Source: a virus
Reading direction: 5' to 3' (one strand)
Length of the DNA: 43,160 nt
Virus record (IMG/VR): IMGVR_UViG_3300046690_000686
Span: 1-43,160 of that record
Shown: in pieces, positions 1 through 43,160 of the stretch
Layout of the letters: each line of letters opens with the position of its first letter
How positions within the stretch are numbered: position 1 is the stretch's first letter
Position numbers and translations under genes: made by a program
The notes under the pieces: model-generated
The model's database searches: none
The model's input: only the letters and a program-made list of their open reading frames with translations
Told to the model about the DNA's origin: nothing

Positions 1-126
1 GCGCCATTCGTCGAGCGCGGCCACGTAGCCCTTGCCGAATCCGTACGCCTCGATGCTCGTCTTCTTGTCGCGGTCGCAGATGAAGCGCCACAGCATCGCC
101 TCGGCAGCGTCGAGCGTATCGATCAC
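1..126. repeat. Terminal direct repeat, left copy
   Basis: These 126 bases are identical to 43014-43139. An exact direct repeat at both contig ends is what an assembler leaves when it runs once round a circular or circularly permuted molecule. A coding frame continues in register across the join, which supports a circle of about 43,013 bp. Confidence 0.95.
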
Positions 127-426
127 CAGCGTCTGATACTCGTGCGGCTCCGAGATGAGCGAGTCGATCGCATCGATGACGTCGCCCCATCCGTCGGGTC
201 GAGGTAGCCGATTGGTGTCGATCCGGGCGGTGCCGTCGCTCTCGGGCTCAAGGAAGATCGGTCGCGTCGCACTCGCCGCAAACGTTGACTTGCCGATGCC
301 CTCGACGCCGTAGAGCAGGATCCGGTCGGGCACTTTGACGGTGCCGGTGACTACGTTGGCGACGCTCATACGGCGCGACTTGGTCTCGGTCGGTGGCGCA
401 TTCGCCGGTTGTCTTACACTAGCCAT
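1..426 (-). CDS. Sak4-like single-strand annealing ATPase, N-terminal 142 residues (gene continues at 43013)
   Basis: This is the 5' part of a 264-residue protein split by the linear ends; the rest is 43013 down to 42645. The ATG at 426 overlaps the stop of the upstream nuclease by 8 bases. A Walker A motif GVEGIGKST lies at residues 40-48 and a Walker B-like LVID at 100-103. Length and motifs fit the RecA-like AAA_24/Sak4 family of phage recombination ATPases, which anneal single strands in recombination-dependent replication and work with a cognate SSB. An SSB-like gene follows directly (42055-42648) and an exonuclease-like gene precedes it, giving a full recombination cassette. The assignment rests on motifs and context. 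Confidence 0.85.
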   Translation of the reverse strand, partial: MASVRQPANAPPTETKSRRMSVANVVTGTVKVPDRILLYGVEGIGKSTFAASATRPIFLEPESDGTARIDTNRLPRPDGWGDVIDAIDSLISEPHEYQTLVIDTLDAAEAMLWRFICDRDKKTSIEAYGFGKGYVAALDEWR

Positions 427-1576
427 GGTGGACACCCTCCTCTTTTGGGTTTGCCGCGAAGTGCGGCGACAGCTCTGAATGTGGGAACTGCAGGCGCACG
501 TAACGCTCGTCATCAGCGCTCGCCTCGCCAGCACAGATCGCGAAATAGTTGCAGGTGCGGCCGTAGCGCTGGCAGGCGTCGGTGTTGCGCGGCGCCAGGC
601 CGAGCCGGTGCACCTCGCGCAGCGTCTGGCCGAGCTGCCACATCTCTGCGTCGGCCTCGGCCAGCTGCGCCTCGAGACGCACCACCATGCCGCGTTGGTA
701 GTAGCGCTCCGGGTCCTCGGCGATCGCCGCGCGCACCCGGTCGCGGTACTCATCGACCGTCTCGTCGGCCTCGCGCTGACCTGCGTAGAGCTGCCCGCCG
801 GCGTCAGTGCAGATGACTCGCTTGGCGCCGCCGTTCGGATCCTCAATGCACTCGGGGCCGTTCTCGGCATCGACGTGAGGCGGAGGCGGCGAGCCCTTCT
901 TCTTGCACACCGTGCACTGCCGATACTTCGGCTTCGTGTACGTGCGCTGCTCGACCGGCGTCGCCTTGTACGGGCGTAGGTCGGGCTTGCGCGCGACGTC
1001 GTAGAGCACACCCTCGACCTGGTGGCCGAGCGACTCGGCGCCGCGGATGTAGCCCGCCGCCTGTCCGCCCATGCGCAGCCGCGCCCAGAAGCTGGAGCCC
1101 GGGCCGATGTCCTCGCTGCTCGTCTTGTGCTCGACGATGAGCTTGTGGCCAGCAGCGTCCCGCGCAATTACATCGACCTTGCCGGCGCGGTCGAACGTTC
1201 GCGAGCGCGCGCTCGTCTCCGGATTGGTCAGCGGCGCGCGGAATTCGGCCTCGACGCCGAGTACCTCGTACTGCTCGCCAGCCCAGCGTGCGTTGTAGCC
1301 TTCCATCATCGCTTCGGCGCGCGCCAGCTCATAGGCGTCAGTTTCGGGCGTGGCGTGCATCTTCATCGACGTGAGAGCGTGCCAAAGCTGCTCGTCCTGT
1401 GGCTCACCGTCCATCATCGCCAGCCACCACGCTTCCTGCCCGTGGTGCCACAGCGTGCCGAATCGCAGCGCCTCTTCCGTCGACGCGACCACAATGCCGT
1501 CGACGTAACGCAGCTTCTCTTCGCGCAGGCAGCGCCGAGCTACCTGGGCGCGCGATTCGGTCAGCAACTCGAGCAT
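419..1576 (-). CDS. PD-(D/E)XK nuclease, Cas4/AddB-like with probable Fe-S cluster
   Basis: The 385-residue product is probably a DNA exonuclease that makes single strands for the annealing ATPase downstream. The nuclease core is visible as GKVDVIARD, then VEHKTSS (the E-x-K part), then a GGQAAGY helix. One cysteine near the N-terminus (RRCLREEK) and three near the C-terminus (CQRYGRTCNYFAIC) match the four-cysteine iron-sulfur arrangement of Cas4 and AddB nucleases. A CxxC pair in the middle (CTVCKKK) may bind zinc. The ATG at 1576 was chosen because it overlaps the previous stop as TGATG and has GGAGAGG just upstream; the frame stays open further upstream. The 3' end overlaps the Sak4-like gene. 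Confidence 0.85.
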   Translation of the reverse strand: MLELLTESRAQVARRCLREEKLRYVDGIVVASTEEALRFGTLWHHGQEAWWLAMMDGEPQDEQLWHALTSMKMHATPETDAYELARAEAMMEGYNARWAGEQYEVLGVEAEFRAPLTNPETSARSRTFDRAGKVDVIARDAAGHKLIVEHKTSSEDIGPGSSFWARLRMGGQAAGYIRGAESLGHQVEGVLYDVARKPDLRPYKATPVEQRTYTKPKYRQCTVCKKKGSPPPPHVDAENGPECIEDPNGGAKRVICTDAGGQLYAGQREADETVDEYRDRVRAAIAEDPERYYQRGMVVRLEAQLAEADAEMWQLGQTLREVHRLGLAPRNTDACQRYGRTCNYFAICAGEASADDERYVRLQFPHSELSPHFAANPKEEGVHHG

Positions 1577-1716
1577 CAGTGACCTCTCCGCACACGCGAG
1601 ACGATGACGTAGCCCACGACGTAGGCGACAGTGCAGACCACTACCAGCCACAGCGCTCGCGCGCGGTGCGCCGGGCGGCGCGCTGCACCCGAATTGTCGA
1701 GGACGATGCGGCCCAT
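1576..1716 (-). CDS. Small single-pass membrane protein (46 aa)
   Basis: The reading frame starts within the stop of the gene before (TAATG) and ends within the start of the nuclease gene (TGATG), so it is translationally coupled on both sides. The product has a basic N-terminal third and then one hydrophobic stretch (LWLVVVCTVAYVVGYVIV) followed by a basic tail, as in a single-pass inner-membrane protein. No family is recognised. The perfect packing between two genes is the main evidence that it is real. Confidence 0.6.
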   Translation of the reverse strand: MGRIVLDNSGAARRPAHRARALWLVVVCTVAYVVGYVIVSRVRRGH

Positions 1717-2060
1717 TAGCCGGCCTCGGGCTCGCTGAACGGATCGAGCTCGGCGCGGTCATCGAGCATCTGCTCGTGCTGCGCGTGGCTCGGGAAGAAG
1801 GCCGGCCCCGTGAGGTTGTAGACGATGTCGCCGACTCGGCAGATGAACGCCTCGGCCACGCGCAGGCCTTCCAGGTTCACCAGGCGGACCGTCGCTGGGC
1901 AGATCGTGGCCTTGACCTGCGCCCACCGATCAGCGTCCGTAACCTGGACGTGGATGGCCGCGCCCGGGTCCGCCAGCAGCAGCACCTTCATGGCATCGAC
2001 CACTGATGCCTTGCGCTCGGCTGAGACCGCCTCGGTTTCCTCGATCGCGTGAGATGACAT
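1716..2060 (-). CDS. Hypothetical protein of the leftward early operon (114 aa)
   Basis: The product begins MSSHAIEETE and ends SEPEAG. It is acidic with alternating hydrophobic strands and has no recognised motif. The ATG at 2060 has a very strong ribosome binding site (GGAGGGGG). The frame is also open, without a stop, back to an ATG at 2174 that overlaps the previous stop as TGATG. That start would add 38 residues including a CQACG pair, so two forms are possible. Function is unknown. Confidence 0.65.
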   Translation of the reverse strand: MSSHAIEETEAVSAERKASVVDAMKVLLLADPGAAIHVQVTDADRWAQVKATICPATVRLVNLEGLRVAEAFICRVGDIVYNLTGPAFFPSHAQHEQMLDDRAELDPFSEPEAG

Positions 2061-2173
2061 TGCCCCCTCCTTTTTTCCACCGTCGAGCACCTTCCACCGG
2101 CGGTGAATGCTGCGATTGAACCCACAGGCCTGGCAAAACTTCCCCACGCCCGCGAACAGCCCACAGCCCAGCA

Positions 2174-2344
2174 TCAGCGCCACCGACCGAACAGCTGTGC
2201 GCACTCGCACGCCGACGGCAGCCGCTGGCACTCGCACATCGCCGGCGCATCGCTGACCCGCCACACCGCCCTCAGCGCCGACAGCTCGCGCCACTGCATC
2301 GGCCGTGAGCGCAGCAGCGGTACCGGCGGCGCGGGCGCGAACAT
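2174..2344 (-). CDS. Small cysteine-containing protein (56 aa)
   Basis: The ATG at 2344 follows an AGGAGG ribosome binding site at good spacing, and the stop overlaps an ATG (TGATG). The product holds two CEC clusters (MCECQ and ACECA) that could bind a metal. The frame also extends up to a GTG overlapping the previous stop. No family is recognised. It belongs to the leftward run of small early proteins. Confidence 0.45.
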   Translation of the reverse strand: MFAPAPPVPLLRSRPMQWRELSALRAVWRVSDAPAMCECQRLPSACECAQLFGRWR

Positions 2345-2373
2345 GGCCGGGGCCCTCCTCACCGCTGTTGCGT

Positions 2374-2541
2374 TCACGACTCGTCCTCGTCGCGCTCGAT
2401 GCCGCGGATCTCGTCGGCGATGGCGCACGCCGCCTCGCCGTACTCGCCTCCGCGGGCGTGATCATCGGCGATGCGCGCGCACCGCTCACACTCACGCTTC
2501 ACCGCCGCGTCGATGAGCATCTGGACGTCGGCGCCGGTCAC
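2374..2541 (-). CDS. Small conserved-type phage early protein (55 aa)
   Basis: The GTG at 2541 overlaps the previous stop by 4 bases (GTGA). The product carries RECERCARIADDHARG followed by a CAIADEIRG segment, a pattern seen in many small phage proteins of unknown role. It is probably helical. An in-frame ATG seven codons downstream is an alternative start. Confidence 0.55.
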   Translation of the reverse strand: MTGADVQMLIDAAVKRECERCARIADDHARGGEYGEAACAIADEIRGIERDEDES

Positions 2542-2807
2542 AGCCAGCCCCCCGCCCGGCGCTGGGCTCGGGCCTGCGCCGCCGACAGCGGCTCGACCGC
2601 GCTGCTGGCGCAACCGGGGCACTCGTCGGTGTTCAGGGCGGCGTCGTCCTCGTCGAACTTGACCGACCAGACATCGCCACAGTCACAGCACGCGAGGTCG
2701 CCGAGCCCGGCTGCATCGCGTGCGCGATTCCGCGCCGCCGCGCAGGACATGCACGAGCTCACTTCGCCCGGCATCAACGAGGCTCCGCAATCGATGCACG
2801 ACTTCAC
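2538..2807 (-). CDS. Zinc-ribbon protein (89 aa)
   Basis: The sequence contains four CxxC knuckles: CIDC and CMSC in the first quarter, CCDCG in the middle and CPGC further on. These could form two zinc ribbons. It overlaps both neighbours by 4 bases, so it is expressed as part of the leftward early operon. A nucleic-acid or protein adaptor role is likely for such ribbons but cannot be fixed here. Confidence 0.65.
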   Translation of the reverse strand: MKSCIDCGASLMPGEVSSCMSCAAARNRARDAAGLGDLACCDCGDVWSVKFDEDDAALNTDECPGCASSAVEPLSAAQARAQRRAGGWL

Positions 2808-3037
2808 GAGCGCACCGCGAGCGCTGCACCCAGCAACGCCTCATCGATTGCGTCGCGTTCGTCCTCGGTCAGCCCGTCCGTGTCGTAGTCGCAGCGGTCC
2901 AGATTGGACGGGCACACGACCTTGCCGGGATACTTGCGCTTGAACTCGACGACCAGCGCGACGCACGCCTCGAAGCCATCGACCTCCTGCTGGCAGAAGA
3001 GGCCGGCGCGGTCATTGACCGACACGTGGTACATCAC
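2804..3037 (-). CDS. Hypothetical early protein (77 aa)
   Basis: The product (MMYHVSVNDRAGLF...) is compact, acidic and has scattered cysteines without a clear zinc knuckle. It overlaps the previous gene's stop at 3034-3037 and the next gene's start at 2804-2807. No family is recognised. Confidence 0.55.
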   Translation of the reverse strand: MMYHVSVNDRAGLFCQQEVDGFEACVALVVEFKRKYPGKVVCPSNLDRCDYDTDGLTEDERDAIDEALLGAALAVRS

Positions 3038-3282
3038 GAGCGCACCGCGTGGCGGCCGCAGATGCAGTCCTGGATGAAGCGCGCGCCGTCATCCACCGGG
3101 CGGCGGCAGGCCGCGCGCAGGCAGTCGTCGCAGCGGCCATCGACCAGCGTGCCCCGCTCCGCCTCGTTGCCGCACTCGTCGCAGAGGACGAGGTGGGCGG
3201 TGCAGTAGAAGCCCTCCGTCTGGGCCACGCAGCCGTTCGCGGAGCAGCCGAACCAGACCTTCGAGAGAGCGCCGTTGTTCAT
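3034..3282 (-). CDS. Cysteine-rich zinc-finger protein, first gene of the leftward operon (82 aa)
   Basis: The 82 residues hold ten cysteines, among them CDECG, CDDCLRAAC and CICG, so at least one zinc site is likely. It is the first gene read leftward from the control region. The predicted promoter at 3289-3317 places the transcription start at or within a base or two of the ATG at 3282, so the mRNA may be leaderless. Being first under operator control suggests an early regulatory role, but no function can be assigned. Confidence 0.65.
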   Translation of the reverse strand: MNNGALSKVWFGCSANGCVAQTEGFYCTAHLVLCDECGNEAERGTLVDGRCDDCLRAACRRPVDDGARFIQDCICGRHAVRS

Positions 3283-3287
3283 GACGC

Positions 3288-3411
3288 TAATATCGCAAAT
3301 CGCTATCTTGTGGTCAAGAACTAATTTCGCAATTTGCGCGTATAGCGACCCGTGGCGATTTGTCGCAGGGCGCGGATTGTGTGCCTTATGGTAATAAAAG
3401 CATTGCGATAG
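3288..3411. promoter_or_regulatory. Left operator cluster
   Basis: Several variants of one motif built on TATCGCAAATTGCGATA lie here: TAATATCGCAAATCG at 3288-3302, the odd palindrome CGCAATTTGCG at 3328-3338, TATAGCGA at 3341-3348, GCGATTTGTCGC at 3355-3366 and ATTGCGATAGC near 3402-3412. The same motif recurs in the right cluster (4247-4318), as expected for one regulator controlling both divergent transcripts. Confidence 0.65.
3289..3317 (-). promoter_or_regulatory. Leftward early promoter (PL-like)
   Basis: Read on the minus strand there is TTGACC (3317-3312), a 17-base spacer and GATATT (3294-3289). This matches the sigma-70 consensus well and points at the gene starting at 3282. The -10 box and spacer lie inside operator-like sequence (3288-3302), so repressor binding would block it. 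Confidence 0.65.
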
Positions 3412-3425
3412 CTAGGAGGGGTTAG

Positions 3426-3842
3426 ATGGAGATGGTGCTGGTCATCATTCCCAACAGCGATCTGCGCGAGCGTACGCGCGAGCTGCTGGGCGGAGTCCGG
3501 TCGCTGCGAGCTCGCGACTGCGAGCAGGGCCTGGTGCTCGCCGAGCAGAACATCATCACCGACGTCATCGTCTGGTCGGAGCCCGGCCTCGACGGGAAGG
3601 TGGTCCACGCCATTCTCCGCCTCCAGCAGCTGCACCGGGACGCGCGCATCTTCGTGGTTACGCCCGAGAGGTTGAAGGCTGCTCGTCTGGGCTACTGCGA
3701 AGGATTGAAGGTGGAGGGCTTTGCGCTCGAATCAGAGCTCGAGCGTGTCGTGCAAGACGTCCGAGCGGTGCCATCTATCGTCGACAGCGGCAACAGCGCA
3801 CCGCCTACCGCGACGGGCGGCTCGTCGGCTGCTTGTCACTGA
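3426..3842 (+). CDS. Degenerate receiver-domain-like protein in the lysogeny control region (138 aa)
   Basis: The ATG has a strong AGGAGGGG site six bases upstream. The order of predicted strands and helices looks like a CheY-type receiver: VLVIIPNSD as the first strand, an RERTRELL helix, DVIVWSE as the third strand, ARIFVVTP as the fourth and EGFALES as the fifth. The aspartate expected after the third strand appears to be W or S, and the lysine of the fifth strand is missing, so phosphorylation is unlikely. The tail is low-complexity. The gene lies between the repressor gene and the left operators and overlaps the repressor's 3' end by 38 bases tail to tail. A regulatory role in the switch is an inference from place and fold. 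Confidence 0.7.
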   Translation: MEMVLVIIPNSDLRERTRELLGGVRSLRARDCEQGLVLAEQNIITDVIVWSEPGLDGKVVHAILRLQQLHRDARIFVVTPERLKAARLGYCEGLKVEGFALESELERVVQDVRAVPSIVDSGNSAPPTATGGSSAACH

Positions 3843-4257
3843 CCTCAGCCCGCACTGGCGACCGCTTCCGGGCGTATTTGCCGTCGTCCTCGTAGGCGAT
3901 CTCCTCCGCCTCGGGCGAGAGCTCGTCCACCCCAGCTGCGACATCATCCATGTAGTCGCCGAGCTTGTTGAGGCCCCGCCGCAGGTCTAGACCGAAGGCG
4001 GTCAGGAATTGCACCCAGTGGTCGCCGTTGACCCCGCGCTTGCCGGCGATCATGAAGCTGATGCTCGAGTGGGAGATGCCCGAGCGTTGGGCCAGCTCGA
4101 GGTCCGTCCACCCCCGCCGCGCCGCCTCCCGCACCACCCAGTCGATCATGACGCGGCTCAGCGGGTCGAACACCTGCCGCTCCCGCTGTTTGCGCCGCCG
4201 CTTCCGAGGCACTCCCGTCACTGCCCGGGAGCCTAGCAGGACTGTAGCAAATTGCAC
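3805..4257 (-). CDS. XRE-family helix-turn-helix repressor (CI-like)
   Basis: A basic N-terminus (RKRRRKQRER) is followed by a helix-turn-helix with WTDLELAQRSGISHSSISFM, then an IAGKRG turn typical of XRE/CI repressors. The acidic C-terminal half lacks a recognisable LexA-type peptidase. It reads away from the Cro-like gene with operator repeats between them, so it is the likely lysogeny repressor. The start is uncertain: the longest form uses GTG at 4257, inside an operator, while GTG at 4221 or 4212 would give 138 or 135 residues. None has a good ribosome binding site. Confidence 0.8.
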   Translation of the reverse strand: MQFATVLLGSRAVTGVPRKRRRKQRERQVFDPLSRVMIDWVVREAARRGWTDLELAQRSGISHSSISFMIAGKRGVNGDHWVQFLTAFGLDLRRGLNKLGDYMDDVAAGVDELSPEAEEIAYEDDGKYARKRSPVRAEVSDKQPTSRPSR

Positions 4258-4318
4258 TATCTATGACGGTTGTGTCGATTCGGTAATATCGCACATTGAC
4301 AACTATAGCGAATTGCGA
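4247..4318. promoter_or_regulatory. Right operator cluster between repressor and Cro-like genes
   Basis: The odd palindrome GCAAATTGC lies at 4247-4255, TAATATCGCACATTG at 4284-4298 (13 of 15 bases match the left-cluster site at 3288) and TATAGCGAATTGCGA at 4304-4318. A TTGACA at 4296-4301 could be a -35 box for the rightward transcript, but no good -10 box follows at 16-18 bases, so the start of that transcript is not resolved. Confidence 0.6.
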
Positions 4319-4331
4319 CATTGCCTATAGG

Positions 4332-4568
4332 ATGCCGCATCCGCTTAGAGGCTACCTCACGACCCAGCACCTAACGGTCGAAGAGTTCGCCATGCGAATG
4401 AAGCGACTGTGCCGCGGACGCGCCACGACCTCGGGATACCTGCAGCAGATCATGGGCGGCCACCGCCACCCCTCGCGCGCGCTCGCCAAGGCGATTGAGA
4501 AGGCAAGCTTCGGCGAGGTGTCCGCGGCGTCGCTGCTGACGTTCGAGCCGACGCGCCAGGCCTCGTGA
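4332..4568 (+). CDS. Cro/YdaS-like DNA-binding protein (78 aa)
   Basis: The short product begins MPHPLRGYLTTQHL and has a helix-turn-helix pattern ending SRALAKAIEKASFGEV. The last part matches the 'IEKATGG.V' signature of the YdaS antitoxin/Cro family. It is the first gene of the rightward early operon and divergent from the repressor, the position of cro. The ATG at 4332 is preferred (TATAGG just upstream); an earlier TTG at 4296 would place the start inside the operators. Confidence 0.75.
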   Translation: MPHPLRGYLTTQHLTVEEFAMRMKRLCRGRATTSGYLQQIMGGHRHPSRALAKAIEKASFGEVSAASLLTFEPTRQAS

Positions 4569-4654
4569 TGTTCACCGCCGTCCCTGCCTTCGTTCTCGTC
4601 ACCAAGCAGCATGCAACGCCCAAGAAGACGAAGCCGCGCCACCGCGCGGCGTAG
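4568..4654 (+). CDS. Possible leader-sized peptide (28 aa)
   Basis: An ATG overlaps the stop of the Cro-like gene (TGATG) and opens a 28-codon frame with a hydrophobic start and a basic end (KKTKPRHRAA). The overlap pattern is the same as for real genes here, but its size makes it doubtful. Confidence 0.25.
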   Translation: MFTAVPAFVLVTKQHATPKKTKPRHRAA

Positions 4655-4691
4655 CGTCACAGCACCGTCGAGTGGTGCAGAGGGGGAAGTC

Positions 4692-4853
4692 ATGGGTGCC
4701 GCAGTTGCCCGCCTAGTCCGCGCGCTCCTCGCCGAGTGCGGGATCAAGTTAGAAGCGCCGTCGATGCTCGAGTTCCGCAATGACCACGGCCCCGCGTGCA
4801 CCTGCCTGGCTTGCGTCGGCGTGCGCCTCGGCTTCCGGCGGGGCCGATCGTGA
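4692..4853 (+). CDS. Hypothetical small protein (53 aa)
   Basis: The ATG at 4692 has GAGGGGGAAG upstream, and the stop overlaps the next GTG by 4 bases. The product ends with a CTCLAC cluster and a basic tail, which suggests a metal- or nucleic-acid-binding peptide. An upstream ATG at 4611 in the same frame would add a low-complexity arginine-rich stretch and is less likely. Confidence 0.55.
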   Translation: MGAAVARLVRALLAECGIKLEAPSMLEFRNDHGPACTCLACVGVRLGFRRGRS

Positions 4854-5053
4854 GCATCGCGCGCCTGTGCGAGATCACCGTCGACGTCGTGCGCGAGGCC
4901 GAGGACGAGTACCGCCAGGCTGATACACGCGATGCAGCGCTGCTGCTCGGCCGGGCCCGCACGTTTGCCGATGAGGTGCTCGTCTACATCGAGCGGCTCA
5001 AGGACCGGGGCGCGCAGATCGCCAAATTGCTGCCGCCGCGAGGCCAATCGTGA
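4850..5053 (+). CDS. Hypothetical helical protein (67 aa)
   Basis: The GTG start overlaps the previous stop (GTGA). The product is predicted to be nearly all helix (VREAEDEYRQADTRDAALLL and onwards), acidic first and basic near the end. No family is recognised. It is part of the rightward early operon between the Cro-like and Dam-like genes. Confidence 0.55.
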   Translation: MSIARLCEITVDVVREAEDEYRQADTRDAALLLGRARTFADEVLVYIERLKDRGAQIAKLLPPRGQS

Positions 5054-5087
5054 CTCGCAGGTCTTGGGGAACGCCCGAGTAGCGCTC

Positions 5088-5642
5088 ATGTCCGTCGACG
5101 CCGCGATGTTCTCATCGGAGTACGATTCGTGGTGCACCCCAGCGCCCGTGCTCGACCGCGTCCGTCGCATCGACCGCATAGGCCTTGACCCGTTCTCCAA
5201 CGCTCAGTCCATCGTCGGGGCACTGCGCCAGTTCCGCCTCGACCGGGGCGAGGATGCGCTGCGCCTCGACTGGCGCGGCCACGGGCTCGTCTTTGTCAAT
5301 CCACCGTTTGGTGACGAGATCGCCGACTGCATGCGGCGCGTGGCGTACTTCGCCGAGCTGGGCGTCGAGATCGTGGCCCTCGTTCCCCACCGCACGGACA
5401 CCGCCTGGTATCGCGAGGCGGTGCGTACCGTGCGCGCCAAGTGCGAGTGGTACGGCCGCATGAAGTTCCTGCGCGGCCAAGCCGACCGCGCCCAACTGAC
5501 GCTGCTCGGAGCGCCGGCGCCGCTGCCACCGATGGAAGGCGAGACCAGTGCGCCCTTCCCTACTGTCCTGCTCTACTACGGCCGGCGGCGCGCACGGTTC
5601 GTCCGTGCGTTCGAAGGCGCGGGGGAGATTTGGACGCGATGA
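5088..5642 (+). CDS. Phage DNA N6-adenine methyltransferase (Dam-like)
   Basis: The 184-residue product begins MSVDAAMFSSEYDSWCTP, followed by GLDPFSN and FVNPPFGDE. The NPPF tetrapeptide is the catalytic motif of amino-methyltransferases, and the W-C-TP ... DPFSN arrangement fits the phage Dam family (Pfam DNA N-6-adenine-methyltransferase). It would methylate adenine in phage DNA, for protection or timing of replication. It overlaps the next gene by ATGA. An internal ATG at 5106 is an alternative start. Confidence 0.85.
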   Translation: MSVDAAMFSSEYDSWCTPAPVLDRVRRIDRIGLDPFSNAQSIVGALRQFRLDRGEDALRLDWRGHGLVFVNPPFGDEIADCMRRVAYFAELGVEIVALVPHRTDTAWYREAVRTVRAKCEWYGRMKFLRGQADRAQLTLLGAPAPLPPMEGETSAPFPTVLLYYGRRRARFVRAFEGAGEIWTR

Positions 5643-5818
5643 GCGCCTACCGCCGTCTGCCCGTCCTCGACAAGATGCGCTACGCGCGCCTGTCGGCGCC
5701 GCCGGCGTTGTGGCGCTGCCGGCTCTGCGGCGTGAAGGTGCTGGCGCGCGACCAGGCGGGACACACGGAGCGCGCGCACGCCGGCGCGAGCCATGGCTGG
5801 GACATGGTGCGAACGTGA
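5639..5818 (+). CDS. Small C2H2-type zinc-finger protein (59 aa)
   Basis: The start overlaps the Dam-like gene's stop (ATGA), and the stop overlaps the next GTG. CRLCGVKVLARDQAGHTERAH fits a single C2H2 zinc finger (two cysteines three apart, two histidines). It may bind DNA, but its target is unknown. Confidence 0.65.
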   Translation: MSAYRRLPVLDKMRYARLSAPPALWRCRLCGVKVLARDQAGHTERAHAGASHGWDMVRT

Positions 5819-6615
5819 GCGGCCGCGGCAAGCCGCTCGAATTGGGTGTCCTTCACGAGGCCAACGCGCTCCTGAGAAGCGGCCGGGCGGCGCTGGTGCG
5901 CCAGTTCCCGCGCATGGCTGCCGGGCCCGGCGGAACGATGCGCTACGCCGGTGAAGCGCCGGTCGACTTTCTCGGCGCCCGCAGGGGCGGCGCCTCGATG
6001 GCGCTCGAGGCCAAGGAGACGGAGCGCGAGAGCTTTCCGCTCGACGAGGACCACCTCAGCCGCGCGCAGATCAAAGCGTGCCGCGCGCTCGCCGCCATGG
6101 GCGTCGAGGTGCACCTCGTCATCGATTTCAAACGCTTGGGCGAGGTCTACGCGCTGCCCTGGCGCGCGGTTGACGAGTTCCTGGCGGCCCCGTGGCGCGC
6201 CAGCCTGTCACTCGACTGGGCGCGCGCCTATGGGCTGCTCTTGCCCGAGACCGACCGCGACGACACCGAGAAGCGGCGGACGCAATTTCTCGACGGCGCG
6301 CCGCACGCTGAGCAGGCGACGGCGCTGCTGCGCGTGCAGACCGAGCGTCAATCGTGCGCCGTCATTTCGCTGGACGAGCAGTTGGCCAAGGACGATGCGC
6401 GCGACCAGCGCTGGGCCGAGCGGCGCGCGCACAATGGCGCGCAAGGCGAGTCGCTGGCGCAGCTGATGGCGCGCAAGCCGGCGAAGGATGCGCCCGAGGC
6501 CGACCGCCAGCACTGGCTCGACGAGTATAGCGCGCGCGAGCTCGAGGCCAACCATCGGCGGGCCCGCCAGCAGCAGCGGGGGCAGGCGGGCACGTGGAAG
6601 GGGGGGCGAGGGTGA
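5815..6615 (+). CDS. RecU-like Holliday junction resolvase/nuclease
   Basis: The 266-residue protein has APVDFLG, then ALEAKET, then FPLDEDHLSRAQIKA and HLVIDFKRLGEVYALPW. This is the order of conserved blocks in RecU (PBP-related factor A) resolvases, with the E-x-K of the nuclease core in EAKET. It would resolve recombination and replication intermediates, in line with the annealing cassette in the leftward operon. The C-terminal 80 residues are charged, helical and not part of RecU. The GTG start overlaps the previous stop by 4 bases. Confidence 0.8.
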   Translation: MSGRGKPLELGVLHEANALLRSGRAALVRQFPRMAAGPGGTMRYAGEAPVDFLGARRGGASMALEAKETERESFPLDEDHLSRAQIKACRALAAMGVEVHLVIDFKRLGEVYALPWRAVDEFLAAPWRASLSLDWARAYGLLLPETDRDDTEKRRTQFLDGAPHAEQATALLRVQTERQSCAVISLDEQLAKDDARDQRWAERRAHNGAQGESLAQLMARKPAKDAPEADRQHWLDEYSARELEANHRRARQQQRGQAGTWKGGRG

Positions 6616-7631
6616 GCGGCGTCGACACGTACAAGGGCGAGAGCTGGCCGAAGAAGCTCGCGCGGGCTCATTTTTGGTTGAGCGCCTGTGTCCTTCTGCC
6701 GGAGTTTCGTGGTTCTCCGATTCTGTGTCTAGCGAGTCGGGAGGGAGGTGACATTTCGGTTTTGAAAGGTCTCGGGGTTGATCCCCGGAATATCGTTGCC
6801 GTCGACATCTGCGAGGAGGCTGCTGCCGCTGCGAAGACGCTTCATCCTGATGTGGACATTCGGTGCATGGATGTGGCTGACGTAATTGCACAACGCGATG
6901 GATTCCTCGTCTCGCTGCTCGATTTCTGTGGCCCGATTTCCGTGGCGATCGCGCGCACCATCGCCGCTGTAGCCAAAAAGACAAGGGCAACGGGCCTCCT
7001 CGGCGTCGCTCTTCTCAAAGGAAGGGAGACTCGAGTCGCGAGGAATTTCCTCGATAGCGAGTTTCGTACCGCCTACGCGGCGGACAAGGACAATCGGCTA
7101 ACGCGCGCTCTCGCTCGACGAGGAGTTGAGGTGCGTCTGCGATACGAGGACGAAGGATGGAACCGCGAAGTCCTGGTTTCCAGTCTCGTGGAGGAGGCTG
7201 ACAAGACTGTCCTGCTCCAAAGTATTGCGGCGATCTCCTATCAAAGTATCACGAAGAAGAACCGCGGCGTTCCCATGATGCTGACGGTGTTCATGCCAAA
7301 ACGACTCAATCGGTACAGTCTCGCGAAATCGAAATTGCGAGCGATGAAGAGTTTTAATGAATATGTACGGTTGTCGCTCTTTGCTCAGCTTGCCGAAATG
7401 GGCGAGGTCGAGCGGAACAGATGGCTATCTTCGGATACGCCACCTCCAGCGCCATTAGACAAGGAAGTGCCGACGTCGCTCGACGCCTGCAAGCTTGAGG
7501 CAGTCCGTATTCTGATCGCAGCAAAGCAGCATGGCGTAAACGGGCCAGCCATATTGAATATCTCGCGAGGCGAGGCTGCAGCCCTTTTGGCCCATCACAC
7601 GATGGGAACATATGACGAGGGGCGCGAGTGA
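6612..7631 (+). CDS. Predicted class I SAM-dependent methyltransferase-like protein, AT-richer insert
   Basis: The 339-residue product has a Rossmann-like start (ILCLASREGGDISVLKGLG, then NIVAVDI with the acidic residue after the second strand, then DIRCMDVADV) and VSLLDFCGPI, where a catalytic or cofactor loop is expected. This suggests a methyltransferase of unknown target. The C-terminal 150 residues are basic and helical. From about 6660 to 7610 the base and codon composition is clearly richer in A and T than the neighbours. The GTG start and the 3' end still overlap adjacent genes, so it is fitted into the operon but probably of different origin. Confidence 0.6.
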   Translation: MSGVDTYKGESWPKKLARAHFWLSACVLLPEFRGSPILCLASREGGDISVLKGLGVDPRNIVAVDICEEAAAAAKTLHPDVDIRCMDVADVIAQRDGFLVSLLDFCGPISVAIARTIAAVAKKTRATGLLGVALLKGRETRVARNFLDSEFRTAYAADKDNRLTRALARRGVEVRLRYEDEGWNREVLVSSLVEEADKTVLLQSIAAISYQSITKKNRGVPMMLTVFMPKRLNRYSLAKSKLRAMKSFNEYVRLSLFAQLAEMGEVERNRWLSSDTPPPAPLDKEVPTSLDACKLEAVRILIAAKQHGVNGPAILNISRGEAAALLAHHTMGTYDEGRE

Positions 7632-7981
7632 TGCCGACCTTCGACGAGCGGCTGGAGGTCGAGCAGCGTCTCCTGGCGGCGCTGCTGGCGTGGCCGCGGC
7701 CGGTCGAGCTCGACCCCAAGGACTTCCTCGCGCCCGCGCATCAGACGCTCTTCTGCGCGCTGCAGGAGCTCGGGGCGGCGCTGCTCGAGTTCCCGCTCGA
7801 CCATCGGACGCTCAAGCAGGTCAGCGAGGTCATCCGGCGCTTCGACCTGGTGCACCTATTCAACAGCTCGGGCGGCGTCGAGGCGTACCTCGACCGGCTG
7901 CTCGAGATCGGCGGCATTGTGCCCAGCGACATTCCCGATCTCGTCGCCATCGTTCACCAGTGCCCGAGGTGTGGCAAATGA
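7631..7981 (+). CDS. DnaB N-terminal-domain-like protein
   Basis: The 116-residue product starts FDERLEVEQRLLAALLAWP and has DPKDFLAPAHQTLFCALQEL. This is the helical pattern of the N-terminal domain of DnaB-type replicative helicases. It ends without the RecA-like motor, which is encoded by the next gene. The pair may work as one helicase made of two chains. The start is GTG at 7628 or ATG at 7631; the former overlaps the previous stop. Confidence 0.65.
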   Translation: MPTFDERLEVEQRLLAALLAWPRPVELDPKDFLAPAHQTLFCALQELGAALLEFPLDHRTLKQVSEVIRRFDLVHLFNSSGGVEAYLDRLLEIGGIVPSDIPDLVAIVHQCPRCGK

Positions 7982-9078
7982 GCGACGAGCGCGACGATTT
8001 CGTAGACGCTGAGCACGCCGCCGCCGAATCCATCGCCCGGCGCAACGCCGAGATCGAGGAGTACATCCGCATCGAGCAGGAACGGCTCAAGAGCCGGAAC
8101 GGTACGAACGGGGCCAACGGTTATCACTACACCGGCGAGGCGCGCCGCCCCGAGGACAACGCGCCCCCGCTTCCGACCAAGTACACCATGACGCGCATCG
8201 GCGACGTCATCGACACCGGCCCGCCGAAGTTCATGGTGCAAGGTCTGTGGCTCGAGCACGGCGCCGGCATCGTTGGTGGTGACCCGAAGTCGTGGAAGTC
8301 GTTCTTCACGGTGTTCATGGCCGTGCATGTCGCTGCCGGTCGGCGCCTGCTCAACCGCTTCGATTGCAAACAGGGGCGCGTTGTCATCTTCAATGCCGAG
8401 GACACGGCGCGTCTGACCCGCTATCGCATCGGCTGCATGTGCCGCGCGCTCGACCTCTCCATCGATGAGCTTGATCTGCACCTCATCGACACCCCGTCGC
8501 TGTTCATCGACGACCCGGAGCATGTCGAGCTCTTGCGCGGCACGGTCAAGGATGCTCGCCCCGAGCTGCTGATCCTCGACCCGCTGCGCAACCTGCACGG
8601 CCTGGACGAGAACGACAGCGCCATTCTGCCGCGCGTCCTGACGCCCCTGCGGCTCATACAGCGCGATTTCGGCTGCGCGGTGCAGGTCATCCACCACCTG
8701 ACCAAGGCAAGCGAAGGGCGCACCATGGCATCGCGCATACGGGGCACTGGCGCGCTTCGCGGCTGGTATGACAGCGGCCTGGTGCTGGACCGGACCGAGG
8801 ATGGCGGCCCGGTCAAGATCACCATCGAGCACCGCGGGGCAGAAGCCCCGGACGCGTTCACCATCCGGCTGCAGAAGTCGCCGGGCCCCGGGCCGGATGG
8901 CGCTGGTGATGCGTTGTGGTTCGAAGAGTGCGAGCCGCCGGACCACGGATCGCTGGAGGAGCAAATCCTTGCCTTCAAGCACAGCCATCCCGGGGTCTCC
9001 GGAAAGATGGCGATCCCCGAGCTGCGAGCCATGGGGATCAAGTTCCGCAATGGCGAGTTCTGGGAGGTCTGGAAGTGA
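7978..9078 (+). CDS. RecA-fold replicative helicase (RepA/AAA_25 type)
   Basis: The 366-residue protein has a Walker A GGDPKSWKS at 100-108 (the PKSWKS variant is usual for AAA_25), a Walker B ELLILDP around 196-202, and HHLTKAS followed by RGTGALRGWYD, which fit the sensor and arginine region of RepA-type helicases. About 70 residues of charged, flexible sequence precede the motor. The C-terminus looks like a winged-helix fold. With the DnaB-N-like protein before it, this is the replication helicase. The ATG overlaps the previous stop (ATGA). Confidence 0.85.
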   Translation: MSDERDDFVDAEHAAAESIARRNAEIEEYIRIEQERLKSRNGTNGANGYHYTGEARRPEDNAPPLPTKYTMTRIGDVIDTGPPKFMVQGLWLEHGAGIVGGDPKSWKSFFTVFMAVHVAAGRRLLNRFDCKQGRVVIFNAEDTARLTRYRIGCMCRALDLSIDELDLHLIDTPSLFIDDPEHVELLRGTVKDARPELLILDPLRNLHGLDENDSAILPRVLTPLRLIQRDFGCAVQVIHHLTKASEGRTMASRIRGTGALRGWYDSGLVLDRTEDGGPVKITIEHRGAEAPDAFTIRLQKSPGPGPDGAGDALWFEECEPPDHGSLEEQILAFKHSHPGVSGKMAIPELRAMGIKFRNGEFWEVWK

Positions 9079-9359
9079 TGGCGACTCGTGTAGCCGCTCC
9101 CTCCCCGGTCCCCTCCCCGGTCCCCTCCCCGGTCCCGGTCCCCGTCCTAAAGGACGGGGACCGGGGACCGATCGGGCGGTCCCGGACCGGTCCCCGAGCG
9201 GGGACCAACGAAATCATTGAACTTTGCAAAACGTGGGGACCGGTCCCCGATCGGTCCCCGAGGGTGAAAAGTGGGGACCGAGTTTCCTTACAAAAACGAG
9301 GGGTATCTGTTACGTGGGTGCCGATCGCCCAGGTAATGAACGTGGAGACGCCCACATGA
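9078..9359 (+). CDS. Proline/valine-repeat protein over the inverted-repeat array (93 aa)
   Basis: An ATG overlapping the helicase stop (TGATG) opens a frame running through the GGTCCCC array. The N-terminal part therefore reads as repeated SPVPSPVPV, while the last 40 residues (KRGVSVTWVPIAQVMNV) look like ordinary protein. The stop overlaps the next start. It may be coding, or it may be an open frame across a structured DNA site. Confidence 0.35.
   Translation: MATRVAAPSPVPSPVPSPVPVPVLKDGDRGPIGRSRTGPRAGTNEIIELCKTWGPVPDRSPRVKSGDRVSLQKRGVSVTWVPIAQVMNVETPT
9107..9279. repeat. GGTCCCC / GGGGACC inverted-repeat array
   Basis: Six copies of GGTCCCC (9107, 9119, 9137, 9189, 9242, 9253) and five of its complement GGGGACC (9156, 9163, 9200, 9235, 9273) lie within 173 bases. 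Spacing is irregular and copies face each other, so many hairpins are possible. The array sits between the replication helicase and the packaging genes, a common place for a replication origin or a packaging recognition site. Confidence 0.8.
9134..9165. other. Perfect 14-bp hairpin within the array
   Basis: The arms 9134-9147 and 9152-9165 are exact complements around a TAAA loop. The stem is all G-C except for T-A pairs near its middle. No T-tract follows, so it does not look like a standard intrinsic terminator. It could be a protein-binding or extruded structure. Confidence 0.75.
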
Positions 9360-9772
9360 TGGGTGACGACGGCGACAAGCCTGAGGTGGTAATGGGCGAG
9401 CAGGTCACGGGCGAGCTCGTGGAGACCGGTGGTCGCACCGAAAGTGCACCGCGCCGCGGTGGTGCGGCGAACCTGCGGCCACCGTGGAAACCCGGGGAGA
9501 GCGGCAACAAGGCGGGGTGGACGAAGCTGTCGCGCGAGCTGCGCATGTACATCGCCGGCGCTGAGGGCGAGGGCACGCGCGAGGACATCGAGGGCATCCG
9601 CGAACTAGCACGCAATGCCCGCAGCGAGCTCGTGAGGCTGCAGGCGCGCATCTGGCTTGCCGAGCAGGTGGTGGGCAAGTCATCGCAGCCGCTGACGCTC
9701 GAGGATGAGGACGGAAACAAACTCAAGGTCGGCATCATCGTTCTTCCCGCCGAAAGGAGCGACGACGAATGA
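9356..9772 (+). CDS. Terminase small subunit-like protein (DUF5681 type)
   Basis: The 138-residue product contains PPWKPGESGNKAGWTKLSRE, close to the 'F.pG.SGN..GR' block of DUF5681 proteins that often precede large terminases. A helical region follows. It lies five small genes ahead of the large terminase and just after the inverted-repeat array, so it may recognise packaging DNA. Two ATGs (9356, 9359) overlap the previous stop. Confidence 0.65.
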   Translation: MMGDDGDKPEVVMGEQVTGELVETGGRTESAPRRGGAANLRPPWKPGESGNKAGWTKLSRELRMYIAGAEGEGTREDIEGIRELARNARSELVRLQARIWLAEQVVGKSSQPLTLEDEDGNKLKVGIIVLPAERSDDE

Positions 9773-10002
9773 CGGCACGTATAGCAAAGGCCGGCATGAT
9801 GACGTGTGTCTTCTGCGCCGGCAGCGGACGCGACCAACACGAGAACGCCTGCGAATTCTGCGACGGCAAGGGCGAGGTCGATGAGTTTACGGAGGAGGAC
9901 ACGCTCACGGAAGAAGGCGAGGAAGGCGAGGCGAACGGCGCAGACAAAAGCGAGGACGACGATGAAGGCGAGGACGAGGAAGGGGCCGACGATGGCGAGT
10001 GA
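9769..10002 (+). CDS. DnaJ-type zinc-finger protein with acidic tail (77 aa)
   Basis: Two CxxCxGxG-like repeats are visible, CVFCAGSG and CEFCDGKG, as in the DnaJ central zinc domain. The second half is almost entirely Glu, Asp and Gly, which may mimic nucleic acid. The start overlaps the previous stop. Its place among packaging genes gives no direct clue to function. Confidence 0.65.
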   Translation: MTARIAKAGMMTCVFCAGSGRDQHENACEFCDGKGEVDEFTEEDTLTEEGEEGEANGADKSEDDDEGEDEEGADDGE

Positions 10003-10222
10003 CGACGAGGGCACCAAGCGCATCCCACTCGACCAGCTCATGCCGCCCTCGCCCGAGCGCCGCATCCACGAGCAGCTGCTCGAGCTGTCGCAGCGCCAGG
10101 CGCGCGCCCTCGAGCGCATCGCCGCCTCGCTCGAGCTGGTGGCGGGTATCGTCACGTCGACCCTGGCCAACCCGCTGGACAAGGTGACCATCGAGCCGCC
10201 GCCGCCCGATGTGGACGAGTGA
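9992..10222 (+). CDS. Helical hypothetical protein (76 aa)
   Basis: The ATG lies within the end of the acidic protein's gene. The product has a long helix (RRIHEQLLELSQRQARALER) and ends in prolines and acidic residues (PPPPDVDE). No family is recognised. A short coiled-coil or oligomer role in packaging is possible. Confidence 0.55.
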   Translation: MASDDEGTKRIPLDQLMPPSPERRIHEQLLELSQRQARALERIAASLELVAGIVTSTLANPLDKVTIEPPPPDVDE

Positions 10223-10302
10223 CGGCCCTGCTCGTCGCCGCCGGCATGGTGCACCTGGGCGCCGTGGTGGCCATCATCGTGTTCGCGGTGCGGCGGCCAT
10301 GA
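10219..10302 (+). CDS. Very small membrane peptide (27 aa)
   Basis: A GTG overlapping the previous stop opens 27 codons that are nearly all hydrophobic (LLVAAGMVHLGAVVAIIVFAV) with a basic RRP end. This is one predicted transmembrane helix. The GTGA overlap argues for translation; the function is unknown. Confidence 0.4.
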   Translation: MTALLVAAGMVHLGAVVAIIVFAVRRP

Positions 10303-10341
10303 CGACGCGCGGTACAATCACGGGACAGAAAAGGGGAGCGA

Positions 10342-10512
10342 ATGACGGTTGACCTCGACAAGCTCGAACACGAAGCGCGTGCGCACCAGCTTGCGGATAT
10401 GGACGCGATGCGGGTCCGTACCGTCGACGTACTCGAGATGGTGCGGCGCCTCAAGCAGGTCGACGCCATGCTGAAGGGGTGGCGCCACGCCGTCGAGGCC
10501 ACCAAGCCATGA
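10342..10512 (+). CDS. Small helical protein (56 aa)
   Basis: The ATG has AAGGGGAG at ideal distance, and the stop overlaps the next ATG. The product (MTVDLDKLEHEARAHQ...) is predicted to be all helix with methionines and charged residues, possibly a coiled coil. No family is recognised. Confidence 0.55.
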   Translation: MTVDLDKLEHEARAHQLADMDAMRVRTVDVLEMVRRLKQVDAMLKGWRHAVEATKP

Positions 10513-10751
10513 GCGACACCGATGACCTGGCCGCGTCGATGCTGCGACACCTCTACGCCGCGATGGACGAGCGCATCGACACGCTGATCGCCAGCGGCTA
10601 CCGTGGTCTGCTGTACGCCTGGTACGACGACTCGCTGACGTTGCGCGTGGACACAACCCCACCGGTGGGACATGGAAATGTACGCGCCATCGAGCTGACC
10701 GACGAGGCGGTGACGCAGTACTTGGCGCACCGTCGCGTCAGGGGGCACTGA
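10509..10751 (+). CDS. Hypothetical protein (80 aa)
   Basis: It starts inside the previous stop (ATGAGC). The product has an N-terminal helix (LAASMLRHLYAAMDERID) and then a short beta-rich part (RGLLYAWYDDSLTLRVD). No family is recognised. It is the last small gene before the terminase. Confidence 0.55.
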   Translation: MSDTDDLAASMLRHLYAAMDERIDTLIASGYRGLLYAWYDDSLTLRVDTTPPVGHGNVRAIELTDEAVTQYLAHRRVRGH

Positions 10752-10757
10752 CCGCGC

Positions 10758-12287
10758 GTGGTCGCCGCCGCCCTCAGACGCTGCCGCGGTTGCGGGCGCG
10801 AGCTGCCGCTGGCGCCCATCCCGCGCTTCGAGGTCTGCGAAGACTGCGGCTGGGAGCCGGCGCCGGGCCCGCAGACGCAGTTCCTGGCCGAGAATGCCTT
10901 CGAGGTGCTCTACGGCGGCGCCGCCGGCGGCGGCAAGTCGGACGCGCTGCTCATGGGTGCGACCAGGCACGTGGGCAACGGCGCCTATCGGGCGTTGCTG
11001 CTGCGCCGCACGTACCCCGAGCTCGAGCGCTCGCTCATCCCCCGCGCGCAGGAGCGCTTCGACACCATCGCGCCCGGCGGCTATGTCGGCTCGCCGACGC
11101 CGCGCTGGCGGTTCCCGTCGGGCGCCGTCATCGAGTTCGGCCATCTGCAGCACGAGACGGACCTCGCCAAGTATCAGTCGGCCGAGTACCAGTACATCGG
11201 CTTCGACGAGCTGGCCCACTTCACCGAGAAGATGTTCACGTACATGCTTTCGCGCCTGCGCTCGTCCAAGGGCATCCCATCGCGGGTGCGCGCAGGATCC
11301 AACCCGCCGCACGACCTCACCGGCGCGTGGATGGTCAAGCGCTGGGCGCCGTGGCTCGACCGCAGCCCCGACTACCACGGCGTGCGCGCCGAGAGCGGCC
11401 AGCGCCTGTTCTACGTGAACAGCCGCGCCAAGGGCGAGCGCTACGTGGAGCGCGGCACGCTCGACGAGGAGGGCAACGCCGCCCGCGCCCGCGTTTTCAT
11501 CCGCGCGCTCATCGCCGCCAACCCCTACCTGGACCGCAACGACCCGGGCTACCGCTCGAGCTTGTTGGCGCTCGATCCGGTGTCGCGCGCGCAGCTGCTG
11601 GACGGCGACTTCTCGCGCATCGACAAGCCCGGCGCCGTGTGGAATCGCACGCTCATCGACGCCGGCCGCCGCACATCGCATCCCGTCCTGACCCGCGTCG
11701 GCATCGGCCTCGACCCGTCGGGCTCGCACCGCAAGGGGAGCGATGAGGCCGGCATCATCCCCGCCGGCGTGGGGCCGTGCTGGTGCTCGGGCGAGCGCGA
11801 GAACCACGCCTTCGTGTTCGATGACCTGTCGGGCGTCCTGCCGGCGACGATGCAGGCCAGGCGCTCGATCGCGGCCTACCATGACCTGAACGCGGACTTC
11901 GTCGTCGCAGAAATCAACTACGGCGGCGAGTGGATCAAGGCGACCATCAACGAGATCGACCCCAGCGTCAACGTCGACGTGGTGCACGTGACCAAGGGCA
12001 AGGCGGTGCGCGCCGAGCCGGTGGCGGCGCTCTACGGCAAGCTCGAGGACGATGGCACGGTCACCGGCTGCAAGGTGCACCACGTTGGGACGCTGGCCGG
12101 CCTCGAGAACGAGATGTGCACGCTCGACCCGCGCGAGCCGCCGAAGATCTCGCCCGGGCGCCTGGACGCGCTGGTGTTCGTGCTGTCGAAGCTGCTGCTC
12201 GGCGCGCCCGACGGCGTGGAGGGCATCCACTCGGACGGGCAGCGCCGCTGGGACCCGCGGCGCGACCGCGGCCGCATGATGACGTAG
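10758..12287 (+). CDS. Terminase large subunit
   Basis: The 509-residue protein drives DNA into the prohead and cuts concatemers. A zinc ribbon (C9, C12, C27, C30) precedes the ATPase, whose Walker A is GGAAGGGKS at 53-61 and Walker B YIGFDE at about 147-152. The nuclease domain begins near GIGLDPSGSHRKG, which gives the first catalytic aspartate, and a later D is in PGRLDALVF. These fit the Terminase_6/TerL family. The N-terminal zinc ribbon is an uncommon extra. The GTG start lies 6 bases after the previous stop. Confidence 0.93.
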   Translation: MVAAALRRCRGCGRELPLAPIPRFEVCEDCGWEPAPGPQTQFLAENAFEVLYGGAAGGGKSDALLMGATRHVGNGAYRALLLRRTYPELERSLIPRAQERFDTIAPGGYVGSPTPRWRFPSGAVIEFGHLQHETDLAKYQSAEYQYIGFDELAHFTEKMFTYMLSRLRSSKGIPSRVRAGSNPPHDLTGAWMVKRWAPWLDRSPDYHGVRAESGQRLFYVNSRAKGERYVERGTLDEEGNAARARVFIRALIAANPYLDRNDPGYRSSLLALDPVSRAQLLDGDFSRIDKPGAVWNRTLIDAGRRTSHPVLTRVGIGLDPSGSHRKGSDEAGIIPAGVGPCWCSGERENHAFVFDDLSGVLPATMQARRSIAAYHDLNADFVVAEINYGGEWIKATINEIDPSVNVDVVHVTKGKAVRAEPVAALYGKLEDDGTVTGCKVHHVGTLAGLENEMCTLDPREPPKISPGRLDALVFVLSKLLLGAPDGVEGIHSDGQRRWDPRRDRGRMMT

Positions 12288-12329
12288 TTCTGGACACGGC
12301 GCGCAAATTGTGTTCTCCCTGCCGCATGC

Positions 12330-13778
12330 ATGGGCATCTGGTCGCGCCTCTTCGGTTCTCCGCCCCCCGCCGTCGTCGCTGACCAGCGCGCGCTGCGGCC
12401 GAGCGCCCTCGCGTCGGCGCCGGCTGAGTCGACGCAGCCCGAGCCCTACCAGCGCATCGAGCAGCCCGGCTCGGAGATGTGGCGCTCCTATCCCGAGGAG
12501 ACCATCACCCCCGAGAGCTGGCGCAGCATCCTACGCGACGCCGACCAGGGCTACACCTGGCGCCTCATGGAGCTCTACGACGCGGTGGCCAGCGACTACC
12601 ACGTCGGCTCGCAGCTGCGCACGCGCAAGCTGGCCGTCGCCGGCGCGCCTGTCGAGTTCTCGCCGCCCAAGGGCGACGAGTCAGCGCTGGGCAAGGCGAT
12701 TGCCGAGGACGCGGCGCTCTTCTGGGACCGTATCCCCAAGCGCACCGACCTGGTCGTCGACCTGCTCGACGACTTCTTCCGCGGCTTCTCGTGCGTGCGG
12801 CCGGTGTGGGACAGCATCAACGGCCGGTGGTGGGTCGTCTGCCACGAGGCCATCGAGACGCGTTACTTTCGCTTCGAGAACGCCATCACGCCGCTCATCT
12901 GCCCCGTGCCCGGCGGCGGCAGCGATGGCGTACCCGTCCCCGACGGCTACCTGTACTCGGAGTGTCGCGACAAGGCCGGCCCGGTGGTGCGCGCGGGCGT
13001 CGGCCGCGGCGTCACGCGCTCGTGGATGTACAAGGGCTACGCGCTCATCGACACGGCTAGCTTCATCGAGCGGTTCGGCACGCCCCACGTCCAGGTGAAG
13101 ACCGACCGCACGCTGCAGCCAGGCGACAGGCTGCTCGAGCAGGCCAAGGACGCGGCGCGCGCCCTCATCGCTGACCAGATAGGCGTCATGCCCGCCGGCT
13201 GCACCGCCGAGATCTTGCAGGCCATCGACAACGCGGCGACGACCAAGGACGTCTTCCTCGCGTACATCGAGTTCCACGACAAGGCCATCTCGAAGGCCAT
13301 CGTCGGCCAGGTGCTCACCGCCGACGCCGGCCCGGGCGGCATCGGTCACGGCGGTGCTGCCGAGGAGCAAGGCGACGTGCGCCAGGACCTCAGAGAGGCC
13401 GACGCCGAGCGCATGGGCCAGGTGCTCACGGACAAGCTCATCCGGCCCTGGGTGCTGTACCATTACGGCCCCAAGGCGCCGGTGCCGAACGTCTGCATCG
13501 ACGTCGAGCAGCCCGACGACCGCGTGCAGACGACGCTGGCCGAGAAGCAGCGCGCCGAGACCATCAACATCCTCCGCTCGGCGGGAATGCGCATCAAGGC
13601 CAAGCAGCAATACGCCGATTTCTACCTCGACGTCCCCGACGGCGTGGACGACAAGACCGAGCTGCCGCTGCCTGTCGCGCCGCCGCAAGCCACCAACAGC
13701 GGCGACCCGTCGGGCGGCGTGCCGGAACCGGCCCCGAAGTCGAACGGGGTCCAGAAGCAGCCGGTGGGGGACGCATGA
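12330..13778 (+). CDS. Portal protein (DUF935, Mu gp29-like)
   Basis: The 482-residue protein carries DAVASDYHVGSQLRTRKLAV near the N-terminus and HDKAISKAIVGQVLTA in the second half, blocks typical of DUF935 portals. It would form the dodecameric ring through which DNA enters and to which the tail joins. It follows the terminase by 42 bases, as in Mu-like heads. The C-terminus is proline-rich and disordered. Confidence 0.9.
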   Translation: MGIWSRLFGSPPPAVVADQRALRPSALASAPAESTQPEPYQRIEQPGSEMWRSYPEETITPESWRSILRDADQGYTWRLMELYDAVASDYHVGSQLRTRKLAVAGAPVEFSPPKGDESALGKAIAEDAALFWDRIPKRTDLVVDLLDDFFRGFSCVRPVWDSINGRWWVVCHEAIETRYFRFENAITPLICPVPGGGSDGVPVPDGYLYSECRDKAGPVVRAGVGRGVTRSWMYKGYALIDTASFIERFGTPHVQVKTDRTLQPGDRLLEQAKDAARALIADQIGVMPAGCTAEILQAIDNAATTKDVFLAYIEFHDKAISKAIVGQVLTADAGPGGIGHGGAAEEQGDVRQDLREADAERMGQVLTDKLIRPWVLYHYGPKAPVPNVCIDVEQPDDRVQTTLAEKQRAETINILRSAGMRIKAKQQYADFYLDVPDGVDDKTELPLPVAPPQATNSGDPSGGVPEPAPKSNGVQKQPVGDA

Positions 13779-13966
13779 GCTGCCGTCGCTGCGGCGCGCT
13801 CGAGTGCGTGCAGACGGGCCGATTCGCCGGCAAGCTCTGCATGAATTGCGTCACGAGCTTGAGCCTCAGCGCTTGGTGGGAGCGCTCGGTGCGCGCGGAC
13901 GCCCGGTCAAAGCGCCGCGAAAAGTACAGCGACCGGGTCAAGCTCCCCTTTCGCCCCGCGTCCTGA
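13775..13966 (+). CDS. Small zinc-finger protein (63 aa)
   Basis: It starts within the portal stop (ATGAGC). CRRCGALEC and LCMNCVTS give two CxxC knuckles with about 15 residues between them, so it probably binds one zinc. A basic C-terminal half (RSKRREKYSDRVK) may contact DNA or RNA. Its stop lies at the start of the repeated promoter-like element. Confidence 0.6.
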   Translation: MSCRRCGALECVQTGRFAGKLCMNCVTSLSLSAWWERSVRADARSKRREKYSDRVKLPFRPAS

Positions 13967-13998
13967 CAGCGACGGCATTCCTCTTTTTGCTTGCAATC
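13962..13998 (+). promoter_or_regulatory. Repeated upstream element, copy 1 (candidate late promoter)
   Basis: CCTGACAG, about 11 bases, then CTCTTTTTGCTTGCAATC. A near-copy lies at 30453-30486, ahead of the fibre-like gene. Both copies end about 12-30 bases before a GTG start that has no ribosome binding site. The shared sequence in otherwise unlike DNA suggests a common control site. Confidence 0.5.
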
Positions 13999-14027
13999 CT
14001 GAAATCGTTCAATTCATCTGCGCCTAT

Positions 14028-15152
14028 GTGAATCGCCCCGCGCTTCCGCCTACCCTGGTCGCCTTCAGTGGCGGCACGCCGCTGTTCTCAGGCGGCGGTG
14101 AGGAGCAGGAAGCCGCAGATCTGACCAAGCCGCTCGACGTCGAGATCGCCCTCACCGGCAGCTACAAGACGCGCGGCTTCGAGCTGGCTGGCAAGCAGTT
14201 CGACGAGATGATCGCAAACCATCGGCGCTCCGGCGTCGATCCCGCCGTCGACCGTGAGCACGAGTCGTGGTTCTCATTGCCGTCGGGCCCCGCGCATGGG
14301 TGGATCAGCACACTACGCGTCGAGACGGCGACCGTGGATGCGCGCCGAAAAGCCCTGGTCGCCACCATCCACCTGAACGACCTCGGCCAGCACGCGGTCA
14401 AGAATGGCCACTACCGGTATGTCTCGATCGGCCTCGACAAGGCCGCCAAAGATCGCCAATCAGGCGAGCCACTCGGCGCCGCGCTCGATCACCTCGCGCT
14501 GGTCAAGAACCCGTTCATTCAAGGCATGCGCCCGCTGTCGCTGGCGCTGTCGTTACGGCTCGGCCGACCGGTCGAGGAGGAGCCCATGGAACAGCTCGCG
14601 CAGCAGCTGCGTCAGGAGCTCGGCCTGTCGGCCGACGCGCCCGAGGAGCAGATCATCGCCGCTCTCGCCGCCCAGCGCGGCAAGGAGCAGGCGCAAGCCG
14701 CCGATCGCGCCACGCTGGCCAACAAGCTCGCCGAGCAGCAGCGCATCAGCGCCCGGCTCGAGGGCGAGCTCGAGCGGCTGTCCAAGGACTCCGACGAGCG
14801 CGCCTCCCGCGAGTGGTGCGCCATCGTCGACCAGGCGGTGCAGGAGTTCCGCCTGACGCCGGCCGAGGCTGCGGAGCACAAGGCGCTCACTGGCGCCGAG
14901 CGCACGGTCACCGCGCGGCTGCTGGCCAAGCGCGTGCCCAACAAGCCCGCGCAGCCAGTGACGACGAATCCGACCACGCCGAGCGGCGGCGCCGGCTCGG
15001 CCAAGGGCACCACGACCGAGGGCCTGGGCGCGGCGCAGCTCGAGGCCATCGACGTCTACAAGAAGGCAAACCCCGACGCCACCGACGCCACGGCGCTCAC
15101 CGCCGTGATCGTCGCCACCCCGGCGCTGTTCGCCACCCCCGTGGAGGGCTAA
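14028..15152 (+). CDS. Head maturation protease/scaffold (Mu gpI-like)
   Basis: The 374-residue protein has an N-terminal protease-like part (DREHESWFSLPSGPAHGWI, then YVSIGLDK and ALDHLALVKNPF), which matches Mu-like I proteins, and a helical, Glu/Gln-rich middle that fits scaffold. An internal ATG near 14586 (PMEQLAQQLRQELG) could give a separate scaffold product as Mu does with gpZ. The GTG start lacks a ribosome binding site and lies after the repeated element. Confidence 0.8.
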   Translation: MNRPALPPTLVAFSGGTPLFSGGGEEQEAADLTKPLDVEIALTGSYKTRGFELAGKQFDEMIANHRRSGVDPAVDREHESWFSLPSGPAHGWISTLRVETATVDARRKALVATIHLNDLGQHAVKNGHYRYVSIGLDKAAKDRQSGEPLGAALDHLALVKNPFIQGMRPLSLALSLRLGRPVEEEPMEQLAQQLRQELGLSADAPEEQIIAALAAQRGKEQAQAADRATLANKLAEQQRISARLEGELERLSKDSDERASREWCAIVDQAVQEFRLTPAEAAEHKALTGAERTVTARLLAKRVPNKPAQPVTTNPTTPSGGAGSAKGTTTEGLGAAQLEAIDVYKKANPDATDATALTAVIVATPALFATPVEG

Positions 15153-15155
15153 CCC

Positions 15156-15545
15156 ATGCCGGGCATCGACCACAAGAACACAACCCTCAAGGCGTACACG
15201 CTCGAGTCCAACCTGCTCAAGGGCCGCGCCTGCAAGACGGGCACGGTCACCGGGGCCGTCACTGCCGTCACCGCTACCACCGACATCGTCAAGGGCTTCG
15301 CTATCGATGACGGCGTCACCGGCGAGAACCGGGCAATCGCGGAGGACGGCGGCCACGTCATGGTCGAGGCCGGCGCGGCATTCTCCGCCGACGTCGACCT
15401 GATGATCGACTCGGTCGGGCGCGGCATCGCCTGGACCGCGGCGGGAGGCACCAACGTCCAGCGCATCGGCAAGGCGCTCGAGGCGGCCACCGCCGCGGGC
15501 GATTACGTGCCGATGCTGCTCGCCGTCACCACGAAGCAGGGCTAA
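15156..15545 (+). CDS. Head decoration protein (DUF2190-like)
   Basis: The 129-residue product is glycine- and threonine-rich with short beta strands (GTVTGAVTAVTATTDIVKGF) and lies between scaffold and capsid, as decoration proteins of Mu-like and related heads do. It probably binds the outer capsid surface and stabilises it. Confidence 0.7.
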   Translation: MPGIDHKNTTLKAYTLESNLLKGRACKTGTVTGAVTAVTATTDIVKGFAIDDGVTGENRAIAEDGGHVMVEAGAAFSADVDLMIDSVGRGIAWTAAGGTNVQRIGKALEAATAAGDYVPMLLAVTTKQG

Positions 15546-15560
15546 CGGAGGACCGGGACC

Positions 15561-16511
15561 ATGGCCAACATCACCCAGTTCTACCGCTCCCCGCTGCTCT
15601 CGAACCTGGCGCTGCGCTGGCGCAACGCCTCGTTCATCGCGGACCGTCTCTTCCCGACGGTGCAGGTGCCCAAGGACCAGTTCGGTTACCTGCGCTTCGA
15701 CCAGGACGTGGCCTTCCGCGTCTACGACGATCGCATGGCGCCGTTCGCGTCGGCGAACCAGGTCGACGTCCTGGCCACCCAGGTGTTCACGCAGATCACC
15801 GACAAGGCGCTCAAGGCGTACGTCGACCCGAAGGAAGAGGCGCAGCTGGGCGACATTTCGGCCCAGGCGCTCAAGACGAACGTGCTCATGGAAGCGATGG
15901 GCCTGGCGAAGGAGAACCGCGCCGCCACCATCCTCCGCGCCACCACCTCATACGTCGCGGGCAACTCGACCACGCTCTCGGGCACCGGTCAGTGGTCCGA
16001 TCCGGGATCCAACCCCAAGAACGCCGTGCTCGTGGCCAAGCGCGGCCTGCTCATCCCCACCGACTCGCGCGTGATCATGTGGATGGGCAAGGACGTCTAT
16101 GACGGCTTGCAGCTGAATTCGGCCGTCATCGCCTCGGTGCAGTACAGCCAGGGCTCGGTCGATACGCGCGACGTCCTGGCGCGCTACCTCCAGGTCGATG
16201 AGATCGTCGTCGGCGAGGCGTGGAGCGCCACCAACAACTTCGGGCAGACGCTCACCACCGGCCGCCTGTGGGGCAAGGATGCGGGCCTTCTCGTCGTCAA
16301 CAACGGAGCGCCGCGGGGCATGGGCCAACTGCCGACGTTCGGCGTCGTCGCTGCGTCCACGGCCGCCGGCGGCCTGTGGAACGTCTACACCGGTCGCGAC
16401 TCCGACCGCGGCACGAAGGAGGGCGTGACCATCGTCAAGGCCGAGGGCACGTACGACTTCATCGTGCAGGCCAACACCCTCGGCTTCCTCTGGAAGAACG
16501 CGGTCCTGTAA
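15561..16511 (+). CDS. Major capsid protein
   Basis: The 316-residue protein follows the scaffold and decoration genes with a good GGAGG site. It has no signal peptide or catalytic motif; the HK97-like features are an N-terminal arm, a long helix around EAQLGDISAQALKTNVLMEA (the spine helix region) and a beta-rich C-terminus. Length and position fit a Mu-type capsid protein that assembles into the icosahedral shell. Confidence 0.85.
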   Translation: MANITQFYRSPLLSNLALRWRNASFIADRLFPTVQVPKDQFGYLRFDQDVAFRVYDDRMAPFASANQVDVLATQVFTQITDKALKAYVDPKEEAQLGDISAQALKTNVLMEAMGLAKENRAATILRATTSYVAGNSTTLSGTGQWSDPGSNPKNAVLVAKRGLLIPTDSRVIMWMGKDVYDGLQLNSAVIASVQYSQGSVDTRDVLARYLQVDEIVVGEAWSATNNFGQTLTTGRLWGKDAGLLVVNNGAPRGMGQLPTFGVVAASTAAGGLWNVYTGRDSDRGTKEGVTIVKAEGTYDFIVQANTLGFLWKNAVL

Positions 16512-16521
16512 GGAGACGTTG

Positions 16522-16995
16522 ATGCCCAAATACATCGTCAAACACGGCCAGCGCGTCTCCCACGGAGACCGGGGCGAGGCCGTCAAGCACTTCGCCAAGA
16601 TGCAGCCGGGCCAGACCTTCGCCAGCTACGCGCCCGCGCCCGTTCGCGACTTCGAGGAGGGCGAGGAGGTCGAGCTGAGCGAGGAAGAGGCCGCGGCCAT
16701 GCCGTGGGCCGTCTCCACGCCGCAGGAATTCGAGGAGCAGTCGTCGCCCAAGGCCTTCATGGATAAGGGCTACACGCGCGACGAGGCCGAGTCGATGGCC
16801 GCTTTGCGCAAGGCCGAGCTCGAGGCGCGTACCAAGGCCCGCCGAGCGCGTGCCGAACGGGGCGCCCTGCCGGGCCCCGCCTCGCTGCCCGGTGGCGGCA
16901 TGGCACCGACCGACGGCTCGACCGAGGTCAACCCGCGCGTGGCCGGCAAGTTCCCTGACGACGCGCACGAGGCGCACAGGAAGCCCACGAAATAG
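16522..16995 (+). CDS. Hypothetical head-associated protein (157 aa)
   Basis: The ATG at 16522 has TAAGGAGA upstream. The product begins with a short beta part (KYIVKHGQRVSHGDRG), then a strongly acidic helical middle (EEGEEVELSEEEAAAMPW) and a basic, Arg-rich stretch. It lies between capsid and the gp36-like gene; a head-completion or linker role is possible, but no family is recognised. Confidence 0.6.
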   Translation: MPKYIVKHGQRVSHGDRGEAVKHFAKMQPGQTFASYAPAPVRDFEEGEEVELSEEEAAAMPWAVSTPQEFEEQSSPKAFMDKGYTRDEAESMAALRKAELEARTKARRARAERGALPGPASLPGGGMAPTDGSTEVNPRVAGKFPDDAHEAHRKPTK

Positions 16996-17040
16996 CACCG
17001 CCGCCACCGCACCGACGTCGAGCAAAGGAGGGGAGGCGAC

Positions 17041-17514
17041 ATGGCCGGATCTACGTACTCGCCGCAGTCGCGCCTCAACCTATCCGACGAGCGGCTGGCC
17101 GAGCTCACCGACAAACCCAGCGCACAGGGCGTGATCGACCCGGCCGTGCTCGACGAGACCTCGCTCGACGCGCAGGACGAGATCGACAACCGGCTGCAGG
17201 GCTCGTTCCCCGTTCCGTTCGTCGCCCCGATCCCACCGACGATCGCCCGCCTGCATTCCAAGATCTGGAAGCGAATCCTCTTCGAACGGCGCGATTCGAT
17301 GCAGGTGCCACTCACCGTCGAGGCCGACTACCAGAAGGCGCTTGCCGACCTCGAAGATCTGGCCACCCCAGGCGGCGGCGGGCGCATTCTCGTGGGGACC
17401 GCGGGCACCGGTAGCGCGCTCGGAGCGCCGTCGGCGGGCTCGTTCTCGAGCGACCCCGACAGCAGCGAGCCGGTGGCGCGCGTGTTCGGTCGCTTCAAGG
17501 ACCGGCTCGGCTGA
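17041..17514 (+). CDS. Head completion protein (DUF1320, Mu gp36-like)
   Basis: The 157-residue product has YSPQSRLNLSDERLAELTDK at the start and an LDEIDNRLQG-type helix (AQDEIDNRLQGSFPVPF), the pattern of gp36-like proteins that sit below the portal. An AGGAGGGGAGG site precedes the ATG. The Gly/Ser-rich C-terminus is disordered. Confidence 0.8.
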   Translation: MAGSTYSPQSRLNLSDERLAELTDKPSAQGVIDPAVLDETSLDAQDEIDNRLQGSFPVPFVAPIPPTIARLHSKIWKRILFERRDSMQVPLTVEADYQKALADLEDLATPGGGGRILVGTAGTGSALGAPSAGSFSSDPDSSEPVARVFGRFKDRLG

Positions 17515-18047
17515 TGGTGTCGCTCGCATTCAGCTTCGATACGAGCGCATGGCGCCGCGCTTTCGAGGGCGGCCTGCAGCGCGCGCGTAGCCTGCGGCCG
17601 GCGCTCGAGGAGGTCGGCAACATCGGCGTGGCCATCACCCAGCGCAACATCGAGGCCTCGGGCGGTCCCATCTCGTGGCCACCTCTGGCGCCATCCACGC
17701 TCATGGCCCGCGCAAGGCACCCCAACGGGCCTGGGAGCGGCTCCGGGCGGCAGGCGTATACGGGCGCCACAGGCGCGCGAGCGCTCACCCAGCGCACCAT
17801 TGGAAGCGCCAAGCCGCTCATCTGGACGCGCGAGCTGATTCGGAAGATCAAGAAGTCCGTCGGCGACAACTACGTCGACTATGGATCGGATCTGGTCAAG
17901 AGCTGGACGCTGTTCTTGGGCTCGCGCCCGGGCAAGAAGCCCGAGGTGCCGGCGCGCAACCCGTTCGGGCGCACCGCCGCGGACAACGCCGCCATCATCG
18001 GCGCCTTCATGCGCCACCTGTTCGGCCACCTCAGGGGGCAGGCGTGA
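17514..18047 (+). CDS. Phage virion morphogenesis protein (Mu gpG-like)
   Basis: The 177-residue protein has ARSLRPALEEVGNIGVAITQRNIEASGGP followed by WPPLAPSTL and a C-terminal NPFGRT; this is the usual order in the gpG/tail-completion family. The long helix includes residues split here as ARSLRPALEEVGNIG and VAITQRNIEASGG. It acts at head-tail joining. The ATG overlaps the previous stop. Confidence 0.85.
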   Translation: MVSLAFSFDTSAWRRAFEGGLQRARSLRPALEEVGNIGVAITQRNIEASGGPISWPPLAPSTLMARARHPNGPGSGSGRQAYTGATGARALTQRTIGSAKPLIWTRELIRKIKKSVGDNYVDYGSDLVKSWTLFLGSRPGKKPEVPARNPFGRTAADNAAIIGAFMRHLFGHLRGQA

Positions 18048-18913
18048 GCATCTTCGACCAGGTGCTCGACGGCATGGTGACGGAGCTCGACCCGCTGCGC
18101 GCCGCCGCGTGGGCGCAGTCGGACCGCTTCACGCTCAAGCGCTACATGGGCGAGAAGTTCAACGTCGAGGATGCGGAGACGCGCGGCGTCGCCGGGCGCA
18201 CGCCGGCGGTGCTGGTGGCGCTGGCGGGCGATCGTCCCGTCCGCACGACCATGGGCGGCCGCCGCGCGCTGAACGAGCTGACGGTGCTGGCCATCTGCGC
18301 CAGCGACAGCCACCGCTCGAAGGACGATCGGGCCGTCGTGCTGTCGATGGTCGCCGACGTCCGCCACCAGCTCGGCGGGCGCCACCTGGGCCTGCCGATT
18401 CAGCCGCTGCGGTACGGCGGCCTCGATGTGGTGGCCGAGCACGAGAAGCTGTTCGCGTACGCAGCACGCTTCACCGCCCGCTATCGGGTCAGCTACGCCA
18501 AGGACCCGGGCGCGGACCTTCTGCTGGCGGCCGATGGGCAGATCGGGCCCCCTCTCGATCCGCTTGTCGGTCCGCCAGCACCTCAGATCACGGTCAACGG
18601 CGTCCCGGGCAGTGCCCGTTACGGCTACGACCTGCAGGTGCAGCGCAGCGGCTCGCTCACGGACTTCGGGCCGTGGGCGGCCGTCCACAACGCCCCGAAC
18701 ACGCTCGGCGGCGCGAATTCGATCCGCGTGACGTGGCCGGCCCAGGCCGGCGCGGTGGCGTACAGGCTCCGGCGGCGCTGGTCGCCGGCGGGCGGGCCGG
18801 TCGTGGGCGCCATCTACACCGGCGCCGCCACCAGCTTCATCGACGACGGCACCGTGGCGGGCAACGGCAATGTTGAACCCGTGCACGGGGTCGCCATCCA
18901 GGAGACATTCTGA
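18044..18913 (+). CDS. Mu gp37-like tail-terminator protein with FN3-like C-terminal extension
   Basis: The first 160 residues have RGVAGRTPAVLVAL and a conserved block LTVLAICASDSHRSKDD like Mu gp37 (DUF1834). The remaining 120 residues look like a beta-sandwich: VQRSGSLTDFGPW, IRVTWPAQAGAVAYRLRR and ATSFIDDGTV match the strand pattern of fibronectin type III. The whole protein is 289 residues, clearly longer than gp37 alone. The extra domain might be surface-exposed. The GTG overlaps the previous stop. Confidence 0.7.
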   Translation: MSIFDQVLDGMVTELDPLRAAAWAQSDRFTLKRYMGEKFNVEDAETRGVAGRTPAVLVALAGDRPVRTTMGGRRALNELTVLAICASDSHRSKDDRAVVLSMVADVRHQLGGRHLGLPIQPLRYGGLDVVAEHEKLFAYAARFTARYRVSYAKDPGADLLLAADGQIGPPLDPLVGPPAPQITVNGVPGSARYGYDLQVQRSGSLTDFGPWAAVHNAPNTLGGANSIRVTWPAQAGAVAYRLRRRWSPAGGPVVGAIYTGAATSFIDDGTVAGNGNVEPVHGVAIQETF

Positions 18914-19137
18914 TGGAAGAGAAGACGGTGGTGGCGGGCGACCACGGCCCGGTGCCGATGGAAGACAACGGCCGGCGCTACATCGACAAGGAGCCGGTGA
19001 CCATCAAGGTCACGGCCTACTACGCGCGCCGGCTCATGTCCGGCGAGCTCGTCGAGGCGCCCGAGGGGCTGGTGCGGTCCAAGAGGGCGCTGGCGGACGT
19101 CGAAGCGCACAGGCACCACCACGACGAGGGGAAATAG
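18913..19137 (+). CDS. Mu gp38-like small tail protein (74 aa)
   Basis: The product has the feature VTAYYARRLMSGELVEAPEG, similar to short DUF2635-type proteins found between gp37 and the sheath in Mu-like phages. The start overlaps the previous stop. The exact role is not known. Confidence 0.6.
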   Translation: MEEKTVVAGDHGPVPMEDNGRRYIDKEPVTIKVTAYYARRLMSGELVEAPEGLVRSKRALADVEAHRHHHDEGK

Positions 19138-19140
19138 GCC

Positions 19141-20631
19141 ATGGGCAAGATCGCACTCCCCACCGAGATCGTCACGAGCGACAAGACGCCGCGCACGGCG
19201 ATCGGCCTCGATCGCACGTCGGGCGCTAAGCAGACCAGCCCCACCGCGCTCGAGGTGCTGCTGGTCGGGCAGATGGTCTCCACCGCCACGGTCGCCGCCA
19301 ACACGCCCACCATGCTGCTACGCGAGGACGACGGCGCCAACTACTTCGGCGCCGGCTCCATGATCGACGTCGCCTGCCGCGCCGCCTTCCTGGCCAACCC
19401 GTTCGTCAAGCTCAGCGCGGTGGCGGTGGCGGATGGGGGCGTGAAGGCCACCGGCACCGTCACCTTCGTCGGCAACGCCGGCGTCTCGACCGCCTTCCGC
19501 ATCCGCATCGCCGGCGTCGAGTACGCGATCGACGTCAGCGCCGCCGACACCCCGACCATCATGGCTGCCGCCCTCGCGGCCAAGGTCAACGCCGACAAGG
19601 CATGCCCGGTGACTGCCGTTGCCGCCATCGGCGTCGTCACCCTCACCGCCGACAACGGCGGCACCGTCGGCAATGGCATCAGGCTGGCCTTCAATAGCGG
19701 CACGCTGACGGGTGGCTTCGACGCGCCGACTTCGCAGGTGGTCACCACCGCCACGCTTTCGGGCGCCACCTTGGCCGCCGGCACCGGCACCGCATCGCTC
19801 ACCAACGCGCTCGCCAGCGCCACCGGCAAGCGCTACCACAAGATCGCCATCCTGCTCGATGACTCGACCGCCGGCGGCAGCGCCAAGCTCCACACGGACA
19901 CCGAGGGCGACGCCGAGCACAGCCACGGCGAACAGTACGTGCAGGTCCTGAACGGCACGCTCTCGGCCGCAACGACGCTGGCGGGCACTGCGAACGCCTA
20001 CCGCGGCGTCCTGGGGGCCATCAACGGCTCGGAGACCTGGTCGGTGGCCATCTGCGCCGCCTTCGCAGCCGCGTGGAGCCGCGAGGAGGTGCCGACGCGG
20101 CCGCTGAACGGCCTGGTGCTGAACGGCGTGCTGCCGCCGCCGATCGCCACTCGCTGGTCCCGCACCGAGACGCGCACCCTGCTCGACAACGGCGTCACCC
20201 CGCTCTACGTGGTGCCCGGCGAGCAGGTGGCGATCATGCGCGCCGTCGTGACCGGCGTGAAGAACACGGCCGGCGACTTCGACTACTCGATGCTGGACGT
20301 CACCAAGATCCAGGGCTTCGACTTCTTCCGCGACAACATCAAGCTGATGTTCGATACGAACTACAGCCGGTCGCGATGGGCGGACTCGGACCCAGACGGG
20401 CTGCTACCCACCGACGTGGCCACGCCCGAGAAGGTGCGCATCGACCTCATCGACGTGGCGCGCGACATGGAAGCGCTCGGCGTCGTCCAGAACGTGGACG
20501 CGGTCAAAGACCAGTTCATCGTTGAGAAGAACGGCACTCACTGCGAGTTCTCGGTGCCCGCCATCATCGTCGACGGCATGCACGAGAAGCTCGGCAAGAT
20601 CGTCAACATCCTGCGCGTGCCGCTGAGCTGA
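19141..20631 (+). CDS. Contractile tail sheath protein (Mu gpL-like)
   Basis: The 496-residue protein follows gp37/gp38 and precedes the tube, the usual sheath position. The C-terminal half has EVPTRPLNGLVLNGVLPP and NGVTPLYVVPGEQVAIMRAV, found in sheath proteins, then a DVARDMEALGVVQN helix. The middle is a Thr/Ala-rich beta insertion. Its presence shows the virion has a contractile tail. Confidence 0.9.
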   Translation: MGKIALPTEIVTSDKTPRTAIGLDRTSGAKQTSPTALEVLLVGQMVSTATVAANTPTMLLREDDGANYFGAGSMIDVACRAAFLANPFVKLSAVAVADGGVKATGTVTFVGNAGVSTAFRIRIAGVEYAIDVSAADTPTIMAAALAAKVNADKACPVTAVAAIGVVTLTADNGGTVGNGIRLAFNSGTLTGGFDAPTSQVVTTATLSGATLAAGTGTASLTNALASATGKRYHKIAILLDDSTAGGSAKLHTDTEGDAEHSHGEQYVQVLNGTLSAATTLAGTANAYRGVLGAINGSETWSVAICAAFAAAWSREEVPTRPLNGLVLNGVLPPPIATRWSRTETRTLLDNGVTPLYVVPGEQVAIMRAVVTGVKNTAGDFDYSMLDVTKIQGFDFFRDNIKLMFDTNYSRSRWADSDPDGLLPTDVATPEKVRIDLIDVARDMEALGVVQNVDAVKDQFIVEKNGTHCEFSVPAIIVDGMHEKLGKIVNILRVPLS

Positions 20632-20644
20632 GGAGCGATGACCC

Positions 20645-21037
20645 ATGGCTGACACCGAAGCTCAGTTCATCGAAAGCAGCACCCTCCAGGTCAACGGCGT
20701 CGACCTGGACGATCTGATCAACGAGGTGGCGGAGCAGGCCGACGCCAACCTCAAAGACGTCAACACGATGAACAAGGCCGGCGAGGTGCGCGGCTTCAAG
20801 CAGGGCAACGTCCGCCTGACCTTGCAGGTGAAGGCCGAGCGCATCGTCGACGTGCGCGTGCCCGACTGGTATGAGCTGATGCGCACGAAGACGTACTTCA
20901 GAATCGCCGTCCGCTACAACGTCGGCAAGCCGCGCAGCTACTTCAGCTGCCGCGTGAACAACATCTCGGAGACGTCGACCGAGGGCGACTCGTCGCTGAG
21001 CCTGACCATCCGCGCCCGCCGCCGCAAGGAAGGGTAA
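20645..21037 (+). CDS. Tail tube protein (Mu gpM-like)
   Basis: The 130-residue product, directly after the sheath, has a beta-strand-rich pattern (NVRLTLQVKAERIVDVRVPD, then SSLSLTIRARRRKEG) fitting a tube protein that forms stacked hexamers. Length is typical. Confidence 0.8.
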   Translation: MADTEAQFIESSTLQVNGVDLDDLINEVAEQADANLKDVNTMNKAGEVRGFKQGNVRLTLQVKAERIVDVRVPDWYELMRTKTYFRIAVRYNVGKPRSYFSCRVNNISETSTEGDSSLSLTIRARRRKEG

Positions 21038-21040
21038 GGC

Positions 21041-21562
21041 GTGCCGAAGGCGTTCCTCAAGCGCATTCAGCCGGCGCGCGAGCGCTGGAAGCTGCTCGAG
21101 TGGCCGTTCGCTGTCGATGGCGAGGATCGGCCCAAGGTCAAGATGTGCGTGCTGAGCCAGACCGAGGCCGAGGCGGCGCACCTGGCGACCATCGACCACT
21201 TCAAGGCGCGCAAGCCGGCCGTGTCGGTGCTCGATCTGCCCTTCGCTGCCCGCGAGCGCGCCGAGATCGTCTTCCGGGCGTACAGCGACGAGGGCGAAGC
21301 GCTGGCACGGAACGTCGATGAGCTCACGGATGAGCTGTCCAAGGATGCCATCCTCGAGCTCTACAACACGTGGTCGCAGTTCCAGTCCGATGTGACCGCC
21401 GCTCCGCACACGTCCCAAGAGATGGACGAGCTCGTGGAGTATCTAAAAAAAAGTGGGGATCCGGCTCGGCTGTCCGGCTTTCCTTCAACCTGGCTGATCG
21501 GGCTCATCACTACTTTGGCAAGCCGGCTGTCCAGCTCGACGCCGGCGAACGAGCATGGTTGA
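21041..21562 (+). CDS. Tail assembly chaperone, short form
   Basis: The 173-residue product is helical and acidic and lies between tube and tape measure, where tail chaperones occur. The reading frame passes an A8 run at 21445-21452. Beyond the run the zero-frame tail (SGDPARLSGFPSTWLIG...) ends after about 35 residues, while the -1 frame continues for 96 more, so this is the non-shifted product. Confidence 0.8.
   Translation: MPKAFLKRIQPARERWKLLEWPFAVDGEDRPKVKMCVLSQTEAEAAHLATIDHFKARKPAVSVLDLPFAARERAEIVFRAYSDEGEALARNVDELTDELSKDAILELYNTWSQFQSDVTAAPHTSQEMDELVEYLKKSGDPARLSGFPSTWLIGLITTLASRLSSSTPANEHG
21445..21453 (+). other. -1 ribosomal frameshift slippery site
   Basis: Zero frame reads CTA AAA AAA AGT. 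The A8-G run lets both tRNA-Lys slip back one base to give AAA AAA AAG TGG. The position between tube and tape-measure genes is that of the classic tail-chaperone frameshift. Confidence 0.75.
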
Positions 21563-21741
21563 TCGCCATGTGGGCCTCGGGGCAGATCCTCGAAGCAGAG
21601 GCGCGCCAGAAGCGCGAGGATAGCGCCGCGGGCGTGCACCGCGTCGGCCTGTCCCCGGCGGCCATCCTGCGCCGCGCCAAGGCCAAGAAGGAAGCCGAGC
21701 GCGCGGCCAAGACGGCGAAGCAGAAGGCGGCGCGCCGGTGA
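21451..21741 (+). CDS. Tail assembly chaperone, -1 frameshift extension
   Basis: In the -1 frame from the A8 run the sequence reads KKWGSGSAVRLSFNLADRAH and continues 96 residues to 21741. It ends in a helical, Lys/Ala-rich tail (AKAKKEAERAAKTAKQ). No good start codon or ribosome binding site of its own is seen, so it is probably made as a fusion (about 233 residues) with the upstream 137. Such G/GT-type fusions bind the tape measure during tail assembly. Confidence 0.75.
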   Translation, partial: KWGSGSAVRLSFNLADRAHHYFGKPAVQLDAGERAWLIAMWASGQILEAEARQKREDSAAGVHRVGLSPAAILRRAKAKKEAERAAKTAKQKAARR

Positions 21742-23462
21742 GCGATAGCAGCGACCTCGAAGCCCACTTTCGCATCGTCGTAGACGGCAAGGGCGAGCTC
21801 GAGGAGCTCTACAGCAGCGGCGAAGCCGGCGCCAAGCGGTTCAGCGAGAACACCGCCCGCTACCTGGAGCGCGCCGGAGCTGCCCTATCCGCCATCGGCG
21901 CAAAAGGCAAGGCAGAGCTCAGCGCCTTCGCGGGGCAGGAGCTCGGCGGCTCTCTCGGCAGCGAAGCCCGCGGCGTCCTCAAGCTGCGTGACGCCATCAA
22001 CCAGCTGGCGGTGTCGTCGGGCGGCGGCAACGAGATGATGGACAGCCTGAACAAGCAGATTCAGGCGGTGGCGGTGTCCTCGAACCAGATGCAGGGAGAT
22101 GTCGCGGCGGCGCTGCAGGCCTTCGTCGAGAAGACGGGCGACATCAAAACGGCGCGCGACAACATCGCCGAGTACGGTCGCGTGGCGACGGCGACGAGCG
22201 CGGCGCTGAGCGACGTTGCCCAGGTCGGCGTCGAGCTCAAGGAAAAGCTCAACATCAGCGAGCAGACCAAGTCGTTCGCGCTCCTCGCCACGCTGTCCAA
22301 GGCGGGCTCGATCGAGCTGCGCGACTTCGCACGCCAGGCTCCGCGCATCTTCAACGTGGCGGCATCGGCGGGCGTGAGCGGCGAAGCTGGACTGCGCCAA
22401 ATTGGCGCATTGTCCGAGGTTTACGGCCAATTCGTCGGCGGCAGCGGGGCAAACAAGGCCGCGCGCGTCGCGACCTCCATCGAGAACACGTTCGCGAGCA
22501 TCGCCAAGAAGCTCCCGCAGCTCGAGGCGGCCGGCGTCAAGGTCCAGGGGCGCGACCGCTTCGACGTGCTCTTCGACATCATCCGCAAGACGGGCGGCGA
22601 TGAGACGAAGCTGCGCGAAGTGTTCTCGCAGCAGGCCATGCGCGCCGTGCTCGGCTTGGCCAACCAGTTCAAGCAGACCGGCGGCTTTGGTGATTACGAG
22701 CGGCTGCGCACGATAGGCGTGGACACCTCGCTCATCGGCAAGGACTTCGCCACGCGCACCAGCACGGGCGAGGCGAAGCTCAGGGCGAATCAGATCGGGC
22801 GACAGCGAATATATGAGAAATATCTGGGCGGTATCGCCGAGTTCGGCGCCGAGCACGCCACCGCGCTGCAGGCGGGCTCGTATGGCCTTGGGTTGGCCGG
22901 TCAGGGCCTGAGCCTGCTCGGGCGCGCTGGCGGCGCGCTCGGCGGGCGCGTGGGCGCGGCCGTGGGCGCTGCGACTGCCCAGCGCGTCTTCGTCACCAAT
23001 TGGCCGGGCAACCTCGGTGGGGCCGCTGGCGCTCTGCCCCCCGGCCGCGTGGCGGGGGCGCTTGGCAAGGCGACGGCGGTGCTGGGCGTGGGCCTGGCCG
23101 CATACGAGCTCACCACGCTGGCCGATGAGGCGGCGGGCGGGCGCATCTCGGGCGGCGTGGCCAAGGCGATGGGCTACCTATCGGGGCAAAAGGGCAAGCT
23201 GGCCGGCATCGAGGGCGCCGGCGCCGAGCTCCACCAGGTGCAGCTCGCCCGGCAGAAAGCCCACCGCGATGCGCTGATTCAAGATTGGGAGATCAAAGGG
23301 CTGAAGCACGGAGCGGCGCTGAACGCCGCCGACCAGCAGATCAAGGCCGAGGTCAAGAACCTCACGGTGGTCATCAACGGCAACGAGGCGCACGTCGAAG
23401 ATGACAGCGGCACGCGCTCGCCCAAGGTGCTGGTGCGCCGCGGCGCCGGTGGTGAAGAGTAG
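21738..23462 (+). CDS. Tail tape measure protein
   Basis: The 574-residue protein is largely helical with coiled-coil stretches at its start and a long Gly/Ala-rich hydrophobic segment (residues ~380-500). It follows the frameshifted chaperone and precedes gpN, as tape measures do. Its length suggests a short tail, roughly 80-90 nm if the usual 1.5 angstrom per residue holds. The GTG start overlaps the previous stop. Confidence 0.85.
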   Translation: MSDSSDLEAHFRIVVDGKGELEELYSSGEAGAKRFSENTARYLERAGAALSAIGAKGKAELSAFAGQELGGSLGSEARGVLKLRDAINQLAVSSGGGNEMMDSLNKQIQAVAVSSNQMQGDVAAALQAFVEKTGDIKTARDNIAEYGRVATATSAALSDVAQVGVELKEKLNISEQTKSFALLATLSKAGSIELRDFARQAPRIFNVAASAGVSGEAGLRQIGALSEVYGQFVGGSGANKAARVATSIENTFASIAKKLPQLEAAGVKVQGRDRFDVLFDIIRKTGGDETKLREVFSQQAMRAVLGLANQFKQTGGFGDYERLRTIGVDTSLIGKDFATRTSTGEAKLRANQIGRQRIYEKYLGGIAEFGAEHATALQAGSYGLGLAGQGLSLLGRAGGALGGRVGAAVGAATAQRVFVTNWPGNLGGAAGALPPGRVAGALGKATAVLGVGLAAYELTTLADEAAGGRISGGVAKAMGYLSGQKGKLAGIEGAGAELHQVQLARQKAHRDALIQDWEIKGLKHGAALNAADQQIKAEVKNLTVVINGNEAHVEDDSGTRSPKVLVRRGAGGEE

Positions 23463-24388
23463 TGGCCGCCACCTGGTCGGACATGCTGCAGGACGGCGGC
23501 TTCGATGGCGTCAAGTTCGAGTTCGTGCGCTCGACGCTCGAGGGCGGCAACGACCTCGACCAGCAGGCGTTCCCGAACCGCGCCGGACAGCGGATCAAGG
23601 GCCGCGGCCGCAAGGGGCGCCGGTTCCGCATTCTGGCCATCTTCGTCGACGACGACTACCCCGAGAAGATGAACGATCTTCTGGCCAAGCTGGAGAACGG
23701 GGGCGCGCCCAAGGAGTTCGTGGATCCCATCTTCGGCTCGATGCAGGCCTCGGTCGACAGCTTCACGGTCCTGCACGACGCCGACGACGCCAGTGATGCG
23801 GCCTCGATCGATATCGCGCTCGTCGAGGATACCGGCGAAAATCTGGGGCTGAAGGCGGTCACCAACACGACGCCGGCGCGCGCCAACGGGGTGCGCGCGG
23901 CAGTGACCAACGTCTTCGTGGCGCTGTCGGCGTTCCAAGCGGCGACGGAGGTGCAGAACAACCCGCACGTGCTCGAGGTGGTCGGCCTCGTCAACGCCGC
24001 CACCAGCGCCACCAGCACGCTGGCCGACTCGCTCGAGGAGACGGGCGACCAGCTGAGCGCGCCCGCGGTTCAGCAGCAGGCCAACGCGGCGCTGGGGTCG
24101 ATTGACCTCGCCGTGACCTCCAACGCCGACTACGACTCGATCGAGTCCTACGACCTGGGCGCGGCGCTCCTGGCCATGTCGGCGGCGGCGTCGGGCCTGG
24201 CGCAGGACCTCATCGAGGCCAAGCCCCCGCTGCAAATCTACGTGGTGCGCGCCGACACCAACCTGCTGGCGCTCGCCTTCGATCTCTACGGCGACAGCTC
24301 GCGCGCCGACGAGCTGCTGGCGCTCAACTCCCTGCCCGACCCCGCGTTCATCCCGGTCGGCTGGAAGGTGCAGGCCTATGGCTCTTAG
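23462..24388 (+). CDS. DNA circularization/tail protein (Mu gpN-like) with LysM-like end
   Basis: The N-terminal 110 residues contain TLEGGNDLDQQAFPNRAG and GRRFRILAIFVDDDYPEKM, the DNA_circ_N pattern of Mu gpN. The last 50 residues (IYVVRADTNLLALAFDLYGD, then LNSLPDPAFIPVGWKV) resemble a LysM or tail-X module. gpN proteins form part of the baseplate hub. The GTG overlaps the previous stop; the 3' end overlaps the next gene by 11 bases. Confidence 0.8.
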   Translation: MAATWSDMLQDGGFDGVKFEFVRSTLEGGNDLDQQAFPNRAGQRIKGRGRKGRRFRILAIFVDDDYPEKMNDLLAKLENGGAPKEFVDPIFGSMQASVDSFTVLHDADDASDAASIDIALVEDTGENLGLKAVTNTTPARANGVRAAVTNVFVALSAFQAATEVQNNPHVLEVVGLVNAATSATSTLADSLEETGDQLSAPAVQQQANAALGSIDLAVTSNADYDSIESYDLGAALLAMSAAASGLAQDLIEAKPPLQIYVVRADTNLLALAFDLYGDSSRADELLALNSLPDPAFIPVGWKVQAYGS

Positions 24389-25565
24389 CCTGGCTGCGGT
24401 CCGCGCCGCGCTCGACGATGACACCATCCAGATCGTCATCAACGGCACGTCCTACCAGGACTGGCAGAAGATCGACGTCGACTCTGACATCTTCACGCCC
24501 GCCGACGGCTTCCAGGTCGAGGGCGTCATCCCGGCGCTCAAGCCGACGCAGGCGGAGACGCGCGCCGGCGCCCCACCGAACGCGCTCGACGACTTCCGCG
24601 AGGGCCAGGCGTGCGATGTCTACGTCGGGCTCGACCGGCAGATGGCCGGCGTCATCGACGACGTGGAGATGAGCAGCGACCGCCGCGGCTCGAAGCTGGT
24701 CATCCGCGGGCGCGACAAGGGGGCCTTCCTGGTCGACGGCGAGACCAAGCACATCAAGGCGTCCAAGTACACGATCAAGACGCTCGTCGAGGCGCTGCTC
24801 GATCCGTCGTGGGGCATCCGCAACGTGATTTTGTCCAACGAGGACAATCGCAAGCTGGTGCTCGGCAAGAAGGACAAGAAGCCGCCGATCGCCTCCCTGC
24901 CCAAGTTCCTCCAGCCGCTGGTGCGCGCGCGCACGAAGGTCGACCACGGGCAGAGCCTAGCGTCGATCTTGGACCAGCGCACGCGCCAGCTCGGCATCAC
25001 CTGGTGGCTCACGGCCCAGGGCGACATCTTCCTGGGCAAGCCCAACTACCAGCAGCAAGCGGCCTACCACTTCAGCGCCGGCGCGTCGCCCAGTAGCGAC
25101 GTGGCGACCAACGTCGAGTCCTGGCGGGTGCTGCGCTCGGCCTCGGAGCGCTACTCGGAGCTCAAGGTCGCCGGCCAGGGGTGGCCCGACCCGAAGCGGC
25201 TTTGGGATACGAACGCGGGCCCGCCGAAATACAACGGGCTGTCCCGCGACCCGGACCTCGTCGAGCGCGGCATCGTGCGCAAGCTCATCGTGTCCGAGGC
25301 CGACGCGACGTCCAACAGCGAAGCGCAGCAGCGCGCCGACTGGGAGATGGGCAAGCGCCGGCTGCGCGCGCTGGTGCTGAACGTGACGGTGCCCGGCTTC
25401 CGCCAGAACGACCGGCTCTACGCGGTCGACACCATCGCCACGGTGAAGATCGAAGAGGCGGGCATCGACGGCACGTTCTACGTGACCCAGCGCAAGTTCA
25501 CCGAGGACCGCGGGCGGCGCCGTACGTCCCTGACCCTGCATGAGACGAAGGTGTGGTTGCCGTGA
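24378..25565 (+). CDS. Baseplate hub protein (Mu gpP/gp44-like)
   Basis: The 395-residue protein has ADGFQVEGVIPALKPT, GQACDVYVGLDRQMAGVIDD and SKLVIRGRDKGAFLVD near the N-terminus, the pattern of gpP/gpD-type hub proteins, and QGDIFLGKPNYQQQAAYHF in the middle. It would form the central trimeric hub to which the spike attaches. It sits between gpN and the gp45-like gene as in Mu. Confidence 0.85.
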   Translation: MALSLAAVRAALDDDTIQIVINGTSYQDWQKIDVDSDIFTPADGFQVEGVIPALKPTQAETRAGAPPNALDDFREGQACDVYVGLDRQMAGVIDDVEMSSDRRGSKLVIRGRDKGAFLVDGETKHIKASKYTIKTLVEALLDPSWGIRNVILSNEDNRKLVLGKKDKKPPIASLPKFLQPLVRARTKVDHGQSLASILDQRTRQLGITWWLTAQGDIFLGKPNYQQQAAYHFSAGASPSSDVATNVESWRVLRSASERYSELKVAGQGWPDPKRLWDTNAGPPKYNGLSRDPDLVERGIVRKLIVSEADATSNSEAQQRADWEMGKRRLRALVLNVTVPGFRQNDRLYAVDTIATVKIEEAGIDGTFYVTQRKFTEDRGRRRTSLTLHETKVWLP

Positions 25566-26149
25566 GGGATCCGCTCAAGTTCATGGTCCAGCTGGTGACC
25601 GGCATCGAGATCGACGAGGACGGCACCGCCACCTGTCAGGGCGCCGACGGCGACGAGCTCGAGCCCACGGTCGGCTGGCACTTCGGGTTCTACTCGCGGC
25701 CGGCGGATGGCGCGCGCGGCGCGGTGCTGAAGGCTGACGGGCGCGGCAATACCGCGCTGCTCTTCTGTTACCGGGACAAGCAGTACGAGCTCTCGCTGCA
25801 GAAGGGCGAGGCCGGCGTCCAGAACGCCTTCGGCGCGTCCACGCTGTGGGACAAGAACGGCAACATCATCGCGACCCCGGGCGGGAGCGGCAAGGTGCAG
25901 CTCGGCGGCGCGACCACGCCCGACGCGGCGGTGCTGGGGACTACCTTCGACGCCGCGCTCGACTCGTTCCTGACGTCGATGACCGTGTTCAACACCGCGT
26001 TGCAGACGCTGGCCAACGCGCTGGTCCCGACCACCGGTGTGGCGCCAGGCGCACCCGCCGCTTTTGTGACCGCCTCAGGGCTCTTCGCCGCCGCCATCAA
26101 CACGCTCAAGAACGCCAATTACCTCAGCCAGACGGTGGCCCTCAAATGA
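25562..26149 (+). CDS. Baseplate spike protein (Mu gp45/gpV-like)
   Basis: The 195-residue product begins with an OB-like domain (VTGIEIDEDGTATCQGADGD; RPADGARGAVLKADGRGNT) and then a short beta-helix part with TLWDKNGNIIATPGGSGKVQLGG, which fits the central membrane-piercing spike. The C-terminal 70 residues are Ala/Thr-rich helices. GTG at 25562 overlaps the previous stop; a GTG at 25553 is an alternative start. Confidence 0.8.
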   Translation: MRDPLKFMVQLVTGIEIDEDGTATCQGADGDELEPTVGWHFGFYSRPADGARGAVLKADGRGNTALLFCYRDKQYELSLQKGEAGVQNAFGASTLWDKNGNIIATPGGSGKVQLGGATTPDAAVLGTTFDAALDSFLTSMTVFNTALQTLANALVPTTGVAPGAPAAFVTASGLFAAAINTLKNANYLSQTVALK

Positions 26150-26529
26150 GCGACCGCAAGCTAGATCCGGTCACCGGGGACTTCCGCTCGGCGGCGGGCG
26201 GCGCCTTCGAGCAGTGCGACGTCATCGAGAACCAGATCGCGTTCAGCTACAAGATCGCCGCCGGCTCATGGGAGGGCGATCCCGAGCTCGGGCATCGCTT
26301 CGCCGAGCTCGACCGCGCCCAGAATACGCTCGCCAACCGCAACCGGGCGCGCGAGCTCGCCGTGCTGGCGATCAAGTGGCTCATCGACCTCCGCTCGGTC
26401 GAGTCCGCCGACGCCATCGTCGAGAGCATCGGCGCCGAAGGCGTCGCCTTCGAGGTCGACTACTACCTGCCCGGCGCACAGAAGCCGCGTAAGGCGGGCC
26501 CGTTCCTCGTTCCCGTCGGTGGGGGGTAA
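26146..26529 (+). CDS. Baseplate protein (Mu gp46-like)
   Basis: The 127-residue product has DPVTGDFRSAAGGAFEQCD and GSWEGDPELGHRFAELDRA, close to the gp46 family (a gp25-like wedge component). It probably starts sheath polymerisation. It overlaps the spike gene by ATGA. Confidence 0.85.
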   Translation: MSDRKLDPVTGDFRSAAGGAFEQCDVIENQIAFSYKIAAGSWEGDPELGHRFAELDRAQNTLANRNRARELAVLAIKWLIDLRSVESADAIVESIGAEGVAFEVDYYLPGAQKPRKAGPFLVPVGGG

Positions 26530-26531
26530 CC

Positions 26532-27911
26532 GTGGCTTTCTCGATCCCGACCCGCGAGCAGATCTTTTCGGCGTTCATCGGCGACTACGGCGAGGCGCAG
26601 CGCGACAAGAATATCAGCCGCGCCAGCGATCCCTACCGCCTCGGGCGCGTGGTCTCGGGCGCGGCGTGGAACATCGTCGCCAAGCTGCTCTACGTCCTCA
26701 AGCAGGCGCTGCCCGATGCCACCGTGGCCGAATTCCAGGACCGCTGGGGGGCCATCTACATCTTTCCGCGACTGCAGCCGACCATCAGTACCGGTCCGAA
26801 TTCGCTGCGGGTCACGGGAACCATCGGCAACGCAGTCACCAACGGCGCGCAGTTGGCCCATGCCGACGGCACGCTTTACCAGATCACGTCAGTGGGCGCC
26901 GTCATCGGTGGCGACGGCACGGCGCTGGTCAGCATCGAGTCGATTTCCAAGGGCCTGGCCACCAACAAGGGCATCGGCGAGGTGTTGACGTTCGTGTCGG
27001 CGCCGCCGGGGATCATCGCCGATGCGACGCTCGAGGCGGCGCTGACCGGCGGCATCGACCTCGAGAGCCCCGAGGCCTACTCCCCGCGGCTGCAGGCTCA
27101 CATCGGCGACCCGCCCGAAGGCGGCGCCATCCACGACTACCAGGAGTGGGCGCTGAGCATCGCCGGCGTCACCACGGCCTACGTCTGGGCGCACCGCCGC
27201 GGCGGCAACACTATGGACGTGGCCGTACTCGGCAGCGGCACCGGGGCGGCGCGCGTCGCTTCCGCAACTGTAATGACCGCCGTCGACGACTACATCGAGA
27301 GCGTGCGGCCGGGCAATGTGCGCGACTTCCTGGTGCTAACGACCGTGCCGGTCACGCAGGACGTGAAGTGCACCATCATCCTCGACAACACCGGTTACAA
27401 GTGGGACTGGGATGACGCCGGGGTCGGCTACACCATCACGGCGTGGAGCGCCGTCGCCAAGACGATCACGGTCCCGACGGCCCCGGCCAGCGTCATCGCT
27501 GGGCTGCGGCTGCAGGTGCGTGGCGAGGAGGCGCGGGTGACGAACCGCGTCGGCAACGTTCTGACGCTCACCTTCGACAGCAACCATGATGGCAATCCCG
27601 TCAACTGGTTCACCTTCACGGTCGCGGCTGGTGCCGATGTGATTCGCGCGTCGGGCGACCTCGTGCGGCCGGTCCGGTTCGCGATCATCGACCTGTTCAA
27701 CACGCTGGGGCCGGTGCGCAGCACCTGGTCGGAGACGAGCTGGAACGACCAGCTGAGATTCAGCAAGCTTTTCGCCGCCATCACCGACGTCGACGGCGTG
27801 GACGACGCCACCATCATCACGCCCAGTGGCAACGTCTCGCCGCCGGCTGACACGTTCGGCCCGTCGGTGTCCTTCCTGGTGCCAGGCAAGATCGAGGTGC
27901 TCAAGCCATGA
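26532..27911 (+). CDS. Baseplate J-like wedge protein (Mu gp47-like)
   Basis: The 459-residue protein has SFRSASDPYRLGRVVSG-type N-terminal helices, an RVTGTIGNAVTNGAQLAHAD block and LESPEAYSPRLQAHIGDPPE followed by GVTTAYVWAHRRGGNTMDV, which are characteristic of baseplate_J/gp47 proteins. It forms the wedge of the baseplate. The GTG start follows the previous stop by 2 bases. Confidence 0.9.
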   Translation: MAFSIPTREQIFSAFIGDYGEAQRDKNISRASDPYRLGRVVSGAAWNIVAKLLYVLKQALPDATVAEFQDRWGAIYIFPRLQPTISTGPNSLRVTGTIGNAVTNGAQLAHADGTLYQITSVGAVIGGDGTALVSIESISKGLATNKGIGEVLTFVSAPPGIIADATLEAALTGGIDLESPEAYSPRLQAHIGDPPEGGAIHDYQEWALSIAGVTTAYVWAHRRGGNTMDVAVLGSGTGAARVASATVMTAVDDYIESVRPGNVRDFLVLTTVPVTQDVKCTIILDNTGYKWDWDDAGVGYTITAWSAVAKTITVPTAPASVIAGLRLQVRGEEARVTNRVGNVLTLTFDSNHDGNPVNWFTFTVAAGADVIRASGDLVRPVRFAIIDLFNTLGPVRSTWSETSWNDQLRFSKLFAAITDVDGVDDATIITPSGNVSPPADTFGPSVSFLVPGKIEVLKP

Positions 27912-28819
27912 GCCTGCCGCTGTCATTCGCGCAGGTGAAGGCCGTTCTCAAGCGGTTATCCCCCGAGTGGCCGTCGACAGACGACACCACGAGCGTCGGC
28001 AAGGAGCTCGGGTCCATAGCCGTGGCCCTCGGCATGGCCAAGGACCTGGTCGACGCGCTCATCGACGAGCTCTTCCCCGACACCACCACCTACCTCATCG
28101 ATCGATGGGAGAAGATCACGCGGGTGGCCTCGGTTCCGAGCGACCCGATCGCCACCCGTCGGGCGCGCGTGCTGGCCGTTCTGCGCCGCATCAACGGCCC
28201 GCGCATCAGCCAGCTCGAGCAGATGCTGGCCCCCGTCCTCGACATGGCTGTGGGCGATATGGTGTGGGTCGAGCAGCTGCGCAGCTTCATCGAGGAGGCG
28301 CTGACGCAGACGACGGGCACGGTGGCGCTGGCGGTGGCCTCGACGGCGCCAGGGCTGTCCGTCCCGCTGGGGCTGCCCTGGCCGGGCGTCGTGGACGATA
28401 CGGGCGTGAAGGTCTACATCGCGATGAGCGGCATCGGCACGACCGTGGCAACGTTGACCAGCCCGGCCGGCACTGTGTGGGCCATTCCGGTCTCGGCCGC
28501 CGTCGGCTGGTATTTCACCCGCAGTCTGTTCGTGGGCGAGCTCGCTGGCGGCCGCTGGACACTGAACATCCGCGACAGCTCGGCCCCCACGCTCACCGAG
28601 GCGCGCCTGCTGGTGTCGAACAACATCGACAGCGGGCAGATCGTCAACTTCTACCTGCTGCGCGACCCGTCGCTGCCCGGGTCGCCAGACCTCGTCGAGG
28701 CGCAACGTTTGTTCCACAGGACTGCACTCGGCAACATGCGGGCGTTCGTCATCGAAACGCTGGCGCTGACGTTCGACGATCCGCACAGCCTCATGGACCG
28801 CGACCCGATGGGGGTATAG
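27908..28819 (+). CDS. Tail wedge protein (Mu gp48/DUF2313-like) fused to P-domain-like beta sandwich
   Basis: The first 150 residues (LKRLSPEW; SVGKELGSIAVALG; DLVDALIDELFPDTTTYLID) match the gp48/DUF2313 wedge family. Residues ~180-240 then read VATLTSPAGTVWAIPV, FVGELAGGRWTLNIRDSSA, which strongly resemble the proprotein-convertase P domain (a carbohydrate/protein-binding jelly roll). The protein is 303 residues, longer than gp48. The extra domain could be an adhesion module. The ATG overlaps the previous stop. Confidence 0.75.
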   Translation: MSLPLSFAQVKAVLKRLSPEWPSTDDTTSVGKELGSIAVALGMAKDLVDALIDELFPDTTTYLIDRWEKITRVASVPSDPIATRRARVLAVLRRINGPRISQLEQMLAPVLDMAVGDMVWVEQLRSFIEEALTQTTGTVALAVASTAPGLSVPLGLPWPGVVDDTGVKVYIAMSGIGTTVATLTSPAGTVWAIPVSAAVGWYFTRSLFVGELAGGRWTLNIRDSSAPTLTEARLLVSNNIDSGQIVNFYLLRDPSLPGSPDLVEAQRLFHRTALGNMRAFVIETLALTFDDPHSLMDRDPMGV

Positions 28820-28822
28820 GCG

Positions 28823-29362
28823 ATGGCACTTCCGTTCAGCAGAGACGAGACCGCAATCCCGGGCACGACCCAGGTCAAGAGCAGCATCTGGAACAAGCTG
28901 CAGGACTACATCGTGTACATGTTCACGGGCGGAAGGTCCGTGAACGGACTCATCATCGATGGCGTCGGCGACGTCGCACCAGGGTTACCACCGAAGAGCC
29001 ACCTGATCATCTCCGGGCTGTCGCCGACACTAGCAGCTGGTGCTGGCGTCGGTACGAGCCCCACGCTGGCCGTCGCGGTCGGGAGCGACTGCATTGGCCA
29101 GATCAACATCACGTGCGGGACGTCGCCGACAGCAGGCCAGAAACTCGCCACGGTCAGCTTCCACGACCCCATGGGGCGAGCCATCGTCAGCCTCTCGCCC
29201 GCGAATGGCCTTGCGGCGAAGCTCACCGGCGACAGCATCGTCATCGCGTCGCCGAACGTGACCGGCGGATCGTGGGACCTGATCTATGCAGGCGCCACCG
29301 GCGTGCTGACGGCCGGCCAGACGTACTCGTGGTTCTACACGGCCTTCGGCACGACTCAGTGA
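28823..29362 (+). CDS. Tail fibre-associated protein (179 aa)
   Basis: It follows the baseplate genes and begins MALPFSRDETAIPGTTQVKS, an N-terminal pattern that looks like a baseplate anchor, then continues with Gly/Ala/Thr-rich beta sequence ending in a YSWFYTAFGTTQ tail. A receptor-binding or connector role is likely from position. It ends tail to tail with a lipoprotein gene, the two stops sharing TCAGTGA. Confidence 0.6.
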   Translation: MALPFSRDETAIPGTTQVKSSIWNKLQDYIVYMFTGGRSVNGLIIDGVGDVAPGLPPKSHLIISGLSPTLAAGAGVGTSPTLAVAVGSDCIGQINITCGTSPTAGQKLATVSFHDPMGRAIVSLSPANGLAAKLTGDSIVIASPNVTGGSWDLIYAGATGVLTAGQTYSWFYTAFGTTQ

Positions 29363-29601
29363 CCGCAGGGCGCGCAGAATCCGTCGCTGACGCAGTTGGT
29401 AGCGGCCCCGATCAACCCTGGCGGCTGGCACTTCGGCTCAGCGCAGGTGATGTCCTCGGACACGCATTGCTGCCCCTCGGGGCAATCCTGAGCTCCCGTG
29501 CAGCGATGAACGCCAGCCGGCTCTTCGTCCAGCGGTAGCGCTCGCTCCACACAAGCCCCCGAGCTCATCGCCACCAGCAACATCACGATCGCGCGCATCA
29601 T
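29356..29601 (-). CDS. Phage-encoded cysteine-rich lipoprotein 1
   Basis: The 81-residue product starts MMRAIVMLLVAMSSGACVE. The hydrophobic stretch ending S-G-A-C is a lipobox, so it would be cleaved and acylated at C17 and sent to the membrane. The mature part has about ten cysteines with CPEGQQCVSEDITC and ends SDGFCAPCG, similar to the second lipoprotein at 35806. It reads against all tail genes. A TACAAT box lies at 29622-29617 and GGGGGG lies just before the ATG, so it may be expressed in lysogens. Superinfection exclusion or host-surface change are reasonable guesses. Confidence 0.75.
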   Translation of the reverse strand: MMRAIVMLLVAMSSGACVERALPLDEEPAGVHRCTGAQDCPEGQQCVSEDITCAEPKCQPPGLIGAATNCVSDGFCAPCGH

Positions 29602-29628
29602 CCCCCCCTGATTCCTATTGTACAGCGG

Positions 29629-29735
29629 CGTGAACAGGACCGTGTGATGTCCTATTCCGACGCGCTGAGGCCGACCGCGCTACAACGTCAGATTTTAGGG
29701 ATTTGTGTCCTACAACAACGTTCATAATTTTCCCG
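29629..29735. promoter_or_regulatory. AT-richer intergenic with repeated TCCTA elements
   Basis: Between the divergent lipoprotein and RHH genes the sequence is AT-richer than its surroundings. TCCTATT occurs near 29613 and 29650 and TCCTACA near 29708, with two CTACAACxxxG-type copies near 29679 and 29709. These could be RHH operators. No gene is seen on either strand here that can be supported. Confidence 0.35.
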
Positions 29736-29755
29736 GTTGACATCAAACGCCGACA

Positions 29756-30016
29756 ATGACTTACTTGGGATTCATGGTGGACACTGCGATACAGTCGTCT
29801 CGTCAGCAGACCGGAGCTCGAGACGACGTGGGACGCAGGCCCAGCGAAAAGAAGACGATCCAAGTAGCGGTCCGTCTGGACGAGGACCTGCTCGCTGATA
29901 TTGACGCCGAAATCGAAGAATTGCGCCGGTCATCGGGCGTGGTCATCACCCGCAGCGCCCTCATCAAGGCCTGGCTCGAAGAGACTAGGCAGCGGCGTCG
30001 GGGCAAAAAAAAGTAA
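29756..30016 (+). CDS. Ribbon-helix-helix DNA-binding protein
   Basis: The core KKTIQVAVRLDEDLLADID followed by two helices (EIEELRRSS, ITRSALIKAWLEE) is the CopG/Arc-type ribbon-helix-helix fold. It may regulate the nearby lipoprotein or the following genes. A TTGACA at 29737 lies upstream with a weak -10 box near 29760, which would place the transcript start close to the second ATG (29774). The upstream region has repeated TCCTA elements that could be its operator. The C-terminus is a basic RRRGKKK. Confidence 0.75.
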   Translation: MTYLGFMVDTAIQSSRQQTGARDDVGRRPSEKKTIQVAVRLDEDLLADIDAEIEELRRSSGVVITRSALIKAWLEETRQRRRGKKK

Positions 30017-30152
30017 GTACACGCCGGTCTGTAGTCTGCTTGCAGCCGGAGCCTCGTCAGCTTTGTCGGCGGCTCACGTCGAACCGCTGAATCCATGGGA
30101 CGCTGTCGGCTCGCCAATGTGGCGAACCGGGCGCGAAGGGGAGGTCTCAGCT

Positions 30153-30416
30153 ATGAGCGTTTCTCGAGCGATGAAACCTGTGAGGAATGTGCGGTGCGCG
30201 ACTGAGCGCCAGAGCGGTTCCTGCCCTGCACAGCCGTCCGGCAAGGATTTCATGGAGAACCAGGCCATCTGCCAGATCGCCAAGATCCTCGTCGGTGGCG
30301 TCGCCCGCACGCAATGGACGCATGCTCTGTACGATGCCCTGGGCGAGGCTCAGCGTGTCCAAGGAAGGGGCGAGCGGGAGCATCTCGCCCGGGCGTTCAA
30401 GGAGCTAAGCCACTGA
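30153..30416 (+). CDS. Hypothetical protein (87 aa)
   Basis: The ATG at 30153 has GGGAGG upstream; a second ATG at 30252 with AAGGA gives a 54-residue form that begins MENQAICQIAKILVGGVART. The second part is a well-formed helical segment. No family is recognised. A possible stem (30421-30427 with 30448-30454) follows its stop. Confidence 0.45.
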   Translation: MSVSRAMKPVRNVRCATERQSGSCPAQPSGKDFMENQAICQIAKILVGGVARTQWTHALYDALGEAQRVQGRGEREHLARAFKELSH

Positions 30417-30452
30417 AGGTGGCCCGCTGTCGAGCATCAACTCGGCGGCGGG

Positions 30453-30486
30453 CCTGACAGGAGAGCACTCTTTTTCGCTGGCAATC
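30453..30486 (+). promoter_or_regulatory. Repeated upstream element, copy 2 (candidate late promoter)
   Basis: CCTGACAG, eight bases, then CTCTTTTTCGCTGGCAATC. It matches the copy at 13962-13998 at both ends and in order, with small length differences in the middle. The fibre-like gene starts 12 bases downstream at a GTG without ribosome binding site. Its start also overlaps the 3' arm of a GGCCCGC stem-loop (30421-30454). Confidence 0.5.
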
Positions 30487-30497
30487 TACCGCCAGTT

Positions 30498-31790
30498 GTG
30501 TACCTCTCGCCCCATGTGACGAAACCGGCCGCACTCGCCCTCCTCGCCGCCCTCCTCGTCCCCGTCGCTGCCTCAGCGCAAAACGCAGTCGCCTACCGCG
30601 TGGGCCCAGGCCTGCAGCTCAGCTGCGGCACCAGCGCGCCGACGGCGTCACCCTCGCGCGGCATCCTGTGGTGCAAGAGCACCGATAGCAACAAGCTCCA
30701 CTATACGGACCCGAGCGCCAGCGATATCGCTCTTGGTGCCGGCGGCAGCGGCGGTGGCGCCTCGACGCTCAAGCTGACGTACGCGGCTGGTGCAGCGGCG
30801 GCTGACAGCATCCTCGCGCTCGACTCGACGCGCGGGCCGATGATTCTCCGCGACGGCGCATCCACCATCGGCAACCTTCTACAGGTGCAGAACAGCGGCG
30901 CCTCGACCTCCTACTTGCTCATCGCTGGCAACGCCACGCAGCAGATCAAGAGCGCGCAGGCGGACGGCGCCGGCAACGTCGGGACGCGCGTGGACACGAC
31001 CACCAATTACGCGACCGGCAAGATCTTCCAGCTCATGTCGAACGCCGTCGAAAAATGGTCGTGGCAAGCGGCGACGGCCAACATGCCCGCCAATGCCGTC
31101 TTGTCAGGCGCCTCGAGCGCAACCAATACGACGGCGCTGACGATGACAACGAACGTCGCCGACGGCGCCTCGTCCATCGCGCTGAAGGTGAACAACTCGG
31201 CGGCGTTGTCGACGGCCGGGGCCAAGTTGCTCTCACTGCAGTCAAACGGCGTCGAGCATGTCGCTATCACGCTCGGTGCACTGAACCTGCTGAACTCCAG
31301 CTTCACCAACTTCGGCTTTCAGAACGCCAATGGGACTGGAGTCGTCGGTCAGGGCTCGTCGCTTTACCTGTATTCGAACAACTCTGGCACTCTCGAGATT
31401 CTCGACTTCAATTACCTGCGCCCATCATCTGACGGTCGCCTCGCGCTTGGATCTTCGGCTCAGCGTTTCAGCGGTCTCTACAACAACGGCGCGCTCTCGG
31501 GCAAGTACACCAACCAATCGGGCACCACCTACACCATCGGAGCCGGTGACTTCATCGTCGGCATGAGCAGCACGAGCGCGCGCACCGTCACGCTGCCCGC
31601 TGCCAATGCCTTCGCCGCTGGGCAATTGCTCATCGTGCAGGACGAAGCCAACAACGCCGCGACCAACAACATCACGATCAACCGCGCCGGCGCCGACACG
31701 ATCAACGCCGCTACCAGCATCACCATCACCGCGAATTCTGGTCGCCGCCTCTTCTACAGCGACGGCACATCGAAGTGGTTTGCCCAGTGA
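30498..31790 (+). CDS. Fibre-like protein with N-terminal signal peptide
   Basis: The 430-residue product begins with a typical Sec signal: a basic start (VTKP), the hydrophobic stretch AALALLAALLVPVAASA and a likely cut at ASA-QN. The mature part looks like a phage tail fibre: GILWCKSTDSNKLHYTD, repeated N/T/G/S-rich beta strands and an end with TYTIGAGDFIVGMSSTSART, then LFYSDGTSKWFAQ. Fibres are normally made in the cytoplasm without signals, so a secreted fibre is unusual. The start is GTG at 30498 or GTG at 30516; neither has a ribosome binding site. Confidence 0.7.
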   Translation: MYLSPHVTKPAALALLAALLVPVAASAQNAVAYRVGPGLQLSCGTSAPTASPSRGILWCKSTDSNKLHYTDPSASDIALGAGGSGGGASTLKLTYAAGAAAADSILALDSTRGPMILRDGASTIGNLLQVQNSGASTSYLLIAGNATQQIKSAQADGAGNVGTRVDTTTNYATGKIFQLMSNAVEKWSWQAATANMPANAVLSGASSATNTTALTMTTNVADGASSIALKVNNSAALSTAGAKLLSLQSNGVEHVAITLGALNLLNSSFTNFGFQNANGTGVVGQGSSLYLYSNNSGTLEILDFNYLRPSSDGRLALGSSAQRFSGLYNNGALSGKYTNQSGTTYTIGAGDFIVGMSSTSARTVTLPAANAFAAGQLLIVQDEANNAATNNITINRAGADTINAATSITITANSGRRLFYSDGTSKWFAQ

Positions 31791-31801
31791 AGGGGGACAG
31801 C

Positions 31802-32224
31802 ATGCGCCGGCTCGTATCAGCGCTTTTTTCGTTCGGCCTCGTGGTCGCGCTTGGGACGCTCGCGCGTTCGGACACGGCCAAGGGGCCTCGGAAGTTCTCC
31901 GTCGGCGTCGGCCAGCCGGCGAGCGGCCGCGTGGTGCGCGGCGCCACGGCTCCCGGCGGCACGCTCACGGTCACGCGCGCGAGTATCACGGTGCAGGCCG
32001 ATGGTAGCCAGGTCATCACGCTCATCTACCAAAATGGCGCCAATGCCATCGTGTCACAGCGCACGCTGCTCATCGACTCGGCGTGTTCGCGAATCGTCGA
32101 CAACATGGGCAACGTCGTGTTGGCGAGTGGGCCGACGACGGAATGCTCAGCGGCGTCGGCGTTCATCACGCAGGTCGATTCCAGCATCAACGCCGCTGCA
32201 ACGGGCGGCAAGCTCAATCTCTGA
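31802..32224 (+). CDS. Secreted protein (140 aa) with signal peptide
   Basis: AAGGGGGA lies upstream of the ATG. The start MRRLVSALFSFGLVVALGTLA is a signal peptide, cut probably after residue 21-25 (ARS-DTA). The mature part is beta-rich and basic first (GPRKFSVGVG, TLTVTRASITVQADGSQV) and has two cysteines. No family is recognised. It lies between the secreted fibre-like protein and the holin-like gene, so it may be made with them. Confidence 0.6.
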   Translation: MRRLVSALFSFGLVVALGTLARSDTAKGPRKFSVGVGQPASGRVVRGATAPGGTLTVTRASITVQADGSQVITLIYQNGANAIVSQRTLLIDSACSRIVDNMGNVVLASGPTTECSAASAFITQVDSSINAAATGGKLNL

Positions 32225-32616
32225 TGGCCGTGATCGCCGGCAAGGACCGCCGCGGCCTGGGCGAGATCGTCACGCTGGCGACCATCCTCGTGATCATCGG
32301 CGGCGTCGTCATCGTCGAGCTCTTCGTCACGCACACCGCCTCGACCGAGCTGATCGTCGTCCTCGCCGGTGTGGGCGCGGCTCAGGGCGCTCGCGGTGTG
32401 CAATCGGCGATGGAGCGCGGCGCTTCCAGCGAAGTGCGCAACCATGAGTCATCGGAGCTGCGCGCGGCCGCCGAACGCTTCGAGAAGGCAGTCGAGCGCG
32501 TCGAGGCGCTGGCTGATGATTCTCGCCGCGCTGCCAGCGAGCACCAGCGCCACAGCATGGAGGTCATCGAACGCCTCATGACGGCGGCGACCAGGATCCC
32601 AAGGGGTGAACCATGA
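32224..32616 (+). CDS. Holin-like membrane protein with coiled-coil tail
   Basis: Two hydrophobic segments close together (IVTLATILVIIGGVVIVELF and ELIVVLAGVGAAQGA) are followed by a long charged coiled coil (SSELRAAAERFEKAVERVEA). Size (130 residues) and position near the endolysin make a holin the best guess; the coiled coil is an extra. The ATG overlaps the previous stop. Confidence 0.6.
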   Translation: MAVIAGKDRRGLGEIVTLATILVIIGGVVIVELFVTHTASTELIVVLAGVGAAQGARGVQSAMERGASSEVRNHESSELRAAAERFEKAVERVEALADDSRRAASEHQRHSMEVIERLMTAATRIPRGEP

Positions 32617-33506
32617 TCAAGCTGCAGTATGTCTGGGACCACCGCGCCGGTATCGCCGCCTCATTCATGGCGGCGGCGACCGCCTATTCGTTGGCCATCG
32701 CGACACCGCTGGCGCGCGTCATCAAACGGCCTGATGCGGCCGCCACCTGGTGGAAGCGCGCGGCGTACGATCTCTTCATCGATACGCCCTCGTGGCTCGC
32801 GGCGCTCGGGCGCAGCGGCATTCTCGGGGGCATCTTCAACCTGCCCGGAGTGCCTTCGCGGTTGCCCTTCGACAACCCCACGAGGGCGGCGTCGCAGGTG
32901 ATGCGAGCTCGCAAGGTCCTTGCCTCTGAGGACGCCAAGATGAACATGCGCCCGCCGGGAGGCGGCAATGGTGGCGGGGGCGGCGGGGGCGGCATGGTCA
33001 AGATCGAGCAGAAAAAAGTGACCATGCGGACCCCCGGCATACTGCTCCCGTTCCTGATCGCCCTCGGCCTCGCCGGCATGCTGGCGGCCGCCAGCGGGTG
33101 CGGCACCGCGGGCGCGCAGGCGCTGGGGCGCTGCGAGATGAATACGATCCCGCAGGTGCTCGAGGGTCTGCTCGTGCGCGTGGTCGCCGCCCTGTTCATG
33201 CCCGGGGCCGATTGGACCGCGCAGCTCGAGCAGGCCGGCAAGGATGCGGCACCGGGACAGGTGGGCTGCCTTGTCCAGGCAGTCAGCGGCTTCATTGAGG
33301 ACCTGACCAGCAAGCGCGGCCAGGCCGATGATCGGTTCATCGAGGCCCGGCGCCGCGGGCGTACGTTCCTGGATGCACACCCTGCGTCCGCCAATTGCGA
33401 ACCACTACCGGAGCGTAAGTTACCGTCGCTGCTTGAAGAGCAAGAAGGCGCTCGCTTCGGGGGCGGCGGAGCTACCGCATCGTTTAGTGCGCCGGGCGTG
33501 CACTAG
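32613..33506 (+). CDS. Membrane protein with Gly-linker and internal lipobox (297 aa)
   Basis: It starts with a hydrophobic segment (IAASFMAAATAYSLAIATPLA), then a soluble part, then a Gly-rich linker (residues ~117-127). After this comes MRTPGILLPFLIALGLAG followed by MLAAASGCGTAG: a second hydrophobic segment ending in a lipobox-like A-S-G-C. An in-frame ATG at 33024 (MRTPG) could give a separate lipoprotein of about 160 residues. A spanin-like job is conceivable, but no family is recognised. Confidence 0.55.
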   Translation: MIKLQYVWDHRAGIAASFMAAATAYSLAIATPLARVIKRPDAAATWWKRAAYDLFIDTPSWLAALGRSGILGGIFNLPGVPSRLPFDNPTRAASQVMRARKVLASEDAKMNMRPPGGGNGGGGGGGGMVKIEQKKVTMRTPGILLPFLIALGLAGMLAAASGCGTAGAQALGRCEMNTIPQVLEGLLVRVVAALFMPGADWTAQLEQAGKDAAPGQVGCLVQAVSGFIEDLTSKRGQADDRFIEARRRGRTFLDAHPASANCEPLPERKLPSLLEEQEGARFGGGGATASFSAPGVH

Positions 33507-34283
33507 ATGCGCATCGCCCTGCTCAATATCTCGGCGGCGCGCAATGACGATTTCGAGGTCATGGCGAAGGCGCTGACGATCTATCTGTCGCGCGACGTCG
33601 GGCCGGCCTGGGAGCGTAGCGAGTCAGAGGTCAAATTCATGCCGGGCCTTCAAGAAGCGCCGGCGGGATGGAGCCCGCTGGTCATCTTCGAGGCACCAGA
33701 CCAGCCGGGCGTGCAGGGGTATCACGACGTCGACGAGCAGGGCCGCCCCTACGGGCGCGTCTTTCGTAGCTGCATCCCTGGCGGCGCGGTGCTGTGCGAT
33801 CCCACGGGAAAAGGCGCGGCCATTGCGCCGGTCGCCGCGCATGAGGTGGCCGAAATGCGCCTCGATGAGCTCGCCAATTCCTGGTTTGACGGTCCTCTTC
33901 GTGACCCATACACCGGCCACGACTACAGCCAGGTGGCGGGCGAGATCGGCGACCCCGTGCAGGAGCTGACGTATCCCATCTCCGTCGACGGTCAGCTCGT
34001 CGACGCGTCAAACTTCGTCTATCCCGCATACTTCAATCGCCGCGCCGCCACCGGCGAACGCTTCGATCACCTGCGGGCACTGACGGCACCGCTGACGCTG
34101 GCTCCTGGCGGCTACGTCATCGTGCGCGACGCCAAGGCCGAGCGGCAGGTGTTCGCGCGCCTCTTCGGTCGCGCCCGCCATGCCAAGCCGACCAAAATCA
34201 CATCGCCGACGCCGCCGGCGGAGTGGCGAGAGGAGATGAAGAAGCTGCGCGGCGGGCGCACCAAGCGGCGGCTGGCTGGCTGA
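33507..34283 (+). CDS. HEVAE-motif protein, putative zinc metallopeptidase-like (258 aa)
   Basis: The central block VAAHEVAEMRLDELANSW resembles the 'HEVLEM..DP' motif of a predicted metalloprotease family; a histidine and glutamate appear but the second histidine of HEXXH is absent. The GYVIVRDAKAERQ and a basic C-terminus (KKLRGGRTKRRLAG) follow. A role in cell-wall or surface-protein processing during release is possible; catalytic activity is not shown. Confidence 0.5.
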   Translation: MRIALLNISAARNDDFEVMAKALTIYLSRDVGPAWERSESEVKFMPGLQEAPAGWSPLVIFEAPDQPGVQGYHDVDEQGRPYGRVFRSCIPGGAVLCDPTGKGAAIAPVAAHEVAEMRLDELANSWFDGPLRDPYTGHDYSQVAGEIGDPVQELTYPISVDGQLVDASNFVYPAYFNRRAATGERFDHLRALTAPLTLAPGGYVIVRDAKAERQVFARLFGRARHAKPTKITSPTPPAEWREEMKKLRGGRTKRRLAG

Positions 34284-34957
34284 TGTCGCGCGCAAGCCGC
34301 TTGCGCCTGCTCGGCATGGGGACGCATGCGCGCATGAATACGCCCATGATGCGACCGGTTCTCGAGCGTAACGCCTGGCGCTTCATCGCGGGCATGTCCA
34401 TCGACGCCGATGGAGCGCCCCACGCGTATGCTCTCAACGGTTCGGGCAAGATCGGCCTCGACAACATCGCCAACGCCGGCACGCCGACGCGCTGGTGGGC
34501 CCTCGCCTGCGATGGTACGGGGAAGCCCTTTATCCAGGGACCGAACGACCCAGCCCCAGGCTACGCCGTCTCACAGACGGCTCTGCGGGACATGACGAAG
34601 GCGCTCAAGGACCCACGCGGCTACGTCGACGCTTCGACGGTGCCCTACGTGGTCTCGCCGCCCGAGCTGCTGGCCGCTGGGATACGGCTCGGCGACCTGG
34701 CGACGGTCAAATACGCCGACAAGGTGGCGCACGCCATCATCGCCGACATCGGCCCGTATGCGCACTACGGCGAAGGCTCGCCGGCGCTCGCTCGGCTGCT
34801 CGGCATACCTGACTCGCCGCGCTCGGGTGGGGTGACGAGCGGGGTCACGTACATTTTCTATCGGGGCTCGCGCGCCGTGCCGGCGTGGCCCCGCGACCCG
34901 GTGGAATTTCAGGCGGCCGCCGCTCGCCGGTATGCGTCGTGGGCGAATGTGGCGTGA
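34283..34957 (+). CDS. GH75-like glycoside hydrolase, candidate endolysin
   Basis: The 224-residue product shows a series typical of GH75-like proteins: AYALNGSGKIGLDNIANAG, WWALACDGTGKP, DPAPGYAVSQTAL, DPRGYVDASTVPYVVSPPEL, then LGDLATVKY and AIIADIGPYAHYGEGSPALA. The DIGP and GEGS blocks include the likely catalytic acids. GH75 enzymes cut beta-1,4 glycosidic bonds (chitosan); in a phage this suggests cell-wall glycan cleavage at lysis. It has no signal peptide and lies after the holin-like gene. The ATG overlaps the previous stop. Confidence 0.75.
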   Translation: MSRASRLRLLGMGTHARMNTPMMRPVLERNAWRFIAGMSIDADGAPHAYALNGSGKIGLDNIANAGTPTRWWALACDGTGKPFIQGPNDPAPGYAVSQTALRDMTKALKDPRGYVDASTVPYVVSPPELLAAGIRLGDLATVKYADKVAHAIIADIGPYAHYGEGSPALARLLGIPDSPRSGGVTSGVTYIFYRGSRAVPAWPRDPVEFQAAAARRYASWANVA

Positions 34958-35121
34958 GAGAGTGCCGGGCGAAGGCCGACCTCGAGCTCTGCCAGCATGA
35001 GGTGGAGCGCTTCCGCGCCCGCGAGCAGGTGCACCTGGCAACGATTCGCGAGCAGGCGCGGCGGATCAGGCAGCTCGAGCGCCAGCTGGTCGACAAGCGT
35101 GAACGGCGGCGCAAAACTTGA
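34954..35121 (+). CDS. Short coiled-coil protein (55 aa)
   Basis: The GTG overlaps the previous stop (GTGA). The product is one continuous charged helix (LELCQHEVERFRAREQVHLA, then REQARRIRQLERQLVDKRER), a coiled coil with one cysteine at the start. No membrane segment is present. Its role near the lysis genes is unknown. Confidence 0.5.
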   Translation: MRECRAKADLELCQHEVERFRAREQVHLATIREQARRIRQLERQLVDKRERRRKT

Positions 35122-35158
35122 CACCCATGGCCAGGGCGGTGTGAAGCTGGAAGACCCG

Positions 35159-35809
35159 ATGCTTGCCCGCGCCTTGGCCATCGCCGCCATCCTCCTCGCC
35201 GCTTCAAGCGCGCGCGCGGACGAGACCAGCGCCGCCAAGGAGATCTACGAGCGCGGCGTGCGCTACTACAACCTCGGGCAGTTCGAGGACGCGCTCGACG
35301 CCTTCCGGTCCATCTACTCGATCGACCGCCCGCAGCTGCTGTTCAACATCGCCCAATGCCAGCGGCAGCTGAAGCAGTACGAGGCCGCGGCGCGCAGCTA
35401 CCACGCCTTCCTCGCAAGCAGCCCGGGCAGTGACGATGCGGCGACGGCGGCGCGCATGGCGCAGGAGATGGACGCTCGGACGACGGCGGCCCAACTGCCG
35501 CCCGCTGCGACGAACCCAGCGCCCGCCGGGCCAAGAGCTCCGGCTCCGGCGCCGGCCGATCGCCGCCGGCCGCTGCGACTCGCCGGCATCGCCGCCGGCG
35601 GCGTCGGGCTCGGCCTGGTCGCCGCCGGCATAGCCTTCGCCGTCGTCTCTGGGCAGGCCGGGGAACAGGCGTGGCATGGCGCCGCCTACGACTACGACGC
35701 CGACCAGCGGCGCGGTGGCTTCCGCTCGGGGGCCATCGCTAGCTTCGTGATCGGCGGGGTCGCCGTCGCCGCCGGTTCCACCCTGTGGATCCTGGGGCGG
35801 CGCCGATGA
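35159..35809 (+). CDS. TPR-repeat protein with signal peptide and C-terminal TM segments, host-like
   Basis: The 216-residue product starts with a signal peptide (ALAIAAILLAASSARA-DE). It then has a tetratricopeptide-like block (AKEIYERGVRYYNLGQFEDA, then LLFNIAQCQRQLKQYEAAAR), a Pro/Ala linker, and two hydrophobic segments (IAAGGVGLGLVAAGIAFAVV and IASFVIGGVAVAAGSTLWIL). This layout is common among myxobacterial cell-envelope proteins and rare in phages, so it looks like a captured host gene. The ATG at 35159 follows GGAAG; GTG at 35141 is an alternative start. Confidence 0.75.
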   Translation: MLARALAIAAILLAASSARADETSAAKEIYERGVRYYNLGQFEDALDAFRSIYSIDRPQLLFNIAQCQRQLKQYEAAARSYHAFLASSPGSDDAATAARMAQEMDARTTAAQLPPAATNPAPAGPRAPAPAPADRRRPLRLAGIAAGGVGLGLVAAGIAFAVVSGQAGEQAWHGAAYDYDADQRRGGFRSGAIASFVIGGVAVAAGSTLWILGRRR

Positions 35810-36207
35810 GAGCGCTGGCCCTCGCGCTGGTGCTCGTCGCCGGCTGCACCGAGCCACCACGCGACGGCGCACTCGCGTGCGGCTCGAACGCGGCGCACCC
35901 CTGCCCCGACGGATATGACTGCGTCGAGGGCCGCTGCTACGTCGTCAGCCACGTATTCGACATGAGTGCGGCGATGGAGTCACACGACATGACGCTCCCA
36001 CCCTCGCCGTCGTCGGATATGGACGATCCCGATCAGGGACAAGGATGCGGGACCGTAGGGCAGCCCTGCTGCATCTACGCGTGCACGGTCGGGCTGGTCT
36101 GCACGTTCAGCGATATCAGTTGCGGTCTGCCGGGATTCTGTCGCGCGAGTTCTGAAGCAGCGGGCTACCTGTGTAGCGATGGCTCGTCGTGTGGGCCGTG
36201 CCCGTAG
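35806..36207 (+). CDS. Phage-encoded cysteine-rich lipoprotein 2
   Basis: The 133-residue product begins MRALALALVLVAGC, a short signal ending in a lipobox (V-A-G-C). The mature part has CPDGYDCVEGRC near the start and many cysteines, and it ends SDGSSCGPCP. This C-terminal end matches lipoprotein 1 (SDGFCAPCG). An acidic, Met/Ser/Asp-rich linker lies between. It overlaps the TPR gene (ATGA), so both are co-transcribed. It is likely a moron affecting the cell surface. Confidence 0.75.
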   Translation: MRALALALVLVAGCTEPPRDGALACGSNAAHPCPDGYDCVEGRCYVVSHVFDMSAAMESHDMTLPPSPSSDMDDPDQGQGCGTVGQPCCIYACTVGLVCTFSDISCGLPGFCRASSEAAGYLCSDGSSCGPCP

Positions 36208-36208
36208 A

Positions 36209-36355
36209 CTAGAAGCGGACGGTGAACGCGCCTGGCGGCGGCGTAGCGTTGTTCGGGATGCAGTAGGCCACGCCGATGCCCATAGCGATGGCAAAGATCA
36301 CGAGGACCCACCACTTGGCCAGCCACGCAATCGTTACGCCCGTCATGCCGGGCAT
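36209..36355 (-). CDS. Small membrane protein on the opposite strand (48 aa)
   Basis: The product MPGMTGVTIAWLAKWW is followed by one strong hydrophobic helix (VLVIFAIAMGIGVAYCI) and a short NNATPPPG end. It stands alone and antisense, tail to tail with lipoprotein 2. No clear ribosome binding site is visible. A superinfection-exclusion peptide is one possibility. Support is modest. Confidence 0.4.
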   Translation of the reverse strand: MPGMTGVTIAWLAKWWVLVIFAIAMGIGVAYCIPNNATPPPGAFTVRF

Positions 36356-36409
36356 CGTACCACGGTCGGTAGCAACTTCCCGCCGCCAGCGCCGATAACC
36401 GATCAGCTG

Positions 36410-36694
36410 ATGGCCTGCCGCACCTGCAACGACGTCGGCCCCTGCGATAGCTGCGGCGGGAGCTCGAGCCGCGAGGCGCTCATGGGCACCGCCGGCGCGC
36501 GCGGCGGCTTCTGGGCCATGGACGTGAAGCGCCAGCTCGGCCGCCAGCGCCCGCCCAAGTGGCCACCCTTCGAGGGCCGCACGCGTGACATTGCCCTGCG
36601 GAAGGTGGCTGACCTGGGAGGTGACGAGGCGACCCGCGAGGCGCGAGCGCGCCACTGCTGGGACCAAGCGCGACGCGAGTACGAGGGCTCGTGA
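36410..36694 (+). CDS. Small zinc-knuckle protein (94 aa)
   Basis: The ATG at 36410 opens CRTCNDVGPCDSCGGSS, three to four cysteines in a compact zinc knuckle, followed by a basic and helical part (VKRQLGRQRPPKW; RKVADLGGDEATREA). The frame is open further upstream but without plausible protein. The gene ends 10 bases before the tRNA. No family is recognised. Confidence 0.45.
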   Translation: MACRTCNDVGPCDSCGGSSSREALMGTAGARGGFWAMDVKRQLGRQRPPKWPPFEGRTRDIALRKVADLGGDEATREARARHCWDQARREYEGS

Positions 36695-36704
36695 ATCGTG
36701 TCAG

Positions 36705-36790
36705 TGCCGGGGACGGGAATCGAACCCGTACGCCGCTTGCGCGGCCTGGGATTTTAAGTCCCATGCGTTTACCAATTTCGCCACCCCGGC
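36705..36790 (-). tRNA. tRNA-Leu(UAA)
   Basis: On the minus strand the 86 bases fold as a class II tRNA: acceptor GCCGGGG/CCCCGGC, a D-arm with GGTAAACGC, anticodon arm GGGACTTAAAATCCC with UAA in the loop, a long variable arm (GGCCGCGCAAGCGGC) and T-arm ACGGGTTCGATTCCCGT. The discriminator is A, and CCA is not encoded. The gene is complete and could be active. Its anticodon arm is copied in the adjacent attP-like region. Confidence 0.95.
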
Positions 36791-36792
36791 TT

Positions 36793-37005
36793 GATATCCC
36801 CCCGGTGACGTCGAAAACCGGGGGAGAATAATCCGCCAACTATTTGACTTTCATGGTCTATTTTTCGTAATACTGGGGATTTTAAGTCCCCGTTGAATTT
36901 AATGATTTCGCGTACTTGGAAGCGAAATAACACCCCGAAACGGCCTTTTCTCTCCTCGGGAGTCCCACGATATCCCCCCGGTCCGGGGGGATATTTTCCC
37001 CCGGT
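36793..37005. other. Probable attP: core with paired arm-type sites
   Basis: The core candidate is GGGGATTTTAAGTCCCC at 36875-36891, a 5-bp stem with a 7-base loop; 15 of its bases equal the anticodon arm of the tRNA-Leu at 36748-36762. Around it are repeats of CCCCCGG: GATATCCCCCCGGT at 36793-36806, AACCGGGGGA at 36816-36825, GATATCCCCCCGGT again at 36969-36982, its inverse CCGGGGGGATAT at 36983-36994 and TTCCCCCGGT at 36996-37005. Two sites left and three right of a core next to the integrase gene is the layout of a tyrosine-recombinase attP. The palindrome at 36970-36994 followed by TTTT might also end transcription. Confidence 0.75.
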
Positions 37006-37054
37006 CCCCGACAGGGGATGTTCTGTCTCCTGGCGGCGGTGGCGGCGACGGCGG

Positions 37055-38212
37055 CTACTTGCTGAGCTTGGAAAGCATGTCAGCGGTCGCTTGCGTGGAC
37101 GAGCGGACGTATTTGTCAGTCGTCGACAAGTGCAAGTGGCCGGCGAAAAACTTGAGGGTAGCAACGGCGGTGCCCGGGCTGTTGCCGAGCTCGCTGAGGC
37201 GGAAGTGGCGCAGGTGGTGGCGCGTGACGGCGGGCAGGTCCAGGCGCGCGGCGGCGGACTTCAGCGCGCCGATGTGATTGTGCTTGCCGAAGATCAGCGC
37301 GGTGGGCAGGACGGGGCCCTGGCGCTTCAGCTCGCGGTGCATCTCGGCGAGCACCGCGTATGCCTCATGCGCCAGGCTGATGACGCGCTCCTTGCCGTTC
37401 TTGGAGACGCTCGCGCGGATGGTCATCTGCTTACGGCGCAGGTCGAGGTCACACCACCTCAGCGTACCGCACTCCGCGTCCGAGCGGAGCGCCTGCGCCC
37501 AGGCAACCGTGAAGTATTCGCGCGCCGGCATGCCGCGGCGGTGGTTGTGCCGGTCGGGCACCTCTGCCAGCAGCGCCTCGACGTCCTCGGGCGTGCAGTT
37601 GGGCGGGGTGTAGTGGCTGCGCTGGTCGACCGATTCGAACACGGGCAGCTCGCGGATGTGACCGGCGGCCTTCGCCCACTTGAGGAACCGCCGCGCTGAG
37701 ACTTGCTCGCGGTGGACTGTGTTCGACTGCGGGTTGGGCTTGTTCGACCGCGGCGCGATCACGCGGCCATCGCGCTCGTACGCGCGGAAGAGCGTGGGCG
37801 ACTTGAGCCGCTCCTGCGCCCAGGCATCGAGCGCGCCCGGCTCGAGCATGTCCCAGATGCTGGCGAAGCGTGGCAGGAAGTGCAGCTCGAGGTGTTGCTT
37901 GATCTTGCGCGTGTACGACTGGCGCAGCTGGCCAATGGCGACCTGGCCATCGAGGTATTCGAAGTAGGCGGTGACGAGCTTGGCGAGGGCGTCGGGCGGC
38001 TCTACTTTGACCCGTTCTTGACGGGGCCGTACCACAGGACGCCCGAGGACAACTTTTGCGTGGTAGTCGTCGAGCCACGCCTGGGCGGCCTTCTCGTCGT
38101 CGAGACCGGTCGAGGAGCGATACCGCTTCCCCTTCCATTGGAATTCGTATTGGTAGATCCGTCCGTGATCGGCGTCGAGCTTGACGCGCGGTACACCTGT
38201 TCTGCGACCCAT
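37055..38212 (-). CDS. int: Tyrosine recombinase (integrase)
   Basis: The 385-residue protein has an arm-binding N-terminus (YQYEFQWKGKRYRSSTGLDD), a core-binding helical part and a catalytic domain with ALRSDAECGTLRW (first Arg), SKNGKERVIS (Lys), TRHHLRHFRLSELG (H-x-L-R-H), AGHLHLSTTDKYV (G-H and the Tyr nucleophile). It would insert the phage at a host attB and excise it with the excisionase. The ATG at 38212 was chosen from AGG just upstream; an earlier in-frame ATG at 38308 lies inside xis. The stop is close to attP. Confidence 0.93.
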   Translation of the reverse strand: MGRRTGVPRVKLDADHGRIYQYEFQWKGKRYRSSTGLDDEKAAQAWLDDYHAKVVLGRPVVRPRQERVKVEPPDALAKLVTAYFEYLDGQVAIGQLRQSYTRKIKQHLELHFLPRFASIWDMLEPGALDAWAQERLKSPTLFRAYERDGRVIAPRSNKPNPQSNTVHREQVSARRFLKWAKAAGHIRELPVFESVDQRSHYTPPNCTPEDVEALLAEVPDRHNHRRGMPAREYFTVAWAQALRSDAECGTLRWCDLDLRRKQMTIRASVSKNGKERVISLAHEAYAVLAEMHRELKRQGPVLPTALIFGKHNHIGALKSAAARLDLPAVTRHHLRHFRLSELGNSPGTAVATLKFFAGHLHLSTTDKYVRSSTQATADMLSKLSK

Positions 38213-38373
38213 GCCTGTAAATCCTCCAGCCGAAATCGTCGATTGCGCCCGCGCCCGACGTACGGCAGCCCCTCGTCGAGGTAGCGTCGCAACACTTTCT
38301 TGCTGCACGCAAGAAATTTGCAGGCGTCGTCGGGGGTGAGTAGGCCCGGGATGCCTTCAGCCAGGTAGACCAT
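38002..38373 (-). CDS. Excisionase-like helix-turn-helix protein
   Basis: The N-terminal half (LLTPDDACKFLACSKKVLRR, then YLDEGLPYVGRGRNRRFRLE) is the winged-helix pattern of excisionase/MerR-like proteins. The second half is Ser/Thr/Arg-rich low-complexity and reads out of frame over 211 bases of the integrase 5' end. It likely bends attP DNA and directs excision. The ATG is close to the stop of the preceding gene at 38373. Confidence 0.75.
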   Translation of the reverse strand: MVYLAEGIPGLLTPDDACKFLACSKKVLRRYLDEGLPYVGRGRNRRFRLEDLQAWVAEQVYRASSSTPITDGSTNTNSNGRGSGIAPRPVSTTRRPPRRGSTTTTQKLSSGVLWYGPVKNGSK

Positions 38374-38642
38374 CAGCCTTCCTCCCCATCTTCCGTCTCG
38401 ATCTCGACGTCTCGCACCGCTACGAACACCGGATCTGTTCGCACGGTGACCTCCACATCCCAGGCCCGATCGGTCGTGGTGCTCGCGACGCGGACTATGA
38501 TCTCCTTGAACGGGTCGCCGTTACGCCAGAGATGTTCCTCGGCATAGACCTCGGCCGCTTCGCGCCGGTCCATGCCGTCGAGCTCGTACGCTTCGTCCTC
38601 GACCTCGCCCAATTCGGGGCACCACGCCCGGAACCTGGCCAT
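38373..38642 (-). CDS. Hypothetical acidic protein (89 aa)
   Basis: The product begins MARFRAWCPELGEVEDEAYE and ends in ETEDGEEG. It is acidic with alternating strands (IIVRVASTTTDRAWDVEVTV). The ATG overlaps the previous stop by TGATG. No family is recognised. Confidence 0.6.
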   Translation of the reverse strand: MARFRAWCPELGEVEDEAYELDGMDRREAAEVYAEEHLWRNGDPFKEIIVRVASTTTDRAWDVEVTVRTDPVFVAVRDVEIETEDGEEG

Positions 38643-38818
38643 CAGCCTTGCTCCTCGATAGGCTCGATCGACGTGCAGCGGAGTGGCGGAAGGTGGGCCG
38701 TCGCGGCGTGCTCATCGCAGAGCGGGAACCTCATCCATCCGCTATGCGCCCAGTGCTTTGCGATGTTCGAGCAGTCGGCTGTTCCGCATCGCTTGGGCTT
38801 CTTCGCTTTCGCCTTCAT
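38642..38818 (-). CDS. Small zinc-finger-like protein (58 aa)
   Basis: A basic start (MKAKAKKPKRC) leads to CGTADCSNIAKHWAHSGW and FPLCDEHA; four Cys with His residues suggest one zinc site. It is coupled to both neighbours by TGATG overlaps. No specific function can be assigned. Confidence 0.6.
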   Translation of the reverse strand: MKAKAKKPKRCGTADCSNIAKHWAHSGWMRFPLCDEHAATAHLPPLRCTSIEPIEEQG

Positions 38819-38937
38819 CAGCGTCCCCTCCGCTTGACCAGCACCATCGCCAGCAATACCGGCGCGAACAGCAGAAGCACGGCGCCAACGCTGCGCCGCG
38901 CCCGGCGCGCGCGGTCGATGATGTCGGCGGCGGTCAC
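38818..38937 (-). CDS. Small membrane protein (39 aa)
   Basis: The GTG overlaps the previous stop (GTGA), and the stop overlaps the next start (TGATG). The product is basic at both ends (RARRARRS; KRRGR) with one hydrophobic helix (VGAVLLLFAPVLLAMVLV). The packing supports a real gene; function is unknown. Confidence 0.5.
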   Translation of the reverse strand: MTAADIIDRARRARRSVGAVLLLFAPVLLAMVLVKRRGR

Positions 38938-39128
38938 GGCGCCAACGGACGGCGAAACCGCACGCGCCCCCGAAACCGCATCGGGCTGATCTTGGTGGTC
39001 ACCTGCGCCATGCTCAGCTCCCACCCCTTGGCCTGCTGCTCGGTGAGGAAGGCGACCCACGGCGGGCCTGATTCGCCCTCCCACTCGGTCTCCCATGTCT
39101 CGTATTTCGGCTTGGCCTTCTTCGTCAT
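38934..39128 (-). CDS. Hypothetical protein (64 aa)
   Basis: The product is basic and aromatic-rich (KYETWETEWEGESGPPWVAF) with a FRGRVRFRRP end, perhaps a small nucleic-acid-binding protein. It overlaps both neighbours by 4 bases. No family is recognised. Confidence 0.5.
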   Translation of the reverse strand: MTKKAKPKYETWETEWEGESGPPWVAFLTEQQAKGWELSMAQVTTKISPMRFRGRVRFRRPLAP

Positions 39129-39322
39129 GGGGTGCTCTCCTTGTCGAGCGCGGCCAGCGACAGCGCTTCGATGGCAACGCAGCCGCTCTTACCCGAAATC
39201 CACGCCACATCATGGCCCGACGGCAGCCTGTCCAGCGCCTTGATCGTGTGCCCGGTCGATGTTGGCGGGCCACCGATGCGGGTGTGGTAAGTCACGACGT
39301 CGCCGACCTTCAAACGCTTCAC
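39125..39322 (-). CDS. Small SH3-like beta protein (65 aa)
   Basis: The GTG overlaps the previous stop. The product (VKRLKVGDVVTYHTRIGGPP, then HTIKALDRLPSGHDVAWISG) has short beta strands with a 'VGDVV' opening, as in SH3-like or Hypervirulence-type small barrels. No family is certain. Confidence 0.5.
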   Translation of the reverse strand: MKRLKVGDVVTYHTRIGGPPTSTGHTIKALDRLPSGHDVAWISGKSGCVAIEALSLAALDKESTP

Positions 39323-40011
39323 TTCGCACCGCCCTTCTCGTCGAGCGCGGCGCTGATACGGCATCCGAGGCAGCGCTCGCACTCGGCGTCGTGCTCGTCG
39401 GGATGATGGTCGCATTCACAATCGCAGCCGTTCTCAGCTAGCAGTTCGCCGACTTTGCGCACCATTGCCTCGAGCAGCGGCACGCGCGCGGCGAGGGCGT
39501 CACGCTCGGTCAGCGCTTTGTCGAGTTGGCGCAGCGCGTGCTCGCCTTCTTTTTCGCTTTCCGCCGCATCGGCCTCGACGCTGGCGAGCTTGGCCTGGGC
39601 CGCGTTGCGCTCGTCAATCACCCGGTTGAGCATCTCCCCGGCGGTGCCGGCTTTGGCGTCGGCGATGAGAAGGCGGATGCGGGCAACGAGCGACAGCGGT
39701 CCGCGTTCGCCAGCAGTTGGGATCGCGTCGATCTCGTCGCTCAAGACGTGGTGCGCCTCCGCCAGCTCGGCCTTCGTGTGCTCGTGGGCTGCGCGTTCGG
39801 CGGCGAGTTTGGCCTCAGCCGCGACGCGCTCTTCAACCAGGCGGCGAGTCCATTCGTCCCTCTCGACGAGCTTAGAGGACATCTCCGCGATGAGGCGGAC
39901 TGACTGCTCCTCGCAACAAGTCGCCATGCCTAGTTTCGTACGTCCGGTCTTGCCGTAGGTGCGGCCGCACTCGGGACAGGTGAACGCGATGCGGTCGGCG
40001 TCGGCGCTCAC
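39319..40011 (-). CDS. Coiled-coil protein with zinc knuckles at both ends (230 aa)
   Basis: An N-terminal CPECGRTYGKTGRTKLGMATCC suggests a zinc finger, the middle 150 residues are a long Ala/Glu/Lys coiled coil, and the C-terminus has CDCECDHHPDEHDAECERC. It is the largest of the undefined early proteins. A scaffold or adaptor role is possible; no family is recognised. The GTG overlaps the previous stop. Confidence 0.6.
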   Translation of the reverse strand: MSADADRIAFTCPECGRTYGKTGRTKLGMATCCEEQSVRLIAEMSSKLVERDEWTRRLVEERVAAEAKLAAERAAHEHTKAELAEAHHVLSDEIDAIPTAGERGPLSLVARIRLLIADAKAGTAGEMLNRVIDERNAAQAKLASVEADAAESEKEGEHALRQLDKALTERDALAARVPLLEAMVRKVGELLAENGCDCECDHHPDEHDAECERCLGCRISAALDEKGGAK

Positions 40012-40430
40012 GAGTCACCTCGACGGCGCAAGTACCGCGCCCGGTCGTAAGCCTTCCTCGCCGCCTTCGTCGCGGGGTCGTTTCTCTTGGCAGCGATGGC
40101 CTCTCGATGCCGGCGGTAGTACCGACGGTGCCGCTCGCGGCTTTTCTCCGGCTGGGCGGCTACGTATGCCCGCAACATCTGCGTCCACGCGGCGAACGCC
40201 GCCGGGTCGGCCTTCAGTCGCTCATACCGGGTATGCTCGTAGCGTTTGCTGACGGCGGCGTAGTGAGCTTTGCGCCGCGTGTCGCACTTCAGCTTCGCCT
40301 TGAAGGTCTGCTTGGCTTCCTTGAGACGCTGCCGGCGGTAGTTCAGATACTCCGCGATGCGCTCATGCCGCAGATTGTTGAACGAGGTGAAGTCCTCGAG
40401 GATCTCGAGCGCCAACCCTTCCCATGCCAT
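40008..40430 (-). CDS. Basic helical protein (140 aa)
   Basis: The ATG at 40430 has a strong GGAGGGGG site. The C-terminal two thirds are Arg/Lys/Tyr-rich helical (KAHYAAVSKRYEHTRYERLK, RHRRYYRRHREAIAAKR), much like phage nucleic-acid-binding proteins. It could be an HNH remnant, but no H-N-H set is seen. Function is unknown. Confidence 0.6.
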   Translation of the reverse strand: MAWEGLALEILEDFTSFNNLRHERIAEYLNYRRQRLKEAKQTFKAKLKCDTRRKAHYAAVSKRYEHTRYERLKADPAAFAAWTQMLRAYVAAQPEKSRERHRRYYRRHREAIAAKRNDPATKAARKAYDRARYLRRRGDS

Positions 40431-40840
40431 CAGATGCCCCCTCCCATGATGCGCAGCGCCTCGGCTTCCTCGCCCTTCCACTGCGCCTCGAAGCCGAACA
40501 CGCCCGCGTAGCCGAGCTCGGCGCCGCCGCTGGCTTCAACCGTCGGGAGCTCGGCGCGCTGCACCACCGTCGGCTTGACGAGCAGCGGCTCGTGCTCGCC
40601 GTCGCGCAGGATCGTGAGCCACCGCGCGCCCACGTCGAGCACCGTCGCCTCGAGCGCCCACAAGCGGCCCGTCGGCGGCTCCAAGATCGCCTTCATGAAC
40701 GCGCGCGTGTACTTGACGCGCGTGCCGATGCCGATGGGCGGTGACGGTGCCGGGTCTGGACGCGGCGCGTAGATGGGAGCGAGGAGCGCCATCCGCTCGG
40801 CGGTGGCTGCGTCGATGAGTGCATCGAAGGCGCGCGTCAT
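40430..40840 (-). CDS. Hypothetical protein (136 aa)
   Basis: It starts MTRAFDALIDAATAERMALL, has a Pro-rich segment (APRPDPAPSPPIG), then a beta-rich part (TRVKYTRAFMKAILEPP, RLWALEATVLDVGARWLTIL). It ends overlapping the next ATG. No family is recognised. Confidence 0.55.
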   Translation of the reverse strand: MTRAFDALIDAATAERMALLAPIYAPRPDPAPSPPIGIGTRVKYTRAFMKAILEPPTGRLWALEATVLDVGARWLTILRDGEHEPLLVKPTVVQRAELPTVEASGGAELGYAGVFGFEAQWKGEEAEALRIMGGGI

Positions 40841-41409
40841 TTGGCACCGCGCCGCGCGTCGAACGCATCCTCGCTTTCGGCGTCGGCGAGGATGGCGTCG
40901 ATCGCATCGCAAATCGGCTTGCACGCCTTCATTGCCTTGATCTCGCGATCCTGGTCGACGTGGCGATAAATCTCGCAAATGCCCTGTCGGGCATCCCGCA
41001 GCGCCGCCACCGCCCGCCCCAGCCGCGCCTTGTAGTGGTCGCGTTCCTCGGCGGTGACGAGAACGGCGCAGCGCCCGCGCCAGAGGTCGCGATCCTGCTC
41101 GACCTCGTCATGAACGCGAATCATCTCGTCGCGGTCGTGCCGGACCTTGGCGAGCTGGGCGCGCGCATCGGTCAACTCACCCTTGGTTCGCGCGTGGATG
41201 AAGCGCTCGGCGTCGAGCAGATTGAGCATCTCCAGCGAGCGCTTGTAGGCTCCCCCAAACTTCTGACGCGCCTCGGCCAGCTCGGCGGTCAGCTGCGCGC
41301 AGTTAGCGGCGGCATCCGACGCACCATCGAAGAGCATCCAGCACTGGCAGCGCCTACACGGCACGACCTCGTGCTTGTGGCCGCATGCCATGCAATCGAT
41401 GTCCGGCAT
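40837..41409 (-). CDS. Coiled-coil protein with N-terminal zinc ribbon (190 aa)
   Basis: The start MPDIDCMACGHKHEVVPCRR has cysteines in CxxC and CxxC arrangement (a zinc ribbon), followed by long charged helices (LTAELAEARQKFGGAYKRSL, RDEMIRVHDEVEQDRDLWRG). Same plan as the gene at 39319, so the two may be related. The ATG at 41409 overlaps the previous stop (TGATG). Confidence 0.6.
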   Translation of the reverse strand: MPDIDCMACGHKHEVVPCRRCQCWMLFDGASDAAANCAQLTAELAEARQKFGGAYKRSLEMLNLLDAERFIHARTKGELTDARAQLAKVRHDRDEMIRVHDEVEQDRDLWRGRCAVLVTAEERDHYKARLGRAVAALRDARQGICEIYRHVDQDREIKAMKACKPICDAIDAILADAESEDAFDARRGAK

Positions 41410-41789
41410 CACTGGCCGCCTTTCTCGCGGCGCAGCCACGTGTCGATGGTGTCCCTGGCGGCGTTAGCAGAAGACGCAGCCGGCGGGGCCGGGGCGAGCG
41501 TGGCGTCGATGCGACGAGCAAGTCGCAACGCGTAGGATCGCGCTTTGTCGTCCAGCGCGGCCATCGATGCCGCGTGTGCAAGTTCGGAGGCATCGCGCAA
41601 CGCCCCCTCCAGCATCCGCACGCGGTCGCCGACAGCGCGCAAACGCGTGACCTCGTCGCGCAACGCATCGAGCTCGCGCTGCAGCTGGTCGGCGCGGCCG
41701 TTCTGCTCGGCGACGTCGATCGCCTGCGCCGCGATCTTCCTGGCGAACGTTTCGACCAGCACCTCGATCTGCTCGGCCATTTCGCTCAA
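41409..41789 (-). CDS. Coiled-coil protein (126 aa)
   Basis: The product is helical (MAEQIEVLVETFARKIAAQA, RELDALRDEVTRLRAVGDRV) with an Ala/Pro-rich linker before a short basic end. TTG at 41789 is preferred since it overlaps the previous stop (TTGA) and has GGAGGG at good distance; ATG at 41780 is the alternative. Confidence 0.6.
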   Translation of the reverse strand: MSEMAEQIEVLVETFARKIAAQAIDVAEQNGRADQLQRELDALRDEVTRLRAVGDRVRMLEGALRDASELAHAASMAALDDKARSYALRLARRIDATLAPAPPAASSANAARDTIDTWLRREKGGQ

Positions 41790-41959
41790 AGTGCCCTCCG
41801 CTTTCGCCTCGCCATCGTGGCAATCAGTTGCCGGCGCTTCCCCAACATCACGACGCCCTCGAGCACCGACCGCCGCGGTGGCGTGCAGTCGTGCTGCGTC
41901 ATCACGATTTCCCCGCACGCCGCACACAGGCACGGCGAGAACGTCGTCAGGTCGTCCAT
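41786..41959 (-). CDS. Small cysteine-rich protein (57 aa)
   Basis: The product starts MDDLTTFSPCLCAACGEIVM and has a CxCxxC cluster and a second Cys, then a basic C-terminus (MLGKRRQLIATMARRKRR). It probably binds zinc and nucleic acid. It ends overlapping the next TTG. It is the first gene after the only long gap in this operon. Confidence 0.55.
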   Translation of the reverse strand: MDDLTTFSPCLCAACGEIVMTQHDCTPPRRSVLEGVVMLGKRRQLIATMARRKRRAL

Positions 41960-41962
41960 CGC

Positions 41963-42047
41963 GCGATCGGCAGGTGTCGAACCTGCGCCCCGGGACGGGA
42001 GATGCGTATGGCGACGCGAACACCCCGGGGATCCTTCCTTCGACCGC
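41963..42047 (-). other. tRNA-like structured element in the only sizeable operon gap
   Basis: The 3' part has a T-arm-like hairpin (GCAGG, loop TTCGACA, CCTGC at 41986-41970). The ends, GCGGTCG (42047-42041) and CGATCGC (41969-41963), pair as a 7-bp acceptor-like stem with one G-U. The region between holds CCCCGGGG and a CCCG/CGGG hairpin but no normal D-arm or anticodon arm. The total length, 85 bases, is that of a class II tRNA. It fills almost all the gap between the SSB-like and the small Cys-rich gene. A decayed tRNA or another structured RNA is possible. Confidence 0.35.
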
Positions 42048-42054
42048 GGTGGTG

Positions 42055-42648
42055 CTAGAACGGGATATCGTCGTCAGCCGCAGGCGGGAAGCCCTCGGCC
42101 CCGCCGCCTGCCGCTACGCGCTTGGGCGCGGTGCGCGTCGTGGGCGCCGCCTTGGGCTTCTCTCTCTCGGCTTCCCGGCGCGAGAGCACGGCCAGCCCCT
42201 TCATCTTGGCGGCGAACGCCTTGCGCTGTCCGTCGTTCATCGGCGTCTTGAGTGCCAAGCCGCCACTGCCCGGCCGGTTGACCCAGGCGACGCGCGCGCG
42301 GACCTTTCCTTCCCACTCGTTGTGCTCGACGACGATATCGACCTCGGTGTCGCCGAAGCCCTCGATGTTGTCGAGGTCGTCATTCGACCAGCCGGCGATG
42401 CGCAGCGCCTCGAGTGTCCGCTTCTGCGTCTTGTCAGTAAAGTAGCCGTACCAAGGCACGGACTTGCCGGCATGGGTCTCGTCCAGGAGCTCGAACGAGG
42501 CCGCTACTTGGGGGTTGCCATTGTCGGTGGTTCCGAGCTGGATAGAGCCCGGCACGCCGCGCGCGCGATAGGTGCCCTCGGGGATCTGAGGGCCGCGAAT
42601 CGAGTCGCTGTCGTTGTTGTCGTAGCTGTCACCGTATCCCATGGTCAC
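42055..42648 (-). CDS. SSB-like single-strand DNA-binding protein
   Basis: The 197-residue product has a beta-rich OB-type part (EGTYRARGVPGSIQLGTTDN, PQVAASFELLDETHAGKSVP, VDIVVEHNEWEGKVRARVAW), a basic, Pro/Ala-rich linker and the C-terminal DDDIPF, the acidic tip by which SSB proteins bind partners. It directly follows the Sak4-like gene, whose family needs a cognate SSB. The start is GTG at 42648 (overlaps the previous stop) or ATG at 42642. Confidence 0.85.
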   Translation of the reverse strand: MTMGYGDSYDNNDSDSIRGPQIPEGTYRARGVPGSIQLGTTDNGNPQVAASFELLDETHAGKSVPWYGYFTDKTQKRTLEALRIAGWSNDDLDNIEGFGDTEVDIVVEHNEWEGKVRARVAWVNRPGSGGLALKTPMNDGQRKAFAAKMKGLAVLSRREAEREKPKAAPTTRTAPKRVAAGGGAEGFPPAADDDIPF

Positions 42649-43139
42649 ACCCCTTCCTTGTGGGCGAGCTCGGCAAAGGTCGCGTAGTCAAGTGCAAACG
42701 GCTCGGTCAGGCCATATCGGTTCTTGGCGTCGAAGGCGTGCGAACGATCGACGTGAACCTGGCGAACGCCCGTCGAAACGCCCTTCGCCTTCGACTTCTC
42801 GCTCTCCTTTGCCGTCAACGTCTCGTAGTTGGTGAACAACACTGCATCGCACCATTCGCGCAGCATGCCGCCCGCGCGCGGGTGCAGCTTCATCTCGTAG
42901 CGGTCGTAGTCGTCACCCTCGGGATTCTTGAACGTCTTGATCCACGAGTGAGCGATCAGGATGATGTCCATCCGGCGCATGCGGCGCAGCTTCTCGAGAC
43001 GCCCGATGAACACGCGCCATTCGTCGAGCGCGGCCACGTAGCCCTTGCCGAATCCGTACGCCTCGATGCTCGTCTTCTTGTCGCGGTCGCAGATGAAGCG
43101 CCACAGCATCGCCTCGGCAGCGTCGAGCGTATCGATCAC
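42645..43139 (-). CDS. Sak4-like single-strand annealing ATPase, C-terminal part
   Basis: This is the second half of the gene that starts at 426 on the minus strand. The 126 bases 43014-43139 are the repeat of 1-126, so only 42645-43013 (122 codons plus stop) add new sequence. It has IILIAHSWIKTFKNPEGDDY, which looks like the sensor strand of RecA-like ATPases, and the end VRQVHVDRSHAFDAKNRYGL, found in phage AAA_24 proteins. The stop overlaps the SSB-like gene's GTG. Confidence 0.85.
   Translation of the reverse strand: MIDTLDAAEAMLWRFICDRDKKTSIEAYGFGKGYVAALDEWRVFIGRLEKLRRMRRMDIILIAHSWIKTFKNPEGDDYDRYEMKLHPRAGGMLREWCDAVLFTNYETLTAKESEKSKAKGVSTGVRQVHVDRSHAFDAKNRYGLTEPFALDYATFAELAHKEGV
43014..43139. 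repeat. Terminal direct repeat, right copy
   Basis: Identical to 1-126. It marks the overlap of a circular assembly; removing it gives a circle of 43,013 bp. Confidence 0.95.
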
Positions 43140-43160
43140 GAGTATCAGACGCTGGTGATC
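43139..43160. repeat. Terminal fold-back (inverted copy of 121-142)
   Basis: The last 22 bases are the reverse complement of 121-142. The sequence thus reads forward through the repeat to GATCAC and then turns back. This is most easily explained as an assembler walking into the opposite strand at the palindromic GATCAC/GTGATC, not as part of the phage. Confidence 0.75.

Follow-up and report, generated by a model that had tools for sequence, protein, structure and literature searches.

The virus whose genome forms the window analysed here (IMG/VR virus record IMGVR_UViG_3300046690_000686, positions 1 to 43,160; 43,160 nt in all) is a temperate, contractile-tailed phage that probably practises tRNA-dependent lysogeny, in which a short attP core recombines with the anticodon arm of the host tRNA-Leu(UAA) gene and the phage's own tRNA-Leu(UAA) replaces the function that is lost. 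The mechanism belongs to a known kind: a 2024 study described tRNA-dependent lysogeny in phages of Actinobacteria, with cores of 8–17 bp (Guerrero-Bustamante & Hatfull; PMC10865867), and similar cases have been reported by a Sinorhizobium group (PMC11476347, PMC12429752). We regard the present phage as probably a further case, in which the layout varies.

Since near-identical direct repeats stand at both ends of the window (1-144 versus 43014-43157, 95%), the genome is in effect complete and circularly closed, at about 43.0 kb; the final 24 bases (43137-43160) repeat 121-144 in reverse complement, apparently because the assembly flipped where the terminal repeat ends. Its genes include those for a terminase, Mu-type portal, sheath, tape measure, baseplate J, integrase and excisionase-like protein. 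A candidate cell-wall enzyme related to fungal-type chitosanases (GH75), unusual as a phage lysis gene, is encoded at 34223-34957, and two host-like cargo genes lie directly before the tRNA (35147-36207), one for a TPR protein with a membrane anchor and one for a cysteine-rich lipoprotein-like protein. The tRNA-Leu(UAA), all of whose stems are paired, is the only Rfam-supported tRNA in the phage; a tRNA-Ala(CGC) called by ARAGORN at 41961-42047 lacks Rfam support and is probably false. Coordinates of the features discussed are collected in Table 1.

Table 1. Features of the integration region (positions in the window) and, in the last row, loci in bacterial genomes (genome:contig:positions).
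Feature	Position	Strand	Evidence or remark
Complete tRNA-Leu(UAA), no encoded CCA; proposed replacement tRNA	36704..36790	-	ARAGORN; Rfam 65.7 bits; structure
Anticodon arm of the phage tRNA, 15 nt identical to the attP core	36748..36762	-	
Spacer from attP core to tRNA 5' end, without a terminator-like site in the tRNA's direction	36791..36874	-	
Arm-type-like repeat, left arm	36794..36806	+	
Arm-type-like repeat, left arm, inverted	36817..36829	-	
Proposed attP core GGGGACTTAAAATCCCC (tRNA sense), palindrome with CTTAAAA loop	36875..36891	-	19-nt match to two host tRNA-Leu(UAA) genes
Weak D-arm-like stretch GCGAAATcatTAAA beside the core	36898..36911	-	Not significant alone
Arm-type-like repeat, right arm	36970..36982	+	
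Arm-type-like repeat, right arm, inverted	36982..36994	-	
Arm-type-like repeat, right arm	36993..37005	+	
Tyrosine integrase, 3' end towards attP	37055..38212	-	PF00589 4e-11; phrog_1 9e-28; motif residues R, K, HxxR, H, Y
Excisionase-like HTH_17 protein, overlaps integrase start	38002..38373	-	PF12728 7e-11; TIGR01764
5'-half loci of the mirror form	G367:C1:6488970-6489055 and 6578575-6578613; G382:C265:19633-19673; G043:C72 and C82; G343:C189:15878-15915		

A preliminary description of this DNA had placed a complete tRNA-Leu(UAA) beside an attP-like region whose 17-nt palindrome repeats the tRNA's anticodon arm over 15 identical bases, and both observations hold. Across all 43,160 bases there are exactly two copies of the 15-mer GGGATTTTAAGTCCC, one in the anticodon arm (36748-36762) and one at 36876-36890, the centre of the palindrome GGGGATTTTAAGTCCCC (36875-36891). 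From base composition we estimate that about 5e-5 copies of the 15-mer would be expected in the genome by chance, and, apart from self-matches of the palindrome, nothing else in the genome comes closer to the 17-nt arm than six mismatches. The attP-like character is stronger than had been claimed: five ATATCCCCCCGGT-type repeats of alternating orientation surround the core, two to its left and three to its right, and only two further matches at up to three mismatches, both poorer, were found in the whole genome. Because these five arm-type repeats flank it and a tyrosine integrase gene precedes it, the palindrome is, on its sequence context, almost certainly the attP core. Read in the sense of the tRNA, the order is integrase, right arms, core, left arms, tRNA, and the tRNA, in the same sense, starts 85 nt past the shared 15-mer.

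The sequence does not continue as tRNA beyond the core, as had also been noted. Comparison with the tRNA 3' half gave nothing (it was matched or beaten by 2232 of 3000 shuffles), and on the tRNA 5' side the D-arm similarity beside the core is weak, with 44 of 3000 dinucleotide shuffles and 6% of the genome's 45-mers equal or better. That stretch is possibly a decayed tRNA 5' half, the remnant of a canonical attP; as proof of one it was dropped, being not significant against the shuffles and genomic 45-mers. Judged by the shuffle comparison and by simulated junctions, the core flanks hold too little tRNA to restore the gene at one junction, so that no canonical tRNA-rebuilding attP was found.

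The integrase has no close relative that we could find, the best match being 38% identical. Peptide scans with integrase and terminase against viral contigs, and with integrase against genome contigs, returned no relatives, and tblastn with the integrase found no match in phage records and only weak matches in plasmids. In a tree of 35 sequences the phage integrase falls into a clade of 12 with 98/96 support, and ten of its 11 relatives there lie at a tRNA-Leu gene or a displaced half of one. Eight directly adjoin a tRNA-Leu gene (among them L215, where the tRNA-Leu is partly masked), two adjoin a displaced 3' half of tRNA-Leu(CAG) directly behind the integrase, and the remaining one is at tRNA-Lys; these cases are not all independent, since L163 and L168 are close to each other. 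Outside the clade 2/23 integrases are at tRNA-Leu, a count that, for loci lacking a tRNA, takes no account of possible hidden halves. By the neighbourhoods of its members, then, the clade is specific for tRNA-Leu genes (10/11). A full-length integrase relative in a prophage of G564 likewise sits at tRNA-Leu(CAG), and the prophages with the best terminase matches (G563, G532, G353, G077) showed no tRNA-Leu in the stretches fetched.

The host group is apparently myxobacterial (Myxococcota). The host-group comparison was centred on G004, a 12.2-Mb 'Deltaproteobacteria' genome reached through a search pattern derived from the phage tRNA. No close relatives of the phage were present in viral or phage collections; terminase relatives reach 55% identity in genomes of the class of G343, versus about 26–40% in known phages. 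The best match of the host-like TPR gene is in G343 itself, with TPR relatives in 255/379 genomes of the host phylum, and integrase relatives occur in eight of the 14 genomes of G343's order.

All 14 genomes of that order carry tRNA-Leu(UAA). The preliminary description had asked whether the host has only one such gene; in this likely host order there is one intact copy in each of the seven closest genomes, likewise one per genome across the order. At the level of sequence the attP core is identical over 17–19 nt to host tRNA-Leu(UAA) anticodon arms, and the core with the next two bases is contiguously identical over 19 nt to the gene in two of the 14, G343 and G391. The phage tRNA is up to 87% identical to the host genes of this order, and its outer stem pair is T27:A43, unlike attP and unlike the 14/14 host genes, which have G27; because of this pair the attP core is closer to host genes (up to 19 nt) than to the phage tRNA (15 nt).

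The same order also has tRNA-Leu(UAA) genes severed at exactly this arm. G343 contains a 3' half (C8:7038-7088) that starts GGGACTTAAAATCCCC, and G395 a 5' half (C148:3236-3274) that ends GGACTTAAAA. G395 holds in addition an intact tRNA-Leu(UAA) of different sequence (C79:20558-20642), which stands between a coaBC/dfp-like gene and an integrase remnant; the intact and cut pair possibly represents a completed replacement. A further half tRNA, at G334:C477, was ruled out as a cut gene and is merely a contig end.

We propose that the integrase would recombine the core with the host's single tRNA-Leu(UAA) gene, at its anticodon arm. With only 15–19 bp common to attP and attB, both halves of the host gene would end up without a partner, in the order host 5' half-core-AGTATTACG...phage tRNA at attL and ...ACGCGAAATCATTAAATTCAAC-core-host 3' half at attR. 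The complete tRNA of the phage agrees in isotype and anticodon with the gene proposed to be disrupted, and from its position 85 nt away and in the same sense this spare copy would supply the lost function and keep the host alive. Loss of the host tRNA-Leu(UAA) would be expected to affect many host genes; in another GC-rich group tRNA-Leu(UAA) is dispensable for growth (Streptomyces bldA). Within this scheme we infer the actual attB, the complementation and the use of the promoter. That recombination at the core would break the host tRNA and not rebuild it, as had been predicted, agrees with simulated junctions for four host genes: given the proposed attB, ARAGORN found zero tRNAs at either junction, and the phage tRNA stayed intact. 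The searched collections contained no integrated copy of this phage with attL and attR, and so no host tRNA-Leu(UAA) interrupted by it of the kind the preliminary description had envisaged. The disruption and replacement it put forward nonetheless gains support, indirectly, from the tRNA-Leu-specific integrase clade, the core match of up to 19 nt, the cut tRNA-Leu genes and the junction simulation.

The other possibility raised at the outset was that the phage tRNA is itself the recombination site, an exchange in its anticodon arm leaving two complete hybrid tRNAs, one at each prophage end. The same 15-nt core is indeed present in the tRNA, and both hybrids fold in silico as tRNA-Leu(UAA) with each of the four host genes tried. 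However, the arm-type repeats are placed symmetrically about the intergenic core, with none beyond the far side of the tRNA, and the position of the tRNA immediately beyond the left arm means that it is not the core; pair 27:43 of the tRNA, moreover, deviates from all host genes, and the intergenic core does not. We therefore consider hybrid formation quite improbable. The decay of the intergenic core into a remnant of a canonical, tRNA-rebuilding attP, with the real attP or attB elsewhere, would account for the D-arm-like stretch beside it, but the arm-type repeats, integrase and excisionase-like gene are all intact and the core retains perfect identity over 17–19 nt to present host genes, so that this explanation strikes us as very improbable indeed.

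Slightly better placed, though still improbable, is the view that the two copies of the anticodon arm are functionally unrelated, with the tRNA serving lytic growth through codon supply or escape from tRNA-cutting defences, the attP merely using the same gene family and the host surviving otherwise. Roles in translation or counter-defence are common for phage tRNAs according to the cited literature. Against this, the phage has a sole Rfam-supported tRNA, and TTA codons are very rare both in its genes (8 of 10,382) and in sampled host ORFs (11 of 27,174, about 1 per 2,500); the codon demand of the phage is therefore no explanation for the tRNA. Its anticodon loop is that of the host, with no visible change that would evade an anticodon nuclease, and both the identity of isotype with the attP core and the adjacency of 85 nt would have to be coincidence.

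For tRNA-dependent lysogeny, the reading we prefer, the arrangement of the region suggests a further step. After integration the junction would run from the host promoter through the host 5' half, core and spacer into the complete phage tRNA-Leu, and because no terminator-like site lies in that direction the host tRNA-Leu promoter would read into the replacement tRNA. On sequence grounds we tentatively suggest, with rather less than even confidence, a hand-over coupled to integration: the host promoter and 5' half may drive the phage tRNA like the native gene, possibly only once the phage is integrated, and the T27:A43 pair may protect that tRNA from the phage's own integrase.

Other loci met in the scans deserve record. 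At several (Table 1) the displaced fragment is a 5' half, cut just past the anticodon loop, and not the usual 3' half; here the integrase 3' end faces the tRNA 5' end in the same sense. In G367, a single-contig genome, the two ends of such a mirror-form element are about 89.5 kb apart. Because Islander lists 5' fragments at only 159 of 3919 islands (PMC4383910), the host phylum may be rich in this rare form. A viral contig from another sample (L025, around 6778) carries a tRNA-Leu(UAA) 5' half ending GGGGACTTAAAATCCCC beside an integrase-like start, and seems to be an attP carrying a tRNA 5' half. G078:C458 (L148; 1214-1346) has an intact tRNA-Leu(CAA) whose anticodon arm is repeated over 13 nt (CAAAATCCGGTGG) 36 bp further on, followed by an integrase, a layout similar to this phage's in mirror image; broken halves were not found elsewhere in the G078 genome. 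Scanning viral contigs with the bare 17-mer returned mostly ordinary tRNA-Leu genes. The sole record with two 13-nt core copies at gaps of 100–192 nt, L296, is Bacteroidetes-like, has two intact tRNA-Leu genes and was set aside as a different thing.

With the actinobacteriophage systems of Fionnbharth, cluster L and BrutonGaster (PMC10865867) the phage shares a tyrosine integrase, a phage tRNA of the same isotype and arm-type sites around the core and, in the scheme proposed, also an attB overlapping a tRNA at the anticodon and a short core (8–17 bp in those phages) that does not rebuild the gene. At the level of described features, it differs from the actinobacteriophages in host group and in its tRNA-Leu-specific integrase clade. 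The tRNA of Fionnbharth has its own promoter and overlaps another gene (PMC10865867); in the present phage 85 nt separate the tRNA from the core, both read in one sense, and integration would place the tRNA after the promoter of the host. Mycobacteriophage Gaia (cluster X, PMC10865867) encodes the cognate tRNA-Leu downstream of int, as this phage does, and targets a tRNA-Leu with a core too short to rebuild it, as is proposed here; there the tRNA is tRNA-Leu-CAA and the core 8 bp, as against Leu-UAA, a longer core and another host phylum here. Lactobacillus johnsonii prophage Lj965, in the passage of PMC10865867 that cites it, is reported to integrate without tRNA rebuilding and with a cognate tRNA, as is proposed here; it is a different phage in a different host, and the likeness is one of reported features. 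The target class (tRNA, anticodon sub-site) and integrase family are also those of canonical tRNA-integrating islands and prophages (Islander, PMC4383910), and the same-clade integrase relatives are cases of canonical integration at tRNA-Leu. Canonical elements, however, restore the gene and leave one displaced half, whereas here neither simulated junction restores a tRNA.

The prevalence of tRNA-dependent lysogeny outside the actinobacteriophages was described by its authors as unknown (PMC10865867), and we found none in this apparently myxobacterial group in the literature searched. If our reading is true, the strategy occurs in an unrelated GC-rich host group and would be more widespread, perhaps with more than one origin. 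It would also give an otherwise tRNA-poor phage a concrete reason to keep exactly one tRNA, and it suggests a rule by which further cases may be sought: a complete phage tRNA beside an attP core in which nothing but the anticodon arm of that tRNA is repeated.
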